From NCBI RefSeq assembly GCF_000377645.1, contig NZ_KB898471.1:248001-312000 (forward strand): 64,000 nt of DNA, read 5' to 3'. Below are positions 1-64,000 of the stretch, piece by piece. Position 1 is the stretch's first letter, and the number at the start of each line of letters is the position of its first letter. The notes beneath the pieces were generated by a model, which saw nothing but the letters and a program-made list of their open reading frames with translations, was not told the DNA's origin and made no database searches. Source of the DNA: Thiomonas sp. FB-6 (GTDB lineage Bacteria > Pseudomonadota > Gammaproteobacteria > Burkholderiales > Burkholderiaceae_C). Both the position numbers and the translations under genes were made by a program.

Positions 1-1
1 G

Positions 2-730
2 CAACAGGTGGCGCAGGCCCGCAAGCTCATCGATGCCGCCGCGTCGGCGCTGCAGCAGGGCCGGCGCTTCGAGGTGGTCGCGCAGCAATTCTCCGAGGGC
101 CCGGAAGGGGCGCACGGGGGCGACCTGGGCACGCGGCCGGCCGGCGAATGGCCCGATCTCTTCGTCAACGCCGTGCGCGAACTGCAGCCCGGACAGGTCA
201 GCGCGGTGATCCGCAGCCCGGCCGGCTTCCATATCCTGGAGCTGGTCGCACGCCAGCATGCGGCGGGAAGCGCGCAGACGGCCATGCAGGCCGAGGTGCG
301 GGAAATCGTGCTCAACGCCGATGGCGACAGCGCGCGCAAGGGCGCGGTGCACGAACTGGAGGCGGTGCGCCGTGCCGTGCTCGCCGGCGAGGTGAGCTTC
401 GCCGCCAAGGCCAAGGAGATCTCGCAGGACCTGGGCTCGGCATCCAAGGGCGGCTCGCTGGGCTGGCTGCTGCCCGGACAGCTGCCGGCCGCGCTGGACA
501 GCGCGCTCAGCAGCCTGAACCCGGGGCAGATCTCCGAGCCCCTGGTGCTGCCGGGGCGCGTGGTGCTGTTGCAGCTGGTGGACCGGCGCGAGCACGCACT
601 GGCCCCGGGGCAGGAACGCGCGGTCGTGCGCAGCGAACTGCTGCAACGCAAGGCCGACAAGAATTTCGCCGACCTGGTGCGCGACGTGCGCGAGCGGACC
701 TACGTGCGCCTGCCCGGCGACGATTCCTGA
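2..730 (+). CDS. surA: Periplasmic chaperone/peptidyl-prolyl isomerase SurA (5' truncated by window)
   Basis: This is the C-terminal 242 codons of a SurA-type periplasmic chaperone that helps fold outer-membrane proteins. The frame is open to the window edge, so the start lies upstream. Two parvulin (PpiC) repeats can be seen. The first has the segment [14 protein letters not shown] and ends near [10 protein letters not shown]; the second has [14 protein letters not shown] and a following [14 protein letters not shown]. Placement directly before rsmA matches the surA-ksgA neighbourhood of proteobacteria. The stop TGA shares one base with the rsmA start, so the two are probably translationally coupled. 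Confidence 0.9.
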
Positions 731-1548
731 TGGCCTCGCGCGGGCACGGCGGCCGTGGCGAGGGCCGCGCGCCAAGCCGGCTCGACGGGCACACGGCGCG
801 CAAGCGCTTCGGCCAGCACTTTCTCACCGACGCCTCGGTGATCGACGACATCGTCGGCGCCATCGATCCGCGGCCCGGTCAGAACCTGGTGGAAATCGGC
901 CCTGGACTGGGCGCGCTGACTCTTCCGGTGCTGGCGCGCGCGAAGGCGCTGACCGTGGTCGAGCTCGACCGCGACCTCGCCGAACGCTGGCGCAGCCGCG
1001 GTGAGCCGGGGCTGCGGGTGATCGAGAGCGATGCGCTCGCACTGGACTTCGGCTCGCTGGGCGAAGGCTTGCGGATTTTCGGTAACCTGCCCTACAACAT
1101 CTCCAGCCCCCTGCTGTTCCACCTGTTCGATTGCGGATCGAAAGTCGTGGACCAGCATTTCATGCTGCAAAAGGAAGTGGTCGACCGCATGGTCGCGTCG
1201 CCCCGCAGCGCCGCCTACGGGCGCCTGTCGGTGATGCTGCAGTGGCGCTACCGCATGTGGCCGGTGCTGGAAGTCCCGCCGCAGGCCTTCACCCCCCCGC
1301 CGCGCGTGGATTCGGCGGTGGTGCGCATGCAACCCCGGGAGCAGGCGGAACTGCGCGGGCTGCACGCCGGCACGCTGCAGCGCCTGAGCGCCGCCGCCTT
1401 CTCGCAGCGCCGCAAGCTGCTGCGCCACGGACTGGGTCCGTGGCTGGAGCAGCAAGGCTACGAGGGGAGCTTCGACCTGCAGCGCCGCGCCGAGGAAGTC
1501 GGCGTGGACGAATACGTGGAACTCGCGCTGCAGTTGCGCGAAGCCTGA
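730..1548 (+). CDS. rsmA: 16S rRNA (adenine1518/1519-N6)-dimethyltransferase RsmA (KsgA)
   Basis: The enzyme dimethylates two adjacent adenines in helix 45 of 16S rRNA during late 30S assembly, using SAM. The 272-residue length is normal. The N-terminal RKRFGQHFL segment is typical of the family. The SAM-binding motif [10 protein letters not shown] starts at about residue 55, and the catalytic NLPYN motif is at about residue 119. The C-terminal RRKLLRHGL segment is the usual rRNA-binding region. The ATG at 730 overlaps the surA stop (TGATG). An open frame continues upstream inside surA, but the family N-terminus begins just after this ATG. Confidence 0.95.
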
Positions 1549-1550
1549 GG

Positions 1551-1566
1551 CGCGCCGGCCGGCGCG
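1551..1566. repeat. Perfect 16-bp GC palindrome after rsmA
   Basis: CGCGCCGGCCGGCGCG is a perfect palindrome starting two bases after the rsmA stop. It could form a short hairpin or cruciform. No T-tract follows, so a canonical intrinsic terminator is not supported. Confidence 0.4.
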
Positions 1567-1713
1567 TCAGGAGCCCTGGCGGGCAGGCGCGCCCTCAGGC
1601 CGCCTGCGCCAGCCAGGTGCCGTACCAGGGCGCGCTGCTGGGGCGCACCGAGCGGCTGGCTCGAAAACCCGGTTCCACTTCACCCCGCAACGCCTCCCGG
1701 GAAGGCGCGCGGG

Positions 1714-2178
1714 TCACAGAAAAGAGTAGAAGACCCGGAACTCCACCCCCTGCTCGTACCAGAAGTCCGCGGCATCGCGGAACACGTCCAGCAGGGTCTC
1801 GCGCGCTTCCTTGTCGAAGCGCTGGGTCATCGGCAGCTGCTCGAGCACGATGACGAAGCCGGGCTGCGGCCCCGCTCCGGCGATCATGTCGGTCAGGCAG
1901 TCGCGCAGCGCGTCGAAGTTCTTGCCGAAATGCTTCGGAAACAGGAAGGAGCGCGACAGCGTCTCCAGCACTTCCTGCTTGGTGGTCGCCTGCGCCAGGT
2001 TGGCGTAGAGGAAATGCTGCCCCGCCTCCTGCGCGGCGACCATCAATTCGTTCACCCGGAAGGCGCGGATCGACTGCACGATGTTCGGACGCAAAGCCTT
2101 GAGGTTGACGCCCTCGTCGACCTCAACCGGCAATGGATTGGAAACTTGCGTAGTGATCATGGGTGTAATAGCAGACAT
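1714..2178 (-). CDS. Barstar-family ribonuclease inhibitor
   Basis: This is a predicted cytoplasmic inhibitor of a barnase-type RNase. The barstar fold occupies the last ~90 residues, recognised by HFGKNFDALRDCLTD and a C-terminal VEFRVFYSFL. About 55 extra residues precede the core, including VNLKALRPNIVQSIRAFRVN. The start is set at the ATG at 2178; an in-frame ATG at 2160 is equally possible and neither has a strong ribosome-binding site. Either start lies inside the 3' end of the upstream RNase gene in another frame. This overlap of about 40 to 56 bp implies co-translation of toxin and antidote, as expected for a barnase-barstar pair. Confidence 0.85.
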   Translation of the reverse strand: MSAITPMITTQVSNPLPVEVDEGVNLKALRPNIVQSIRAFRVNELMVAAQEAGQHFLYANLAQATTKQEVLETLSRSFLFPKHFGKNFDALRDCLTDMIAGAGPQPGFVIVLEQLPMTQRFDKEARETLLDVFRDAADFWYEQGVEFRVFYSFL

Positions 2179-2680
2179 CGGGGCTGCGCGGGGCACCACC
2201 GCAAACGATTCGCCTGGCTCCCCGGGTGCGGCGGTCCGGAGTGGGTACGGTGTATTCACGGTAATATCCACGTGGTTTGCGGGGCAACAGGTGCTCGTAA
2301 TTGCCGAACACGATTCCGTCCTTGGCATAAGGAAACGGACCTCCGCCGCGAATTCGCTGCAAGGTCAGCAAGGCTTCGCGGTCCAGGCGCGCCGCCTGCA
2401 CGACGCGTCCGTGCGGATGCTCCGGCCCCACTTGACGGGCCTGGGCCTGGAGTCCGCAGCCGATCCACGCAGCGAAGGCCAGCAGCGACGCAAACGCCAG
2501 CCCGCGCAGCCTCCACCAGGGGTCGATGCGGGTGACGCCGGAGGGTGGATGCTCCGCGGCGCCCCCCAGGGCTCGCGGCGCGATCACGCCAGATGGGCCC
2601 CGTTTCAACTGGTTGTCGTGACGGGCGTCGAGCCAGAACACGGTAGTGGAGTTATTGGCGGTCCGGCCGAGGACCCGCAC
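2123..2680 (-). CDS. Secreted guanyl-specific ribonuclease, barnase/RNase Sa (N1/T1) family
   Basis: This is a small extracellular-type RNase. The catalytic core is plain: GGPFPYAKDGIVFGN, then GYYREYTVPTP carrying the general-base Glu, RTRGARRIVCGG carrying the Arg, and a C-terminal YYTHDHYASF with the acid His. A hydrophobic stretch LAFASLLAFAAWIGCGL followed by QAQA looks like a signal peptide, but about 50 residues precede it if the GTG at 2680 is the start. A later GTG may be the true start. The barstar gene begins inside its 3' end. The gene lies downstream of maeB on the same strand. Confidence 0.85.
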   Translation of the reverse strand: MRVLGRTANNSTTVFWLDARHDNQLKRGPSGVIAPRALGGAAEHPPSGVTRIDPWWRLRGLAFASLLAFAAWIGCGLQAQARQVGPEHPHGRVVQAARLDREALLTLQRIRGGGPFPYAKDGIVFGNYEHLLPRKPRGYYREYTVPTPDRRTRGARRIVCGGAPRSPDVCYYTHDHYASFQSIAG

Positions 2681-2710
2681 GATTCACGCCGGGCCGACGA
2701 CCAAAAGCTC

Positions 2711-2739
2711 ATGCTAGGGGAAAGCCCCGGCAAAAGCAA
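2711..2739 (-). promoter_or_regulatory. Candidate sigma-70 promoter for the RNase/barstar pair
   Basis: On the minus strand TTGCTT (2739-2734) is separated by 17 bp from TAGCAT (2716-2711). Predicted transcription would start near 2704, about 25 bp ahead of the GTG at 2680. Each hexamer matches consensus only partly, but the spacing is right and the segment is AT-rich for this genome. Confidence 0.35.
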
Positions 2740-2877
2740 GATTTGCGCCTATTTTTTGTGCAGCGCAAGATCCCGGAGTGATTGCTCACTTCGGAATCCG
2801 AGGCTCGCAAGGCCCCCGGGCGCGCCGCGGGCGCCGCGCCGCCGCGTGCCGCGCGGCGGCGAATCTCCGGCGGCCGC

Positions 2878-5178
<2,301 letters not shown>

Positions 5179-5355
5179 GAAGGAGGTCTCCGAAACCGTC
5201 GCCTGTTGTGCATCCGGGAGCGTGCGCGCACGGAAACCGCCGAGCAGTCCCGCCGCACGCGCCGGCCGCGCACCCCATGGGCGCGACACCAGGCTTGCGG
5301 GGAATTCTAGGCCTCGCGTCGCCCGGGGCCTTGGCCGAGCGGCGACAATACCCCC

Positions 5356-6357
5356 ATGGCCCACGCTCCCGACGCCTCCGCCGCCGCGCCCGCCGATGCC
5401 CTCGGCGAGTTCGAGCTGATCGCGCGCCATTTCCAGCGCCCGGCGGCGCGCGCCGTGCTCGGCGTGGGCGACGACTGCGCGCTGCTGCAGCCGGTGGCGG
5501 GCCAGCAATGGGCCGTGTCCACCGACATGCTGGTGGAGGGCCGCCATTTCCTCGCCGGCACCGACCCCCGGCGCCTCGGCCACAAGGCGCTGGCCGTGAA
5601 CCTGTCGGACCTGGCGGCGATGGGCGCGCAGCCGCATGCCTTCCTGCTCGCGCTGGCGCTGCCCGCCGCCGATCCGGCGTGGCTGCGCGAGTTCGCCGCC
5701 GGGCTGTTCGCGCTGGCCGACGAGCACGGCATCGAGCTGGTGGGCGGCGACACCACGCGCGGCCCGCTGAACCTGTGCCTGACCGTGCTCGGCCTGGTGC
5801 CCGCCGGCGCCGCGCTGCGCCGCGACGCGGCGCGCGCCGGCGACGAGCTCTGGGTCTCCGGCGTGCCCGGAGAGGCGCGGCTCGCGCTGGGCCACCTGCG
5901 CGGCGAATGGGCCCTCGAGCCGGCGGCGCTGGAACCGGTGCTGGCGCGCCTGGAACGGCCCACGCCGCGCGTGGCCCTGGGCCTGGCGCTGCGCGGCATC
6001 GCGCACGCCGCGATCGACGTGTCCGACGGGCTGCTGGGCGACCTCGGCCACGTGCTGCGCGCCAGCGGCGTGGGCGCCGAGGTGCTGGCCGACGCGCTGC
6101 CGCGCGGGCGCGTGCTCGCGGAGCAGCCCGAGGCGCGCCGCCGCGCCTGCCAGCTCGCCGGCGGCGACGACTACGAACTGCTGTTCACCGCCCCGGCCGC
6201 ACGGCGCGCCCAGGTGCTGGACGCCGCGGCCGGCTGCGGCGTGCAGGTCAGCCGCATCGGCAGCATGGGCGGCGAACCCGGGCTGCGCCTGCTCGACGCC
6301 GCGGGTCGTAGCATCGACACCGGTTTCCCCTCCTTCGACCACTTCGCCACCCCATGA
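5356..6357 (+). CDS. thiL: Thiamine-monophosphate kinase
   Basis: This enzyme phosphorylates thiamine monophosphate to thiamine pyrophosphate with ATP. The 333-residue length is normal. Characteristic segments are GEFELIARHF, the metal/ATP-binding VGDDCALLQP, STDMLVEGRHF, the VNLSDLAAMGAQP loop, GGDTTRGP and IDVSDGLLGDLGHVL. It overlaps pgpA by four bases (ATGA), and pgpA in turn overlaps pncC, so thiL-pgpA-pncC is one transcription unit. Confidence 0.95.
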   Translation: MAHAPDASAAAPADALGEFELIARHFQRPAARAVLGVGDDCALLQPVAGQQWAVSTDMLVEGRHFLAGTDPRRLGHKALAVNLSDLAAMGAQPHAFLLALALPAADPAWLREFAAGLFALADEHGIELVGGDTTRGPLNLCLTVLGLVPAGAALRRDAARAGDELWVSGVPGEARLALGHLRGEWALEPAALEPVLARLERPTPRVALGLALRGIAHAAIDVSDGLLGDLGHVLRASGVGAEVLADALPRGRVLAEQPEARRRACQLAGGDDYELLFTAPAARRAQVLDAAAGCGVQVSRIGSMGGEPGLRLLDAAGRSIDTGFPSFDHFATP

Positions 6358-6897
6358 ACCAGCCCCCGCGCGCGGACTGGCGCTTCCTGCTCGCCAGCCC
6401 CTGGAACTTCCTCGCCATGGGCTGCGGCTCCGGCTTGTCGCCGGTGGCACCGGGCACCGCCGGCAGCCTGTTCGGCTGGGCCACCTGGCTGCTGCTGCAA
6501 GGTGTGCTGCCGGGCTGGGCCTGGCCGCCGCTGCTGCTCGCCGGCTTCGCCGGCGGCGTGTGGATCTGCGAGCGCGCGGCACGCGCGCTGGGCCTGCACG
6601 ATCCGGCACCGCTGGTGTGGGACGAGGTGGTGGCCATGTGGCTGGTGCTGTGGGCCGCGCAATGGGGCCTGAACGCACTGACGGGCGGACACGGCCTGCT
6701 GCCCTGGCCGCTGCAACTGGCCGGCTTCGCGCTGTTCCGCCTGTTCGACGCCGTCAAGCCCGGCCCGGTGGGCTGGGCCGACCGCAAGCTCAGCGGAGGC
6801 CTGGGCATCATGCTCGACGACATCGTCGCCGCGGTGCTCAGCCTGCTGGGCCTGGCCGTGGGCCTGCTGGCCTGGACCTTCATCGATATGTGGCTGC

Positions 6898-6920
<23 letters not shown>
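6354..6920 (+). CDS. pgpA: Phosphatidylglycerophosphatase A
   Basis: This inner-membrane phosphatase converts phosphatidylglycerophosphate to phosphatidylglycerol. The 188 residues show the PgpA signature GSGLSPVAPGTAGSL near the N-terminus, a conserved VWDEVVAMWL, and the RLFDAVKPGPVGWADRK segment. Several hydrophobic helices are present (about residues 45-72, 95-110 and 155-180). The thiL-pgpA gene order is common in proteobacteria. The start ATG overlaps the thiL stop, and the 3' end overlaps the next gene by 23 bp. Confidence 0.95.
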
Positions 6921-8920
<2,000 letters not shown>

Positions 8921-8953
8921 GGCCATGCCCCGCGCAACGGCCTGGAGATCCGC

Positions 8954-9316
8954 ATGACCAAACTTCTGGTGAAGTGGCTGCTCTCGGCGACCGCCCTGAT
9001 GGCGGTGGCCTACCTGTACAGCGGCGTGCGCCTGTCGGGATTCGCGGCCGCGCTGTGGGCCTCGCTGATCATCGGCCTGCTCAACAGCCTGGTGCGTCCG
9101 GTGCTGCTGCTGCTGACCCTGCCGATCACCGTGCTCACCCTGGGGCTGTTCTTTTTCATCATCAACGCCCTGATGTTCTACGCCGCGTCGGGCCTGAGCT
9201 CGGGCTTCGAGGTGCGCGGCTTCGGGGCGGCGCTGATCGGCTCGCTGCTGTACAGCGTGGCCGGGCTGCTGATCGACTCAGCGCTCGAAGGGCTGTTCCA
9301 GAACAGCCGGCGCTGA
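8954..9316 (+). CDS. Small membrane protein, phage-holin-family IV / YvlD-like
   Basis: A 120-residue, almost entirely hydrophobic protein with about four transmembrane helices (residues 5-25, 30-50, 55-80 and 88-110). The segment LIIGLLNSLVRPVLLLLTLPITVLTLGLFFFIINALM matches the YvlD/Phage_holin_4_2 family of conserved bacterial membrane proteins of unknown role; the holin name is historical. A ribosome-binding site (GGAG) lies about 10 bp before the ATG. The 3' end overlaps the convergent M48 protease gene by 39 bp. Confidence 0.85.
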   Translation: MTKLLVKWLLSATALMAVAYLYSGVRLSGFAAALWASLIIGLLNSLVRPVLLLLTLPITVLTLGLFFFIINALMFYAASGLSSGFEVRGFGAALIGSLLYSVAGLLIDSALEGLFQNSRR

Positions 9317-10153
9317 GCCTGCGCCCGCCACGCCGGCGAGTTCGCGCAGCGCGCGCACGCGCTCGGCGCGCGGCGGATGGGTGCGGAACAGCCGCAGCAG
9401 GCCGCGGCGGCGCAAGGGGTCGTCGAACATCAACTGGGCTCCCGCCGGGTAGCGCGCCGCCAGCCCGAAAGCGCCGGGGCCGTCCGCGCCGGGACGCAAC
9501 TGGTGAAGCGCGCTGGCCATGGCCTCGGGGTCGCCGCAAAGTTGCGCGCCCAGGCGATCGGCGGCGAATTCCTTGCCTGCCGACCCTCCCACGCGCACCA
9601 GCAAGGCCACCAGCGGCGCCAGCAACAGCCACAGCGGCGCCGCCCAGGCCCCGGCCCTCGCGTCGTCGGCGCTGGCGTAGCCTGCCTGCGCGGCGGCCGC
9701 GAGCAAGCCCCCGGCCGCCGCGGCCAGGCTGGCCGGCAGCATGTCCCCGCGCAACACATGGGCGAACTCATGCGCAAGCACGGCGCGCAGTTCGGATTCG
9801 TCCAGCAGGTGCAACAGACCGCTGGTCAGCACCAGCGAAGCGCGCCGGGCACGGCTGCCGGTGACGAAGGCATTCGGCGAGGCCTCGTCGAGCACGAACA
9901 CGCGGGGGGTCGCCAGCCCGGCGAGGCGCGCGAGTTCGCGCACCATGGCCAGCAGGTGCGGCGCGCTGCGCGCGTCGACCTCACGCGCGCGGTACAGGCG
10001 CAACACCACGGGCGCGCAGTACAGGTAGGCCATGGCGGCCGTCAGCAGGGCCAGCGTGGCGCCGGGGATCCAGCCGCCCAGCCACAGGCCGAGCCAGGCT
10101 GCCGGCAATGCCACGACTCCCAGCAAGGCCACAGTGCGCAGCAGATTCGACAT
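9278..10153 (-). CDS. htpX: Membrane zinc metalloprotease, M48 family, HtpX-like
   Basis: This is an integral-membrane protease probably involved in membrane-protein quality control. Two N-terminal helices (about residues 5-50) are followed by the catalytic domain with VLAHEFAHVLRGD, which supplies the HExxH zinc site, and the downstream KEFAADRLGAQL, which supplies the third ligand Glu. Additional hydrophobic helices lie between these motifs. The ATG at 10153 gives 291 residues; an upstream in-frame GTG at 10192 would add 13. It converges on and overlaps the YvlD-like gene. Confidence 0.85.
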   Translation of the reverse strand: MSNLLRTVALLGVVALPAAWLGLWLGGWIPGATLALLTAAMAYLYCAPVVLRLYRAREVDARSAPHLLAMVRELARLAGLATPRVFVLDEASPNAFVTGSRARRASLVLTSGLLHLLDESELRAVLAHEFAHVLRGDMLPASLAAAAGGLLAAAAQAGYASADDARAGAWAAPLWLLLAPLVALLVRVGGSAGKEFAADRLGAQLCGDPEAMASALHQLRPGADGPGAFGLAARYPAGAQLMFDDPLRRRGLLRLFRTHPPRAERVRALRELAGVAGAGSAPAVLEQPFER

Positions 10154-10273
10154 GCGCGGAATCCAGGCTCCGGAAATTACCTTTTGAAACACAGGTAACG
10201 CATGCTAGCGTATCCAGGCGCCACGCACCACCCGGCCGGCGCGGGAAACGGCCAGGCCCGCGCGGCCGGGCCG

Positions 10274-11326
10274 TCAGGTCGTCGAGGCAGGCGGCGCCAA
10301 GGCGTCCGCCGGTGCGCCGCAGGCGAAGCGCTCGCCGACGCGGATCGGCAGGCCGCGCAACAAGGCGGCCGCATCCACCGCGGTCCCTCCGGCGCGCTGC
10401 AGCCGAGTCAGCACCAGGGTGCCTTCGCCGCAGGCGATTTCGATGCCCGCGGCGTCGGCGCGCAGCACCTGGCCCGGCTCGGCGCCCGCCACGGGGGGCC
10501 CCAGGCGCGCCGCGTGGACCTTGAGCTGCGCGTCGCCCACGCGGGTGCGCGTGCCGGGATGGGGCTCGAAGGCGCGGATGCGGCGCTCCAGTTCCAGCGC
10601 GGGCTGCCGGTAATCCAGCCAGGCTTCGGCCTTGTCGATCTTGGCCGCGTAGGTGGCGCCGTCGTTGGGCTGCGCGGTAGGTTCGGCCACCCCCTGGCGC
10701 AGGTCGGACAGCACCTCCAGCAGCAACTGCGCCCCAAGCCCGGCGAGGCGGTCGTGCAGCGTGGCCGCGGTATCGTCCGCGCGAATGGGGGATTCCTCCA
10801 TGCGATACACGGGCCCCGTGTCCAGCCCGGCGTCCATGTGCATGATGCTGACCCCGGACAGCGCGTCGCCCGCCTCGATCGCCCGCTGGATCGGCGCGGC
10901 ACCGCGCCAGCGCGGCAACAGCGAGGCGTGGATGTTCAGGCAGCCCAGGCGCGGCAGGTCGAGCACCCACTGCGGCAGCAGCAGGCCGTAGGCCACCACC
11001 ACCAGCACGTCCGGCGCGGCGTGACGCAGGGCCTCGCGGGCCTGCCTGGCGTCCTCGGGGTAGCGCCCGTCCAGGCGCAGGCCGCGCGGCTGCTCCAGCG
11101 GCAGCGCGTGCTCCAGCGCCACGCGCTTGACCGCGCTGGGCTGAGGGTGCATGCCGCGCCCGGCAGGACGGTCGGGCTGGGTGAGCACCAGGCCGATCTC
11201 GTAGCCGGCCCGCAACAGCGCACGCAGCGCCAACGCCGCGAACTCGGGCGTGCCGGCACAGGCCACGCGCAACCCGCCCGCCCCGGCGGCGCCGGGCTCC
11301 TGCGCTACGGTCTCGGCGCGAGACAC
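10274..11326 (-). CDS. fmt: Methionyl-tRNA formyltransferase
   Basis: Fmt formylates initiator Met-tRNA using 10-formyl-THF. The formyltransferase domain is clear: VACAGTPEFAALAL, LTQPDRPAGRG, CLNIHASLLPRWRGAAPIQRAI with catalytic Asn131 and His133, and Asp169 in MDAGLDTGPVY. A C-terminal OB-like tRNA-binding domain follows. The start is taken as the GTG at 11326, five bases after the def stop, giving 350 residues. The frame continues open upstream inside def but is not homologous there. def-fmt form the usual operon. Confidence 0.93.
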   Translation of the reverse strand: MSRAETVAQEPGAAGAGGLRVACAGTPEFAALALRALLRAGYEIGLVLTQPDRPAGRGMHPQPSAVKRVALEHALPLEQPRGLRLDGRYPEDARQAREALRHAAPDVLVVVAYGLLLPQWVLDLPRLGCLNIHASLLPRWRGAAPIQRAIEAGDALSGVSIMHMDAGLDTGPVYRMEESPIRADDTAATLHDRLAGLGAQLLLEVLSDLRQGVAEPTAQPNDGATYAAKIDKAEAWLDYRQPALELERRIRAFEPHPGTRTRVGDAQLKVHAARLGPPVAGAEPGQVLRADAAGIEIACGEGTLVLTRLQRAGGTAVDAAALLRGLPIRVGERFACGAPADALAPPASTT

Positions 11327-11330
11327 GGGC

Positions 11331-11843
11331 TCAAACCGCCTCGGTCTCGCGCTGGCGCTTGCGCATGCGCGCCTTGATGCGGTTGCGCTTGAGCGAGGAC
11401 AGGTAGTCGACGAACACCTTGCCTTCGAGATGGTCCATTTCGTGCTGCACGCACACGGCCAGCAGGCCGTCGGCGTCGATCTCGAAGCTCTCGCCGCGGG
11501 CGTCCAGCGCCCGCACGCGGATGCGGTCCGGACGCACCACCTTGTCATACACGCCGGGCAGGGACAGGCAGCCCTCCTCCCATTCCTTGCAATCGGCGCT
11601 GCGCTCGACGATCTGCGGGTTGATCAGCACCATCGGCTGGTCGCGCTGCTCGGAGGTGTCGACGACGATGATGCGTTCGTGGATGTCCACCTGCGTGGCC
11701 GCCAGGCCCACCCCCTTCGCGGCGTACATGGTCTCGAACAGGTCGGCCACGATGGCGCGCACGCGATCGTCGACCTGGGCCACCGGCTTGGCCACGTTGT
11801 GCAGCCGGGGATCGGGATACTGGAGGATATTCAACAAGGCCAT
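11331..11843 (-). CDS. def: Peptide deformylase
   Basis: Def removes the formyl group from nascent N-terminal fMet. All three metal/catalytic motifs are intact: GVGLAATQ (residues 44-51), EGCLS (90-94) and HEMDH (134-138). At 170 residues it is a standard type I enzyme, with a basic C-terminal tail. The ATG at 11843 fits the family start [14 protein letters not shown]. It is transcribed away from the LysM gene and leads into fmt. Confidence 0.95.
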
Positions 11844-12180
11844 GGCGGGCTCCGGAGCATCGAATGCCATGCACCGCCCCCTGTTCGGAGCGCGGCATTC
11901 ATGCAACTTCGCGTGGGGTCAATCTGGGGTTTTGATTGCGACGGGCGCGGATTTATGGAGACAATGTAACAAGCATTCGAGGTTTTGCCTGCCGCGAAGC
12001 ACCCGTCCGTCCGCGATGCGGGTGCTCCGCGGCGACGCCGCCTGCATCCAGGAACATGGGGGTGTCCGGCCGAAGTGCAAGTACGAGCGCCGAGCGCCGG
12101 GAGCCTGGACTCCGTATCCGCCGCAGCGCCGAACGGAAGATCCTTTCCACATGCGTATTGTCTTTCTTGGGGGCCCCTTC
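11844..12180. other. Divergent intergenic region between def and the LysM gene
   Basis: This 337-bp stretch separates two divergent operons and must contain both promoters. It is locally less GC-rich around 11920-11990, where TTGATT and TTTATGGAGACAATGTAAC-like sequence could supply promoter elements, but no pair of hexamers is convincing. Short frames here have no recognisable product. I see no structured RNA. Confidence 0.5.
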
Positions 12181-13335
12181 ATGCAACGCAAGCTCTATGG
12201 CCGCGCCGGCACGCTCGGAATGCTGTTCTGGCTGGGCCTGGGCTCGGCGCTGGCCGCCGGCTCCGAGGCGCCACCGCTGCACGGGCTTCCCGACTTCCCG
12301 GTGCCGGCCCAGCAGCGCCAGCGGGCCGAGGCCGCGGCGAACGCCGGCGTGCCGGTCAGCGAACTGGCCGCGGGCGCGCCGTCGCGCTATGAAGTGCGCA
12401 AGGGTGACACGCTGTGGCGCATCGCCGGCCTGTACCTGAAGAAACCCTGGAACTGGCCCGACCTGTGGGGCATGAACCTGGAGCGCATCCGCAATCCGCA
12501 CTGGATCTTCCCCGGCCAGGTGCTGGTGCTGACCATCGTCAACGGGCGCGCCACGCTGAGCCTCGAAGGCCAGGGCTCGATTCCCACGGTGCGCGTGGAG
12601 CCGGGCGTGCGCTACGAGGCGCTGCCGGCCACCGGCATCCCCACCATCGACCCCGAACTGATCGGCCCCTTCCTGACCCGCCCGCTGCTGGTCGAGCCGA
12701 GCACCCTGGCGATGTCGCCGCGCATCGTCGCGCTCAGCCCGGGCCACGTGATGCTGGCGCCGCACGAGGTCGCCTACGTGCGCGGGAACGTCGCCACGAC
12801 CACGCGCTTCGACGTCTACCGCCCGGCGCGCGAACTGCGCAACCCGCACACCCACAAGGTCATCGCCTACGAATCCGACTACGTCGGCACCGTGCAGGTG
12901 GTGCACGGCCCGCAGGGCAAGGACGGCGTGTCCACCGTGCGCGCGACCACCATGGCGCGGGAGATGGTGGTCGGCGACCTGCTGATCGCGCAGCCCCCGC
13001 GCCAGTACCTGGACTTCAGCCCCCACGCGCCCAAGGCGCCGGTGCGCGCGGACATCATCTCCATCTACGGCGACATGCAGATGGCGGGCAAGAACAGCGT
13101 CGTGGCCATCGACGCCGGCGCGGCCGAAGGCCTGGACCGCGGCACCGTGCTGGCCATCGAGAAGGCGCCTCGCGAAGTGGAGGACACCACGGCGAAGGGC
13201 GACCCGAAGATCGAGATCCCGGCACGCCGCGTGGGCCTGCTGATGGTGTTCCGCACCTTCGAGCACGTCAGCTTCGGGCTGGTGCTCAATGCGGACACCG
13301 AGATCGAAGTGCCCGACCACGTGCTCCAGCCCTGA
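12181..13335 (+). CDS. Secreted LysM-domain peptidoglycan-binding protein
   Basis: A 384-residue protein with an N-terminal signal peptide (GMLFWLGLGSALAA) and a single LysM domain at residues 70-118, beginning YEVRKGDTLWRIAGLYL. The remaining ~260 residues form a conserved region of unknown fold seen in betaproteobacterial LysM proteins located beside dprA. It probably binds peptidoglycan in the periplasm. The in-frame ATG at 12151 is an alternative start, but the ATG at 12181 gives a better signal peptide. dprA follows after six bases. Confidence 0.85.
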   Translation: MQRKLYGRAGTLGMLFWLGLGSALAAGSEAPPLHGLPDFPVPAQQRQRAEAAANAGVPVSELAAGAPSRYEVRKGDTLWRIAGLYLKKPWNWPDLWGMNLERIRNPHWIFPGQVLVLTIVNGRATLSLEGQGSIPTVRVEPGVRYEALPATGIPTIDPELIGPFLTRPLLVEPSTLAMSPRIVALSPGHVMLAPHEVAYVRGNVATTTRFDVYRPARELRNPHTHKVIAYESDYVGTVQVVHGPQGKDGVSTVRATTMAREMVVGDLLIAQPPRQYLDFSPHAPKAPVRADIISIYGDMQMAGKNSVVAIDAGAAEGLDRGTVLAIEKAPREVEDTTAKGDPKIEIPARRVGLLMVFRTFEHVSFGLVLNADTEIEVPDHVLQP

Positions 13336-13341
13336 GAAGGT

Positions 13342-14487
13342 GTGAGCGGCTCGGCAGGCGCGGCTGCAGGCGGAGACGCCGAGCTGCACTGCTGGCTGCG
13401 CCTGGTGTACAGCCCGGGCATCGGCCCGCTGGGGGTGCAGCGCCTGCTGCGCGCCTTCGGCACGCCGCAGCAGGTGCTGGGCTGCGAGCTGCGCCAGCTG
13501 CGTAGCGTGGTTCCCGAAACCGCGGCCGCCGCCCTGCTGGGCGAGGCACCGGAACCCTTGCGTGAACTGCTGGCGCGCGCGCCGGACTGGCTGGCCGAGC
13601 CGGGGCGGACCCTGCTGAGCCTGGCCGACCCGCGCTACCCGCGCGCGCTGTTGCACATCCCCGACCCTCCGCCGCTGTTGTGGCTGCGCGGCGATCCCTC
13701 CCACCTCTGCGCCGAGCGCGTGCTGGCTGTTGTTGGAACACGCAATCCCAGTGCGCAGGGGGCTCGTGATGCGCATGATTTCGCCCAGGCCCTGGCGCAG
13801 GCGGGAGTGTGCGTGGTCTCGGGGCTGGCGCGCGGCATCGACGCGCAGGCCCACCGCGGCGCGCTGCGCGCGGGGGCGAGCGGCGGCTCCACCCTGGCCG
13901 TGCTGGGCCACGGCTGCGACCGCCTCTACCCGGCAGCGCACCGCGAGCTGGCGCGGCAGGTGGCATCCTGCGGACTGCTGGTCTCGGAATTCGCGCTGGG
14001 CGAAGCTCCCCTGCCGCAGCATTTCCCCAGGCGCAACCGGATCATCAGCGGCCTGTCCCGCGGGGTGCTGGTGGTCGAAGCAGCGCTTCGCTCGGGCTCG
14101 CTGATCACCGCGCGCCTGGCCGCCGAGCAGGGGCGGGAGGTTTTCGCGCTGCCGGGCTCGATCCACAACCCCATGGCGCGCGGCTGCCACCGCCTGCTGC
14201 GCGAGGGGGCGCAACTGGCCGAGCAGCCGGGGGACATCCTGGAAGAACTGGGCTGGGCCGCGGTCGGTACCGCCGACCCGGCGACCGCGACCGCGGCCGG
14301 CCCGCCGCGGGGGACGCGAGCCGAGCTGCTGGAATGCATGGGCTTCGACCCGCTGGGCCTGGACGAACTGCTCAGGCGCAGCGCGCTGCCCGCCGCGCAG
14401 TTGCAGGAGCAGCTGCTGGAACTCGAACTGCAGGGGCGCCTGGCCCGCCTGCCCGGAGGGCGTCTGCAGCGCATCGACCCGGGCTGA
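13342..14487 (+). CDS. dprA: DNA processing protein DprA
   Basis: DprA protects incoming single-stranded DNA and loads RecA during natural transformation. The Rossmann-like core shows VVGTRNPSAQG, VVSGLARGIDAQAHRGAL, AVLGHGCDRLYP, FPRRNRIISGLSRGVLVVEA, and RSGSLITARLAAEQGREVFALPG-like sequence. A C-terminal winged-helix (DprA_WH) domain occupies about residues 320-381. The start is the GTG at 13342, with AGAAGG just upstream. The 381-residue length is normal. Confidence 0.93.
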   Translation: MSGSAGAAAGGDAELHCWLRLVYSPGIGPLGVQRLLRAFGTPQQVLGCELRQLRSVVPETAAAALLGEAPEPLRELLARAPDWLAEPGRTLLSLADPRYPRALLHIPDPPPLLWLRGDPSHLCAERVLAVVGTRNPSAQGARDAHDFAQALAQAGVCVVSGLARGIDAQAHRGALRAGASGGSTLAVLGHGCDRLYPAAHRELARQVASCGLLVSEFALGEAPLPQHFPRRNRIISGLSRGVLVVEAALRSGSLITARLAAEQGREVFALPGSIHNPMARGCHRLLREGAQLAEQPGDILEELGWAAVGTADPATATAAGPPRGTRAELLECMGFDPLGLDELLRRSALPAAQLQEQLLELELQGRLARLPGGRLQRIDPG

Positions 14488-14541
14488 TCGGGGTTTTCCA
14501 CACGGGGGCCGGCCTGCCGCGCTTATGCATAGAATGCCCCC

Positions 14542-15000
14542 ATGTTCGACATCCTGATGTACGTCTACGAAACCTATTGGCACCCGGAGGCTTGCCCCGA
14601 GCCGGGCCAGTTGTCGCGCAAGCTCAGCGCGGCGGGTTTCGAGACCGAGGAAATCAGCGACGCGCTCGACTGGCTGCACGGCCTGGACCTCGCGGTGGCC
14701 GACCAACGCGTGCTCGGCGCCCCCAGCGACGCCAGCGTGCGCCTGTACGAACCCGTGGAGCTCGAATGCCTGGGGGTGGACGCGGTCGGCTACCTGAATT
14801 TCCTCGAATCCGCCGGAACCATCAAGCCGCACCTGCGCGAACTGGTGATCGAGCGGGCCGTGGCCACCGGCATCAAGCAGCTGCCGGTGGAGCAGCTCAA
14901 GACCATCGTGCTGATGGTGTTCTGGCGTCTCGACGAGGAGCCGGATGCGCTGATTCTCGACGAACTGTTCGTCGAGGCGACCGACCGCGTCGTGCACTGA
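14542..15000 (+). CDS. smg: Smg protein (DUF494 family)
   Basis: Smg is a conserved proteobacterial protein of unknown biochemical role that is nearly always encoded beside dprA. The 152 residues begin MFDILMYVYETYW, followed by a helix-rich N-terminal half (ALDWLHGL) and a conserved C-terminal half (LKTIVLMVFWRL). In many betaproteobacteria topA follows smg; here a lipoprotein gene does, so that synteny is broken. Confidence 0.92.
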   Translation: MFDILMYVYETYWHPEACPEPGQLSRKLSAAGFETEEISDALDWLHGLDLAVADQRVLGAPSDASVRLYEPVELECLGVDAVGYLNFLESAGTIKPHLRELVIERAVATGIKQLPVEQLKTIVLMVFWRLDEEPDALILDELFVEATDRVVH

Positions 15001-15025
15001 ACGAATCCTTCCGGAAACTCTTCCC

Positions 15026-15808
15026 ATGCTCAGCCTTTCCCGTCGCGGCCTGCTGGCCGCCGCGTCCAGCCTGTGCCTCGCGCTCGCCGCCTGCGGCGGC
15101 GGCACCAGCGGCCAGTACTCCGGCTCGACCCTGGACGGCCAGTTGCTGATGGACGCCGCGGCGCCGGTGACCGGCCCGGGCAACGTGTGCATCTACGGCA
15201 TCGCCAACGGCCAGGGCAACCCGCTGAACACCAACGTCTCGCCGCCGACCAACACCGGCACGCTGCTGACCTCGGGCTGTCTGAACAGCGACGCGCAGGG
15301 CCAGTTCTCCGCGGCGCTGACCAATTTCTACGGGCCGGTGCTGATCCAGATCGTCGGCGGCACCTACACCAGCCACGCCACCGGCGGCGCGGCGGGGCTG
15401 ACCAGCCTGAGCACGACCAACTCCAGCCTGCAGGCCATGGCATTCATCGGCGGCGGCGGCACGGTCAAGGTGCTGGTCACGCCGCTGACCACGATCGCGG
15501 TGGCCATGGCCGGCGCCATGCCCGGCGGCCTGACCATGAGCAACTACCAGACCGCGGCGGCCAAGGTGGCCACCGAATTCCAGCTCGGCGGCGTGAACAT
15601 CACCGGCGCGCCGGCCAGCGGCGACGCGCAGGACCTGGTACTGCGCGGGGTGGAACAGTACCTGTCCTTCTCGCCCGGCGCGAGCGACGACCCCAACGCG
15701 GCCAACCTGCTGAGCTGGAACACCGGCGCGCTGGGCACGATGTCCACGGACTTCACGAGCGCCTACAACACGATCAACGGGACGAGCGCGAGCTTCTCCT
15801 TCTATTGA
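15026..15808 (+). CDS. Predicted lipoprotein of unknown function
   Basis: A 260-residue protein with a clear lipoprotein signal: SRRGLLAAASSLCLALAAC, with the lipobox Cys near residue 23 followed by GGG. The twin-Arg-like SRRGLL may make it a Tat substrate. The mature part is rich in Gly, Thr, Asn, Ser and Ala and low in charge. I recognise no catalytic motif. It lies just after smg and 175 bp before the large c-di-GMP gene, on the same strand. Confidence 0.7.
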   Translation: MLSLSRRGLLAAASSLCLALAACGGGTSGQYSGSTLDGQLLMDAAAPVTGPGNVCIYGIANGQGNPLNTNVSPPTNTGTLLTSGCLNSDAQGQFSAALTNFYGPVLIQIVGGTYTSHATGGAAGLTSLSTTNSSLQAMAFIGGGGTVKVLVTPLTTIAVAMAGAMPGGLTMSNYQTAAAKVATEFQLGGVNITGAPASGDAQDLVLRGVEQYLSFSPGASDDPNAANLLSWNTGALGTMSTDFTSAYNTINGTSASFSFY

Positions 15809-15983
15809 TCGTCACCCGGGCGGCCGCTGCAGGACGCCCGGCCCCTGCGCCCCCCTGAATCCGGGGTGCTGGATTGCGCCGCCGGCGCCCGCGCACTGCC
15901 ACAATGTCGAAATATGTCCGGCGGGCGCATCGGACCGGCCGTGCCGCGGCCGTTGCGCCGGCCGTGTCTCGTTCGCAGCCGCG

Positions 15984-18900
15984 ATGCCCAATCCGCCCGC
16001 CCTGACGCGCTCCCACAGGCTTTCCAGACCGCCGCGATCCCTGCGCGGCGTTGCGGCGTTGGCGGCCCTGCTGCTGTGCGGGGCCTTCTGCGCCAGCGTG
16101 GCCTGGGAATCCTGGCGTGCCACGCGCGAACACGCGCTGAGCACACTGCAGGCCAGCGCCGATGTCTACGCCCAGGATCTGCGCGAGCATCTGGACACGC
16201 GCATTTCGCACCTGCGCCAGATCGCCGCGACCCTGCCGGCCAAGGGCGACGCCTCGGCCTCCCTGCGCCAGGCGCTGCAATTGTGGCCGGACAACAGCAA
16301 CCTGCTGCTGCTCGGCGCCGACGGCCGCGTGCTGGCTTCCGCGCGCCAGCCCGCGGGCTACCCTGGACTGGATCCGCGCCTGGCCCCGGCCACGCGCGAT
16401 GCCTGGCTGGCCTGCGCGGCCGGCGCCGAGCGCTGCGCGCTGCCGCCGGTGCCGGATGCGGCGCGCCCGGGCAGGTGGCTGAGCGCCGAGATGCTTCGCA
16501 TCGCCCAGGATCGCTGGCTGGTGGTGGTGCACCCGCATCTGCTGTCTCCCGCGCTGCAGGCGCTGCTGGCGGCCTACCCGCAGGCGGGCCTGACGGTGGT
16601 GCGCGACGTCGACGGCCTGCCGCAGGTGGGCTACCCGGTCAGCCTGACCCCCTACGGCCAGGCGCAGCGCCTGGACCTGCCGCTGCGCTCTCTGCTGGGC
16701 TCGGGTAGCGGCTCCTACCAGGGCGCTTTGGGCGACCGCGACCAGCGCTCGCTGGGCGCCTGGGTGCGCGTGGACGGACTGCCCTACGTGGTGATCGCCG
16801 CGGTGCCGCGCAGCGCCCTCGTGGCCCGCTGGGCACGCGGCCTGCTGCCCTATGCGGCGCTGCTGCTGGGGCTGGCCCTGATCGCGGGCTGGATGTTCCT
16901 GCTGGAGATGAGGCGCCTGCTGATGTTGCAGAAACGCAACGCACAGGCGATGTTCACCCTGGAGCGCCTGTCCACGCTGCAGAGCTTTCGCGCCCGCACC
17001 CACGAACTGATCGCGGGCGCCGGTGCCGAGCCCGAATTGCTGCGCGACATCTGCGCGGCCGCGGTGGAACTGTGCGGCCTGCGGCTGGCCTGGATCGGGC
17101 GCATCGACGCGCAGGGCCAGCTGCAGGTGGTCGCGGCCGCCGGCGCCACCTCCTACCTGGAAGGCCTGCCGGTGGCCCTGCGCGCGCACGAGGAGCCGGC
17201 CGAGCCCTTCGCCGACGCCTGGCGCGGCGGGCTGGCCCAGTTGCACGACGATCTTGCCGGCCCCGGCAGCACCTGGAGCGGACGCGCGGCCGCGCATGCC
17301 GTACATGCCGCGGCGGCGCTGCCCATCCGGCGCCACGGCCGGCTCGACGCGGTGCTGTCGCTGTACTGGAGCGAGGCGCTGGACTTCGACCCCGAATACG
17401 CCAACGTGCTGCGCGACATGGGCGAGGACATCGGGCGCGGCCTGGAGCGCCTGGACCTGATCGCGGCGCAGCAGGAAGCGCTGAGCGCGCACGAGCGCCA
17501 GGGCGAGCTGATGCGCACGGTGTTTTCGCAGATCGACGTGCTGATCGCCTCGCGCAGCGAAGGCGAACTGCTGGAGACCGCCTGCACGCGCCTGCTCGAA
17601 GGCGGCCTGTTCGCGGCCGCCTGGATCGGCCAGCCCGACGAGGCGGGACGCGTGCACGTGGTGGCCGCGGCCGGCCACGCGCGCGAGACCCTCGACGGCC
17701 TGGAGCTGCGGGTGGAGCACGACGGCGCGGACGCCTTGTCGCGCACCTGGTTCGAGGGGCGGCGCGCGGTGGAAACCGAACCCGATTCGCCGCTGATCCA
17801 GCCCTGGCAGGCCTATGCGCTGGCGGATTGCACGCAGGAGGCGGTCACCCTGCCGCTGCGCCGCTCGGGGCGCCTGTGGGCCATGCTGGTGCTGGTGGCC
17901 ATCGACAGTACCGACCTCGACGCCATCGTGCAGGACACGCTGCTGCGCACCGCCGAGCTGATCAGCCAGGCGCTGACCGAGATCGACCTGAAGCAGCTGC
18001 TGCAGGCGCGCGAGTCGGAACAGGCGCATCTGGCGCGCCACGATGCGCTGACCGGCCTGGCCAACCGCCTGGCGCTGGAGCAGCACCTGCCGCACGCGAT
18101 GGCGCGCGCGCGCCGCGGCGGGCACCAGCTGGCCATCGGCGTGCTCGACCTGGACGACTTCAAACCGGTCAACGACACCTACGGCCACGCGGCGGGCGAC
18201 CGGCTGCTGCAGCAACTGGCCGCGCGCCTGCAGGCGCAGCTGCGCGAGTCCGACCTGCTGGCGCGCCTGGGCGGCGACGAGTTCGTGCTGGTGCTCGACG
18301 AACTCGATGCCGCGCATCCGCGCCAGGTTCTGACCACCGTGCTGGGGCGTCTGCACCGCGCCGTCGAACAGCCCTTCGAGCTCTCCCCGGGGGTGCAGGC
18401 GGAGGTGGGCATGAGCATGGGCCTGGCCCTGTACCCGGAGCACGGCGACGAACCGGATTCGCTGCTGCGCCAGGCCGACGGCGCGCTGTACGCCGCCAAG
18501 GGCGCCAAGGCGCGGCGCCAGCGCTGGTGGCTGCTCAGCGGCGAACAGGTGGACGATGCCCAGCAGACCGAGCTCGAGCCCTACGGCGAGGAAGCCGCCG
18601 AACTGCTGGAGAAGGTGCAGTCGGAACTGGCCCAGGTGGACGAGGAATTCCTGGAGGCCTACTGGCTCCAGATGGCACCCGACAGCGCCAATGCGCGCAT
18701 CGTCGCCATCCTGACGGACGAGGAGCTGCTGGGACTGAAGGCCCACCAGACGCGCCATCTGCGCGGCCTGCTGGCCCCGCGGCTGCAGCGCCAGGAGCAG
18801 GAAAGCGCGGCGCTGCGCCTGGGGCGCGTGCACGCGATGATCGGCGTGGACAGCGCTGCGGCGATGGACACGCTGAGCCAGTACGGCGCCGCGCTGCAGC

Positions 18901-20810
18901 GCGCCACGCAGCGCCTGCCCCTGCGCCTGGACGCCCGCGTGCGCCTGCAGACCCTGCTGCAGCAGCGCCTGAGCCTGGACCTGCACGCCATGCAGCGCGG
19001 CGCGCTGGAGGTGCAGCACCAGCGCCAGGCCCATCTGGCGGCCATGGAATCGCGCCTCGACGCCTGGGAGCAATCGGGGCAGTTGCCGCGCCACGTGGTG
19101 GCCCACCTCGGAGATCTGCCAGGGGTCTGCGGCGTGGCCTGCGGACGCCCCGACGCCGACAACCGCTACGTGCTGGAGTTCGGGCATGGCGAGGCGCAGG
19201 GCTACCTGCAGGCGCTGCGCGACGCCGGGATGGACCTGGATTTCCGGCGCGGGGCGCTGGAACGCCCGGGCGCCACCCAGCGCGCGTGGACCAGCGGAGC
19301 CATCTCCACCGATGCCAACGAACTCGCGGTGCCGCAATTCGCCCCCATCGCGAGCCAGTTCGGAGTGCGCAGCGTGGCGGCGATCCCGCTGCTCGACCGC
19401 CACGGGCACGTGCACCAGGTGATCACGCTGCTGGGGCGCCACCCGGGCCAGTTCGAGGCGCCGGCCATGCGCATGTGGCTGGAGTCGGCGCAGCACCACC
19501 TGGGGCCGGCCTTCCAGCGCGCGCTGGGCGGCCCGACCCAGCAACCCATCGCGGCCACGCGGCGCAGCCGCCTGCACGACCTGCTGTACGGCGGCGGGCT
19601 GCGCCTGCACGTGCAGCCGCTGGTCAACCTGGTCACCGGGCAGCCCGACGAAGTGGAGGTGCTGGCGCGCCTGCAGGACGGCGACAACGTGCTCATGCCC
19701 GGCGCCTTCCTCGAAGCCTTCGGCAACCACGAACTGCGCATCCTGTTCCGCAAGGGCCTGGAGCTGACGCTGCACTGGCTGCGCACCTGGGAGGCGCAGG
19801 GCCTGCACCTGGGCGCCAGCCTCAACCTGCCGCCCAGCGTGCTGATGGATCCCGAGTGCCCGCAATGGATCGCGCAGGCGCTCGAGCACAGCCGCGTGGA
19901 CGCGGCGCGCCTGCACCTGGAACTGCTGGAGAGCCACGAGGACCAGTTCGACAGCGAGCGCCGCGACGAGGCCATCGCCAGCCTGTCGCGCCTGGGCGTG
20001 CGCCTGATCATGGACGACCTGGGCTCGGGCTACAGCAGCCTGCGGCGCATGCGCAGCCTGCCCTTCCACACCGTGAAGATCGACCAGCACATCGTGCAGC
20101 AGGCCCAGGACGAGCCGGTGAAGACCATCGCCTTCGTCGGCGCGCTGGTGCGCATGGCGCAGGGCCTGAACATGCAGGTGACCATGGAAGGGCTGGAAAG
20201 CCCCGACCTGGTGGAGATGGCGCTGGCGCTGGGGGTGGAGCGCGGCCAGGGCTACGCGCTGGCGCGTCCGATGCCGGCCGAACATTTCGCCGCCTGGGCA
20301 CACCAGTGGCACTGGGAGCTCGACGCCGGAAGCCCCGACACCGCGCTGGGGCGCCAGGCGCTGCTGTACAGCCGCGACATCGCGCCGCTGGACTGGCAGC
20401 GCATCATCGTGTCCCACCAGCAGTACCGCGACGCGCTGATGCGCAGCCTCGACGGGCAGGGCACGCCGCTGCAGTGGCGCGTGGTGTGCCGCGACGACGC
20501 CTGCCTGCTCGGGCGCTGGATGCGGCGCCACGCCGACACCATCTGGCCGTCCACGCGGCCGGTGTTCCTGCGCGCGCAGCAGTTGCATACCGAATTCCAC
20601 CGCCAGGCCGGCGAATTGCTGCGCGAGGCCGAGGAGTCACACCGCCCCGACCGCGCGATGGCCGAGCTCGCCGCCGGCACGCTGGACCGCGCTTCCGACC
20701 GCCTGGTGCGCGCGCTGCACCAGCTCAGCTGGACGATCGGCGCGGCGGGCGAGCACGACGAGGCCGCGGAACCCGCCGAGCAGGCCGCGAAGGCGCGTCT
20801 TCAGGCCTGA
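15984..20810 (+). CDS. Multi-sensor c-di-GMP protein: membrane sensor, GAF-GAF-GGDEF-globin-GAF-EAL-CZB
   Basis: A 1608-residue hybrid. Two membrane helices (about 21-43 and 285-307) flank a periplasmic sensor. Two GAF-like domains (about 339-490 and 509-680) precede a GGDEF domain with an intact GGDEF (763-767) and an RESD inhibitory site five residues before it. Residues ~850-1020 resemble the globin-coupled-sensor fold, with Tyr893 (EAYWLQM) and His950 (LGRVHAMIGV) placed like the distal Tyr and proximal His of DosC. A further GAF-like region (~1036-1180) leads to an EAL domain with EVL at 1225-1227 but with DD 1344-1345, an NLPPS segment and EGLES kept. The C-terminus is a CZB zinc-binding domain (His1478, Cys1507, His1535, His1539). 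Domain names are inferred from motifs. Confidence 0.85.
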   Translation: MPNPPALTRSHRLSRPPRSLRGVAALAALLLCGAFCASVAWESWRATREHALSTLQASADVYAQDLREHLDTRISHLRQIAATLPAKGDASASLRQALQLWPDNSNLLLLGADGRVLASARQPAGYPGLDPRLAPATRDAWLACAAGAERCALPPVPDAARPGRWLSAEMLRIAQDRWLVVVHPHLLSPALQALLAAYPQAGLTVVRDVDGLPQVGYPVSLTPYGQAQRLDLPLRSLLGSGSGSYQGALGDRDQRSLGAWVRVDGLPYVVIAAVPRSALVARWARGLLPYAALLLGLALIAGWMFLLEMRRLLMLQKRNAQAMFTLERLSTLQSFRARTHELIAGAGAEPELLRDICAAAVELCGLRLAWIGRIDAQGQLQVVAAAGATSYLEGLPVALRAHEEPAEPFADAWRGGLAQLHDDLAGPGSTWSGRAAAHAVHAAAALPIRRHGRLDAVLSLYWSEALDFDPEYANVLRDMGEDIGRGLERLDLIAAQQEALSAHERQGELMRTVFSQIDVLIASRSEGELLETACTRLLEGGLFAAAWIGQPDEAGRVHVVAAAGHARETLDGLELRVEHDGADALSRTWFEGRRAVETEPDSPLIQPWQAYALADCTQEAVTLPLRRSGRLWAMLVLVAIDSTDLDAIVQDTLLRTAELISQALTEIDLKQLLQARESEQAHLARHDALTGLANRLALEQHLPHAMARARRGGHQLAIGVLDLDDFKPVNDTYGHAAGDRLLQQLAARLQAQLRESDLLARLGGDEFVLVLDELDAAHPRQVLTTVLGRLHRAVEQPFELSPGVQAEVGMSMGLALYPEHGDEPDSLLRQADGALYAAKGAKARRQRWWLLSGEQVDDAQQTELEPYGEEAAELLEKVQSELAQVDEEFLEAYWLQMAPDSANARIVAILTDEELLGLKAHQTRHLRGLLAPRLQRQEQESAALRLGRVHAMIGVDSAAAMDTLSQYGAALQRATQRLPLRLDARVRLQTLLQQRLSLDLHAMQRGALEVQHQRQAHLAAMESRLDAWEQSGQLPRHVVAHLGDLPGVCGVACGRPDADNRYVLEFGHGEAQGYLQALRDAGMDLDFRRGALERPGATQRAWTSGAISTDANELAVPQFAPIASQFGVRSVAAIPLLDRHGHVHQVITLLGRHPGQFEAPAMRMWLESAQHHLGPAFQRALGGPTQQPIAATRRSRLHDLLYGGGLRLHVQPLVNLVTGQPDEVEVLARLQDGDNVLMPGAFLEAFGNHELRILFRKGLELTLHWLRTWEAQGLHLGASLNLPPSVLMDPECPQWIAQALEHSRVDAARLHLELLESHEDQFDSERRDEAIASLSRLGVRLIMDDLGSGYSSLRRMRSLPFHTVKIDQHIVQQAQDEPVKTIAFVGALVRMAQGLNMQVTMEGLESPDLVEMALALGVERGQGYALARPMPAEHFAAWAHQWHWELDAGSPDTALGRQALLYSRDIAPLDWQRIIVSHQQYRDALMRSLDGQGTPLQWRVVCRDDACLLGRWMRRHADTIWPSTRPVFLRAQQLHTEFHRQAGELLREAEESHRPDRAMAELAAGTLDRASDRLVRALHQLSWTIGAAGEHDEAAEPAEQAAKARLQA

Positions 20811-21261
20811 GCTGCGTGCCGGACACCGGCGCCGCGGCCGTGCCGCCGAGGTTGTCGTTCAGGCGCTCCAGCACCCGCAGGAATTCCTCGCTCTCGGCGG
20901 GCTCGATGCCGGCGAACACCTGCTCGCGCGCGCGCCGGGAGATCTCGCGAATCTGGCGCAGCACCGGGCGCGCGGGCTCGCACAGCACCAGGCGGTGCGC
21001 ACGCCGGTCCTCGGGGTCGGCCAGGCGCTGCACCATGCCCTCGTCCTGCAGGCGGTCGAGCAGGCGCACCAGGGCCATCGGCTCGATCGCGGCCAGCTCG
21101 GCCAGGCGCGACTGGCTGATGCCCTCGTGGCGCTCCAGGTAGGCCAGGGCCCTGCAGGTGGTCAGCTTCAGTCCCGTGCCCTGCGCCAGTTGCTCGAACA
21201 ACTGCACGTAGCGCCGGCTGAGCTCGGCGAGCAGGAATCCGAAATGACGCAGGCGGTCCAT
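20725..21261 (-). CDS. MarR-family transcriptional regulator
   Basis: A winged-helix regulator of the MarR family. The core spans residues 1-145 and includes CRALAYLERHEGISQSRLAE, the recognition region PMALVRLLDRLQDEGMVQR and the wing DPEDRRAHRLVL. The last ~30 residues are a basic, proline-rich tail (RPARRVPRPRRARPPRR). That tail is antisense to the end of the convergent c-di-GMP gene, with an 86-bp overlap, so it may be fortuitous. Divergent placement from an EmrB-type exporter implies local control of efflux. Confidence 0.88.
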   Translation of the reverse strand: MDRLRHFGFLLAELSRRYVQLFEQLAQGTGLKLTTCRALAYLERHEGISQSRLAELAAIEPMALVRLLDRLQDEGMVQRLADPEDRRAHRLVLCEPARPVLRQIREISRRAREQVFAGIEPAESEEFLRVLERLNDNLGGTAAAPVSGTQLRPEDAPSRPARRVPRPRRARPPRRSSS

Positions 21262-21323
21262 GGTGGCAGCGGCGAGGACGGGCGGGGCAGCGGGCGGGGC
21301 GGCGCGCGGCGCCCCGGCATGAA

Positions 21324-21347
21324 ATCATCCGAGAAGATATCATCTGA
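21324..21347. promoter_or_regulatory. Candidate MarR operator: repeated ATCATCYGA
   Basis: The MarR-exporter intergenic region contains ATCATCCGA (21324-21332) and ATCATCTGA (21339-21347), two direct copies 15 bp apart. The second lies in ATCATCTGAT, a partial palindrome (ATCA-N2-TGAT). They sit in the only AT-rich part of this gap, just ahead of the exporter ATG, where a repressor site is expected. Confidence 0.4.
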
Positions 21348-21368
21348 TAGGAAGCCCGCGAAATCCCG

Positions 21369-22970
21369 ATGAACCCCGACGCCCCCGCAGATGTCGCCGC
21401 GCCAGCGCCCCGTCCGGCGCCCGCGACACCGGCGCACCTGCGGCCGCTGACGGGCGGCATGCTGGTGGCAGGCACCATCGCGCTCAGCCTGGCGACCTTC
21501 ATGAACGTGCTGGACACCTCGATCGCCAACGTGTCCATCCCGGCGATCGCCGGCGACATGGGCGTGAGCTCCTCGCAGGGCACCTGGGTCATCACCTCCT
21601 TCGGCGTGGCCAACGCCATCGCGGTGCCGCTGACCGGCTTTCTCACCCAGCGCTTCGGCGCCGTGCGCACCTTCCTGGCCAGCATCGCGCTGTTCACGCT
21701 GTTCTCCTTCCTGTGCGGGCAGGCGCCGAACCTGCCGGTGCTGATCCTGTTCCGCGTGCTGCAAGGCGCCTCCGCCGGGCCGATGATCCCGCTGTCGCAG
21801 ACCCTGCTGCTGTCGAGCTACCGGCGCGAGCGCGCCGGCATGGCGCTGGCGATGTGGTCGATGACCACGCTGGTGGCGCCCATCGCGGGTCCGCTGCTCG
21901 GGGGCTGGATCACCGACAACATCTCCTGGCCCTGGATCTTCTACATCAACGTGCCGGTGGGCCTGGTGTGCGCGCTGATCACGCTGACCATCTACGGCTC
22001 GCGCGAGACGCCCACCCACAAGGTGCCCATCGATTGGGGCGGGCTGGTGCTGCTGGTGATCTGGGTCGGCTCGCTGCAGGTGATGCTGGACAAGGGCGAG
22101 GAGCTGGACTGGTTCGGCTCCACCGCCATCGTCGCGCTGGCCGTGGCGGCCGTGGTGGGCTTCGTGCTGTTCCTGATCTGGGAACTCACCGACCGGCACC
22201 CGGTGGTCGACCTCAAGCTGTTCGCGCTGCCCAATTTCACGCTGGGCACGATCATGCTCTCGCTGGCCTACGGCATGTACTTCGGCTCCCTGGTGCTGCT
22301 GCCGCTGTGGTTGCAGGAGTACATCGGCTACACCGCCACCGCGGCCGGCGGGGTGCTGGCCTGGGTGGGCCTGTTCGCGCTGCTGTTCATGCCCTTCGTG
22401 GGGCGCTACGCCGGCCGCGTGGATATGCGCTGGCTGACCTCCTTCTCCTTCCTGGTGTTCGCGGTGGTGTTCTGGATGCGCTCGCGCTTCACCACCGGCG
22501 ACACCTACTGGGACTACTCCCTGCCCACGGTGATCCAGGGCGTGGCCACGGCGACCTTCTTCATCCCGCTGCTGGGCATCATCCTGGGCGGCCTGCCGCA
22601 GCAGCGCGTGGCCTCGGCCGCGGGGCTGTCGAATTTCGCGCGCATCACCGCAGGCTCCTTCGGCGCCTCGATCTACACCACGCTGTGGGACAACCGCTCC
22701 AGCCTGCACCACGCGCAACTCGCGCAGCACATCTACGAGGGCAGCCCACGCTCCTCGGCGGTGCTGCGCATGCTGGAGGCGGGCGGGTTGAGCCACCAGC
22801 AGGCCCTCGGGGTGCTCAACCGCCTGATCGACGTGCAGGCCTCGACCATCTCGGTGGACGAGATGTTCCGGCTCAGCGCCTGGCTGTTCGTGGCGATGAT
22901 CGTGATGGTCTGGCTGGTGCGGCCCAGCGCGCCGGGCGCCGCCGGCACCGAGGCGGCCGGCGCGCACTGA
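21369..22970 (+). CDS. DHA2-family MFS multidrug efflux transporter, EmrB type
   Basis: A 533-residue, 14-helix drug:proton antiporter. The N-terminal LATFMNVLDTSIANVSIPAIAG segment is typical of EmrB/QacA (motif D1 region). FRVLQGASAGPMIPLSQTLLL and MWSMTTLVAPIAGPLLGGWI correspond to later DHA2 motifs. No EmrA membrane-fusion partner is adjacent, so it either works alone or pairs with a distant one. Divergence from a MarR regulator suggests induction by a small aromatic or drug ligand. Confidence 0.9.
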   Translation: MNPDAPADVAAPAPRPAPATPAHLRPLTGGMLVAGTIALSLATFMNVLDTSIANVSIPAIAGDMGVSSSQGTWVITSFGVANAIAVPLTGFLTQRFGAVRTFLASIALFTLFSFLCGQAPNLPVLILFRVLQGASAGPMIPLSQTLLLSSYRRERAGMALAMWSMTTLVAPIAGPLLGGWITDNISWPWIFYINVPVGLVCALITLTIYGSRETPTHKVPIDWGGLVLLVIWVGSLQVMLDKGEELDWFGSTAIVALAVAAVVGFVLFLIWELTDRHPVVDLKLFALPNFTLGTIMLSLAYGMYFGSLVLLPLWLQEYIGYTATAAGGVLAWVGLFALLFMPFVGRYAGRVDMRWLTSFSFLVFAVVFWMRSRFTTGDTYWDYSLPTVIQGVATATFFIPLLGIILGGLPQQRVASAAGLSNFARITAGSFGASIYTTLWDNRSSLHHAQLAQHIYEGSPRSSAVLRMLEAGGLSHQQALGVLNRLIDVQASTISVDEMFRLSAWLFVAMIVMVWLVRPSAPGAAGTEAAGAH

Positions 22971-23003
22971 AGCAGCGCAGCGACGCGCGCCGCCCGGCGG
23001 CGC

Positions 23004-24062
23004 TCAGGCGTGCCCGGGCGCGTGGCCGTGGTCTCCGTCCAGGCTCACGCGGTTGCGTCCGGCGTCCTTCGAGCGGTACATCGCGCGGTCGGTGCGCCGC
23101 AGCAGGGTGTCGCGCGTGTCGCCGGGCTTGCGGCTGGCCACCCCCAGCGATACGGTGAAGGGCTCCAGCACGAGATTGTCGCTGCGCCGGCGCAGGCGCA
23201 GCGATGCCACGCGCGTGCGGATGTTCTCCGCCACCTGCGCGGCCTCCAGCAGCGAGGTGCGCGGCAGCAGCACGAGGAACTCCTCGCCGCCGTAGCGCAC
23301 CGCGTGGTCCTCGCTGCGCAGGCACTTGCGGATCGCCTCGGCGACGTGGCGCAGCACCGCGTCGCCCAGCGCATGGCCGTGGGTGTCGTTGATGCGCTTG
23401 AAGTGGTCGATGTCCAGCATCAGCAGGCTCAGCGGCGCGTCCGGCTCGATCGCCATGAGCTCGTCGAGCTCGTTGTCCATGGCGCGCCGGTTCCACAGGC
23501 CGGTGAGCGGGTCGATCAGCGCCTCGCGGCGGTGGCGCTCCAGCTCCAGCTTGAGCTTCTCGCTCTCGGCCAGCGTGACCTGCAGGCGCTGCTGCAGGTG
23601 CTCGTTGCGCTGGCGCGCGCGCTGCGTGGCCGACACCAGCCCTGTGGCGATGATGCGCAGGCTTTGCGCGTCGGCGTCGTGCCCCAGGTGCCCGAGGGTC
23701 GTCTCCAGCGCCTGGCCGAACTCCTCCGCGCCGCGCCCGGCTTCCTCGATGTTCTGGGTCAACTCCCCCAGCAGTTGCTGCAGGTCGTTGCCCACGCTGC
23801 GCAGCGGGGTCGAGCGGTCCACCGCCAGGTGGCGCTCATGCAGGTCGCGCAGCACGAAGGCGTCGATCCTGCGTCCGCTGTGCAGGTACTCGTCCAGGGT
23901 GCGGCACAGCTCCGGGCTGCCGCCGCTGAGGTACTCGTAGGCCACGCCGTAGCTCAAGGGGATCGGCGCGACCTCGTGTTCGAGCAGGAAATCCACGGCG
24001 CGGAAGGCCAGGGCCTTGGCTTGCTCGACGGTGTGCTGGGTGCTCAAGGCGGTAGCGGGCAT
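23004..24062 (-). CDS. Diguanylate cyclase (GGDEF protein)
   Basis: A 352-residue soluble protein that should make c-di-GMP from GTP. The C-terminal half is a canonical GGDEF domain: DPLTGLWNRRAMDNEL, MLDIDHFKRINDTHGHALGD, and RYGGEEFLVLLP, with an RSED inhibitory I-site five residues before GGEEF. The N-terminal ~180 residues are helical with coiled-coil character (ATQRARQRNEHLQQRLQVTL) and no membrane segment; the input signal is unknown. The ATG at 24062 fits the predicted helical N-terminus; the frame is open further upstream without homology. Confidence 0.9.
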   Translation of the reverse strand: MPATALSTQHTVEQAKALAFRAVDFLLEHEVAPIPLSYGVAYEYLSGGSPELCRTLDEYLHSGRRIDAFVLRDLHERHLAVDRSTPLRSVGNDLQQLLGELTQNIEEAGRGAEEFGQALETTLGHLGHDADAQSLRIIATGLVSATQRARQRNEHLQQRLQVTLAESEKLKLELERHRREALIDPLTGLWNRRAMDNELDELMAIEPDAPLSLLMLDIDHFKRINDTHGHALGDAVLRHVAEAIRKCLRSEDHAVRYGGEEFLVLLPRTSLLEAAQVAENIRTRVASLRLRRRSDNLVLEPFTVSLGVASRKPGDTRDTLLRRTDRAMYRSKDAGRNRVSLDGDHGHAPGHA

Positions 24063-24144
24063 GGCGGGGCGGAGTCGAGAAGCCTGAAGCGGGTGGCCAC
24101 CGGCCCGGGGAGTGCTTGCCCCTACCGCAGCCCACGAAGGAAAT

Positions 24145-24174
24145 ATTCTATGAAACCAAGATGTTGTGTGATAA
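24145..24174 (-). promoter_or_regulatory. Candidate sigma-70 promoter for the diguanylate cyclase
   Basis: On the minus strand TTATCA (24174-24169) is followed after 18 bp by TAGAAT (24150-24145). It lies in a conspicuous AT-rich island (about 24135-24205) in an otherwise GC-rich region, roughly 80 bp before the ATG at 24062. Confidence 0.4.
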
Positions 24175-24246
24175 ATCTTAACGGGTTTCTCAGAAATTTC
24201 ACCCCGCGAACGGGGGCTTCGCCACACCCCGCCGGAGCCTGCCGCC

Positions 24247-25083
24247 TCAAGCGAAACGCTCGCCCTGCCGCAGGCCCACCACGGTGCCACGCGGCAGGGC
24301 CTGCCAGTCGCCTTGCCCCAGCGGAACGCTGGCGAGCATGGCCATCGGGTGCGCCTGGGCATGGCTGGCGTGAACCTGCAGCCCGCCCACCTCGTGCCGG
24401 TGCGACGCCGCCGAACGACGCAGCCACAGGTGCAGGCCCGGCTCGCGCACGCTGCCGTCGGCCTGATGCCGGCGGTCGGCATGGGCGAACAGGCTGTCGC
24501 CGTCGGTGTACAGAAAATTCGCCGGCCCCAGCGTGCGCATGTGCTCGGCGAAGGCGCGCACCGTGTCCAGGCGGGCCTGCGCATCGGGCACGCCGGCGGC
24601 GCTCAGCCACAAGGGCTCGAGCATGCGCAGTAGATGACAGAAGGCATGTTCGGAATCGGTCTGGCCGACCGGCTGCGGGGGCATCCGGCCGTTCGCCCGC
24701 GGCAGGGGCCAGCGCGTCCACACCTCCGGCAGGTTGCCATTGTGGGCGAACACGTGCACGCGCCCGCCGAGCTCGCGCACGAAAGGCTGGGTGTTGGCCA
24801 GCGCCACCGGGCCCTGCGAGGCCCGGCGCACGTGGGACAGCACCAGCGGGCTGTGGAAATCGTGGTCCTCCAGCACCCGCGCGAAGGCACTGCGCACCGC
24901 CGGCACGGGCTCGCGCAGCACATGCGCGTCCACCCCGTCGAAATACGCCGCACCCCAGCCGTCCGGATTGCCGGGAACGCCACCGGGCTCGAGCGGCGCG
25001 CCGTGGGTGGCGAATTCGGCAAAGCGCAGGCGCAGGCGCACGCGCGCGGCGCGCGCGCTGCTGACGGCGAACAGTTCGCACAT
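24247..25083 (-). CDS. Class II glutamine amidotransferase (YafJ-like)
   Basis: An Ntn-type amidotransferase of 278 residues. The nucleophilic Cys2 follows the initiator Met (MCELFAVSS). Further class II glutaminase signatures are GNPDGWGAAYF, LSHVRRASQG, NTQPFVRELGG, FAHNGNLPEV and TDSEHAFCHLL. No synthase domain is fused, so this is a stand-alone YafJ/GATase_4 protein whose acceptor is unknown. It lies upstream of the diguanylate cyclase on the same strand with a 184-bp AT-rich gap. Confidence 0.88.
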   Translation of the reverse strand: MCELFAVSSARAARVRLRLRFAEFATHGAPLEPGGVPGNPDGWGAAYFDGVDAHVLREPVPAVRSAFARVLEDHDFHSPLVLSHVRRASQGPVALANTQPFVRELGGRVHVFAHNGNLPEVWTRWPLPRANGRMPPQPVGQTDSEHAFCHLLRMLEPLWLSAAGVPDAQARLDTVRAFAEHMRTLGPANFLYTDGDSLFAHADRRHQADGSVREPGLHLWLRRSAASHRHEVGGLQVHASHAQAHPMAMLASVPLGQGDWQALPRGTVVGLRQGERFA

Positions 25084-25362
25084 GATCGTCTCCTGGGTGG
25101 ATGAGGGGCGCCCCCCCGGGGGCCTCGGACCAGCGTAGCAGCCGCCTCGCGCGCCCAGGGCTACGGGACGTGACAGATCTCGACCATGAGAGCAATAGGC
25201 CCATAGCCGGGTGTGGGCGAATCCCGCCGCCCCTGCGCGCGCGGCGCGAAGGGGCCACCATGGGCTGCAGAAACGCCCGGCGGTTTCCGGGCAGCGGGCC
25301 TGCCACCGCTGCGGTCGCCAGCGCCCGCCTTTGCCCCTCCCTTCCCCACGATGAGGTCAGCC

Positions 25363-25683
25363 ATGCATTTTCCCCATTCCGACCCCTCCCGCCCCTTGCG
25401 CGAAGACGACGCCGCCGGCAGTTGCAAGCGTCCATCGCGCCCGGCCCACAATCCGCAGGCACGCGAAGAGCACCTCCAATACGAACGCGAGCTGCTGCGC
25501 CGCAACCGCGATGTCGAGGCCCAGCTCGACCACGCGCTGGTGGAATCCTTCCCGGCCAGCGATCCGCTGGCAGTCACGCCCGAGGGCGTGTTCCCCGCGT
25601 CCGACCCGAGGCTGGCCGACGACGACACGCCGGAGAATGTCGGCCCCAGCAGTCCGCCCCGCGACGGCAGACAGGGCAGCTAG
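25363..25683 (+). CDS. Small acidic hypothetical protein with ESFPASDP motif
   Basis: A 106-residue hydrophilic, probably disordered protein. Its hallmark is a duplicated motif, VESFPASDPLAVTPEGVFPASDPRL, seen in many small uncharacterised proteobacterial proteins. The N-terminal half contains a charged helix (QAREEHLQYERELLRRNRD). The start is placed at the ATG at 25363 because GAGGT lies about eight bases before it; the frame extends upstream without similarity. No function can be given. The 279 bp between it and the amidotransferase start contains nothing else I recognise. Confidence 0.65.
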   Translation: MHFPHSDPSRPLREDDAAGSCKRPSRPAHNPQAREEHLQYERELLRRNRDVEAQLDHALVESFPASDPLAVTPEGVFPASDPRLADDDTPENVGPSSPPRDGRQGS

Positions 25684-25688
25684 GGCAG

Positions 25689-26711
25689 CTAGGCGCGCGG
25701 CACGCGCTCCTGCACCAGTTGCGCGCGCAGCCAGTCCACCAGCGCGCCCACCTCGGGGCGCTCGCGCGCCTGCTCGCGCAGGACCATGTAATAGAACACT
25801 CCCGCGGGTTGCGGCTCGCCCAGCGGCAGGACCAGGCTGCCGTCGGCCAGCAGCGGGCGGATCAGGCCCAGCTGGCCCATCGCCACCCCCATGCCGGCCT
25901 GCGCGGCCTGCACCGTCTGGTGGGTGAAGTTCAGGTGCAGCCAGCTCAGCGGCACCACCTCGCGATGCCCCACGCGGCGAAACCACGCTTCCCAGGACAG
26001 ATCGTCCAGGTAGGCCAGGCTGGCGGCGGAACTTCCGCCGGGGCCGACCTCGCCGATCAGCGTGGTGCGCGCCAGGTCCGCCGGCGTGCGCAGCGCGGTG
26101 CCGCGGCGCTGCATGTCGGCCAGCAGGCGCGGACTGCACACCGGGGCGATGCGCTCTTCGAACAGGGCCTGCGCCAGCTCCGTGCGCACGGCGACGTGCC
26201 CGGGCCGCGCCAGGCGCAGCGCCACGTCCTGCCCGGTGGCCTCGAGGTCCATGATCTGGTCCGAAGCCTCGACGGCGATGTCCACCTCCGGGTACTCGGC
26301 CTGGAACAGCGGCAGGCGCGGCATCAGCCACAGGCTCGCGAAGGAGGCGAAGGTGGTGATGCGCACCCTCGGGCGCTGCGAGGACTGGCGCAATTGCTCG
26401 ACGGTGGCATCCACCGAGGCCAGCGCGGGCCGCAGGGCCGCGGCGAGGCGCTCGCCCGCGGTCGTCAGGCGCACGCGCGGACCGTCGCGCTCGAACAACG
26501 CCACCCCGACCTCGCGCTCGATGGACTGGATCTGCCGGCTCAGCGCCGACTGGGTCAGCGACAGGTCCCGCGCGGCCGCGGTGAAGCCGCCCAGGCGCGC
26601 CGCCGCCTCGAAGGCCCGCAGGAAGCCGGTGTCGATGCGACGGGCCGGACGCGGGCGCTGCCGGCCCGGAGCGGGCTTCGGCGAGGGAGATTCATCATGC
26701 ATGGAATGCAT
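25689..26711 (-). CDS. LysR-family transcriptional regulator (GcvA-like)
   Basis: A 340-residue LysR regulator. The N-terminal helix-turn-helix follows a ~25-residue basic leader: FLRAFEAAARLGGFTAAARDLSLTQSALSRQIQSIE. The periplasmic-binding-protein-like effector domain (about 115-330) contains ITTFASFASLWLMPRLP, characteristic of the GcvA/AmpR subgroup. Divergent from a DUF2917 gene, with 131 bp between the starts, which is a common pairing and suggests DUF2917 is its target. Confidence 0.9.
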   Translation of the reverse strand: MHSMHDESPSPKPAPGRQRPRPARRIDTGFLRAFEAAARLGGFTAAARDLSLTQSALSRQIQSIEREVGVALFERDGPRVRLTTAGERLAAALRPALASVDATVEQLRQSSQRPRVRITTFASFASLWLMPRLPLFQAEYPEVDIAVEASDQIMDLEATGQDVALRLARPGHVAVRTELAQALFEERIAPVCSPRLLADMQRRGTALRTPADLARTTLIGEVGPGGSSAASLAYLDDLSWEAWFRRVGHREVVPLSWLHLNFTHQTVQAAQAGMGVAMGQLGLIRPLLADGSLVLPLGEPQPAGVFYYMVLREQARERPEVGALVDWLRAQLVQERVPRA

Positions 26712-26842
26712 GGTAGCAATACGAAATTACCGTTTTCCATCCATCCGGGTTGTTCCTAATATCTAGTCACGCCGCCCCCGGAAATCCGCGAAATATTCGC
26801 CCCGAGTCGAGACGGCACCTCGTGACGCTCAAGGAGTACAGC

Positions 26843-27229
26843 ATGATCCTGAGGAATGAACAAACCCTGCGCGTGGAGCGCAACCGGATCAACCTCTTGG
26901 ACGGCGACAGCCTGCACCTGTGCAAGCACGTCGGGGCCGAACTGCGCGCCTACACCCCGCCCGCCCACGATGCCGCCGAGCGTCCGGGCCTGTTGTGGAT
27001 CACCGAGGAAGGCGAGGCGGAGGACGTGTTCCTGCGCCCCGGCGATTCCTACCGCCTGCGTGGCGAGGGCCGCGTAGTGGCGACCGCCTGGGGCGCGCTG
27101 CTGCTGCGCGTGCTGTCGCCGCGCGAAGTCGCCGCGGAGGCCCGCGAGGCGCGTCGGCGCGAACGCAAGCTGCAGCCGGTGCGCAACGGCGCCGGCCCGG
27201 CTTCGGGCCTGGGTTCCTGCGCCGCCTGA
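26843..27229 (+). CDS. DUF2917 domain protein
   Basis: A 128-residue protein of unknown function with a small cupin-like beta domain: LWITEEGEAEDVFLRPGDSYRLRGEGRVVATAWG. The rest is a charged Arg/Glu-rich tail. The ATG at 26843 is preceded by AAGGAG at good spacing, which fixes the start. It is transcribed away from the LysR regulator, the typical arrangement for this family in Burkholderiales. Confidence 0.82.
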   Translation: MILRNEQTLRVERNRINLLDGDSLHLCKHVGAELRAYTPPAHDAAERPGLLWITEEGEAEDVFLRPGDSYRLRGEGRVVATAWGALLLRVLSPREVAAEAREARRRERKLQPVRNGAGPASGLGSCAA

Positions 27230-27258
27230 GCGAGCCTGGGACCGGCCCGGCGACAGCT

Positions 27259-28395
27259 TCAGCGCCCGCCGCCGGGCGCGGCGCCCGCGCCGTGCTCGCA
27301 CAGCCACGTGGCGATGGCCGGCCAGGCTTCGCGCAGGGTGCGCGCTCCCATGAACAGCCCCACGTGCCCGCCGGGAACCACGCGCTTGTGCACCTCGGCC
27401 GGACGCATCAGGTGCTCGGCGGCGAAGACCTGCTCCTTGGGCGTGATGTCGTCCGACTCGCCGGCCAGCAGGTACACGGGGCAACGCACCTGCTCCAGCA
27501 ACAGGCGGCGCCCCAGGCCCACGAAGCGCCCATGGGCGAACTCGTTGCGCTTGAACAGATGCTCGATGACCTGCAGGTACCAGCGGCCCGGCAGATCCAG
27601 CGGGTTCTCGTACCAGCGGTCGAAATCCTCGGCCTTGCGCAGCCAGGCCGGGTCGTCGATGTGCTCGTACAGGTCGATGTGCTCCTGCACGTAATGCTGC
27701 TCCGGATGCATGTTCTTCCATCCGGCCAGCATGTAGCGCCCGGGCATCAGCCCGCCTCCGCTGGCCACCAGCTCCTGGTAGAAACTCATCGGGCTTTCGC
27801 GCACCATGCGCAGCAGCCGCCCATGCCCCGCATGCGTGTCGATGGGCGAGCCGGCGAGCACCAGCGCGCGCACCTTGGCGGGGTAGCGCGCCGCCAGCAT
27901 CGCCGACAGCCAGCCGCCCTGGCACAAGCCGACCAGGCAGACCTCGCCACCCAGGTCGTCGACACAGGCCAGCAGCTCGGCGAGGTACTGGTCGACGTCG
28001 AAGTCCTTCATGTCCGGCGTGGCGCTGTGCCAGTCGGTCAGCAGCAGGTGGTGCACGCCGCCGTCGCGCAGCGTCTGCATCAGGCTCTGGCCCTCGTGGT
28101 AGTCGGCGATCATCGAGGTGTGTCCGGCGTAGGGCGCCACCACCAGCGTGGGCAGGCCGCCGGCCCGCGGCGCGGAGTAGTCGCACAGGCGCAGGGTGCG
28201 CAACTCCAGGCGCGTGCCGTGGGCGGTGGCCAGGCGCGGCTTGATGCCCCCGTGCAGGCGCGTCTCCTCTTCCAGGAATCGCACGTTGCGCGCGACCAGC
28301 TCCAGGCCCTGGCGGGTCATGTCGGCGGCCATCAGCGCCGGCCAGAACAGCGGAACGTTGATATTGGGAGCGGATGGGCTCGTGGACGATTTCAT
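27259..28395 (-). CDS. Intracellular poly(3-hydroxybutyrate) depolymerase-like alpha/beta hydrolase
   Basis: A 378-residue alpha/beta hydrolase related to PhaZ depolymerases and PHA synthases. The nucleophile elbow is GLCQGG with Cys158 in place of the usual Ser, as in PhaZ1-type depolymerases and PhaC. The probable acid and His are in AGESDDITPKEQ and PGGHVGLFMG. TDWHSATPDMKDFDVDQYL matches the family. The short C-terminus and lack of a phasin or phaC neighbour leave the substrate open (PHA chain or oligomer). Confidence 0.75.
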   Translation of the reverse strand: MKSSTSPSAPNINVPLFWPALMAADMTRQGLELVARNVRFLEEETRLHGGIKPRLATAHGTRLELRTLRLCDYSAPRAGGLPTLVVAPYAGHTSMIADYHEGQSLMQTLRDGGVHHLLLTDWHSATPDMKDFDVDQYLAELLACVDDLGGEVCLVGLCQGGWLSAMLAARYPAKVRALVLAGSPIDTHAGHGRLLRMVRESPMSFYQELVASGGGLMPGRYMLAGWKNMHPEQHYVQEHIDLYEHIDDPAWLRKAEDFDRWYENPLDLPGRWYLQVIEHLFKRNEFAHGRFVGLGRRLLLEQVRCPVYLLAGESDDITPKEQVFAAEHLMRPAEVHKRVVPGGHVGLFMGARTLREAWPAIATWLCEHGAGAAPGGGR

Positions 28396-28505
28396 GGCTG
28401 GGCGGCGGCATGCGGGACATTGCGGCGGATGATGCGCCGCACCATGCTACGCGCCCACCCGGACGCGGGCCCGCCCTGCCGGGCGCCCTCCTCGCGGCAG
28501 GCCCT

Positions 28506-30173
28506 TCAGGCGAATCCCGGCCCGCGCGCGCGCACGTAGCGCCGGCCGGCGCGCACGCCCCAGGCGTAGCAGCCCAGCGACAGCACGACGGCAAGCGCGC
28601 TGCCCGCGCCTTCGCCGAACCAGCCCAGGCCGCCGCGCGTGCTCAGCCAGGACAGCAGATAGGTCAGCGCCAGGTACACCAGCAGCCAGGCGCCGCCCTG
28701 CCAGTCGGCGGCGTCGAAGGTGGTCGCGGCGGCGGCGAAGCCGCGGCTGCCGGCGGCGCGCGCGCGCAGGTGCATCCAGGCGTACCAGAGCACTGCGGCG
28801 AGCATCACCGGCAGCGTGGCGCGCAGCACGCTCCAGCTTGCCCAGTACATGACCAGCGTGCTGACGATGAAGGCCAGCGGCGCGACCACGCGCATGCCGG
28901 GCAGGCGGTCGGCCGCCGCGCCGATGCCCTCGGCGCGGAACACCGGCAGCGCCACCGCGCCGATGGAGAAGGTGAACACGATCACCGCGCTCAACGGCCG
29001 CACGATGGCATGCCAGCTGGGCAGCGGCAGCAGCAGGGCCACCCCCACCAGGAAGTTGATCAGCAGCGCGCGGCGCGGAACGCCCGAGGCCGCGTGCACG
29101 TGCATGAGCGCGCGCGGCAGCAGCCCGTTCTTGGCGATGCCGTACAGGTTGCGCGCGTTCGCCGACGTGAACACGATGGCCGAGCCCGAGGGCGAGATCA
29201 TCGCGTCGGCCATGAGCATCCAGTACAGCCAGCTCAGGCCCAGCATGCGCGCGAGGTCCGCGAAGGGCGATTTCATGTTCACGCCGTGCCAGCCGCCGGC
29301 CAGCAGCTGCGGCGGCAGCGCCACCAGGAAGGCGAGCTGCAGCGCCAGGTACAGCGCGATGGTCAGCAGCAGCGTGGCGATCAGCGAGCGCGGGATGTCG
29401 CGCCGCGGGTTCACCGCCTCGCCCGAGAGTTCGACGATGTTGCGAAAGCCGGTGTAGGCGAAGATCAGCCCGGCCGAGGCCACCGCGCCCAGCGCCTGCG
29501 CGTAGCCCAGCGGCGCGAAGCCGCCGTGCGCGCTCAGGTTGGCCAGACCCCCGGAGGCGCCGGCGTGGTCGAAGCCGCTGGCCAGCAGCAGGGCCAGGGT
29601 CAGCAGCGGCACCAGGATCTTGATCGCCGTGACCACGTTGTTGGCGCGGGCGAACAGGCGTACCCCGAAATAGTTCAGCAGCACGAAGCCGGCCATCAAC
29701 AGCACCGCCAGCGCCAGGCCGGGCGGCGTGAGCACGCCGGCGGAGGCGTCGTACACGCCGGGCAGCCAGGCGGCGGCGTACTGCACCACGCCGGCCGCCT
29801 CCGTCGGGGGATTGCTCACGTAGGCCAGCCACATGGCCACGCCGATCACGGTGGCGGCCAGGCGCCCGTTGGAGTACAGCGGGTAGCGCACCAGGCCACC
29901 GGATTCCGGGCGCACCATGCCCAGCTCGGCATAAACCAGCGCCACCATCAGCATCAGCACCCCGCCGACGACCCAGGACAGCAGAGCGGCCGGCCCCGCC
30001 GCGCGCGCGGCGTACATGGAGGCGAACAGCCAGCCCGAGCCGATCACGCTGCCCAGGCCGGCAGCCAGCAGCGACCAGAAACCCAGCTTGCGCTGCAGCT
30101 TGCTGTCCTCGCGTTCGATCGCCGCGGCGTCTTGCGCCGGGCCCTGGGCGGCATGGCCTGCGTGGGTGGTCAT
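28506..30173 (-). CDS. APC-family amino acid permease
   Basis: A 555-residue inner-membrane transporter with about 12-14 hydrophobic helices. The first helix carries the APC substrate-site motif AAGLGSVIGSGWLFA, and later segments include GPAALLSWVVGG and FAYTGFRNIVELSGE. The cytoplasmic N-terminus is about 35 residues. The start is the ATG at 30173; the open frame upstream is antisense noise. The substrate cannot be predicted; family members carry amino acids or polyamines. Confidence 0.88.
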   Translation of the reverse strand: MTTHAGHAAQGPAQDAAAIEREDSKLQRKLGFWSLLAAGLGSVIGSGWLFASMYAARAAGPAALLSWVVGGVLMLMVALVYAELGMVRPESGGLVRYPLYSNGRLAATVIGVAMWLAYVSNPPTEAAGVVQYAAAWLPGVYDASAGVLTPPGLALAVLLMAGFVLLNYFGVRLFARANNVVTAIKILVPLLTLALLLASGFDHAGASGGLANLSAHGGFAPLGYAQALGAVASAGLIFAYTGFRNIVELSGEAVNPRRDIPRSLIATLLLTIALYLALQLAFLVALPPQLLAGGWHGVNMKSPFADLARMLGLSWLYWMLMADAMISPSGSAIVFTSANARNLYGIAKNGLLPRALMHVHAASGVPRRALLINFLVGVALLLPLPSWHAIVRPLSAVIVFTFSIGAVALPVFRAEGIGAAADRLPGMRVVAPLAFIVSTLVMYWASWSVLRATLPVMLAAVLWYAWMHLRARAAGSRGFAAAATTFDAADWQGGAWLLVYLALTYLLSWLSTRGGLGWFGEGAGSALAVVLSLGCYAWGVRAGRRYVRARGPGFA

Positions 30174-30300
30174 CGGAACGTCCCGGCTGAGGAGGGCTGG
30201 ATGGAGGCCGCGGCGGCCCGGTCCTGCGTACCATACGCGAAGCCGGCAGTGCGTGCCACGAGCCCGGCGAATCCACGCAGGGCCCGCATGCCCGGCGGAT

Positions 30301-31620
30301 TCAACCCGGCTCGGCGACTCCGCCGGCCGGCCCGGCAGGCGGCCCCCCGGCGCGCCGGCGCTTGGCACGCTGCAGGTACCAGGTGGCCAGCAGCGCGGCG
30401 GCGACGCCCGAGGCGGCTCCCACGCCCAGGGCCCAGCGCGGCCCGAAGGTATCGGCCACCCAGCCCACCAGCGGCGCGCCCAGCGGGGTGCAGCCCAGGA
30501 AGATGCCCATGTAGATGGCCATGACCCGTCCGCGCATGAAGGGCTCGGTGGACAACTGCACCATGCTGTTGGTGGAGGTGGTGAAGGTCTGCGCCAGCGA
30601 GCCCACCAGCGCCAGCACGATGCCGAAGCTCCAGGGCCCGGGCATCAGCGCGGCCAGCGCGCAGGCCACGCCGAAGGACAGCGCGCTCACGCGCAACAGC
30701 ACCAGGTGCGGGCGCTTGCGCCCGGCCACGAGCAAGGCGCCGGCCACCGAGCCCACGGCCATGCACGAGGACAGCACTCCGTACAGGTCGGGCCCGCCAT
30801 GGAAGGCGCTCACCGACATGGTGGAAATGAAGATGGGGAAGTTCAGCCCGTAGGTCCCGACCAGGAACAGCATGGTCAGCGCGACGATCAGGTCCGGGCG
30901 CCCACGCAGGTAGCGAAAGCCCTCGGCGATGCCCGAGGGGCCGGCCGGCGCACGCGGCGGGCGCCGCAACTCGGCCGTGCGCATGGCCGCCAGCGCGGCG
31001 ATGACCGCCACGAAGGACAGGGAGTTGATGACGAACACCCAGCCGCTGCCCACCGCGGCGATCATCAGCCCGGCCACCGCCGGGCCCACCAGGCGGGCGC
31101 CGTTGAACAGCGTGGAGTTCAACGCCACGGCGTTGGGCAGGCCCTCGTCGCCGACCAGCTCGGCCACGAAGGTCTGGCGCGCCGGGGCGTCGAAGGAGCT
31201 CACGCAGCCCAGCACGCCGGCGAAGGCGTAGACCTGCCACAGCGTGACCACGCCGGCCAGGGTCAGCAGGCCCAGGCCCAGCGCCAGCACCGCCATCGCC
31301 GACTGGGTCACCATGAGCAGGCGCCGGCGGTCGAAGTGGTCGGCGGCCATGCCGGCCAGGGGCATGAGCACGATGGGAGGGCCGAACTGCAGGGACATCA
31401 CCAGCCCGACCGAGGCGCCGCTGTCGTGGGTGAGCACGGTCAGCACCAGCCAGTCCTGGGCGATGCGCTGCATCCAGGTCCCGATGTTCGACACCAGCGC
31501 GCCGCCGGCCCAGATGCGGTAGTTGTAGCCCTGCAGCGAATGGAAGGTGCGCAGCAGGGCGCCCGCGAAGCGCGCGCGCGGGCCCGCGCCGGGAGTCGAC
31601 GAGGAAACGTTGGGGTTCAT
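30301..31620 (-). CDS. MFS transporter, EntS-like (MFS_3) family
   Basis: A 439-residue, 12-helix major facilitator. The N-terminal FHSLQGYNYRIWAGGALVSNIGTWMQRIAQDWLVL matches the EntS/MFS_3 group, which includes siderophore exporters and many uncharacterised efflux proteins. MAADHFDRRRLLM is the motif-A loop. No siderophore biosynthesis genes are near, so the substrate is unknown. It lies upstream of the APC permease on the same strand with a 127-bp gap. Confidence 0.85.
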   Translation of the reverse strand: MNPNVSSSTPGAGPRARFAGALLRTFHSLQGYNYRIWAGGALVSNIGTWMQRIAQDWLVLTVLTHDSGASVGLVMSLQFGPPIVLMPLAGMAADHFDRRRLLMVTQSAMAVLALGLGLLTLAGVVTLWQVYAFAGVLGCVSSFDAPARQTFVAELVGDEGLPNAVALNSTLFNGARLVGPAVAGLMIAAVGSGWVFVINSLSFVAVIAALAAMRTAELRRPPRAPAGPSGIAEGFRYLRGRPDLIVALTMLFLVGTYGLNFPIFISTMSVSAFHGGPDLYGVLSSCMAVGSVAGALLVAGRKRPHLVLLRVSALSFGVACALAALMPGPWSFGIVLALVGSLAQTFTTSTNSMVQLSTEPFMRGRVMAIYMGIFLGCTPLGAPLVGWVADTFGPRWALGVGAASGVAAALLATWYLQRAKRRRAGGPPAGPAGGVAEPG

Positions 31621-31735
31621 GGAGCATGCCGCCGCGCAAGCTCGGCGCGGTGCGGGCAGAGCGCTACTCTACGCCGCAATCGCCCGGGGCGTGCGGGCCC
31701 GCAACGCCACGGGAGCACCCTCCGGCGCGCCCGGT

Positions 31736-32722
31736 CTACGACCGGGATGGGCCCGGCATCCAGTCCCCGGATTCGAAGGCCTGGACGAAGGCCTCCAGTT
31801 CGCCCGGCGGCAGGACATCGATGCCGCCGGCCCCGGCGCGCCCGGCGCCGCCGAAGCGCCGGCACAGCTCGTGGGCGCCGTGGGGTGCGCGCAGGGGCGC
31901 GCGCACGCTGGCGGCCAGCGTGCCCGCGGCGGTGTCGCGCAGCACCGCGTGCGCCAGCGCCGGGCGCTGCCCGGCCAGCAGGTTGGCCAGGCTGCCGCCG
32001 ACGCGCCGGCTCCACGCGGAGTCGGGAAGGCGCCAGATGCGTGCGCCGGGGTGTTCGCGCCACGGCCCCAGGCGCAGCGCCTGCTCCAGATCGGCCTGGC
32101 GCAGCTCGTCGATGCGCCCGATGATCGGCTCGTGCCCCAGCAGCTGGAACGGATCCTGGTAGCGCACCAGCCGTTCGTACAGCTCCGCGGGCGCCATCAG
32201 CACGTCGCGCTCGTCGTCGCCGTAGGCGTTGTAGTTCACCACCTCTCCGAGGCGGCGCAGCGCCGCGCACCGCTGCGCGTCGAGCCCCTCGCGCAGCGCC
32301 AGCGCGTCGGCCACGCCGGCCAGGTTGTCGCCGTAGGCGCCCACCAGGGCCCACAGGCGCCTGCGTCCGCGCAGGAAACGGTCGACCAGCAGGCTGCTGC
32401 ACATGCTCGGGGAGAAGTCCAGATGCGCCCGCAGCCGGGGGTGGCGAGGCACCGCGTCCACCGCGTGGTGGTCGAAGTAGCGCACGATGGCCCCCTCGCG
32501 CAACAGCCGCAGCAGCTCGGCCAGGTTGCGCTGCATGGACAGGTCGCACACCAGGATGCGGTCGCCCGGCCGCGCCTGCACCCGGCGCAGCAGCTCGATG
32601 TCGCGCTTGAGTCCCGTGACCAGCAGGGCCGGCGCCGGCTCGGCCTGGCGCCACTGCACGACGGCGCACAGCCCGTCGGCGTCGCCGTTGCACACGTCGA
32701 TGCGGCGCGCCGGCATGGTCAT
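31736..32722 (-). CDS. DHH-family phosphoesterase
   Basis: A 328-residue protein with the DHH phosphoesterase metal motifs: Asp14-Ala-Asp-Gly near the N-terminus (CNGDADGLCA), LVCDLSM, and Asp84-His-His (YFDHHAVD). A C-terminal DHHA1-like region ends AHELCRRFGGAGRAGAGGI. Relatives hydrolyse small phosphodiesters such as nano-RNA or cyclic dinucleotides, but I cannot name the substrate. The ATG at 32722 overlaps the stop of the upstream kinase gene (ATGA), so the pair is co-translated. Confidence 0.82.
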   Translation of the reverse strand: MTMPARRIDVCNGDADGLCAVVQWRQAEPAPALLVTGLKRDIELLRRVQARPGDRILVCDLSMQRNLAELLRLLREGAIVRYFDHHAVDAVPRHPRLRAHLDFSPSMCSSLLVDRFLRGRRRLWALVGAYGDNLAGVADALALREGLDAQRCAALRRLGEVVNYNAYGDDERDVLMAPAELYERLVRYQDPFQLLGHEPIIGRIDELRQADLEQALRLGPWREHPGARIWRLPDSAWSRRVGGSLANLLAGQRPALAHAVLRDTAAGTLAASVRAPLRAPHGAHELCRRFGGAGRAGAGGIDVLPPGELEAFVQAFESGDWMPGPSRS

Positions 32723-34293
32723 GGCGGGCCGGCGGCGCCGCGGTCCATGGCCGCCCAGCGCGCGGCCAGCGCGGCCACGTCGACCGGCACGCCGGTGTCC
32801 ACGTCGAGCCGGCATGCCTGCTCGTCGGGGCGCAGCTGGTCGCCGCGCGCGAGTTGCGCCTCCAGCACCCGCAGGTCGGCCTCGGAGGCATCGTCGGCGC
32901 GCGCGCGCCGCGCCAGCACCCGCTGGCGCAGCAGCCCGGCGTCGGCATGGCAGTCCAGCAGCGTGAAGGGCACGCCCATGGAGGCCGCCAGCGCGCGGAA
33001 GGAATCGCGCTGGGAGGCTTGCAGGAAGGCCGCGTCCACGATCACGGCATGGCCGGCCGCCAGCACGTTTCGCGCCGCCCGGCGCAGCCGCGCGTAGGTG
33101 GCGCGCGTGGCCCGCGCCGAATAGGCGCGCGGCGCGTCGGTCGGCTCCAGGGCGCCCAGGCCGAACAGGCGCTTGCGCTCCACGTCCGAGCGCAGGCGCA
33201 CCGCGCCCGCCGCCTCGAGCAGCGCCAGGGCCAGGTGGCTCTTGCCCGAGCCGGAGGGCCCGCGGGTGATCAGCAGGCGCGGCTGTGCGCGCAGCGCCAG
33301 GCGCGAGGCCGCCGCCAGGTAGTCGGGGCCGGCGGCGGCCACGCCCTGCGCGCGGCGGATGGCGAGCACCAGCGCCCGCACCAGCGCGCGGTAGACCAGG
33401 TAGTAGCGGTGCACGGCCATGCCGGCGTGATCCCCGGTGGCCTCGAGCCAGCCGTCGAGCAGGCGCCAGGCCAGGTCCCCGCGACCGTGCGCATGCAGGT
33501 CCATGCAGGCGAAGGCGATGTCGGCCTGCACGTCGATCCAGCGCAGCGCGGGATCGAACTCGATGCAGTCGAAGGCCGTGGCGCGGCCGTCGAGCTCGAT
33601 CAGGTTGTCCAGGTGCAGGTCACCGTGCCCCTCGCGCACCCAGCCGTCGCGGCGGCGCGCCTCGAAGCGCCGGCGCAGGCGCCGCCCCTCGGCGGCGCAC
33701 CAGGCGGCCAGCGGCGCGAGCCGCGGCTCGGGACCGTGGCGCGCGAGCGCGCCGAGCACCTGCGCCGTGTCGCCCACGACCGCGCGGGGCGCGCCATAGC
33801 CGGAGCCGGGCTGCGCGCGCGGGGCACGCAAGTGGAAGGCCGCGAGCGTGGCCGCCAGGCCGTCCAGCGTGGCGCCGTCCAGGCGGCCTTCGGCCAGGCG
33901 CCGGCCGAGCAGGGCGTCGTCCGGGAACTGGCGCATGCGCAGCGCGTGGTCCACCACGGGGCCGCCGCCGCTCAGGCGCGGCCGGGCCGGGCTGCCGCGC
34001 ACGGGCACGACGTCCAGGTACAGCTGCGGCGCAAGGCGCCGGTTCAGGCGCAGTTCCTCGTGGCAGGCGCGGCGCCTGGCCTGGGCGCTGGAGAAATCCA
34101 GGAAGCCCAGGCGAAGCGGCTTCTTGATCTTCCACGCCTGTTCGCCGTCGAGCAGCACCCAGGACACATGGGTCTCCACCAGGCGCACCGGGCGGGCGCA
34201 GGCCTGCTGCAGCCAGGCCCTCAGCGCGAGGATGTCCAGCATGCGCGGCGGGCGTGCCGCGTCGGACCTCGGCTCGAAGTGCTGCGTCACCAT
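32719..34293 (-). CDS. APH-like phosphotransferase fused to AAA/zeta-type P-loop kinase
   Basis: A 524-residue two-domain protein. The N-terminal ~330 residues resemble aminoglycoside/choline-kinase folds, with the catalytic loop GHGDLHLDNLIEL and the metal Asp in AFDCIEFDP. The C-terminal domain is a P-loop kinase with Walker A GPSGSGKS at about residue 355 and VIVDAAFLQ later. This is the COG2187+COG0645 arrangement, annotated as bifunctional aminoglycoside phosphotransferase/ATP-binding protein, but real substrates are unknown. It overlaps the DHH phosphoesterase gene, implying a joint task. Confidence 0.82.
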   Translation of the reverse strand: MVTQHFEPRSDAARPPRMLDILALRAWLQQACARPVRLVETHVSWVLLDGEQAWKIKKPLRLGFLDFSSAQARRRACHEELRLNRRLAPQLYLDVVPVRGSPARPRLSGGGPVVDHALRMRQFPDDALLGRRLAEGRLDGATLDGLAATLAAFHLRAPRAQPGSGYGAPRAVVGDTAQVLGALARHGPEPRLAPLAAWCAAEGRRLRRRFEARRRDGWVREGHGDLHLDNLIELDGRATAFDCIEFDPALRWIDVQADIAFACMDLHAHGRGDLAWRLLDGWLEATGDHAGMAVHRYYLVYRALVRALVLAIRRAQGVAAAGPDYLAAASRLALRAQPRLLITRGPSGSGKSHLALALLEAAGAVRLRSDVERKRLFGLGALEPTDAPRAYSARATRATYARLRRAARNVLAAGHAVIVDAAFLQASQRDSFRALAASMGVPFTLLDCHADAGLLRQRVLARRARADDASEADLRVLEAQLARGDQLRPDEQACRLDVDTGVPVDVAALAARWAAMDRGAAGPP

Positions 34294-34316
34294 GCGCCGG
34301 CCTCCCTGGCGCTGGC

Positions 34317-35972
34317 TCAGGGCGCCACGCCGCGCTTGACCGCCCGGGCCATGCCCGGCGGCAGGCGATGCAGCGCGTCGAGCAGGTGCGGCAGCAGGCG
34401 CAGCCTGAGCCCGCCGTAGGCCCGCGGCACCACGGCCTCGATCAGGTGGGGGCCCGGCCGCTCCAGGGCATGCCGCAGCGCGGCTGCGAACTCCTGCGCC
34501 GTGCTCGCGCGCCGCGCCGGCACACCCATGCCCTCGGCCAGGCGCACGAAGTCCAGGCCGGGCCTGCCCAGGTCGAATTGCTCCCTCGCGCGCGCTCCGC
34601 CGTGTCCGGCGCCCACGCGCTGCAGTTCGAGCTCGAGAATCGAATAGGCACGGTTGTTGAGCACCACCGCCACCACGTGCACGCCCTCGCGCGCCATGCT
34701 CCACAAGGCCTGCGGGGTGTACATGGCGGCTCCGTCGCCGACCAGCGCGATCACCGGCCGGTCGGGGCAGGCCACGGCCGCGCCCAGCGCCAGCGGCAGG
34801 CCCTGGCCGATCGCACCGCCCGTCAGGCTGAGCAGGTCGTGCGCCGGCGCGCCGGCGGTGAAGGCCGGCAGCATCAACCCCGAGGTCTGGGCCTCGTCGA
34901 CCACGATGGCGCGCTCGGGCAGCAGGTGGCCCAGCGCCTGGCACACCTTGCGCGCATTGAGCCCGCCGCGTGGCAGGGGCGGGCGGGAAACGGCCTGCAG
35001 GGGCAGCGGCGCGGCCTGCGCGTCCAGCAGCCGGGCCAGGCGCTGCACGGCGTCGTGCAGGTCCTGGCGCGGTTGCGCCAGCGCCTGCACGCGGCAGCCG
35101 CAAGGCAGCAGGCGCGCCGGCTTGCCGGGATAGGCGAAGAAGGACACCGGCTCGCGCGCATCCAGCAGCAGCAGTTCGTCCACCCCGGCCAGTTGCACCG
35201 AGGCCAGCTCGGACAGGTAGGCCAGGCGCTCCACCGGCGGCAGGCCCGCGCCGCGCTGCATGCGCGCCGGGAACACCTCCCCCAGCAGCCGCGCGCCGGT
35301 GTGCGCCGCGATGCGCGCGGCCAGCTGCAGCACGGGCTCGCGCAGCGCCCGCCCGCCGAGCAGCAGGGCCGCGCGCCGGCCGGCGCCGAGGGCGCTCGCA
35401 GCCGCGCGCACCGCGTCATCGTCCACGCGGGGCGGCGCGGCTGCCGGCGCTGGCCGCAGCGCCTCGGCGCCTTCGCCCCAGGACACGTCGGCCGGCAGGA
35501 TCAGCGTGGCCACCTGGCCGGGCGCCTCGCCCGCGGCGGCCAGCGCCTGCAGCGCGTCGCCGCAAAGCTCGGCGCTGGATGTGCTGCGACGCAGCCAGCC
35601 CGAGACGCTGCGTGCGACGGTCTCGATGTCGGACTGCAGCGGCGTGTCGTAGGCCGCGTGCGTGGACGCGTGGTCGCCCACGATGTTGAGCAGGGGCACC
35701 CGCGCCTTGCGCGCGTTGTGCAGGTTGGCCAGGCCGTTGCCCAGGCCGCAGCCCAGATGCAGCAGCGTGGCCGCCGCGCGCCCGCGCATGCGGGCGTAGC
35801 CGTCGGCCGCCCCGGTGGCCACGCCCTCGAACAGCGTGAGCACGGCGCGCATGCGCGGCTCGGAGTCCAGCGCGGCGACGAAGTGCATCTCCGAGGTGCC
35901 GGGGTTGGTGAAGCACACGTCGACCCCCGCGTCGGCGAGGGTGCGCAGCAAGGCCTGGGCGGCTGCGGGCAT
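34317..35972 (-). CDS. Thiamine-pyrophosphate-dependent enzyme (acetolactate synthase / benzoylformate decarboxylase-like)
   Basis: A 551-residue TPP enzyme with three domains. The N-domain has FTNPGTSEMHFVAAL and the cofactor-activating Glu in LFEGVATGAADGYARM. The C-domain has the TPP/Mg motif GDGAAMYT through VVLNN. It resembles the acetolactate-synthase-large-subunit-like family close to MdlC rather than IlvB. No small regulatory subunit is adjacent, which argues against branched-chain amino acid synthesis. Divergent from a MarR regulator, suggesting inducible breakdown of a 2-keto acid. Confidence 0.82.
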   Translation of the reverse strand: MPAAAQALLRTLADAGVDVCFTNPGTSEMHFVAALDSEPRMRAVLTLFEGVATGAADGYARMRGRAAATLLHLGCGLGNGLANLHNARKARVPLLNIVGDHASTHAAYDTPLQSDIETVARSVSGWLRRSTSSAELCGDALQALAAAGEAPGQVATLILPADVSWGEGAEALRPAPAAAPPRVDDDAVRAAASALGAGRRAALLLGGRALREPVLQLAARIAAHTGARLLGEVFPARMQRGAGLPPVERLAYLSELASVQLAGVDELLLLDAREPVSFFAYPGKPARLLPCGCRVQALAQPRQDLHDAVQRLARLLDAQAAPLPLQAVSRPPLPRGGLNARKVCQALGHLLPERAIVVDEAQTSGLMLPAFTAGAPAHDLLSLTGGAIGQGLPLALGAAVACPDRPVIALVGDGAAMYTPQALWSMAREGVHVVAVVLNNRAYSILELELQRVGAGHGGARAREQFDLGRPGLDFVRLAEGMGVPARRASTAQEFAAALRHALERPGPHLIEAVVPRAYGGLRLRLLPHLLDALHRLPPGMARAVKRGVAP

Positions 35973-36101
35973 GGCGGTGGACTCCTGGGACCTGGGACAG
36001 GTGGGGCCGTCGCCTGCAAGCCTACGCCTTCGCGCGAACCCCTCTCGCCCAAGGCGGCGGAAGCGTCCACAATAGGGGTCGCACCGACTCTGCGCGCCGC
36101 C

Positions 36102-36668
36102 ATGCCCCCTTCTCCCTCCCCGCCGCCCGCGGATGCGCCGGCCGCACCGGACCTCGCCGCCGGCGCGGCGCGCAAGACGGTGGACCTGCGCAACTACGCG
36201 CCCGCCTACCTGAGCTGGATTTCCAACAAGCTCTCGCGCGGCGCCTCGCAAGCCTATCTGGCGGCCTTCGACGTGGGCATCGAGGTCTGGCGCATCCTGG
36301 TGCTGCTGGCCATCGAGCCGGCGCTGTCGGCCCAGCACATCTGCCGGGTCATGGGCATGGACAAGGCGCAGGTCAGCCGCTGTTTCAAGAGCATGCAGGC
36401 CAAGGGCCTGATCCGCGTGGCCCTGGACCCGCGCGACGGCCGCCTGCGCATCGCCTCCATCACCCCGGCCGGCCGCGAGCTGCATGACAGCATCTACGAC
36501 CTGGCGCTGGAGCGCGAACGCGCGCTGCTGTCGGGCTTGAGCGCGGAGGAACGCGCGCAGCTGCTGCGGCTGCTGCACAAGGTGCACGACAGCCTCGGGC
36601 TGGCCGAGGAGGCCACGCGGGATTTCCTCGCCGCTCACCATCCCGGTGCGCGGCGCCGCCGGGGCTGA
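36102..36668 (+). CDS. MarR-family transcriptional regulator
   Basis: A 188-residue winged-helix protein. The core includes IEVWRILVLLAIEPALSAQHICRVMGMDKAQVSRCFKSMQ, with the recognition helix in the second half, and the wing DPRDGRLRIASI. About 30 Pro/Ala-rich residues precede the core. The ATG at 36102 is the first reasonable start after a long antisense-derived open frame. Only 129 bp separate it from the divergent TPP-enzyme gene, its likely target. Confidence 0.88.
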   Translation: MPPSPSPPPADAPAAPDLAAGAARKTVDLRNYAPAYLSWISNKLSRGASQAYLAAFDVGIEVWRILVLLAIEPALSAQHICRVMGMDKAQVSRCFKSMQAKGLIRVALDPRDGRLRIASITPAGRELHDSIYDLALERERALLSGLSAEERAQLLRLLHKVHDSLGLAEEATRDFLAAHHPGARRRRG

Positions 36669-36669
36669 T

Positions 36670-37137
36670 TCAGAGCCCGAGCTCGGACAGTCCCGGATGG
36701 TCGTCGGGGCGGCGCCCCAGGGGCCAGAAATACTTGCGATCGGCCTCGCGGATGGGCAGGTCGTTGATGCTGGCGTGGCGCACGGCCATCAGTCCGTGGG
36801 CGTCGAACTGCCAGTTCTCGTTGCCGTAGCTGCGGTACCACTGGCCGGCATCGTCATGCCACTCGTAGGCGAAGCGCACGGCGATGCGATCCTCGCCGAA
36901 GGCCCACAGTTCCTTGATCAGGCGGTAGTCGAGTTCGCGCGCCCACTTGCGCTCCAGGAACCCGCGCACCTGCTCGCGGCCCACCGGGAATTCCGCCCGA
37001 TTGCGCCAGCGCGTGTCGACCGTGTAGGCCAGCACCACGCGCGCGGGGTCGCGGGTGTTCCAGGCATCCTCGGCCATGCGCACCTTCTGCATGGCGGTTT
37101 CGCGGGTGAAGGGCGGCAGCGGCGGACGGCTTTCCAT
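36670..37137 (-). CDS. NTF2-like protein, DUF1348 family
   Basis: A 155-residue cone-shaped NTF2-fold protein. Recognised by [38 protein letters not shown] and [21 protein letters not shown], which are characteristic of the DUF1348 nuclear-transport-factor-2-like family. Function is unknown; relatives are often induced by solvents or redox stress. It is convergent with the MarR gene, whose stop is next to its own, and divergent from the cupin gene. Confidence 0.85.
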
Positions 37138-37315
37138 GGCGGACTCCAGACGGGCAACGGCAGGGGGACGGCGCGCGCGGCGGCATCCACGAGAGCAGTC
37201 TATTGCGCACGCGCCGGAATGGCCCGGCGGCCGCGGGCACGTGCGCCGCGAGCGCGCGCGCGTGCTCCCTGCTAGTCTTTCCACATCTTCATCTTGTTTC
37301 GCCAATTCCGGCACG

Positions 37316-37996
37316 ATGGAACTTCACGCCGATTTCTCCGCCCGCGTGGCGATCGATACGCAGGCCGAACCCTGGGTGGCGTCGCCGCAGCCCGGCATCG
37401 AGCGGCGCATGCTCGACCGCGTGGGCGGCGAGGTGGCGCGCGCCACCAGTCTCGTGCGCTACGCGCCCCACAGCCAATTCCCGCAGCACGAGCACGGCCT
37501 GGGCGAGGAAATCCTGGTGCTGTCGGGCGTGTTCGCCGACGAACACGGCGAATATCCGGCGGGCACCTATCTGCGCAACCCGCCGGGCACGCGCCATGCG
37601 CCGCGTTCCATGCCGGGCTGCGAGCTCTTCGTCAAGCTACGCCAGTTCCAGCCCGGCGACGACCGGCAGCTGCGCATCGACACCCGCGGCGCGGCCTTCG
37701 TGCCCGGGCTCGTAGCGGGGCTGCAGGTGCTGCCCCTGCACGAATTCGCCGACGAACATGTCGCGCTGGTGCGGTGGGCCCCCGGCACGCGCTTCCAGGC
37801 CCACGCCCACTGGGGCGGCGAGGAGATCCTGGTGCTCGAGGGCGTGTTCAGCGACGAGCACGGACACTACCCGGCCGGCAGCTGGCTGCGCAGCCCCCAT
37901 CTCAGCCGCCACCAGCCTTTCAGCGACCCCGGCTGCCTGATCTACGTGAAGGTGGGGCACCTGCACCCGGATCTGCTGGCGCCGCCGCCGGTCTAG
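37316..37996 (+). CDS. Double-cupin protein, ChrR-type
   Basis: A 226-residue protein made of two cupin repeats, each with the ChrR-like pattern. Repeat one has [20 protein letters not shown] and repeat two has [20 protein letters not shown], both followed by a YPAG-x-[YW]LR segment. The histidines and Glu form a likely metal site in each repeat. In Rhodobacter ChrR this fold is the C-terminal part of an anti-sigma factor, but the zinc-binding anti-sigma domain is missing here, so an enzyme or sensor role is more likely. The stop overlaps the convergent HbpS-like gene by four bases. Confidence 0.82.
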
Positions 37997-38454
37997 ACCT
38001 CGGAAACCTTGGCGCCGGTGTCGGCCACCAGGCCCAGCGCCCGCACGGCGGCCACCGCGCACAGCTCGTCGTTGTCGGCGGTGTCGCCGGTCACGCCGAT
38101 GGAGCCCAGCAGCAGGCCCTGCGCGTCGCGCACCAGCACGCCGCCGGGAAGCGGCACCACGTTGCCCCCGCTGAGGTCCGACAAGGCCCCATAGAACACG
38201 GGCTGGGTCGCCGCGCGGCGCGCCAGTTCGCGGCCGCCGAATCCCATGGCCAGCACGCCCCAGGCCTTGGCCACCGCGATCTGCGGACGCAGCAGGCTGG
38301 AGCCGTCGGAGCGCAGCAGCACCATCAGGTGGCCTCCGCGGTCGAGCACCGCCGCGGTGAGCACGGCCAGACCGCGCCGGCGCCCCTCGGCCAGGGCCTG
38401 CCGGCACAAGTCCAGCGCGATGTCCATGGTCCACTGCCCCGCTTGTTCGCTCAT
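37993..38454 (-). CDS. GlcG/HbpS family heme-binding-like protein
   Basis: A 153-residue single-domain protein of the GlcG/HbpS (PduO C-terminal-like) family. Hallmarks are AVLDRGGHLMVLLRSDGS, QIAVAKAWGVLAMG, VPLPGGVLVRDAQGLLLGSIGVTG and the C-terminal DNDELCAVAAVRAL. Family members bind heme or cobalamin-like cofactors or act in glycolate-linked operons, but no glc genes are adjacent. The function is therefore open. Confidence 0.82.
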   Translation of the reverse strand: MSEQAGQWTMDIALDLCRQALAEGRRRGLAVLTAAVLDRGGHLMVLLRSDGSSLLRPQIAVAKAWGVLAMGFGGRELARRAATQPVFYGALSDLSGGNVVPLPGGVLVRDAQGLLLGSIGVTGDTADNDELCAVAAVRALGLVADTGAKVSEV

Positions 38455-38536
38455 GCCCCGCTCCCGCCCGCTGCCTGCCGTCGAAGGCCTCCAGTGTAGG
38501 AGGCCCGCGGCGGGCGCGCGGGGCGCGCACGGCGCG

Positions 38537-38959
38537 CTACAGCTTGTGGGTGGTGAGCAGGATGCTGGTCTCGGTGTTGGCGATGCCGTCGACCATGCGG
38601 ATGGCGGCCAGCACGCGGTCGAAGCTCTCGAGGTTGTCCGCGCGCAGCTCGGCCATCAGGTCCCAGCGCCCGTTGGTGGTGTGCAGCGCGGTGACCGCCG
38701 GGTGGCCGCGCAGCTGGCGCAACACCTCCTGCGCGCGGTTGCCCTCCACCTCGATGCTCATGATGGCGCGGATGCGGTGGCCTTCCGCCTGGGGCTTCAG
38801 GCGCAGCGTGTAGCCCACGATCACGCCGTCGCGCTCGAGCCGCGCCAAGCGGTTCTGCACCGTGGCCCGCGCCACGCGCAATTTCTTCGCCAGCGCCACC
38901 ACCGGCAGGCGCGCGTCGTCGCGCAGCAGGGCGATGAGTTCGGCATCGAGGTCGTCCAT
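38537..38959 (-). CDS. Lrp/AsnC-family transcriptional regulator
   Basis: A 140-residue Lrp-type regulator. An N-terminal helix-turn-helix (DAELIALLRDDARLPVVALAKKLRVARATVQNRL) is joined to a C-terminal RAM effector domain (IMSIEVEGNRAQEVL; NGRWDLMAELRADNLESFD). It is divergent from ornithine cyclodeaminase and the CtlX-type hydrolase, and an 8-bp inverted repeat lies in the shared promoter. It probably senses ornithine, citrulline or a related amino acid and controls both directions. Confidence 0.9.
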   Translation of the reverse strand: MDDLDAELIALLRDDARLPVVALAKKLRVARATVQNRLARLERDGVIVGYTLRLKPQAEGHRIRAIMSIEVEGNRAQEVLRQLRGHPAVTALHTTNGRWDLMAELRADNLESFDRVLAAIRMVDGIANTETSILLTTHKL

Positions 38960-38968
38960 CGGATCTCC

Positions 38969-38997
38969 CACTTTGCACTGATGATGCTGGCAAAGTG
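38969..38997. promoter_or_regulatory. Probable Lrp/AsnC operator, inverted repeat CACTTTGC-N13-GCAAAGTG
   Basis: The two 8-bp arms, 38969-38976 and 38990-38997, are perfect inverse complements. The site begins ten bases upstream of the Lrp-type regulator ATG on its strand. A possible weak promoter for the ornithine cyclodeaminase (TTGCAC, 17 bp, TGTACG; 38973-39001) overlaps it. Confidence 0.6.
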
Positions 38998-39033
38998 TAC
39001 GTTTCATACCAAAACCTGCCACAGTGCATTCTT

Positions 39034-39040
39034 CAAAGTG
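39034..39040 (+). promoter_or_regulatory. Third CAAAGTG half-site
   Basis: CAAAGTG recurs 43 bp downstream of the matching half of the inverted repeat, on the same face within four helical turns. Lrp-family octamers often bind such phased half-sites. Confidence 0.4.
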
Positions 39041-39120
39041 GCATGACCCGGGGGAACAATGAGCCATCGCCGCCAGCGCCCTGCGCACGCCGGCTCCGCA
39101 TTCCCGCAGGAGATTTGCCC

Positions 39121-40170
39121 ATGACACGCTTCATCGACCTTCCCTCCATGTCGCGCCTTGTCCGTTCGGTCGGCGCGGCACGTTTTGTCGGCGAACTGGC
39201 CGACGCATTGCGCGAGGATTTCCTGCGCTGGCCGGAGTTCGACAAGTCGGCCCGCGTGGCCAGCCATTCGGAGCGCGGCGTGATCGAACTCATGCCGGTG
39301 GCCGATGCGCGGCGCCATGCCTTCAAGTACGTCAACGGCCACCCGTCCAACACCTCGCGCGGGCTGTGCACGGTGATGGCCTTCGGCGCGCTGTCCGACA
39401 TGGACACCGGCTATCCGCTGCTGCTGTCCGAGCTCACCCTGGCCACCGCGCTGCGCACGGCCGCGACCTCGCTGATGGCCGCGCGCGTGCTGGCCCGCCC
39501 CGGCGCGCGGCGCATGGCCCTGATCGGCAACGGCGCGCAGTCGGAATTCCAGGCCCTGGCTTTCCACGCGCACCTGGGCATCGAAGAGATCACGGTGTTC
39601 GACCTCGACCCGGCCGCCAGCGACAAGCTGGCGCGCAACCTGGCCGGATGGCCGGGGCTGCGCGTGCGGCGCGCGGCCAGCGCGGCCGAGGCCGCGCGGG
39701 GCTGCGACATCCTCAGCACGCTCACCGCCGACAAGACCCGTGCCACCATCGTCAGCCCCGCGATGATCGAGCCCGGCATGCACCTCAACGCGGTGGGCGG
39801 CGACTGCCCGGGCAAGACCGAACTGCATCCCGACGTGCTGCGGGCCGGCCGCGTGTTCGTGGAATACGAAGCCCAGACCCGCGTGGAAGGAGACATCCAG
39901 CAGCTGCCGGCGGACTTCCCGGTGACCGAGCTGTGGCGGGTGCTGCGCGGCGAGCAGCCCGGGCGCGAGCACCCCGGGCAGGTCACGGTGTTCGACTCGG
40001 TGGGATTCGCGCTGGAGGACTTCACCACCCTGCACTACGTGCTGGAGCAGGCGCGCCGGCACGGAATCGGCGAGGACATCGAGCTGGTGCCGCCGGGCGA
40101 AGCTCCGAAGGACCTGTTCCGCTACGCGGCGCCCGCGCGCGAGCCCGGCGCGGGCCGGCGCGCGGCCTGA
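39121..40170 (+). CDS. Ornithine cyclodeaminase (OCD/mu-crystallin family)
   Basis: The enzyme converts L-ornithine to L-proline and ammonia using bound NAD. The 349 residues show the family's substrate region (MPVADARRHAFKYVNGHPSN; GYPLLLSELTLATALRTAA) and the Rossmann motif MALIGNGAQSEFQALAF. CDILSTLTADKT and HLNAVGGDCPGKTEL are also typical of OCD. AGGAGA precedes the ATG at 39121. The next gene, encoding a CtlX-type hydrolase, follows after 14 bases. Together they could take citrulline to ornithine to proline. Confidence 0.9.
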   Translation: MTRFIDLPSMSRLVRSVGAARFVGELADALREDFLRWPEFDKSARVASHSERGVIELMPVADARRHAFKYVNGHPSNTSRGLCTVMAFGALSDMDTGYPLLLSELTLATALRTAATSLMAARVLARPGARRMALIGNGAQSEFQALAFHAHLGIEEITVFDLDPAASDKLARNLAGWPGLRVRRAASAAEAARGCDILSTLTADKTRATIVSPAMIEPGMHLNAVGGDCPGKTELHPDVLRAGRVFVEYEAQTRVEGDIQQLPADFPVTELWRVLRGEQPGREHPGQVTVFDSVGFALEDFTTLHYVLEQARRHGIGEDIELVPPGEAPKDLFRYAAPAREPGAGRRAA

Positions 40171-40184
40171 GCGAGGGCCGCGCC

Positions 40185-41156
40185 ATGGCCGCCCTGCCGG
40201 CACCCCGGCCGCGCCCGCTGTCCGTGCAGGCGCCGGCCGCGGTGGTGATGATCCGCCCCCGCCGCTTCGCCACCAACCCGCAGACCGCCGCCGACAACGC
40301 CTTCCAGATCGCGACGCCGGGGCGCGCGCGCTCGCTCGCCGCGGCCGCCTGGCGCGAGGCGTCGGCGGTGGCCGAGCGCCTGCAGTCCGAGGGCGTGCGG
40401 GTGCACCTGTTCGACGACGACGGCGAGCGCGACACGCCCGACTCGGTGTTCCCCAACAACTGGTTCTCCACCCACCCCGGCGGGCACGTGGCGCTGTTTC
40501 CGATGTACGCGCCCAACCGCAGGCGCGAGCGCCGCGCGGACGTGATCGAGCTGCTCAAGGCGCGCTACCGGGTGCAGGACGTGATCGACTACTCCGGCCT
40601 GGAACACGACGGGCTGTTCCTGGAAGGCACCGGGGCCATGGTGCTCGACCATGTGGCCCGCGTGGCCTATGTCGCGCGCTCGCGGCGCGCCGACCCGGTG
40701 GCGCTGGAGCGCTTTTGCACCCATTTCAACTACGAGCCCATGGTGTTCGACGCGGTGGACCCGACGGGCCGGGCCGTCTACCACACCAATGTGCTGATGA
40801 GCATCGCCACCGAGTTCGCACTGGTGGGCCTGCACGGCTTCGTCGACCCCGCACGCGCCGACGAACTGCGAACCCGGCTGCGCGAATGCGGCCGGGAGCT
40901 GGTCGAGCTCGACGCGCGCCAGATCAGCGCCTTCGCCGCCAATGCCATGGAGCTGAGCGGCCGCGGCGGCGAGCGCCTGCTGGCGCTGTCGCGCCGGGGC
41001 CTCGACAGCCTCGGGCCGGCGCAGCGCCGGCTGATCGAGCGCTCGGCGCGCCTGCTGCCGCTGGACATCCCCACCATCGAGCTGGCCGGGGGCTCGGTGC
41101 GCTGCATGCTCGCCGGCGTGCACCTGCAACCCAGGCGCGGCGAGCCCCCGGCCTGA
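40185..41156 (+). CDS. ctlX: Citrulline utilization hydrolase CtlX-type (amidinotransferase/arginine deiminase fold)
   Basis: A 323-residue guanidino-group-modifying enzyme. It has the N-terminal MIRPRRFATNPQTAADNAFQ and SVFPNNWFSTH segments of the CtlX group, the active-site His in YHTNVLMSI, and the nucleophilic Cys307 in GGSVRCML near the C-terminus. CtlX proteins act in citrulline use. The adjacent ornithine cyclodeaminase fits ornithine as product. The start ATG at 40185 follows the OCD stop by 14 bp. Confidence 0.82.
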   Translation: MAALPAPRPRPLSVQAPAAVVMIRPRRFATNPQTAADNAFQIATPGRARSLAAAAWREASAVAERLQSEGVRVHLFDDDGERDTPDSVFPNNWFSTHPGGHVALFPMYAPNRRRERRADVIELLKARYRVQDVIDYSGLEHDGLFLEGTGAMVLDHVARVAYVARSRRADPVALERFCTHFNYEPMVFDAVDPTGRAVYHTNVLMSIATEFALVGLHGFVDPARADELRTRLRECGRELVELDARQISAFAANAMELSGRGGERLLALSRRGLDSLGPAQRRLIERSARLLPLDIPTIELAGGSVRCMLAGVHLQPRRGEPPA

Positions 41157-41189
41157 GCCGGCCGGCGGCCGCCGCCGCCGCCGCGGCAT

Positions 41190-41741
41190 TCAGCCCGCGG
41201 CGAGCAAGGCCTGCAGGCGCGCCCAGCCTTCGGGCCAGTCGCCCAGCCCGCTGTCGGCGTTGATGTGGCCGCGCTCGCCCAGATCGACCAGCTCGCTGCC
41301 CCAGACGGCCGCCTGGCGGCGGGCGAATTCAAGGCTGCCGTAGGGATCGTCACGGCTGGCCACCAGCACGCTGGCAAAGGGCAGGGCCCGCGCCGGCACC
41401 GGCGCGAAACTGGCGGCGGCTTGCGGAAAGCCCGGGCCCGCCGGGTCGGGCGCAGCCACCAGCAAGGCCCCGTGCACCGCCAGGCGCGTGCGCGCGGCCC
41501 AATGCGCGGCGAGCAGGCAGCCCAGGCTGTGCGCGGCCAGCACCACCGGCGAGCGCGCCGCAGCCACGGCCGCCTCGAGGGCCCGCGACCATTCCTCCAG
41601 CTGCGGAGCATCCCAGTCGCGCTGCTGCACGCGGCGCACTCGCGGGTGCCGGCGCTCCCACAGGCTTTGCCAGTGCCCGGGCCCGGAGCCCTGGATGCCG
41701 GGAAGGATCAGTACGGTGGCGTCCTGGGGAAGACCGGTCAT
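41190..41741 (-). CDS. Small serine hydrolase, RBBP9/YdeN-type alpha/beta hydrolase
   Basis: A 183-residue alpha/beta hydrolase. The RBBP9/YdeN family pattern is complete: ILPGIQGSGPGHWQSLWE near the N-terminus, the nucleophile elbow in AAHSLGCLLAAHWA, an acid in SRDDPYGSLEFA, and the catalytic His in LGERGHINADSGLGDWPEG. Substrate unknown. Its ATG overlaps the stop of the HglS-type dioxygenase gene by four bases (ATGA), so it is translated together with that enzyme. Confidence 0.87.
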   Translation of the reverse strand: MTGLPQDATVLILPGIQGSGPGHWQSLWERRHPRVRRVQQRDWDAPQLEEWSRALEAAVAAARSPVVLAAHSLGCLLAAHWAARTRLAVHGALLVAAPDPAGPGFPQAAASFAPVPARALPFASVLVASRDDPYGSLEFARRQAAVWGSELVDLGERGHINADSGLGDWPEGWARLQALLAAG

Positions 41742-43192
41742 GGAGCCACTCCGTCGTCGCCGCGGGGCCGCGGCGGCGCACCGACGGGCCGCGGGCCCCG
41801 CAGGCAGCGCTCGATGGACGCCGCCTGCTGCGCCTCGTACAGCGCGAACTCGTCGAGGGCGGCGCATCCCAGTGCCCCTTCGAACTCGGCGCGGGCGTCG
41901 GCGGCGCGCAGCGCCCCGCGTGCCGCGTCGCCCAGGTTGGACTGGAAGATCCCGGCCGCGCTGACGGGCAGGAAGTCCTCGTACACGATGGGCCGGGCCT
42001 GCACGGCCCCGGCGGCCACCAGGGCCTCCAGGTCGTGCGCCGCGACCCCGGCGGGAATCGCCTCGGACACCCGGGAATACTCGAAATAGCCCAGGCCCTG
42101 CCTGCGCAGCGCTTCCAGATCGTCGGGAAAGGCCTGGAAGGCCTGCTCGAGGCGCGCGGCATGGTCCGGCGCTCCGGACTGCGCGGCGGCATCGGCCTCG
42201 CGCAGCAGGCGGTCGTACAGCGCCCGCCCCCCGGGGGTCAGCGCGATGCCGCGCTGCTCGACTTCGCCGAAGCGGGCGGTGTGCTCGCCCAACGGCCCCT
42301 CGCCGTCGCCGAAGCGCACCGCCTCGGCCAGCGCCTTGAAGCTGGTCTGGCGCAGCAGGATCGGCACCTTGCGGCGCGGCGGGCCCTCGATGGTCTCCTT
42401 GGCGGCGATGCCGTGCCGGGGCATGAGCTCCTGCACGGCGTCGATGTCCAGGGTGCGCGGGGTCAGGTGGTTGATGTGGGGGCCGCGGAAACACACCACG
42501 TCGGCCACCAGGCGGTGCGCGGCGTGCATGCGCCGGTAGGTCTCGAGCGGGACGGTGGCCTGGCCGTGCCAGCGGAAGGTCTGCAGCAACTCGCGCACGA
42601 AGGCATCCGCCTGGGACTCGGCGAGGCCGCCGCGGAGCTCGAATTCCCGAGTCAGGCGCAGGGCCTCGGGGCTGAAGATCTCGCGCTGCTCGAGGCGCTG
42701 CGCGGCCAGCGCGCGAAGTTGCGGGTCCTCGATGAGTTCCAGGCGCAGCAGCGACGTGAACAGGCGAAAGGGATTGCGCGCCAGCGCCTCGGGTTCGACC
42801 GGACGGAAGGCCGTCGAGTGCACCGGCACGCCGGCCGCGCTGAGGTCGTAGTAGCCCACGGGCTGCATGCCCAGCACGGCGAACATGCGCCGCAGCATGC
42901 CGAGTTCGCGTGCGCTGCCCACGCGGATGGCGCCGTGGCGTTCCGCACCCAGGCGCTCGAGTTCGGCCTGCGTCATGGGCAGGGAAGCGGGCAGGGAAGC
43001 CGGCGGGGAAGCCGGCGCGCGGCCCAGCACCTGCGCGTTCACCTGCGCCACGATGTCCAGCAAGGTGCCGTACTGCGGCACCTCCTCGCGGTACATGGCC
43101 GACATGGCGCGCGCGAAGCGTTCGCGGATGGAGTCGGAGGACAGGAATTCCCCGGCGGGGGCCGTGGTGAGGGACGAGGGTACGGATTGCAT
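41738..43192 (-). CDS. hglS: 2-oxoadipate dioxygenase/decarboxylase, HglS (DUF1338) family
   Basis: A 484-residue Fe(II) enzyme of the DUF1338/VOC-like family. Characterised members turn 2-oxoadipate into D-2-hydroxyglutarate in lysine catabolism. Conserved segments include GYYDLSAAGVPVHSTAFRPV with a metal-site His, FRGPHINHLTPRTLDID, and the later PILLRQTSFKALAE. The ATG at 43192 gives the expected N-terminus; upstream open frame is antisense to the polyene cluster. No other lysine-degradation genes are adjacent. A triplicated 12-bp repeat lies near the 5' end. Confidence 0.82.
   Translation of the reverse strand: MQSVPSSLTTAPAGEFLSSDSIRERFARAMSAMYREEVPQYGTLLDIVAQVNAQVLGRAPASPPASLPASLPMTQAELERLGAERHGAIRVGSARELGMLRRMFAVLGMQPVGYYDLSAAGVPVHSTAFRPVEPEALARNPFRLFTSLLRLELIEDPQLRALAAQRLEQREIFSPEALRLTREFELRGGLAESQADAFVRELLQTFRWHGQATVPLETYRRMHAAHRLVADVVCFRGPHINHLTPRTLDIDAVQELMPRHGIAAKETIEGPPRRKVPILLRQTSFKALAEAVRFGDGEGPLGEHTARFGEVEQRGIALTPGGRALYDRLLREADAAAQSGAPDHAARLEQAFQAFPDDLEALRRQGLGYFEYSRVSEAIPAGVAAHDLEALVAAGAVQARPIVYEDFLPVSAAGIFQSNLGDAARGALRAADARAEFEGALGCAALDEFALYEAQQAASIERCLRGPRPVGAPPRPRGDDGVAP
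42982..43017. repeat. Three tandem 12-bp repeats inside the hglS-type gene
   Basis: Units at 42982-42993, 42994-43005 and 43006-43017 read GGGAAGCSGGCR. In frame they encode a repeated PAS[LP] unit in a linker between the N-terminal helix and the catalytic core, so copy-number change would be tolerated. Confidence 0.7.
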
Positions 43193-43343
43193 GGCCGCGG
43201 GGGATGGATACGGGGAAGCCTGCCGCGCATTGTGCCGCCGCGCCGCGGGTTGCGCCGGGGTTTGCTGGCGCGGAAAACCCGCTGCTAGCATTTCAGGCAG
43301 GCCGGCACCAGCCGGCATCCCACGCAACGAGTCCGCCAACAGC

Positions 43344-43631
43344 ATGCTGGAGCCCCTGATCCGGAACCATCTCATCCGGCACGCCCGCGTCGATGCCGCC
43401 CGCTTCGACGACCCCGAACTGCGGGTCGCCGATCTCGCGCTCGACTCCCTGGGTCTGGTGGAAATGCTGTTCGCGATCGAGGAACGCTTCGGCATGCAGT
43501 TGTCGGACCCGATGAAATACCAGTCCATGCGGTTCACCGACATGGTCGCCGCCATCGAGGCCGAGCTGCGCGCGCACAACGGCGGCGAACTGCCGCGGGC
43601 CGACGCGCTGAGCGCCTCCGCGCGCCCTTGA
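43344..43631 (+). CDS. Acyl carrier protein 1 of the polyene cluster
   Basis: A 95-residue acyl carrier protein. The phosphopantetheine site is Ser35 in LALDSLGLVEML, followed by the acidic helix IEERFGM. It opens the aryl-polyene-type cluster and is the counterpart of one of the two ACPs (ApeE/ApeF) known in APE systems. The next gene, a ketosynthase, starts at a TTG that overlaps this stop (TTGA). Confidence 0.88.
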   Translation: MLEPLIRNHLIRHARVDAARFDDPELRVADLALDSLGLVEMLFAIEERFGMQLSDPMKYQSMRFTDMVAAIEAELRAHNGGELPRADALSASARP

Positions 43632-44944
43632 CCGGCGGAACGCCGCCGCGAGGCCGGCCGCAGAGCCGCCGGCCGCCCGCGCGCGTCGTGGTCACCGGCA
43701 TGGGCCTGGTGTCGCCGCTGGGCGCCGATGTCGCGCAAAGCTTCGCCGCGGCGCTCGCCGGGCGCAGCGCGGTTCGCGCCATGCCGCCGCGGCTGGCGGC
43801 CGGCCTCGCCGGCATGCTGGCGGCACCGGCGGCGGTCGAGCCGGCCACGCTGCTCGACGAGGCCGACGCCGGGCTGGACCGTGCCACCCAGCTGGCGCTG
43901 GCCGCCGCCGCGCAGGCGCTGGCCGAGGCCGGCATCGGCCCCGCCCCGGACGACGCCGAGCGCTTCGGCGTGTTCTCGGGCATCGGCTTCGGCGGCGCCT
44001 GCACGCTGGACGCGATGTACGCGCGCTACTTCGGGCTGCTGCTGGGCGACGAGGCCGAACGCCGGCGCGCCACCGTCATGCACCCGCTGACGGTGCCGCG
44101 CCTGATGGCCAACGCGGCGCAGGCGCTGGTGTCCATGCGCTACGGACTGCGCGGCATGGGCAACACCTACTGCGTGGCCTGCGCCTCCTCGGCCGTGGCC
44201 GCCGGCGAGGCGCTGCGCGCGATCCGCGAGGGCTACCTGGACGCCGCGGTGGTCCTGGGCAGCGAGGCCATGCTCACGCCCGGCGCGATGGTGGCGTGGA
44301 ACGCGCTGCGCGTGCTGGCCCGCGCCGATGCCGCCGACCCGGCGGCCAGCTGCCGGCCCTTTGAGCGCCGGCGCAGCGGCTTCGTGCTGGGCGAGGCGGG
44401 CGCGGCCCTGGTGCTGGAATCCGAGACCCGCGCGGCCGCGCGCGGCGCTCGCGAACTGGCCGAGCTGGCGGGCTACGGCGCCAGCAGCGACGCCCAGCAC
44501 CTGACCGCGCCAGGCGTGCCGGGCCAGGTCGCGGCCATGCGCCAGGCGTTGGGGCACGCCGGCCTGGCCGCCGCGGACATCGGCTACGTCAACGCCCACG
44601 GTACGGCCACCGAACTGGGCGACCTGACGGAGACCCAGGCCCTCGCCGAGGTGTTCGGCGCGCAGGGCCCGGCGATCAGTTCCACCAAGGCGGTGCACGG
44701 GCACCTGATCGGGGCCGGCGGCGCCGCCGAGCTGATCCTGGCCATCCAGGCGCTGCGCACGGGAAGGCTGCCCCCCACCGCTCACCTGGAGCAGCCCGAC
44801 CCGCGTTGCGGGGGGGTGGACCTGATCGCGCTCGCCGCGCGCGAGGCCCCCGGCCTGCGCGCGGTGATGTCGAATTCCTTCGCCTTCGGGGGCAGCAATG
44901 CCAGCCTGATCGCCTGCCGTGCCGCGGCGGCGGACCCGTCGTGA
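43628..44944 (+). CDS. Beta-ketoacyl-ACP synthase (FabF/KS II type) of the polyene cluster
   Basis: A 438-residue condensing enzyme that elongates the ACP-bound polyene chain. All catalytic residues are present: Cys185 (VACASSAVAA), His324 (NAHGTATE), Lys354 and His359 (KAVHGHLIGAGGA), plus the C-terminal NSFAFGGSNAS. It starts at a TTG overlapping the ACP stop, an unusual start that may lower translation relative to the ACP. Confidence 0.88.
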   Translation: MTGGTPPRGRPQSRRPPARVVVTGMGLVSPLGADVAQSFAAALAGRSAVRAMPPRLAAGLAGMLAAPAAVEPATLLDEADAGLDRATQLALAAAAQALAEAGIGPAPDDAERFGVFSGIGFGGACTLDAMYARYFGLLLGDEAERRRATVMHPLTVPRLMANAAQALVSMRYGLRGMGNTYCVACASSAVAAGEALRAIREGYLDAAVVLGSEAMLTPGAMVAWNALRVLARADAADPAASCRPFERRRSGFVLGEAGAALVLESETRAAARGARELAELAGYGASSDAQHLTAPGVPGQVAAMRQALGHAGLAAADIGYVNAHGTATELGDLTETQALAEVFGAQGPAISSTKAVHGHLIGAGGAAELILAIQALRTGRLPPTAHLEQPDPRCGGVDLIALAAREAPGLRAVMSNSFAFGGSNASLIACRAAAADPS

Positions 44945-45618
44945 GGCCAGGCGCCCGCGGCATGGCGCGGCGCATCGGGCGCCGCCTGCTGGCGCATTTC
45001 TGGCTCAAGAGCCTGGGCATCACGGCGATCATGACCCTGTTCTTCAGCGCTTATTTCCGGCTGCTGCGCCATCCCTGGTCCCACGTGAGCACGATCCCGC
45101 TGACCGCGGTGGACCGCTGGATCGGCTTCCAGCCCTGGGCGCTGCCGCTGTACCTGTCCCTGTGGGTCTACGTCTGCGCGCCGGCCGTGCTGCTGGATGC
45201 GCGGCGCGAACTCCTGCGCTACGCGGCGGGCATCGGTGGCGTGTGCGCGGCCGGGCTGGCCATCTTCGCCCTGTGGCCGACGCGGATACCCTCGATGCAG
45301 GCAGACTACGCAGGGCACCCGGCTTTCGCGCTGCTGCGCGGAATCGACGCCTCCGGCAACGCCTGTCCGTCGCTGCACGTGGCCTCCGCGGTGTTCGCGG
45401 CGCTGGCCCTCGAGCGCGTGCTGCCGGGGCTGGGCCTGGGCCGGCGCGCACGCTGGCTGAGCTGGATCTGGTGCGCGCTGATCGTGTACTCGACCATGGC
45501 CGTCAAGCAGCACGTGCTGATCGACGTGGTCTGCGGGGCCTTGCTGGGCGCGGCCGGCGCCCTGCCTGGGCGCTGGAAACGGGGCCCGGCGGGCTATGAT
45601 TCCGCCCTGGTCGATTGA
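44941..45618 (+). CDS. PAP2-family membrane phosphatase/transferase (inositol-phosphorylceramide-synthase-like)
   Basis: A 225-residue integral-membrane protein with about five or six helices. PAP2 motifs C2 and C3 are seen as CPSLHVASAVFAALALER and STMAVKQHVLIDVVCG, giving the catalytic His-His-Asp. Motif C1 (KxxxxxxRP) is not recognised, as is usual for the IPC-synthase-like branch. A GTG at 44941 overlaps the KS stop (GTGA); an ATG at 44962 is an alternative start. A lipid phosphatase or phospho-alcohol transferase could provide or modify the glycerolipid anchor of the polyene. Confidence 0.75.
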   Translation: MRPGARGMARRIGRRLLAHFWLKSLGITAIMTLFFSAYFRLLRHPWSHVSTIPLTAVDRWIGFQPWALPLYLSLWVYVCAPAVLLDARRELLRYAAGIGGVCAAGLAIFALWPTRIPSMQADYAGHPAFALLRGIDASGNACPSLHVASAVFAALALERVLPGLGLGRRARWLSWIWCALIVYSTMAVKQHVLIDVVCGALLGAAGALPGRWKRGPAGYDSALVD

Positions 45619-45637
45619 TGTTTTGTTCCACTGCCCC

Positions 45638-45928
45638 ATGTCCACGCCTTCCGCCACGCCGTCCCGGGTCGATCCCCAATTCCTGCTGGAGGTGGGCGAC
45701 CTCATCGCCCAGTCCCTGGAGCTGGGCGTCGCGGGGGCCGACATCGACCCCGATGCGCCGCTGTACGGCGACGGCCTCGGGCTGGACTCCATCGACATCC
45801 TCGAAGTGGCCCTGGTGCTCTCCAGGAAGTACGGCGTGCAGCTGCGCGCCGACGACGCCGACAACCACCGCATCTTCAGCTCGCTGCGCCAGCTCGCCGG
45901 CCACGTCGCGGGGCTGCGCGCAACGTGA
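45638..45928 (+). CDS. Acyl carrier protein 2 of the polyene cluster
   Basis: A 96-residue acyl carrier protein with the phosphopantetheine Ser51 in GLGLDSIDILEVALVL. The GDGLGLDSIDILE context is typical of the second ACP in aryl-polyene and flexirubin clusters. The ATG at 45638 is chosen over the longer frame because the family begins near FLLEVGDLIAQSLEL. Its stop overlaps the next start (GTGA). Confidence 0.87.
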   Translation: MSTPSATPSRVDPQFLLEVGDLIAQSLELGVAGADIDPDAPLYGDGLGLDSIDILEVALVLSRKYGVQLRADDADNHRIFSSLRQLAGHVAGLRAT

Positions 45929-46434
45929 GGGCAGGGGGGCCGGGCATGCGGCGGATCCTGCGCGCCCTCTTCGCTGCCGCATGCGTCGCGGTTCCGCTGG
46001 CGAGCCTGTGGGCCGGCGGCCACCTGCAGCCGCGCCTGGCCGCACTCGCGCTGGCCGAATACCTGGGCAGCATGCTGGTGCTGGGCATGGTGTTCGGCAA
46101 CACCCTGCGCCCGGGAAGGACGGCGCTGGTCACCCGCTTCGCGGCCGCGCGCCAGCCGTCGATGTCGCCGCGGCTGCTGCGCTACACGCGCGGCGTGACG
46201 GCGGCCTGGACCGTGTTCTTCGCCGCCATGGCGGCGGCTTCGCTGCTGCTGTTCACGCTGGGCCCGCTGCGCGACTGGGCCTGGTTCGCCAGCGTCGGCA
46301 CGCCGCTGCTGGTGGCGTGCATGTTCGTGCTCGAATACCTGGCGCGCCGCGCGCTGCTGAGCGCGCAGGAGCAGGCCGGGCCCTTCGAGGCCATCCGCGC
46401 CTACCTGCTGTACAGGACGGGGGCGGGACGATGA
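45925..46434 (+). CDS. COG4648-type membrane protein of the polyene cluster
   Basis: A 169-residue membrane protein with about four helices (residues ~8-30, 36-56, 92-112 and 122-142). Proteins of this kind lie next to the AMP ligase in aryl-polyene clusters (ApeG position) and have no assigned biochemical role. The start is a GTG overlapping the ACP stop; an ATG at 45946 is an alternative. It ends in an ATGA overlap with the ligase. Confidence 0.75.
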   Translation: MRAGGPGMRRILRALFAAACVAVPLASLWAGGHLQPRLAALALAEYLGSMLVLGMVFGNTLRPGRTALVTRFAAARQPSMSPRLLRYTRGVTAAWTVFFAAMAAASLLLFTLGPLRDWAWFASVGTPLLVACMFVLEYLARRALLSAQEQAGPFEAIRAYLLYRTGAGR

Positions 46435-47798
46435 GCGAGGCGCTCGCGCTGCTGTCGCACGAGGACCCCGATGCCGTGCTCGCCTGGTGCGGCGGCCGGC
46501 CGGTGCGCGCGGCCGTCTTCCTGGACGACGCGCAGCGCCTGGCGCAGGCCCTGCCGGACGGCGCCCACGTGCTCAACGCCTGCCAGGACCGTTACCACGT
46601 TGCCGTGGGCTTCGCCGCGGCGGTGCTGCGCGGCAAGGTCACGCTGCTGCCGTCCACGCGCACCGCCGACGCGGTGCGCCAGCTGCGCGAGCAGCTGCCC
46701 GATCTGTTCGCGCTGGTCGACGGCCCAAGCGAGCTGGATCTGCCGCAGCTGCGCTACCCCGAGGGGCGCGGCACCGCCGCGCCGCGCGCGCAGCGTCCCC
46801 TGTGCATGCCGCGCATCCCGGCCGACCGGGTGGTGGCCAAGGTCTGCACCTCCGGCTCCACCGGCGCGCCGCTGCCCCACGACAAGACCTGGGGCTCGCT
46901 GGTGGCGTGCATCCACGCGGGCCGCCGGCGCCTGGGCCTGCCCCCGGGCACGACGCTGGTGGGCACGGTGCCGGCGCAGCACATGTACGGCTTCGAATCC
47001 ACGCTGCTGATGGCCCTGCACGGCGGGCTGGCGCTGAGCGCGGCGCACCCCTTCTACCCGGCCGACATCGTGGACGAGCTGGCCCGCGTGCCGGCGCCGC
47101 GCATGCTGGTGTCCACGCCGGTGCACCTGCGCGCCCTGCTGGCCAGCGGGCTGGACATCCCGCCGCTGGCGCTGGTGCTGTGCGCCACGGCTCCGCTGGC
47201 GGCCGAGCTGGCTTGCGAGGTCGAGGCGCGCACGGGTGCCCCGCTGGTGGAAATCTACGGCTCCACCGAGACCGGGCAGATCGCCACGCGCCGCACCTCG
47301 CAGGGCGAGGCCTTCACGCTGCTGGACGGCGTCGCGCTGGTGCCGCAGGCGCAGGGCCTGGCGCTGGCCTCGGGCGGGCACCTCGCGGCGCCGACCCCGG
47401 TGCACGACCTGATCGAGTCGCTCGGCGACGGCCGCTTCCGCCTGCTCGGGCGCGGCGCCGACATGGTCAACGTGGCCGGCAAGCGCAGCTCGCTGGCGCA
47501 CCTGAACCACCAGTTGTGCGCCATCCCCGGCGTGGTGGACGGGGCCTTTTTCGCACCCGAACGCGGCGCCGGCGAAGTCGTGGGCCGGCTCATGGCCTTC
47601 GTGGTCGCGCCGGGGCTGGGCGCGCCCGAGCTGCGCCGCCTGCTGCGCGAGCGCATCGACCCGGCCTTCCTGCCCCGCCCGCTGGTGCTGCTGCGGGAGC
47701 TGCCGCGCAACGCCACCGGAAAGCTGCCCCGGGCCGAGCTGGCCGCACTGGCCGCCCGACACGGCGAATCCGCCGAGGCCTGCGACGATGAGCGCTGA
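46431..47798 (+). CDS. AMP-dependent acyl/aryl ligase (ApeH-like)
   Basis: A 455-residue ANL-family adenylate-forming enzyme, probably loading the starter acid on an ACP. The P-loop is CTSGSTGAP, the A5 region is IYGSTETGQIATRR, and the C-terminal hinge and catalytic Lys region are LLGRGADMVNVAGKR and ELPRNATGKLPRAEL. ANL enzymes in this position in APE systems activate a 4-hydroxybenzoate-type starter. I see no cluster gene supplying the aromatic acid. Confidence 0.87.
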   Translation: MSEALALLSHEDPDAVLAWCGGRPVRAAVFLDDAQRLAQALPDGAHVLNACQDRYHVAVGFAAAVLRGKVTLLPSTRTADAVRQLREQLPDLFALVDGPSELDLPQLRYPEGRGTAAPRAQRPLCMPRIPADRVVAKVCTSGSTGAPLPHDKTWGSLVACIHAGRRRLGLPPGTTLVGTVPAQHMYGFESTLLMALHGGLALSAAHPFYPADIVDELARVPAPRMLVSTPVHLRALLASGLDIPPLALVLCATAPLAAELACEVEARTGAPLVEIYGSTETGQIATRRTSQGEAFTLLDGVALVPQAQGLALASGGHLAAPTPVHDLIESLGDGRFRLLGRGADMVNVAGKRSSLAHLNHQLCAIPGVVDGAFFAPERGAGEVVGRLMAFVVAPGLGAPELRRLLRERIDPAFLPRPLVLLRELPRNATGKLPRAELAALAARHGESAEACDDER

Positions 47799-48108
47799 CA
47801 TCCCGCTGCCCGCCTACGCGCCGGATCACCCGGCCTTCGCCGGGCACTTCCCCGGGGATCCCATGGTGCCCGGCGTGCTGCTGCTCGATGCCGCGGTGCA
47901 CGCGCTGTGCGAGGACCCGGCTGCCGGCCCGGCCACGGACGGCTGGCGCATCGACAGCGTCAAGTTCACCGGCGTGGTGCGCCCCGGCGAGGAACTGGCC
48001 GTGCAAGGCGAAGCCGGCGCCGGCGGGGCCTTCAGCGTGCTCCAGGGCGGACGCAAGGTGGCCAGCGGTTCGCTGGCGCCGGTGCGCGGCGGCGGCGAGG
48101 GGACATGA
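47788..48108 (+). CDS. FabA/FabZ-like hotdog dehydratase (ApeI-like)
   Basis: A 106-residue hotdog protein. The catalytic motif of 3-hydroxyacyl-ACP dehydratases is recognisable: HPAFAGHFPGDPMVPGVLLLDA. This corresponds to the small ApeI-type dehydratase that works with a second, larger one in polyene formation. It overlaps the ligase by 11 bp and the next acyltransferase by four (ATGA). Confidence 0.84.
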   Translation: MSADIPLPAYAPDHPAFAGHFPGDPMVPGVLLLDAAVHALCEDPAAGPATDGWRIDSVKFTGVVRPGEELAVQGEAGAGGAFSVLQGGRKVASGSLAPVRGGGEGT

Positions 48109-49079
48109 ACGAAGCGCGCGAAGCCACCGCCGAGGCCACCCCGAGGCCGGCCTCGTGGACCCGGGACCGCGAGCGCAGCAGCGTGTTCATGCTGCGCCTG
48201 ATGAGCTGGATCTCGCTGCGCCTGGGGCGCCGGCCCGCGCGCGTGGTGCTGCTGGGCATCTGCGCGTATTTCCTGGCCTGCGCGCCCAGGGCGCGCCGGG
48301 CCTCGGGTGCCTACCTGGAGCGGGTGCTCGGACGCCGCCCCCGATGGCACGAGCGCTTCGCGCACATCCACAGCTTCGCCTCGACCATCCACGACCGCGT
48401 GTTCCTGCTGCACGAGCGTGCCGACCTGTTCGACATCCGCGCCCGCGGCACCGAGCATGTCGAGGCGGCGATCGCACGGGGGAGCGGGGTGCTGCTGCTG
48501 GGGGCGCACTTCGGCAGCTTCGAGGTGTTGCGCGCGGTGGGCCAGTTGCGTCCGGGGCTGCGGGTCTCGCTGCTCATGTACCCGGACAACGCGCGCAAGA
48601 TCAACGCCGCGCTGCGCGCCATCAACCCTCGGGCCCAGCAGGACGTGATCGCGCTGGGGCGCCCCGATTCCATGCTGCGGGTCAGCGACGCGCTGGATGC
48701 CGGCGGCATCGTGGGCATCCTCGCCGACCGCTCGCTGCACGACGACGCCACCGCGCGGCGCAGCTTCCTGGGCGCCGAGGCCGCCTGGCCGCTGGGGCCC
48801 CTGCGCATGGCCGCGCTGCTGCGGCGCCCGGTCCTGTTCATGGCCGGCGTGTACCGCGGCGACAACCGCTACGAGGTCGTGTTCGAGCCGCTGGCGGATT
48901 TCTCCGGCCTGAGCCGCGGGGCGCGCGGCTCCGCGCTCGACGCGGCGCTGGACGACTACGTGCGCCTGCTCGAGGACCATTGCCACGCCGCGCCGTTCAA
49001 CTGGTTCAATTTCTTCGACTTCTGGGCACCGCCCCAGGGCGCGCCGGAGCCGGCGCCCGGGCAGGGGAGCCGGCCGTGA
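48105..49079 (+). CDS. LpxL-type acyltransferase of the polyene cluster
   Basis: A 324-residue membrane-associated acyltransferase related to lipid A HtrB/LpxL and the AT proteins of APE clusters. The catalytic HxxxxE motif is LLLGAHFGSFEVLR, with a following DGGIVGILADRS-like segment (here DAGGIVGILADRSL). An N-terminal hydrophobic helix anchors it to the membrane (VVLLGICAYFLACA). It probably transfers the finished polyene acyl chain to a lipid carrier. Confidence 0.84.
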   Translation: MNEAREATAEATPRPASWTRDRERSSVFMLRLMSWISLRLGRRPARVVLLGICAYFLACAPRARRASGAYLERVLGRRPRWHERFAHIHSFASTIHDRVFLLHERADLFDIRARGTEHVEAAIARGSGVLLLGAHFGSFEVLRAVGQLRPGLRVSLLMYPDNARKINAALRAINPRAQQDVIALGRPDSMLRVSDALDAGGIVGILADRSLHDDATARRSFLGAEAAWPLGPLRMAALLRRPVLFMAGVYRGDNRYEVVFEPLADFSGLSRGARGSALDAALDDYVRLLEDHCHAAPFNWFNFFDFWAPPQGAPEPAPGQGSRP

Positions 49080-49723
49080 CCCGGCCCGTGCGCTTCGGGT
49101 GCGCGGCCGCGCAGGGCGGTCCGCCGGCGCGCGGCCGGCGCCGGCGGGTACTGGCCGCGCTGGTCCTCGCGCTGGGCGCGGGGCCGGCCTTCGCCGCTGC
49201 GAGCGGCGCCGCGCCCTGGGACCTGGCGGCCTTGATGGCCATGCTGGGAGCGCGCAAGTCGGGCGAGGCGCGTTTTCAGGAAACCAGGAACCTGGCCATG
49301 CTGGACGCGCCCATCGAGTCCTCGGGCATCCTGCGCTTCGCCGCACCCGACATGCTGGAAATGCACACCCTGCGGCCCGCCGAGCAGCGCCTGGTGGTGC
49401 GCGGCAGGCAGCTCAGCGTGGAGATCGGCGGGCGCACGCAGCACTTCGACCTCGACGAAACGCCCGCGGTGGGCGCCCTGGTCGAGGGCCTCCGCGCCAC
49501 CCTCGGCGGCGACCTCGCCGGCTTGCAGCGTGCCTACCGCACACGCCTGGAGGGCGGGCGCCGGCGCTGGACCCTGGTGCTGGTGCCGCGCCTGCCCGCG
49601 GCGCGCGCGCGCGTCAGCGAGATCGACCTCAGCGGCTCGGAGGCCTCGGTGCAAGGCATCGCCGTGTTCCAGGCCGACGGCGACCGCTCGTGGATGCGCA
49701 TCCAGGAGCTGCGGCAGCCGTGA
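49076..49723 (+). CDS. LolA-like outer-membrane lipoprotein carrier
   Basis: A 215-residue periplasmic protein with a signal peptide (RRVLAALVLALGAGPAFA) and a LolA-type beta-barrel (GEARFQETRNLAMLDAPIESSGILRFAAPD; ALVEGLRATLGGDLAGL). LolA-like proteins in APE clusters (ApeL position) are thought to carry the lipid product across the periplasm. The GTG start overlaps the acyltransferase stop (GTGA), and its own stop overlaps the MMPL GTG. Confidence 0.83.
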   Translation: MTRPVRFGCAAAQGGPPARGRRRRVLAALVLALGAGPAFAAASGAAPWDLAALMAMLGARKSGEARFQETRNLAMLDAPIESSGILRFAAPDMLEMHTLRPAEQRLVVRGRQLSVEIGGRTQHFDLDETPAVGALVEGLRATLGGDLAGLQRAYRTRLEGGRRRWTLVLVPRLPAARARVSEIDLSGSEASVQGIAVFQADGDRSWMRIQELRQP

Positions 49724-52137
49724 ACCGGCGGCGCGCGGCCATCGTGCTGGCCTGGCTGGCGCTGCTCGCCGCCGCGCTCGGCGTGGCCCTGCGCGCGCCG
49801 TTCACGGCCGATATGTCGGCCTTCCTGCCGCATTCGCCGGACGCGCGCCAGCGCGTGCTGGTGGAACAGCTGCGCGACGGCCTGCTGTCGCGCCTGCTGC
49901 TGGTGGGCATCGACGGGGCCACCCCGCGCGTGCGCGCCGAGTTGTCCACGCGCCTGGCGCAGCGCCTGCGCGAGCTGCCTGGCGTCGCCTCGGCGGACAA
50001 CGGCGCCGGCACGCGCGGCGAGCGCGATTTCGCGCTGGCCTTCGCACACCGCTACCTGCTCAGCCCGGCGCCTCAAGAAAAGGTAGGGCCGTCCTACGCG
50101 CAGGCCTTCGGCGCCGCCGCGCTGCACCGCTCGATCGCCGCGTCCATCGCGCAACTGGCCGGGCCGCTGGGCGACGGCCTCAAGCGCCTGCTGCCCGCGG
50201 ACCCGACCGGCGCCACGCTGGGCTACCTCGGCGCCCTCGGCCCACGCACCCAGCCCCGGCACGTCGACGGAGTGTGGGCCTCACCCGACGGCACGCGCGC
50301 GCTGCTGCTGGTGGTGGCGCGCGCGCCGGGCACGGACACCGACGCCCAGCAGGCCGCCCTGAGCCAGCTGCGCGAGGCCTTCGCCCAGGTGCGCCTGGCC
50401 GCGGGCCCGGCCGCGGCCGGGGCCTCGCTGGTGCTCAGCGGGCCGGCCGTGTTCGCCACCTACTCGCGCGGCGTGATCGAGCATGCGGTGACCCGCGTCA
50501 GCCTGCTCGGAGCCGCGCTCATCGTCACCCTGCTGCTGCTGGTGTACCGCTCGGCCGCGCTGCTGCTGCTCGGCCTGCTGCCGGTGCTCACCGGCATCGT
50601 CGCCGCCACCGCCGCCGTGGGCCTGGGCTTCGGCGTGGTGCAGGGCATCACCCTCGGCTTCGGCACGGCGCTGATGGGCGAGGCGGTGGACTATTCCATC
50701 TACCTGTTCGTGCAATCCGGCCCGGCGCAAGGCGCCCAGGGCCCGGACGGCGCGCAGCACGCGCGGCGTGCCTGGGTGCGCGGCTTCTGGCCCACGGTGC
50801 GCCTGGGCATGCTGACCTCGATGGTGGGCTTCGCCAGCCTGCTGCTGTCGGATTTCCCCGGGCTGGCACAGATCGGCGCCTACTCCATGGCCGGGGTGTT
50901 CAGCGCCGCGCTGGTCACGCGTTTCGTGCTGCCCGAGCTGATGCCGCGCGGGCTGAGGGTGCGCGACCTGTCGCGCGCGGGGCGGCACCTGGAGCGTGCC
51001 GTGCGCGGCCTGCGGCGCCTGCGCCGGCCGCTGGCCCTGCTGGTGCTGGCCTGCGCCGGGCTGCTGCTGGCGCAGCGCCACCATGTGTGGGATGACCGGC
51101 TGAGCGCGCTCAGCCCCATCCCCCAGCGCATGCTCGACGCCGACGCTACCTTGCGCCGCCAGCTCGGCGCTGCCGACTCGGGTGATCTGGTGGCGCTGCG
51201 CGGCCCCAGCCAGGAGGCGGTGCTGCAGGCCGCGGAAGCGCTGGCTCCGCGCCTGCGCGCGCTGCGCGAGCAGGGCCTGATCGGCGGCTTCGACAGTCCC
51301 GCGCGCTACCTGCCCAGCGAGCGCACCCAGCGTGCGCGCCAGGCCGCGCTGCCCGACACCGCGCAGCTCGAAGCCAGCCTGCGCGCCGCGGTGGCCGGCC
51401 TGCCGGTGAAGGCCAGCCTGTTCCAGCCCTTCGTGGCCGACGTGGCCGCCGCGCGCCGGGCGCCCCTGCTGCGCCGCGAGGATCTGGCGCACAGTTCCTT
51501 CGCGCTGGCGCTGGACGGCATGCTGCTGCGCCAGCGCCGGGCCGGCGCCGAGTCCTGGACCGCGCTGCTGCCGCTGCGCGCGCCCGCCGGCGGAGCCATC
51601 GAGCTGCCGCGGGTGGAGCAGGCGCTGCGCGGCAGCGGCGCGCTGGTGGTGGACCTGGGCGCGACCAGCAACCAGCTGTACCGACGCTATCTGCACACCG
51701 CCATCGGACTGTCGCTGGCCGGCGTGCTCGGCATGTCGGCGCTGCTGCTGCTGGCGCTGCGCTCACCGCGCCGCGTGGCCCGGGTGCTGGCGCCGCTGCT
51801 GGCAGCGGTGCTGGTGGTGGCCGCCGGGCTGGTGCTGCTCGGCCAGCGGCTCAACCTGCTGCACCTGGTGGGCATGATGCTGGTCATCGCCGCGGGTTCG
51901 AACTATGCGCTGTTCTTCGATCGCGGCCGGCAGCATGGCGGTGTGGGACCGCGCACTCTCAGCTCGCTGCTGTTCGCCAACCTCAGCACCGTGGCCGGCT
52001 TCGGGCCGCTGCTGCTGTCGGGCGTGCCCGTGCTCGTCTCGCTGGGAGCCACGGTGGCTCCCGGCGCGCTGCTGGCGCTGCTGTTCTCGGCGGTGCTGTC
52101 GGAGAACCCCGTGGGAAGCGCCGATGCGCAGGCCTGA
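49720..52137 (+). CDS. MMPL/RND-family exporter of the polyene cluster
   Basis: An 805-residue RND-superfamily transporter (MMPL, COG4258) with two six-helix-like halves and two large periplasmic loops. The first TM is at residues 6-26; the bundle near 260-400 includes LGFGTALMGEAVDYSIYLF with the conserved Asp-Tyr. The C-terminal bundle (about 660-790) mirrors it with MMLVIAAGSNYALFFDRG. It should export the polyene lipid together with the LolA-like protein. Confidence 0.86.
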   Translation: MNRRRAAIVLAWLALLAAALGVALRAPFTADMSAFLPHSPDARQRVLVEQLRDGLLSRLLLVGIDGATPRVRAELSTRLAQRLRELPGVASADNGAGTRGERDFALAFAHRYLLSPAPQEKVGPSYAQAFGAAALHRSIAASIAQLAGPLGDGLKRLLPADPTGATLGYLGALGPRTQPRHVDGVWASPDGTRALLLVVARAPGTDTDAQQAALSQLREAFAQVRLAAGPAAAGASLVLSGPAVFATYSRGVIEHAVTRVSLLGAALIVTLLLLVYRSAALLLLGLLPVLTGIVAATAAVGLGFGVVQGITLGFGTALMGEAVDYSIYLFVQSGPAQGAQGPDGAQHARRAWVRGFWPTVRLGMLTSMVGFASLLLSDFPGLAQIGAYSMAGVFSAALVTRFVLPELMPRGLRVRDLSRAGRHLERAVRGLRRLRRPLALLVLACAGLLLAQRHHVWDDRLSALSPIPQRMLDADATLRRQLGAADSGDLVALRGPSQEAVLQAAEALAPRLRALREQGLIGGFDSPARYLPSERTQRARQAALPDTAQLEASLRAAVAGLPVKASLFQPFVADVAAARRAPLLRREDLAHSSFALALDGMLLRQRRAGAESWTALLPLRAPAGGAIELPRVEQALRGSGALVVDLGATSNQLYRRYLHTAIGLSLAGVLGMSALLLLALRSPRRVARVLAPLLAAVLVVAAGLVLLGQRLNLLHLVGMMLVIAAGSNYALFFDRGRQHGGVGPRTLSSLLFANLSTVAGFGPLLLSGVPVLVSLGATVAPGALLALLFSAVLSENPVGSADAQA

Positions 52138-52957
52138 AGCAGGCGGGCCCGAGCCTCGCGCCGGGCTGCCGCCCGTGCTGCTCGGCGTGGGCGGCGTGCA
52201 TGCGGCCGCGCTGGCCGGCGTGCTCGCCCTGCCGGCGGCCTGGCCCTGGGCCCTGGGCGCTGCGCTGGGCAGCCATGCGCTGGTCACCGCGTTGAGCCTG
52301 ACGCCGCGCACGCGCCTGCTGGGCCCGAACCTGCTGCGCCTGCCGCCCGCGCACGCGGCGCGCGGCGAGGTGGGCCTGAGCTTCGACGACGGCCCCGAGC
52401 CGCGCGTGACCCCGGCAGTGCTGGACCTGCTCGACGCCCACGGCGCCAAGGCCAGCTTTTTCTGCATCGGCGAGCGGGTGGCCCGGCATGCGGAGCTTGC
52501 GCGCGAGATCGTGCGCCGCGGGCACCGGGTGGAAAACCATTCCGCGCGTCACCGCCACGACTTCGCGCTGCTCGGCCCGCGCGGCTACCGTGCCGAACTG
52601 GCGGCCGGGCAGGCCCTGATCCAGGCCGCCACGGGCGTGGCGCCGAGCTATTTCCGCGCCCCCGCCGGGTTCCGCAACCCCTGGTGCTGGCCGGCACTTC
52701 GCCACAGCGGCCTGCAACTGGCCTCGTGGACCCGGCGCGGCTTCGACACCCGCGAGCGCGACCCCGGGCGGGTGCTGCGCCGGCTCACGCGGGGGCTGGC
52801 CGCCGGCGACATCCTGCTGCTGCACGACGGCCACGGCGCGAAGGGCGGGAACGACGGCGCGGTGGTGCTGCAGGTGCTGCCCGCCCTGCTGACCGAGCTG
52901 CGCGCGCGCTCGCTGCGCGCGGTGGCGCTGCCGGTGCCGCCGGCCGGGCTTGGCTGA
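52124..52957 (+). CDS. Polysaccharide-deacetylase (NodB)-like protein embedded in the polyene cluster
   Basis: A 277-residue protein with a hydrophobic N-terminus (two helices within residues 12-60) and a NodB-homology domain. The metal/catalytic motifs are LSFDDGPEPRVTPAVLDLL (Asp-Asp), NHSARHRHDF (HxxxH), APAGFRNP and LLLHDGH. Such enzymes remove N- or O-acetyl groups from carbohydrates. It starts 14 bp inside the MMPL gene, so it belongs to the same operon; a role in modifying the sugar or lipid headgroup is inference. Confidence 0.8.
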   Translation: MRRPEAGGPEPRAGLPPVLLGVGGVHAAALAGVLALPAAWPWALGAALGSHALVTALSLTPRTRLLGPNLLRLPPAHAARGEVGLSFDDGPEPRVTPAVLDLLDAHGAKASFFCIGERVARHAELAREIVRRGHRVENHSARHRHDFALLGPRGYRAELAAGQALIQAATGVAPSYFRAPAGFRNPWCWPALRHSGLQLASWTRRGFDTRERDPGRVLRRLTRGLAAGDILLLHDGHGAKGGNDGAVVLQVLPALLTELRARSLRAVALPVPPAGLG

Positions 52958-52992
52958 ACGCCGGCCGGGCTTGGGTACAGTACCAGGACATC

Positions 52993-54258
52993 ATGGATCG
53001 CTCCGCCCCCACGCTCCCGCCCCTGCGCCTGTCCCACGCCACCGCGGCCAGTTGCCTGGGCCACGGGCTGGCCGCGCAGGCGGCGGCGCTGCGCGCCGGA
53101 CGCAGCGGGCTCAAGCCCTGCGATTTCGAGCTCGCCGATCTGCCCACCTGGATCGGCGAGGTGCAGGGCGTGGACGCCGTCGACCTGGAGCACGGGCCGG
53201 TGCCCGGCCTCGGCCGCTTCGACTGCCGCAACAACCGGCTGGCCGAGCTCGCGCTGCGCCAGGACGGCTTCGCGCAGGCGGTGGAACAGGCCGCGGCGCG
53301 CCACGGCGCGGCGCGCGTCGGGGTGTTCGTGGGCACCAGCACCTCGGGCATCCTGCAGACCGAACAGGCCTACCGGCGGCGCGACGCGCAGGGCGCGCTG
53401 CCGGCCGATTTCCACTACGAGGGCACGCAGAGCAACGCCTCGCTGGCCGATTTCGTGGCGCGTCGCCTGCGGCTGCAGGGCCCGGCCCAGGTCATTTCCG
53501 CGGCCTGCTCGTCCAGCGCCAAGGTGTTCGCGACGGCGCAGCGCATGATCGCCGCCGGGCTGGTGGACTGCGCGGTGGTGGGCGGCGTCGACTCCCTGTG
53601 CCTGACCACGCTCTACGGCTTCCATGCGCTGGAACTGTTGTCGCCGCAGCCCTGCCGCCCCTACGACGCCGAGCGCAAGGGTCTGTCGCTGGGCGAGGCG
53701 GGCGCCTTCGTGCTGCTGGAGCGGGCGCCGGCCCGGCCCGCCGCCGACGACGTGCTGCTGCTGGGTTGCGGCGAGTCCAGCGACGCCTATCACATGTCCT
53801 CGCCCCATCCGGAAGGCCTGGGCGCACGCCTGGCCATGCAGGAGGCGCTACGCCAGGCGCGCATGCAGGCCGGGGACATCGGCTACATCAACCTGCACGG
53901 CACCGCCACGCCCAGCAACGACGCCGCCGAGAGCCGCGCCGTGAGCGCGCTGTTCGGCGACGCCACGGTGTGCAATTCCACCAAGGGCGCCACCGGCCAC
54001 ACGCTGGGCGCCGCCGGGGGCCTGGAAGCCGTGATCTGCCTGCTGGCGTTGCGCGAGGGCTTCGTGCCCGCCAGCCCGGGCACGCGCGAGGCGGACGCGG
54101 CCATCGCCGGGCCGCAGCGCCTGCGCTACCAGCTGCACTCCAGCACCTGCGCAGCCGGCTTCGCGATGAGCAACTCCTTCGGCTTCGGCGGCACCAATTG
54201 CTCGCTGGTGCTGGGGCGTGCCGACGCCTGGATGGCGCTCGGGGGAGATCGACGATGA
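52993..54258 (+). CDS. Beta-ketoacyl-ACP synthase (second complete KS of the polyene cluster)
   Basis: A 421-residue condensing enzyme with a full active site: Cys172 (SAACSSSAKVFA), His302 (NLHGTATPSND), Lys331 and His336 (KGATGHTLGAAGG), and the C-terminal NSFGFGGTNCS. It is only moderately like the first KS and may form the elongating heterodimer with the next, shorter KS-like protein. The ATG at 52993 is preceded by CAGGACAT. Confidence 0.88.
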   Translation: MDRSAPTLPPLRLSHATAASCLGHGLAAQAAALRAGRSGLKPCDFELADLPTWIGEVQGVDAVDLEHGPVPGLGRFDCRNNRLAELALRQDGFAQAVEQAAARHGAARVGVFVGTSTSGILQTEQAYRRRDAQGALPADFHYEGTQSNASLADFVARRLRLQGPAQVISAACSSSAKVFATAQRMIAAGLVDCAVVGGVDSLCLTTLYGFHALELLSPQPCRPYDAERKGLSLGEAGAFVLLERAPARPAADDVLLLGCGESSDAYHMSSPHPEGLGARLAMQEALRQARMQAGDIGYINLHGTATPSNDAAESRAVSALFGDATVCNSTKGATGHTLGAAGGLEAVICLLALREGFVPASPGTREADAAIAGPQRLRYQLHSSTCAAGFAMSNSFGFGGTNCSLVLGRADAWMALGGDRR

Positions 54259-55082
54259 GCGCGGTCCCGCCCCAAGCCCTGCGCGCCTGGGTGGCCGGCA
54301 TCGGGCTGCTCGGGCCGGGGCTGCCCGACTGGCCCACGGCCGCCGCGGTGCTGCGCGGCGACAGCGCCTACCAGCCGGCGCGCACCGGATTCCCCCCGCC
54401 GCAGGGCCTGCCGCCGGCGGAACGGCGCCGCGCGACCGCGGCGGTCAGGCTGGCGCTGGCCAGTGGGGGCGAGGCGCTGGCCATGGCCGCTCGCGCGTCG
54501 GCCGATCTGCGCACGGTGTTCGCCGCCTCCAGCGGCGACGCCTCGAACTGCCATGCGCTGTGCGAAGCCCTGGCCTCGCAGGACCGGCTGATCTCCCCCA
54601 CCCGCTTCCACAACTCGGTGCACAACGCCGCTTCCGGCTACTGGGGCATCGCCACCGGTTCGATGGCGCCTTCGGCCGTGCTGTGCGCGCCGCAGGACGG
54701 CAGTTTCGCGGCCGGCCTGCTGGAAGCCCTGGTGCAACTGGGCACCAGCGGCGAGGACGTGCTGCTGCTGGCCTGCGACACCGAATACCCGGAACCCCTG
54801 CGCAGCGCCAGGCCCATCGCCGACGGCTACGGCGTGGCGCTGCTGTTGTCGCCGCGGCGCGCAGCCTCCGCCCAGGCCTGCCTGCGCGTGGACCCGGCCG
54901 CGGCCTTCACCGAGGATGCCGCGCACACGCTGGCGCAGCCGGCGCTCGAGGCGCTGCGCCGGAGCATCCCGACCGCGCGCTCGCTGAGCCTGCTGCAGCG
55001 CCTGGCGCGCGCCGAGGCGGGCCGCCTGGTGCTGGAGCAGCAGCCCGGCCGCAACCTGGCGCTGGAGTTGGAGCCATGCTGA
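54255..55082 (+). CDS. Ketosynthase-like chain-length factor (inactive KS, ApeC-like)
   Basis: A 275-residue protein of the Ketoacyl-synt_2 family. It keeps the N-terminal KS fold (WVAGIGLLGPGLPDW; VFAASSGDASN; HNSVHNAASGYWGIATGS) but lacks the nucleophilic Cys and the His-containing C-terminal half. In aryl-polyene systems such a subunit pairs with an active KS to set chain length. The ATGA overlap with the preceding active KS supports heterodimer formation. Confidence 0.83.
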   Translation: MSAVPPQALRAWVAGIGLLGPGLPDWPTAAAVLRGDSAYQPARTGFPPPQGLPPAERRRATAAVRLALASGGEALAMAARASADLRTVFAASSGDASNCHALCEALASQDRLISPTRFHNSVHNAASGYWGIATGSMAPSAVLCAPQDGSFAAGLLEALVQLGTSGEDVLLLACDTEYPEPLRSARPIADGYGVALLLSPRRAASAQACLRVDPAAAFTEDAAHTLAQPALEALRRSIPTARSLSLLQRLARAEAGRLVLEQQPGRNLALELEPC

Positions 55083-55564
55083 GACCGCCCGCCCCCTGCG
55101 GCGCCCCGGCGGCCTTGTTCGACCGCGCCTGGATCGCCGCGCGCCTGCCCCACGCCGGAGCCATGTGCCTGCTCGAGGGCGTGCTCGCCTGGGATGATTC
55201 GCAGGTGCTGTGCAGCGCCGACAACCAGCGCAGGCCCGACCATCCGCTGCGCCAGTTCGGCCGCCTGGGCGCGGCCTGCGGCATCGAGTACGCGGCGCAG
55301 GCCATGGCCGTGCACGGCGCGCTGCTGGCGCCGGGCGGCGTGCGCGCCGGCATGCTGGTCAGCGCGCGCCGGGTCGAACTGCACGTGCAGCGCCTGGACG
55401 ACATCGAGGCCCCGCTGGAGGTGCGCGCCGAGCGCCTGCAGGCGGGCGAAGACCTGATCCTGTACGGCTTCAGCCTGCGCGCCGCCGGGCGCCTGTTGTT
55501 GCAGGGCCGCGCCTCGGTCCTGCTCGGCGCCGCGCCCGATTCCCAGCCCCCGAACTTTCCATGA
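55076..55564 (+). CDS. Larger hotdog dehydratase (ApeP-like, COG4706)
   Basis: A 162-residue 3-hydroxyacyl-ACP dehydratase-like protein. The family pattern IAARLPHAGAMCLLEGVLAWDD is at the N-terminus, with GIEYAAQAMAVHGALLA and GMLVSARRVELHVQRLDD following. It probably works on the growing polyene chain together with the small dehydratase upstream. It overlaps the chain-length factor by seven bases and the ketoreductase start by four. Confidence 0.84.
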   Translation: MLRPPAPCGAPAALFDRAWIAARLPHAGAMCLLEGVLAWDDSQVLCSADNQRRPDHPLRQFGRLGAACGIEYAAQAMAVHGALLAPGGVRAGMLVSARRVELHVQRLDDIEAPLEVRAERLQAGEDLILYGFSLRAAGRLLLQGRASVLLGAAPDSQPPNFP

Positions 55565-56313
55565 ACCCTGCCGGCACCGAACGTTACCGCGGCCCGCGCC
55601 GCGCCCTGGTCACCGGCGGCAGCGGCGCCATCGGGGCCGCCATCTGCACCGCGCTGGCGCGCGCGGGCCTGCAGCTGATCGTGCACGCCAACACCCGGCT
55701 GGAGCAGGCGCAGGCGCTGGCCGCGCGCCTGCGCGAGCAGGGCCACGAGGCGCAGGCCGTGGCCTTCGACCTGCGCGACGCCGAGGCCACCGCGGCAGCC
55801 GTGGCCGCGCTGCTCGAGCAGGCGCCGGTGCAGGTGCTGGTGAACAACGCCGGGGTGCACGACGACGCCGTGTTCCCCGGCATGAGCGCGCGCCAGTGGG
55901 AAGGCGTGATGGACGTCAGCGTCAACGGCTTCTACCGCGTCACCCAGCCGCTGATGCTGCCGATGATCCGCAGCCGCTGGGGGCGCGTGATCAGCATCAC
56001 CTCGGTGGCGGCCATCGCCGGCAACCGCGGCCAGGTGAACTACGCGGCGGCCAAGGGCGCGCTGCACGCGGCCACCCGCTCGCTGGCCCTGGAAGTGGCC
56101 AGCCGCGGCATCACGGTCAACGCGGTGGCGCCGGGCATCATCGCCACGCCGATGAGCGAAGGCGCCTTCGACGACGAGGCCATCGCGCGCCTGGTGCCCG
56201 CCCGGCGCGCGGGCCGGCCCGAGGAGGTGGCCGATCTGGTGGCCTACCTGGCCTCGGAGCAGGCGGGCTACATCACCGGCCAGGTGATCTCGATCAACGG
56301 CGGGATGATCTGA
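55561..56313 (+). CDS. 3-oxoacyl-ACP reductase (FabG-like, ApeQ-like)
   Basis: A 250-residue SDR ketoreductase. It has the NADPH-binding TGGSGAIGAAI, NNAG, Ser in SITSVAAIAGN, and the YAAAK catalytic dyad, with a typical VNAVAPGIIATPM. It reduces beta-ketoacyl-ACP during polyene elongation. It closes the plus-strand cluster and overlaps the convergent glycosyltransferase gene by 20 bp. Confidence 0.9.
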   Translation: MNPAGTERYRGPRRALVTGGSGAIGAAICTALARAGLQLIVHANTRLEQAQALAARLREQGHEAQAVAFDLRDAEATAAAVAALLEQAPVQVLVNNAGVHDDAVFPGMSARQWEGVMDVSVNGFYRVTQPLMLPMIRSRWGRVISITSVAAIAGNRGQVNYAAAKGALHAATRSLALEVASRGITVNAVAPGIIATPMSEGAFDDEAIARLVPARRAGRPEEVADLVAYLASEQAGYITGQVISINGGMI

Positions 56314-57094
56314 GCAGCCAGCGCCACAGCAGCAGCGGCAGGCGCGGCACGAAGCCCAGCACCAGGCGCAGGTGCATCCAGCTGAGCAGGGTGTTGTCCC
56401 GCAGATAGCGGAAGTGCGAGACGCCGCCTTCGTCGGCGCGCAGGTAGCGCACCGGCGCCGGCAGGTTCACGGCGGGCACGCCGGCCCAGCTCAGGCGCAC
56501 CACCGCCTCGGGATCGAAGTCGAAGCGGCGCATCCAGCGCTGGCGCCGCATCGCCGCGCGCAGCGGCTCGATGGGGTAGACGCGAAAGCCGTACAGCGAG
56601 TCGCCGATGCCGGCGCCCAGGGTCTCCAGGCGCGCCCAGGCGTTGGACACCTTGCGCCCCTGCACGCGCAGGCGCGGCGCATCCTGCGCGAACACCGGGT
56701 TGCCCAGGATCATCGCCTCCGGTCGGCTCAGCGAAGTCTGCATGAAGGCGGCGATGCACGCGGCCGGGTGCTGGCCGTCCGAGTCCATGGTCAGGGCATG
56801 GGTGAAGCCGGCCGCCCGCGCCGCATCCAGCCCGGCCAGCACCGCGGCGCCCTTGCCCTGGTTGCGCGCCAGCACGATCAGGCGCAACTGGGGGTCGGCG
56901 CGGGCCCATTCGGCCAGGCCCTCGGCGCTGCCGTCGGTGCTGCCGTCGACCACCACCCACACCGGGGCCCAGGCCGCGCGGGCCGCGCGCACGGTTTCGA
57001 ACACCGCCGGGCCGGGGTTGTAGCTGGGGATGAGCACCAGGTGGGTGCGGCTCGGGCGAGGCCCGGCGGCGGGATCGTAGGAAAGCTCGGGCAT
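56294..57094 (-). CDS. Family 2 glycosyltransferase of the polyene cluster
   Basis: A 266-residue GT-A fold glycosyltransferase. The nucleotide-sugar region is LVLIPSYNPGPAVFETVRAA with VVVDGSTDGSAEGL, the DXD-type motif is ALTMDSDGQHP, and a later segment ARLETLGAGIGDSLYGFRVY is conserved in APE-cluster homologues. A short C-terminal hydrophobic segment (LVLGFVPRLPLLLWRWLL) suggests membrane attachment. It follows the acyltransferase gene after five bases, forming a two-gene operon convergent with the rest of the cluster. Confidence 0.83.
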   Translation of the reverse strand: MPELSYDPAAGPRPSRTHLVLIPSYNPGPAVFETVRAARAAWAPVWVVVDGSTDGSAEGLAEWARADPQLRLIVLARNQGKGAAVLAGLDAARAAGFTHALTMDSDGQHPAACIAAFMQTSLSRPEAMILGNPVFAQDAPRLRVQGRKVSNAWARLETLGAGIGDSLYGFRVYPIEPLRAAMRRQRWMRRFDFDPEAVVRLSWAGVPAVNLPAPVRYLRADEGGVSHFRYLRDNTLLSWMHLRLVLGFVPRLPLLLWRWLLRSSRR

Positions 57095-57099
57095 GCGGT

Positions 57100-57909
57100 T
57101 CAGGGGCGGGACGAGGGCTCGGGCGGCGCGGCTTCAGCGGCGGCTGCGCCCAGGGCCTCGCGGAAATAGGCATCCAGTTCCTGCACGAAGTCCTGGGCGT
57201 TGCGCGGCGGCTCGAAACGCCGGCCCAGGCGCACACGATAGCGGATGGGCAGGCGCGGCACCTGGCGCAGGCCCCAGCGCTTGCCCAGGAAGGAGGAGTC
57301 GGCCTCGATCAGCACCGTCTGCACCGGAACCCCGGCCTGCCGGGCGATCAGCCCGACCATGCCGCGGATGGGCCCGATGGGCCGCTCGCTGCTGCGCGTG
57401 CCCTCGGGGAACAGCAGCAGGCTGCGGCCCTCGCGCAACTCAGCCACGGCCAGCCCGATCATGCGCCGCAGGTCGTCATTGGGGATGTAGCCGGCCAGGC
57501 GCGCGCCGGCGCCCAGCACGGGACTGCCCAGCAACCCGGCCTTCATCACGCAGGCCGGCCCGTCCAGGCGCGACAGCAGCAGCACGGCGTCGATCAGCGA
57601 GGGGTGGTTGGGGGCCACGATCATCGGCCCCTGCCCGCGCAGGGCGTCCAGCGCGGAAAGTTCGAAGCGGCAGGCGCCGATGCGGCGCAGCAGCCCCAGG
57701 TAGGCGCGGAAGCCCCGGCGGATCACCGCGCGCCCCGCGGCGCGCGCGGCCGGCGCCGGCAGCACGGCGCCGAGCAGCAGGGCCGGCGGAGTCCACGCCA
57801 GGCCCATGACCCCGAAGGCGGCGAGCCCGAAATAGCTGCGCAGGGCGTCGAGCACGGAAAAGGGGCGCACGGGCAGCGAACGGGATGGGGGGACCAAGGG
57901 GAATCGCAT
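57100..57909 (-). CDS. PlsC-type lysophospholipid acyltransferase
   Basis: A 269-residue acyltransferase with the PlsC motifs NHPSLID (NHxxxxD) and FPEGTRS, plus an N-terminal hydrophobic helix (residues ~25-55). In APE clusters such enzymes are thought to attach the polyene acyl chain to a glycerol-type acceptor. Together with the glycosyltransferase it forms the minus-strand arm of the cluster. Confidence 0.84.
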   Translation of the reverse strand: MRFPLVPPSRSLPVRPFSVLDALRSYFGLAAFGVMGLAWTPPALLLGAVLPAPAARAAGRAVIRRGFRAYLGLLRRIGACRFELSALDALRGQGPMIVAPNHPSLIDAVLLLSRLDGPACVMKAGLLGSPVLGAGARLAGYIPNDDLRRMIGLAVAELREGRSLLLFPEGTRSSERPIGPIRGMVGLIARQAGVPVQTVLIEADSSFLGKRWGLRQVPRLPIRYRVRLGRRFEPPRNAQDFVQELDAYFREALGAAAAEAAPPEPSSRP

Positions 57910-58043
57910 CTTAGGCCCGGCGCCGGGCGCGGCCGACGGCCGCGCACCAGGGCCGCGCGGCGAGGCGCTCGCGCGCGAGAATGCGCAGGGGTCCGCCCGC
58001 GCATCCGGCGTGCGGAGGACCGCCGAAACCTCGGGGAGCTGGG

Positions 58044-59522
58044 ATGGACAGGACGGACGATGCCTACCGGAGCGTGGGACAGCTGTGCGCGGCGCTGAGC
58101 GCGGCGCAGGTGTCGGCGGCCGAACTCACCGAGGCGGCGATCGCGCGCATCGAGCGCTACGAGCCGCTGCTGAACGCGGTGTGCGTGCGCGACTTCGCCC
58201 GGGCACGCGACGCCGCCCGCGAAGCCGACCGTGCGCTGGCCAGGGGCGAGCGGCGACCGCTGCTGGGCGTGCCCCTGCTGGTCAAGGAATCCTTCAACGT
58301 GGCGGGCCTGCCGACCACCTGGGGGTTCCCGCAGCACCGGGACTTCACGGCCGCGCAGGACGCACTGGCCGTGGCACTGGCCGTGGCGCGGGCCAAGGCC
58401 GCCGGGGCGGTGGTCCTGGGCAAGACCAACGTGCCGCTGGGGCTGGGCGACTGGCAGAGCTACAACGAGATCCACGGCACCACCAACAACCCCCACGACC
58501 CGGCGCGCACGCCCGGCGGCTCCTCCGGGGGTTCGGCGGCCGCGCTCGCCGCCGGCTACGTGCCGCTGGCCCTGGGCTCGGACATCGGCGGCTCGCTGCG
58601 CGTGCCGGCGCACTTCTGCGGCGTGCACGCGCACAAGCCGAGTCTGGGAATCGTGCCCGGGCGCGGGCACCTTCCGCCGCGCCTGCCCCCCCTGCCGGAC
58701 ACGCCCGATCTGGCGGTGGTCGGACCGATGGCGCGCTGCGCCGCCGACCTCGAACTGCTGCTCGACGTCATCGCCGGCCCCGACGAATGGGACCAAGGCG
58801 TGGCCTACCGGCTCGAGCTGCCGCCGCCGCGCCACCGGCGCCTGGAGCAGCATCGCGTGCTGGTGCTGGACAGCCACCCGCTGGTGCCGACCTCGGACGC
58901 GGTGACGCAGGCGGTCGGCGCCCTCGCCGAACACCTCGCCAGGGCCGGCGTGTCACTGGCGCGACGCAGTGAGCTGCTGCCCGACCTGGTCGAGACCGGA
59001 CGCCTGTACGGGCGCCTGCTGCTGTCCTTCCTGGCCGCGAACTGGCCCGAGGCCCTGTACGCCGACATGCAGCGCAAGGCAGCCGGGCTGCCCGCCGGGG
59101 ACACGACGCCCGAGGCCGACAGCCTGCGCGCCAGCGTGCTCAGCCACCGCGACTGGATCGCCGCCAGCCAGCAACGCAACCGCGTGCGCGCCCAGTGGCG
59201 CGAGCTGTTCCGCGCCTTCGACGCCGTGATCTGCCCGGTGTCGCCGGGGACGGCCTTCGCCCACGACCACTCGGACATGCAGGCCCGGCGCATCGACATC
59301 GACGGACGCAGCGTGCCCTACGGCGACCAGATCGCCTGGTCGGGCCTGGCCACGCTGCCCGGCCTGCCGGCCACCGCCATGCCCATCGGCCGCTCGGACC
59401 AGGGGCTGCCCATCGGCATCCAGATCATCGGGCCCTGGCTGGAGGACCGCACGCCGCTGCGCCTGGCCCAGTTGCTGGAAGCGGAGTTCGGGGGCTTTCG
59501 CGCGCCGTCGCTGCAGGCGTGA
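58044..59522 (+). CDS. Amidase signature enzyme
   Basis: A 492-residue amidase-signature hydrolase. The Lys-Ser-Ser triad is visible: Lys in GVPLLVKESFN, the Ser loop GGSSGGSAAALAAGYVPLALGSD, and IGGSLRVPAHFCGVHAHKPS. GGGAG-like sequence GGGGAG lies just before the ATG at 58044. It is not GatA, because gatB and gatC are not adjacent and the C-terminal half differs. A substrate such as an aliphatic or aryl amide is possible; not resolvable here. Confidence 0.87.
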   Translation: MDRTDDAYRSVGQLCAALSAAQVSAAELTEAAIARIERYEPLLNAVCVRDFARARDAAREADRALARGERRPLLGVPLLVKESFNVAGLPTTWGFPQHRDFTAAQDALAVALAVARAKAAGAVVLGKTNVPLGLGDWQSYNEIHGTTNNPHDPARTPGGSSGGSAAALAAGYVPLALGSDIGGSLRVPAHFCGVHAHKPSLGIVPGRGHLPPRLPPLPDTPDLAVVGPMARCAADLELLLDVIAGPDEWDQGVAYRLELPPPRHRRLEQHRVLVLDSHPLVPTSDAVTQAVGALAEHLARAGVSLARRSELLPDLVETGRLYGRLLLSFLAANWPEALYADMQRKAAGLPAGDTTPEADSLRASVLSHRDWIAASQQRNRVRAQWRELFRAFDAVICPVSPGTAFAHDHSDMQARRIDIDGRSVPYGDQIAWSGLATLPGLPATAMPIGRSDQGLPIGIQIIGPWLEDRTPLRLAQLLEAEFGGFRAPSLQA

Positions 59523-59580
59523 AGGACTCGGCCGCGCCCAGGGGCGGCCGGGCGTGCACGCCGGATCCGCTCCGGGCCGC

Positions 59581-60186
59581 TCAGCCCGGATGCACCACGA
59601 CCAGCAGCGCGCTGGCCGGGGACTTGGCGGCGTTGCTGATGGCGTGCGCGACGTCGGCGGCGTAGCGCGCGGTCTCGCCGTGGCGCACGCGGCGCTCCTC
59701 GCCGGCGCTGCGCACGGTGAGCGCGCCGGCCAGCACCGACAGGTGCTCCTGCGTGCCGGCTTCGTGCGGCTCGGAGGCGAGCACGCCCCCGGGTTCCACG
59801 CTCAGTTCGTACCACTCGAAGCGCCCGGCCAGGTCGATGGGGCCGAGGATGCGCAGGTCGCAGTGCCCGTCGGGGCTCTTGAGCGCCGGAATCGCATGCG
59901 GCGGCACCAGGGTGATACCGGCCTCGGGCCGCCCCGCGGCGCCACCGGCCAGCAGTTCGCCCAGCGGCACCCCCAGGGCATTGGACAGGCGCCACAGCAC
60001 CGCCACCGTGGGGTTGGCCAGGTTGCGCTCGATCTGCGACAGCATGGACTTCGACACCCCGGCCCGGCGCGAAAGCTCGTCGAGCGACAGGCGCTGGCGC
60101 TGGCGCAGCGCCTGCAGCGCGGCCCCCACCGCCGGCGGGCCTTCACCTTGCGCGCCAGGGGAGTTCTCGAGCGTAGGTTGCGCCAT
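59581..60186 (-). CDS. XRE-family regulator with C-terminal cupin domain
   Basis: A 201-residue regulator. The helix-turn-helix (residues ~22-78) is LRQRQRLSLDELSRRAGVSKSMLSQIERNLANPTVAVLWRL, and the C-terminal cupin (~110-200) contains EWYELSVEPGGVLASEPHE and GTQEHLSVLAGALTVRSAGEE. The ATG at 60186 fits the family; a GTG at 60210 would add eight residues. It is divergent from kbl-tdh. Two 16-bp operator-like sites lie immediately upstream, so control of threonine catabolism is likely. Confidence 0.87.
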   Translation of the reverse strand: MAQPTLENSPGAQGEGPPAVGAALQALRQRQRLSLDELSRRAGVSKSMLSQIERNLANPTVAVLWRLSNALGVPLGELLAGGAAGRPEAGITLVPPHAIPALKSPDGHCDLRILGPIDLAGRFEWYELSVEPGGVLASEPHEAGTQEHLSVLAGALTVRSAGEERRVRHGETARYAADVAHAISNAAKSPASALLVVVHPG

Positions 60187-60206
60187 GTCGGTCCGTTCTG
60201 TATAGT
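60178..60206 (+). promoter_or_regulatory. Sigma-70 promoter of kbl-tdh
   Basis: TTGCGC (60178-60183), exactly 17 bp, then TATAGT (60201-60206). The predicted start is near 60213, about 70 bp before the kbl ATG. The -35 box lies over the first codons of the divergent XRE gene, so the two promoters interlock. Confidence 0.6.
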
Positions 60207-60210
60207 GCAC
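60195..60210. promoter_or_regulatory. Operator-like site 1, GTTCTGTATAGTGCAC
   Basis: This partial palindrome covers the -10 box of the kbl promoter. It matches site 2 at 12 of 16 bases (GTTCNNTATRGTGNAC) and would block transcription if the XRE-cupin protein bound it. Confidence 0.55.
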
Positions 60211-60215
60211 AACAT

Positions 60216-60231
60216 GTTCGCTATGGTGAAC
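60216..60231. promoter_or_regulatory. Operator-like site 2, GTTCGCTATGGTGAAC
   Basis: This is a dyad (GTTC-N8-GAAC) 21 bp, or two helical turns, from site 1. It lies just past the predicted kbl transcription start. A copy of the palindrome AACATGTT overlaps each end of this site (60211-60218 and 60229-60236). Confidence 0.55.
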
Positions 60232-60282
60232 ATGTTCGATTTATCGATCGAATCCTACCATCCGGCCTCCGCCGAGCCAGCC

Positions 60283-61479
60283 ATGTCCGACGCCTTCTAC
60301 GCCTCCATCCGCCACGAGCTCGACGCCGTCCGCGCCGCCGGCCTGTTCAAGGAAGAACGCATCATCGCCTCGCCGCAGGGCGCGCGCGTGCGCACGGCCG
60401 ACGGGCGCGAGGTCATCAACCTGTGCGCGAACAACTACCTGGGCCTGTCCTCGCACCCGCGGGTGATCGAGGCCGCGCACGAGGCACTGCGCAGCCGCGG
60501 TTTCGGCCTCAGCTCGGTGCGCTTCATCTGCGGTACGCAGGACCTGCACAAGACCCTGGAGCGCCGGCTCTCGGCCTTTCTCGGCACCGAGGACACCATC
60601 CTCTACGGCTCCGCCTTCGACGCCAACGGCGGCCTGTTCGAGACCCTGCTGGGCCCCGAGGACGCGGTGATCAGCGACACCCTGAACCACGCCTCGATCA
60701 TCGACGGCATCCGCCTGAGCAAGGCGCGGCGCATGCGCTACGCGCACGACGACATGGCCAGCCTGCGCGCCCAGCTGGCGCTGGCGCGGGCCGAGGGCGC
60801 GCGCCACGTCCTGGTGTTCACCGACGGCGTGTTCTCGATGGACGGCACCGTCGCCCGGCTGGACGAGATGCGCGGCCTGTGCGACGAGTTCGGCGCCCTG
60901 CTGGGCATCGACGAATGCCACGCCAGCGGCTTCCTGGGCACGCGCGGGCGCGGCACCCACGAACTGCGCGGGGTGTTCGGACGCGTGGACATCATCACCG
61001 GCACGCTGGGCAAGGCGCTGGGCGGAGCTTCCGGCGGCTTCACCAGCGCGCGCGCCGAGGTGGTGGCGCTGCTGCGCCAGCGCTCGCGCCCCTACCTGTT
61101 CTCCAACACCGTGGCGCCGGCCATCGTCGGCGCCTCCATCGCGGTGCTGGACATCCTGGAGGCCAGCACCGAGCTGCGCGACCGCCTGGAGCACAACACC
61201 CGCCTGTTTCGCGCGGGCATCGAGGAACTGGGCTTCGACATCAAGCCCGGCACCCATCCGATCGTGCCGATCATGGTCTACGACGCCGGCAAGGCGCAGC
61301 GCCTGGCCGCCCGCCTGCTCGAGCTCGGGGTGTACGTGGTGGGATTCTTCTACCCGGTGGTGCCGCAGGGACAGGCGCGCATTCGCGTGCAGATCAGCGC
61401 GGTGCACGACGAGCCCACGCTGCGCCGGGCGCTGGACGCCTTCGCGCAGGCCGGCCGGGAACTGGAGCTGATTCCGTGA
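60283..61479 (+). CDS. kbl: Glycine C-acetyltransferase (2-amino-3-ketobutyrate CoA ligase)
   Basis: Kbl is a PLP enzyme that cleaves 2-amino-3-ketobutyrate with CoA to glycine and acetyl-CoA. The 398 residues equal the E. coli length. Motifs include CANNYLGLSSHPRVIEAAHE, the PLP Lys in ITGTLGKALGGASGG and the substrate region YLFSNTVAPAIVGAS. The ATG at 60283 is chosen by homology (MSDAFYASIRHELDAV). It is followed by tdh through a GTGA overlap, the standard threonine-degradation pair. Confidence 0.95.
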   Translation: MSDAFYASIRHELDAVRAAGLFKEERIIASPQGARVRTADGREVINLCANNYLGLSSHPRVIEAAHEALRSRGFGLSSVRFICGTQDLHKTLERRLSAFLGTEDTILYGSAFDANGGLFETLLGPEDAVISDTLNHASIIDGIRLSKARRMRYAHDDMASLRAQLALARAEGARHVLVFTDGVFSMDGTVARLDEMRGLCDEFGALLGIDECHASGFLGTRGRGTHELRGVFGRVDIITGTLGKALGGASGGFTSARAEVVALLRQRSRPYLFSNTVAPAIVGASIAVLDILEASTELRDRLEHNTRLFRAGIEELGFDIKPGTHPIVPIMVYDAGKAQRLAARLLELGVYVVGFFYPVVPQGQARIRVQISAVHDEPTLRRALDAFAQAGRELELIP

Positions 61480-62432
61480 AAGGCGCGACCCCCAAGATCC
61501 TGATCATCGGCGCCAACGGCCAGATCGGCTCCGAGCTCAGCCTGGCGCTGGCCCGGCGCCACGGCGAGGGCCAGGTCGTCACCGCCGATCTGGCGCCGGT
61601 GGGCCGGCGCCCGCAACTGCAGCACGAAATGCTCGACGCCACCTCGCGCGGCGACCTCGCCGCGGTGGTCGAGCGCCACGGCATCAGCCACATCTACCTG
61701 CTGGCCGCGGCGCTGTCGGCCAGCGGCGAGAAGGCCCCCATGTGGGCCTGGAACCTGAACACCAGCAGCCTGCTCAACGTGCTGGAACTGGCGCGTCAGG
61801 GCGGCATCGAGCGGGTGTTCTGGCCCAGCTCCATCGCCGCCTTCGGCCCCAGCACCCCGCGCGAGCACACGCCGCAGCGCACGGTGATGGAACCCACCAC
61901 GGTGTACGGCATCTCCAAGCTGGCCGGCGAGGGCCTGTGCCGCTGGTACCACGCGCAGCACGGCGTCGACGTGCGCAGCCTGCGCTACCCGGGCCTGATC
62001 TCCTACACCACGCCTCCGGGCGGCGGCACCACGGACTACGCCGTGGACATCTTCCACGCCGCGCTCAAGGGCGAGGCCTACACCTGCTTCCTCGAGCCCG
62101 ACGAAGCCTTGCCGATGATGTACATGCCCGACGCCATCCGCGCCACCCTGGAGTTGATGCAGGCGCCTGCCGGGTCCATCGGCGAGCGCGGCAGCTACAA
62201 CGTCGCCGCGATGAGCTTCACGCCGCGCCAGATCGCCGAGGCGATCCGCCGCCACCTGCCCGGATTCGAAGTGCGCTACGCCCCCGACTACCGGCAGGCC
62301 ATCGCCCACGCCTGGCCCGACTCCATCGACGACTCGGTCGCCCGCGCCGACTGGGGCTGGCGCCCCGAGTACGGCCTGGAGGACATGGTGGCCGACATGA
62401 TCCGCCACCTGCGCGTACCCGCGGCGGCGTAA
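61476..62432 (+). CDS. tdh: SDR-type L-threonine 3-dehydrogenase
   Basis: A 318-residue extended SDR enzyme oxidising threonine to 2-amino-3-ketobutyrate with NAD. It has the Rossmann motif IIGANGQIGSEL, the catalytic Ser in WPSSIAAFGP, and VYGISKLAGE with the Tyr-Lys pair. SLRYPGLISY and the C-terminal PMMYMPDAIRA match SDR-type TDHs rather than the zinc alcohol-dehydrogenase type of E. coli. The GTG start overlaps the kbl stop. Confidence 0.93.
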   Translation: MKGATPKILIIGANGQIGSELSLALARRHGEGQVVTADLAPVGRRPQLQHEMLDATSRGDLAAVVERHGISHIYLLAAALSASGEKAPMWAWNLNTSSLLNVLELARQGGIERVFWPSSIAAFGPSTPREHTPQRTVMEPTTVYGISKLAGEGLCRWYHAQHGVDVRSLRYPGLISYTTPPGGGTTDYAVDIFHAALKGEAYTCFLEPDEALPMMYMPDAIRATLELMQAPAGSIGERGSYNVAAMSFTPRQIAEAIRRHLPGFEVRYAPDYRQAIAHAWPDSIDDSVARADWGWRPEYGLEDMVADMIRHLRVPAAA

Positions 62433-62446
62433 AAGTACCCCCAGGA

Positions 62447-62461
62447 CCGGGCCTTGCCCGG
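62447..62461. repeat. GC hairpin after tdh (CCGGGC-CTT-GCCCGG)
   Basis: A perfect 6-bp stem with a 3-base loop lies 15 bp after the tdh stop. No T-tract follows, so it may be a weak or Rho-assisted terminator or a REP-like element. Confidence 0.45.
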
Positions 62462-62465
62462 CCCG

Positions 62466-62478
62466 CCCCCCGAGGGGG
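62466..62478. repeat. Second GC hairpin (C-run/G-run)
   Basis: CCCCCCGAGGGGG directly follows the first hairpin. The stem pairs 62466-62469 with 62475-62478. The two hairpins together resemble intergenic stem-loops common in GC-rich Burkholderiales. Confidence 0.4.
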
Positions 62479-62624
62479 TCAGACCTCAAGCGGCGCCCAC
62501 TTGCGTCGTTGTTGTGCCTGCAGGGCGTGCAAGCCCCGTTGCATCGCGCTTGGTCGCGCGGAGCCGCATGATGAGCGGCTCTCCGAAGGCATCGGCGCAC
62601 AATGCATGGCCACGAGGTGCAACG

Positions 62625-63842
62625 ATGGAAAGCGCGATCCGCTCCGGCCTGGAACAGGCCTTTCTCAGCATGGAAACCCTGGAGCTGCTGGCCGAGCCGG
62701 CCGGCGGCTTCGCCGTGTTCCACGCCAACCCCGCCGCGCGCAATACCGTGGCCCGCTTCGGCCCCATGTTCCGGCAGGCCGTGGGCGAGGGCTTCGACCC
62801 CCAGGCGCTGGAGGGCCTGCAGCTGGCACGCCTGCTGGGCCCGGGCACGCAGGAGCGGCTGGCTGCCGTGGCCGCCGGCCAGGCCGAGCAGTTTCACGCG
62901 CAGCTCGAGGTGGGCAGCTTCCTGTTCTCGGCCACGATCGCGCCGATCCGCGACCCGCAGGGCATGCCCATGTGCCTGCATGCCAGCCTGCGCAACATCT
63001 CGGCACGCCGCGAGGCGGTGGAGGTCAACGACCGGCTCAAGGACATCCTCGGCTCGCTGGTCAAGGCCGAGACCGAGGTGAGCCAGTCCATGGAGGCGGT
63101 GGACGGCGCCGTCGGGGTGGTCAAGGACGCCATCGCCGACAACTCCCAGGCGGTGAAGACCCTGCTGGGCCAGGTGGGCACGATCTCCACCCTGGTGCAG
63201 AGCATCCGCGAGATCTCCTACCAGACCAACCTGCTGGCGCTCAACGCCGCCATCGAGGCCGCGCGCGCCGGCGAGGCCGGGCGCGGTTTCGCGGTGGTCG
63301 CCGACGAGGTGCGCAACCTGGCCCGGCGCGTGCACGACGCCACCCTGAGCATCGAAGGCCACACCGAGCAGATCGACGAACAGACCCTGCGCATCGCCAC
63401 CACCAGCGAGAGCACCGGGCGTCAATTGGGCGCCGTCGACACCGTGGTGGCCCGCCTGCAAGGCCAGGTGCGGGACATGCAGCGCCTGGCCACCCGCGCC
63501 TTGCTGCGCTCCGCCGAGGAGGACCACCGCAATTTCGTGATCCAGATCCTCGCCGAGGCCGACGGCCAGCCGCCGCAGCTGCAGGCCGCCCAGGTGCCGG
63601 ACCATCACCAATGCAGCTTCGGCCAGTGGTACGACGGCCGTGGCCGCGAAGCCCACGCCGCGCTGCCGGCCTTCCAGGCCATCGAGGCGCCGCACGCCCG
63701 GGTGCACGCGCTGGCCCGGGATCTGCTGGCCGCCGCCCACGAGGGACGGCGCGCACAGGCCTCCGAACTCACCGCGCGCCTGCTCGAAGCCCAGGGCGAG
63801 ATCGGCGCCGCGTTGCGCGCGCTCAACCAGGGCCTGCGCTGA
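62625..63842 (+). CDS. Soluble methyl-accepting chemotaxis-type protein with PAS-like and CZB domains
   Basis: A 405-residue cytoplasmic chemoreceptor without membrane helices. An N-terminal PAS-like region (to about residue 130) is followed by the MCP signalling hairpin, with the tip [19 protein letters not shown] and [13 protein letters not shown]. The C-terminus is a CZB zinc-binding domain with His301, Cys330 (QCSFGQWY), His357 and His361. GAGGT precedes the ATG at 62625. CZB receptors such as TlpD respond to zinc or oxidants like hypochlorous acid. No che genes are in the window. Confidence 0.87.
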
Positions 63843-63909
63843 GAAACTGAGGCCGAGCGGCCGCGGCGCGTGAGCTGGCACTCGAATGCGCCAGCAATAG
63901 CGCGTCAAC

Positions 63910-63927
63910 TGCGGGTTATTGCCCGCA
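63910..63927. repeat. Inverted repeat TGCGGG-N6-CCCGCA after the chemoreceptor gene
   Basis: The 6-bp arms (63910-63915 and 63922-63927) are perfect and enclose TTATTG. The sequence after the stem is A-rich, not T-rich, so on the plus strand it is not a textbook terminator. It could be a regulatory dyad. Confidence 0.35.
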
Positions 63928-63963
63928 AAACCACGCAAATCGCGGGCATTTGGTGGAACCATT

Positions 63964-63980
63964 GGGGGCATCCGTCCCCC
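63964..63980. repeat. G5-N7-C5 dyad near the window end
   Basis: GGGGG (63964-63968) and CCCCC (63976-63980) flank a 7-base loop just before an ATG at 63981. Whether that ATG starts a gene cannot be told because the window ends 20 bases later. Confidence 0.3.
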
Positions 63981-64000
63981 ATGCCCACCAGGAGCTCCCG

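Follow-up and report, generated by a model that had tools for sequence, protein, structure and literature searches.

What does a globin do when it sits in the middle of a protein that carries both a domain for making c-di-GMP and a domain for breaking it down? Sensor globins of c-di-GMP enzymes are described as N-terminal, at least in the sections available to us of two papers on the subject (PMC8846402, PMC5549716), and a gene of Thiomonas sp. FB-6 breaks this usual description. It lies in a window of 64,000 nucleotides, the whole stretch of DNA that was analysed, and all positions below are those of the window; all features with coordinates lie on its plus strand. The open reading frame at 15984–20810 was confirmed. 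It encodes 1608 amino acids, which Pfam, codon-position GC and orthologues together support as a chain of transmembrane helix, sensor, transmembrane helix, GAF, GAF, GGDEF, globin, GAF, EAL and CZB. The GC fractions at the three codon positions are 0.785, 0.473 and 0.926, as expected, and since orthologues exist as well, this is a real gene and a chance reading frame can be discarded. Of the 28 genus genomes, the strain's own included, 20 carry a full or partial orthologue with 58–92% identity. When 60 genomes were searched, with at most eight candidates scored in each and with the own genome and paralogues counted, each of the 28 genus genomes had a match with E ≤ 1e-50, and the remaining 32 had no such match. 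The relatives kept for comparison are the best 80 of 577; the closest include two fragments of a single Thiomonas sp. MAG (86% and 90%) and proteobacterial MAGs (91%). An antisense reading frame of equal length is found at 15774–20600, and is taken as a by-product of the 73% G+C.

A sequence-only reading had named these modules in this order, and Pfam, profiles and models bear it out, one of the GAF domains sitting between globin and EAL. Our preferred explanation, to which we give a probability of roughly 0.55, is that two half-modules make up a bifunctional c-di-GMP enzyme, a membrane-anchored cyclase being fused to a globin-coupled phosphodiesterase. The N-terminal half would be a membrane-anchored diguanylate cyclase, consisting of a periplasmic sensor, two GAF domains and a GGDEF domain whose product-inhibition site is intact. 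The C-terminal half would be the globin-coupled phosphodiesterase, with globin, long helix, GAF, EAL and a CZB tail.

The N-terminal half begins with two hydrophobic helices recognised by hydropathy, at amino acids 19–43 (16038–16112) and 283–310 (16830–16913). They frame a presumed periplasmic sensor of about 240 amino acids (44–282; 16113–16829), whose topology is deduced from these two helices. No Pfam family matches the sensor above its cut-off, dCache_1 (E 0.007) and CSS-motif (E 0.09) both falling below. The first GAF domain (350–488; 17031–17447) is found by PF13185 (GAF_2); the second, at about 520–664 (17541–17975), is a second PF13185 stretch that PF13492 also matches below cut-off (527–664, E 0.002). 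The GGDEF diguanylate cyclase domain (684–843; 18033–18512) is matched by PF00990 at E 1e-43. Its GGDEF motif (763–767) is intact and its RxxD inhibitory site (R754, D757) is kept; these, together with D722 and K727, are kept unchanged in all 20 orthologous rows.

In the C-terminal half, the EAL phosphodiesterase domain (1197–1429; 19572–20270) is matched by PF00563, also at E 1e-43. E1225, N1281, E1313, D1344, D1345, K1365, E1402 and Q1422 are kept in all orthologous rows that cover the position in question (18 or 19). Such row counts, here and above, take in overlapping fragments of some genes of the own genome and the two fragments of the Thiomonas MAG; the set of 93 globin-GAF-EAL proteins used below gives a cleaner residue count. 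The roles assigned to these residues are those of the known EAL motifs. With the checked catalytic residues of both domains kept, synthesis and breakdown of c-di-GMP are both predicted for the one chain, in line with what had been proposed for it. Many hybrid GGDEF-EAL proteins have one active domain only, which gives the alternative that survives best, still an unlikely one: one of the enzyme domains may be silent, so that the protein would act either as a phosphodiesterase whose GGDEF binds GTP in a regulatory role or as a cyclase whose EAL is inactive. The EAL signature itself is consistent with this, as it reads EVL here and EAL in 88 of 96 paralogue rows. The residues checked for metal and substrate binding are nevertheless conserved in the orthologues in both domains, and the retained RxxD site likewise argues against a silent domain.

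The region between GGDEF and EAL might have been an ordinary linker, which would have left the sequence-only reading without its globin. It is predicted instead to fold as a globin and a GAF, and the linker is thereby ruled out. Pfam Protoglobin (PF11563) matches residues 870–1003 just under its cut-off (23.9 bits, cut-off 25), with E-values of 0.0013 (whole protein) and 4.7e-5 (segment); the domain as a whole is placed at 863–1009 (18570–19010). A profile of residues 845–1196 aligned with 62 relatives (63 sequences) found 11 PDB sequences at E ≤ 1, of which the top three are sensor globins, namely Tlr1989 (2.4e-5), HemAT (2.6e-4) and a Geobacter globin-coupled sensor (1e-3), with the proximal histidines in register between the profile and all three. 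Below these come a GAF structure, 3p01 (0.003), an anti-anti-sigma factor (0.015) and AfGcHK (0.024), and the five weakest matches are taken as chance. The predicted model of the globin-GAF segment (mean pLDDT 89.1, pTM 0.84) has globin helices, then a 50-residue helix (segment residues 138–187), then the alpha/beta strands of a GAF from 204. Compared by VIA-align, the globin part reaches Z 16.0 to 2w31, 15.9 to 5ohe, 15.3 to DosC (4zvb), 15.2 to BpeGReg (6m9a) and 14.9 to HemAT (1or4), over 139–142 residues of these five solved sensor globins. The 50 Foldseek matches listed for the same model are filled by GAFs and phytochromes, so the evidence for the globin fold comes from VIA-align. Family profiles, conserved residues and predicted fold thus all support the globin identity. 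The third GAF domain (1010–1188; 19011–19547) has a Pfam match below cut-off (E 0.006 for the segment alone), and its model reaches a VIA-align Z of up to 16.5 to fRMsr/GAF structures. In the model, the junction between globin and third GAF is one continuous helix (982–1031). The globin therefore stands after the GGDEF and before a GAF-EAL unit, not at the N-terminus of the protein, as had been noticed from the sequence.

How is such a globin wired? Relatives are informative here. Fourteen of the 37 EAL proteins in the own genome contain globin-GAF-EAL according to our own profiles for globin, GAF, GGDEF and EAL, whose calls are partly by construction because the alignment behind them holds many of the proteins called. 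Pfam finds the protoglobin in nine of the 14, eight times above cut-off; the globins at L160, L165, L169 and L170 and in the second gene at L163 are called by our own profile alone. A GGDEF lies directly before the globin in ten of the 14, six of these with a Pfam protoglobin, and is absent in four (at L116, L118, L166 and L170; Pfam too gives three of these). The globin of these GGDEF-less proteins starts at residue 34–46 of the open frame in three and at 148 in the fourth. Caballeronia WP_244817502.1 also has globin-GAF-EAL without GGDEF, the match beginning at residue 12 of 706. Because the unit exists without a GGDEF both in the own genome and in Caballeronia, the globin is best read as the sensor of the C-terminal GAF-EAL. 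The modules and their order thus stand as proposed in the sequence-only reading, but the globin is better seen as belonging to the GAF-EAL than as oddly wired to the cyclase. In the own genome there is also one gene of the classic globin-GGDEF type (L193).

The two-half explanation would work as follows. A change of ligand or redox state at the globin haem would move the long helix and, by way of the third GAF, switch the EAL domain, while the CZB would set or override the EAL output in response to zinc or an oxidant. The GGDEF would be driven by the periplasmic and GAF inputs, a short linker with a conserved Trp-Trp would couple the two halves, and the net c-di-GMP output would weigh the outside signal against the gas/redox and zinc signals. 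We infer the directions of all these effects from sequence and predicted models. As for origin, a globin-coupled phosphodiesterase may have been fused to the C-terminal side of a GGDEF; copies of the product would then have multiplied with differing N-termini, and the CZB tail would be a further input added at the C-terminus. This is the simplest account of the family. In a quick tree with midpoint root, three of the four GGDEF-less proteins form a group of their own, and the fourth (L168) is nested among the fused ones on a long branch with support 85. As the root is a midpoint only, the direction of the first fusion step is one that we infer.

The same architecture was looked for in other genomes, and GGDEF-globin-GAF-EAL was found by our own profiles at least once in 76 of 80 loci, 79 proteins in all, a share that is biased upward because the loci, from titled records among the best of the 577 relatives, were retrieved with the query itself. 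The 80 loci include that of Thiomonas delicata DSM 16361, where Pfam too sees this layout, and that of T. bhubaneswarensis DSM 18181. Others come from Tibeticola sediminis DSM 101684 and from MAGs labelled Ferrovum, Rhodanobacter and Halothiobacillus. Pfam gives no protoglobin at E ≤ 0.1 in L030 or in L049, the Tibeticola locus, where our own profile places one. With ten such proteins in the own genome and 79 in these loci, a unique architecture is rejected.

The presence of the fused form in 76 of the 80 loci retrieved with the query suggests that the globin couples to the GGDEF side too, as does the linker between the two domains (18516–18575), where W849 is invariant and W848 is present in at least 90% of a 63-row alignment. 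The globin could then be a shared switch, one ligand state favouring GGDEF and another EAL. Opposite control of this kind by O2 and NO is possible, as DcpG demonstrates in the part of the paper available to us (PMC10882959). We regard a shared switch as rather doubtful, since the linker is predicted with low confidence (pLDDT 52–60), whereas the join of globin and GAF is one helix, and since globin-GAF-EAL occurs in other proteins where there is no GGDEF to be switched. The low pLDDT comes from a model made without the GGDEF, and may be due to its absence.

The two-half explanation also gives a place to the CZB domain, at residues 1467–1587 (20382–20744). Pfam CZB (PF13682) matches 1478–1545 with E-values of 4.5e-4 (whole protein) and 2.2e-5 (segment), and the scores of 25.2 bits (segment) and 26.8 bits (genome search) are just under the cut-off of 29.4. 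It is above cut-off in four of 20 orthologous copies, these 20 being those matched by the model at E ≤ 0.001 and one of the four only with its neighbours in frame. The putative zinc ligands, H1478, C1507, H1535 and H1539 (three His and one Cys), are kept in all 18 orthologous rows that reach the CZB, and the Cys motif is present, with C1507 in CLLGRW and Gly at position 4. Zinc binding is predicted from these residues. The model of the tail has a mean pLDDT of 75 (81–93 over segment residues 51–150), and VIA-align places the CZB of DgcZ (3t9o) first, aligning 115 of 120 residues at Z 11.9. Unrelated bundles follow at 9.8 and below. Chance scores tend to be high for helical bundles, and 11.9 is under the level of about 13 taken as safe for them. 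Foldseek with the CZB model gave nothing at E ≤ 0.001 (best E 0.88). A profile of the orthologous CZB matches the CZB of an own-genome chemoreceptor with 69% probability over 76 columns. Sequence and model together thus give the CZB identity good but not final support, less firm than that of the globin. As was expected from the sequence, both globin and CZB are matched in a domain search, just under their cut-offs, with profiles, residues and folds in support.

It is worth noting that at the C-terminus of many paralogues stands a shorter Cys/His domain (CPLTxFL ... WHxxVH). A profile-profile comparison of this short tail with the orthologous CZB gives a probability of 7% and E 0.005, with the Cys and the HxxxH in register, and Pfam has no name for four such tails. 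Given this weak match and the silence of Pfam, we do not accept a CZB in most relatives. Among the 79 GGDEF-globin-GAF-EAL proteins, nine have a tail of the orthologous CZB type and 52 one of the short type. The alignment behind the CZB model contains 19 rows of the short type out of 29, which may have weakened the model.

What the globin would sense depends on its haem pocket. Haem binding is predicted from the proximal residue H950 (18831–18833), which aligns with the haem-ligand histidine of HemAT, the motif GRVHAMIG lying opposite the HemAT motif. All 20 orthologous rows other than the query keep it, at identities down to 58%. Across 93 globin-GAF-EAL proteins the proximal position is H in 84, Q in five, L in three and N in one; in the own genome it is lost in three of the 14 (Q at L160 and L161, L in the second gene at L163), so not every globin of the family can be an ordinary haem sensor. 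On the distal side, alignment places W894 (18663–18665) at the position of the Tyr in the HemAT FY motif and in Phe42-Tyr43 of EcGReg. Tyr is found there in 67 of the 93, and Trp in the query and nine of the ten other orthologues in that set. A wider set of orthologues has 15 rows with Trp and five with Tyr out of 20 besides the query. The five Tyr rows are the most diverged (59–62% identity), so the change from Tyr to Trp arose inside the orthologous group. In EcGReg, Tyr43 stabilises bound O2, according to the part of the paper available (PMC5549716). With this Tyr replaced, O2 sensing cannot be assumed, and our claim is limited to a globin of the globin-coupled-sensor type, with no membership of the O2 sensors. 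No mention of Y43W was found in the literature among the matches listed. His921 occupies an aligned position in the distal helix.

A more speculative reading builds on this pocket. The proteins could be a lineage-specific family in which a mid-chain globin lets one gas signal uncouple or reverse the membrane response; the Tyr-to-Trp pocket would be re-tuned, with His921, so that a ligand other than O2 (NO or redox) drives c-di-GMP breakdown, and the CZB would add a zinc or oxidant veto, making the protein an integrator of three inputs. We consider this improbable. Weakest of all is the idea that the globin is a structural relic without haem, or binds haem without sensing gas, so that the module is a dimerisation spacer; the distal Trp (in 10 of 11 orthologous rows with the query included, and in 15 of the 20 others in the wider set) and the nine of 93 family members without proximal His speak for it, but the invariance of H950 in the orthologues and the 84 relatives with His make it very unlikely.

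Returning to the two-half enzyme, several known systems come close to it. In the sections seen of a survey of Acidithiobacillia, protoglobin is reported in 80 and CZB in 62 of 387 GGDEF-EAL proteins (PMC6416229). The same survey describes AFE_1712 of A. ferrooxidans, another iron/sulphur acidophile, as 'Protoglobin-GGDEF-EAL-CZB', the same four domain types in one chain. Compared by this description only, AFE_1712 differs in that the published notation puts the protoglobin first, and the available text names no membrane sensor, whereas the Thiomonas protein has one (PMC6416229). DosC and BpeGReg share the globin fold and the proximal His ligand. Unlike here, their globin is N-terminal to the GGDEF, connected via a middle domain, and has the distal Tyr43, as far as the part seen of the source goes (PMC5549716). 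The logic of the C-terminal half is that of Chp1 (AZC_0308) of Azorhizobium, a characterised protoglobin phosphodiesterase that is listed as activated by O2 (PMC8846402). DcpG of Paenibacillus resembles our protein in having globin, GGDEF and EAL in one chain, and its opposing activities are controlled by gas (PMC10882959, seen in part). Fusion of CZB to c-di-GMP enzymes is likewise known from DgcZ and the EAL-CZB proteins; according to the text available, EAL-CZB makes up 3.4% of 10,140 CZB proteins and GGDEF-EAL-CZB is a listed subgroup (PMC8262984). DgcZ is unlike the present protein in that its CZB is N-terminal and its only enzyme domain is GGDEF. The order is different again in DcpG, where the globin is N-terminal and the chain runs globin-GGDEF-EAL, with, to our knowledge, no GAFs, membrane sensor or CZB; here it runs GGDEF-globin-GAF-EAL.

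Already in print are therefore the globin cyclases, Chp1, DcpG, EAL-CZB, GGDEF-EAL-CZB and the bare set 'Protoglobin-GGDEF-EAL-CZB'. The order had been thought unlike that of characterised families, and this holds in part: among the matches listed from the open-access literature, in the text available, no published description of a GGDEF-globin-EAL order was found, but the architecture is not unique, and its bare domain set is published for Acidithiobacillus. As far as these searches show, what is new is the mid-chain globin with its own GAF, the copy number within one genome and across the genus, and the Trp pocket found in the orthologous group. The 28 genomes of the genus have 1–15 Pfam protoglobin matches each (median 8.5). 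In a sample of 150 genomes of the order, protoglobin is found in 45, with ten in the own genome, eight in one other, five in another and one to three in the rest, giving a range of 1–8 in the 44 other protoglobin-bearing genomes. A survey of the phylum with the globin-GAF profile gave the own genome as the sole match among 398 at E ≤ 1e-20, but as the best five candidates per genome were scored, this does not establish absence elsewhere. The Thiomonas genome paper of 2010 describes an island rich in GGDEF and EAL proteins, and the word globin is absent from the part of the text available (PMC2829063).

Acid mine drainage, in which Thiomonas is known to occur (PMC2829063), is a setting where O2, metals and mineral surfaces change within short distances, and many gas-linked c-di-GMP enzymes could time attachment in such bacteria. 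Separable halves would make the choice between GGDEF and EAL in hybrid proteins directly testable, with the natural His-to-Gln and His-to-Leu paralogues serving as controls. The neighbouring genes are a putative dprA, smg and a lipoprotein, followed by MarR and an MFS pump; together these neighbours give no clear functional hint. The lipoprotein-like gene lies directly upstream (15026–15808) in 13 of 14 orthologous loci, and its product is a possible periplasmic partner of the 1608-residue protein.

A lipoprotein-like gene to which Pfam assigns no family lies immediately 5' of the ORF (window 15026-15808, plus strand). It adjoins the ORF upstream in 13 of the 14 orthologous loci, with 55-82% identity; in the 14th the contig begins within the ORF. 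The product is a possible periplasmic partner of the query's sensor. That sensor also occurs elsewhere in the genome: a GGDEF-EAL protein (L141, C1:487957) has it, matching query residues 28-289 at 35% identity. In Pfam the sensor region of L141 matches no family, as is the case for the query's own. On the opposite strand, an antisense open frame (15774-20600, minus strand) has 1608 codons, exactly the length of the ORF, and is taken as an artefact arising from high G+C.

The window also holds the gene of an MCP chemoreceptor with a signalling domain and a C-terminal CZB (62454-63842, plus strand; CZB E 9e-14). According to PMC8262984, species seem to have either CZB chemoreceptors or CZB cyclases, not both; unlike that pattern, this genome seems to carry the two together. 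In 52 of 79 relatives (from the best 80 of 577), the EAL is followed by a short C-terminal Cys/His domain (GALAYHW...CPLTxFL...WHxxVH), seen in L086, L097, L064 and L112 among others. Compared with CZB it shows a weak likeness, a Pfam search with four such tails returned no family name, and it may be an undescribed metal-binding domain.

The proximal His of the globin is kept in 11 of the 14 own-genome globin-GAF-EAL proteins and lost in paralogues L160 (Q), L161 (Q) and L163 (L), which would be natural degenerate sensors. At L163 (C9:42000-51000) two GGDEF-globin-GAF-EAL frames of 1398 and 806 codons stand in tandem, followed by a third open frame with an EAL.
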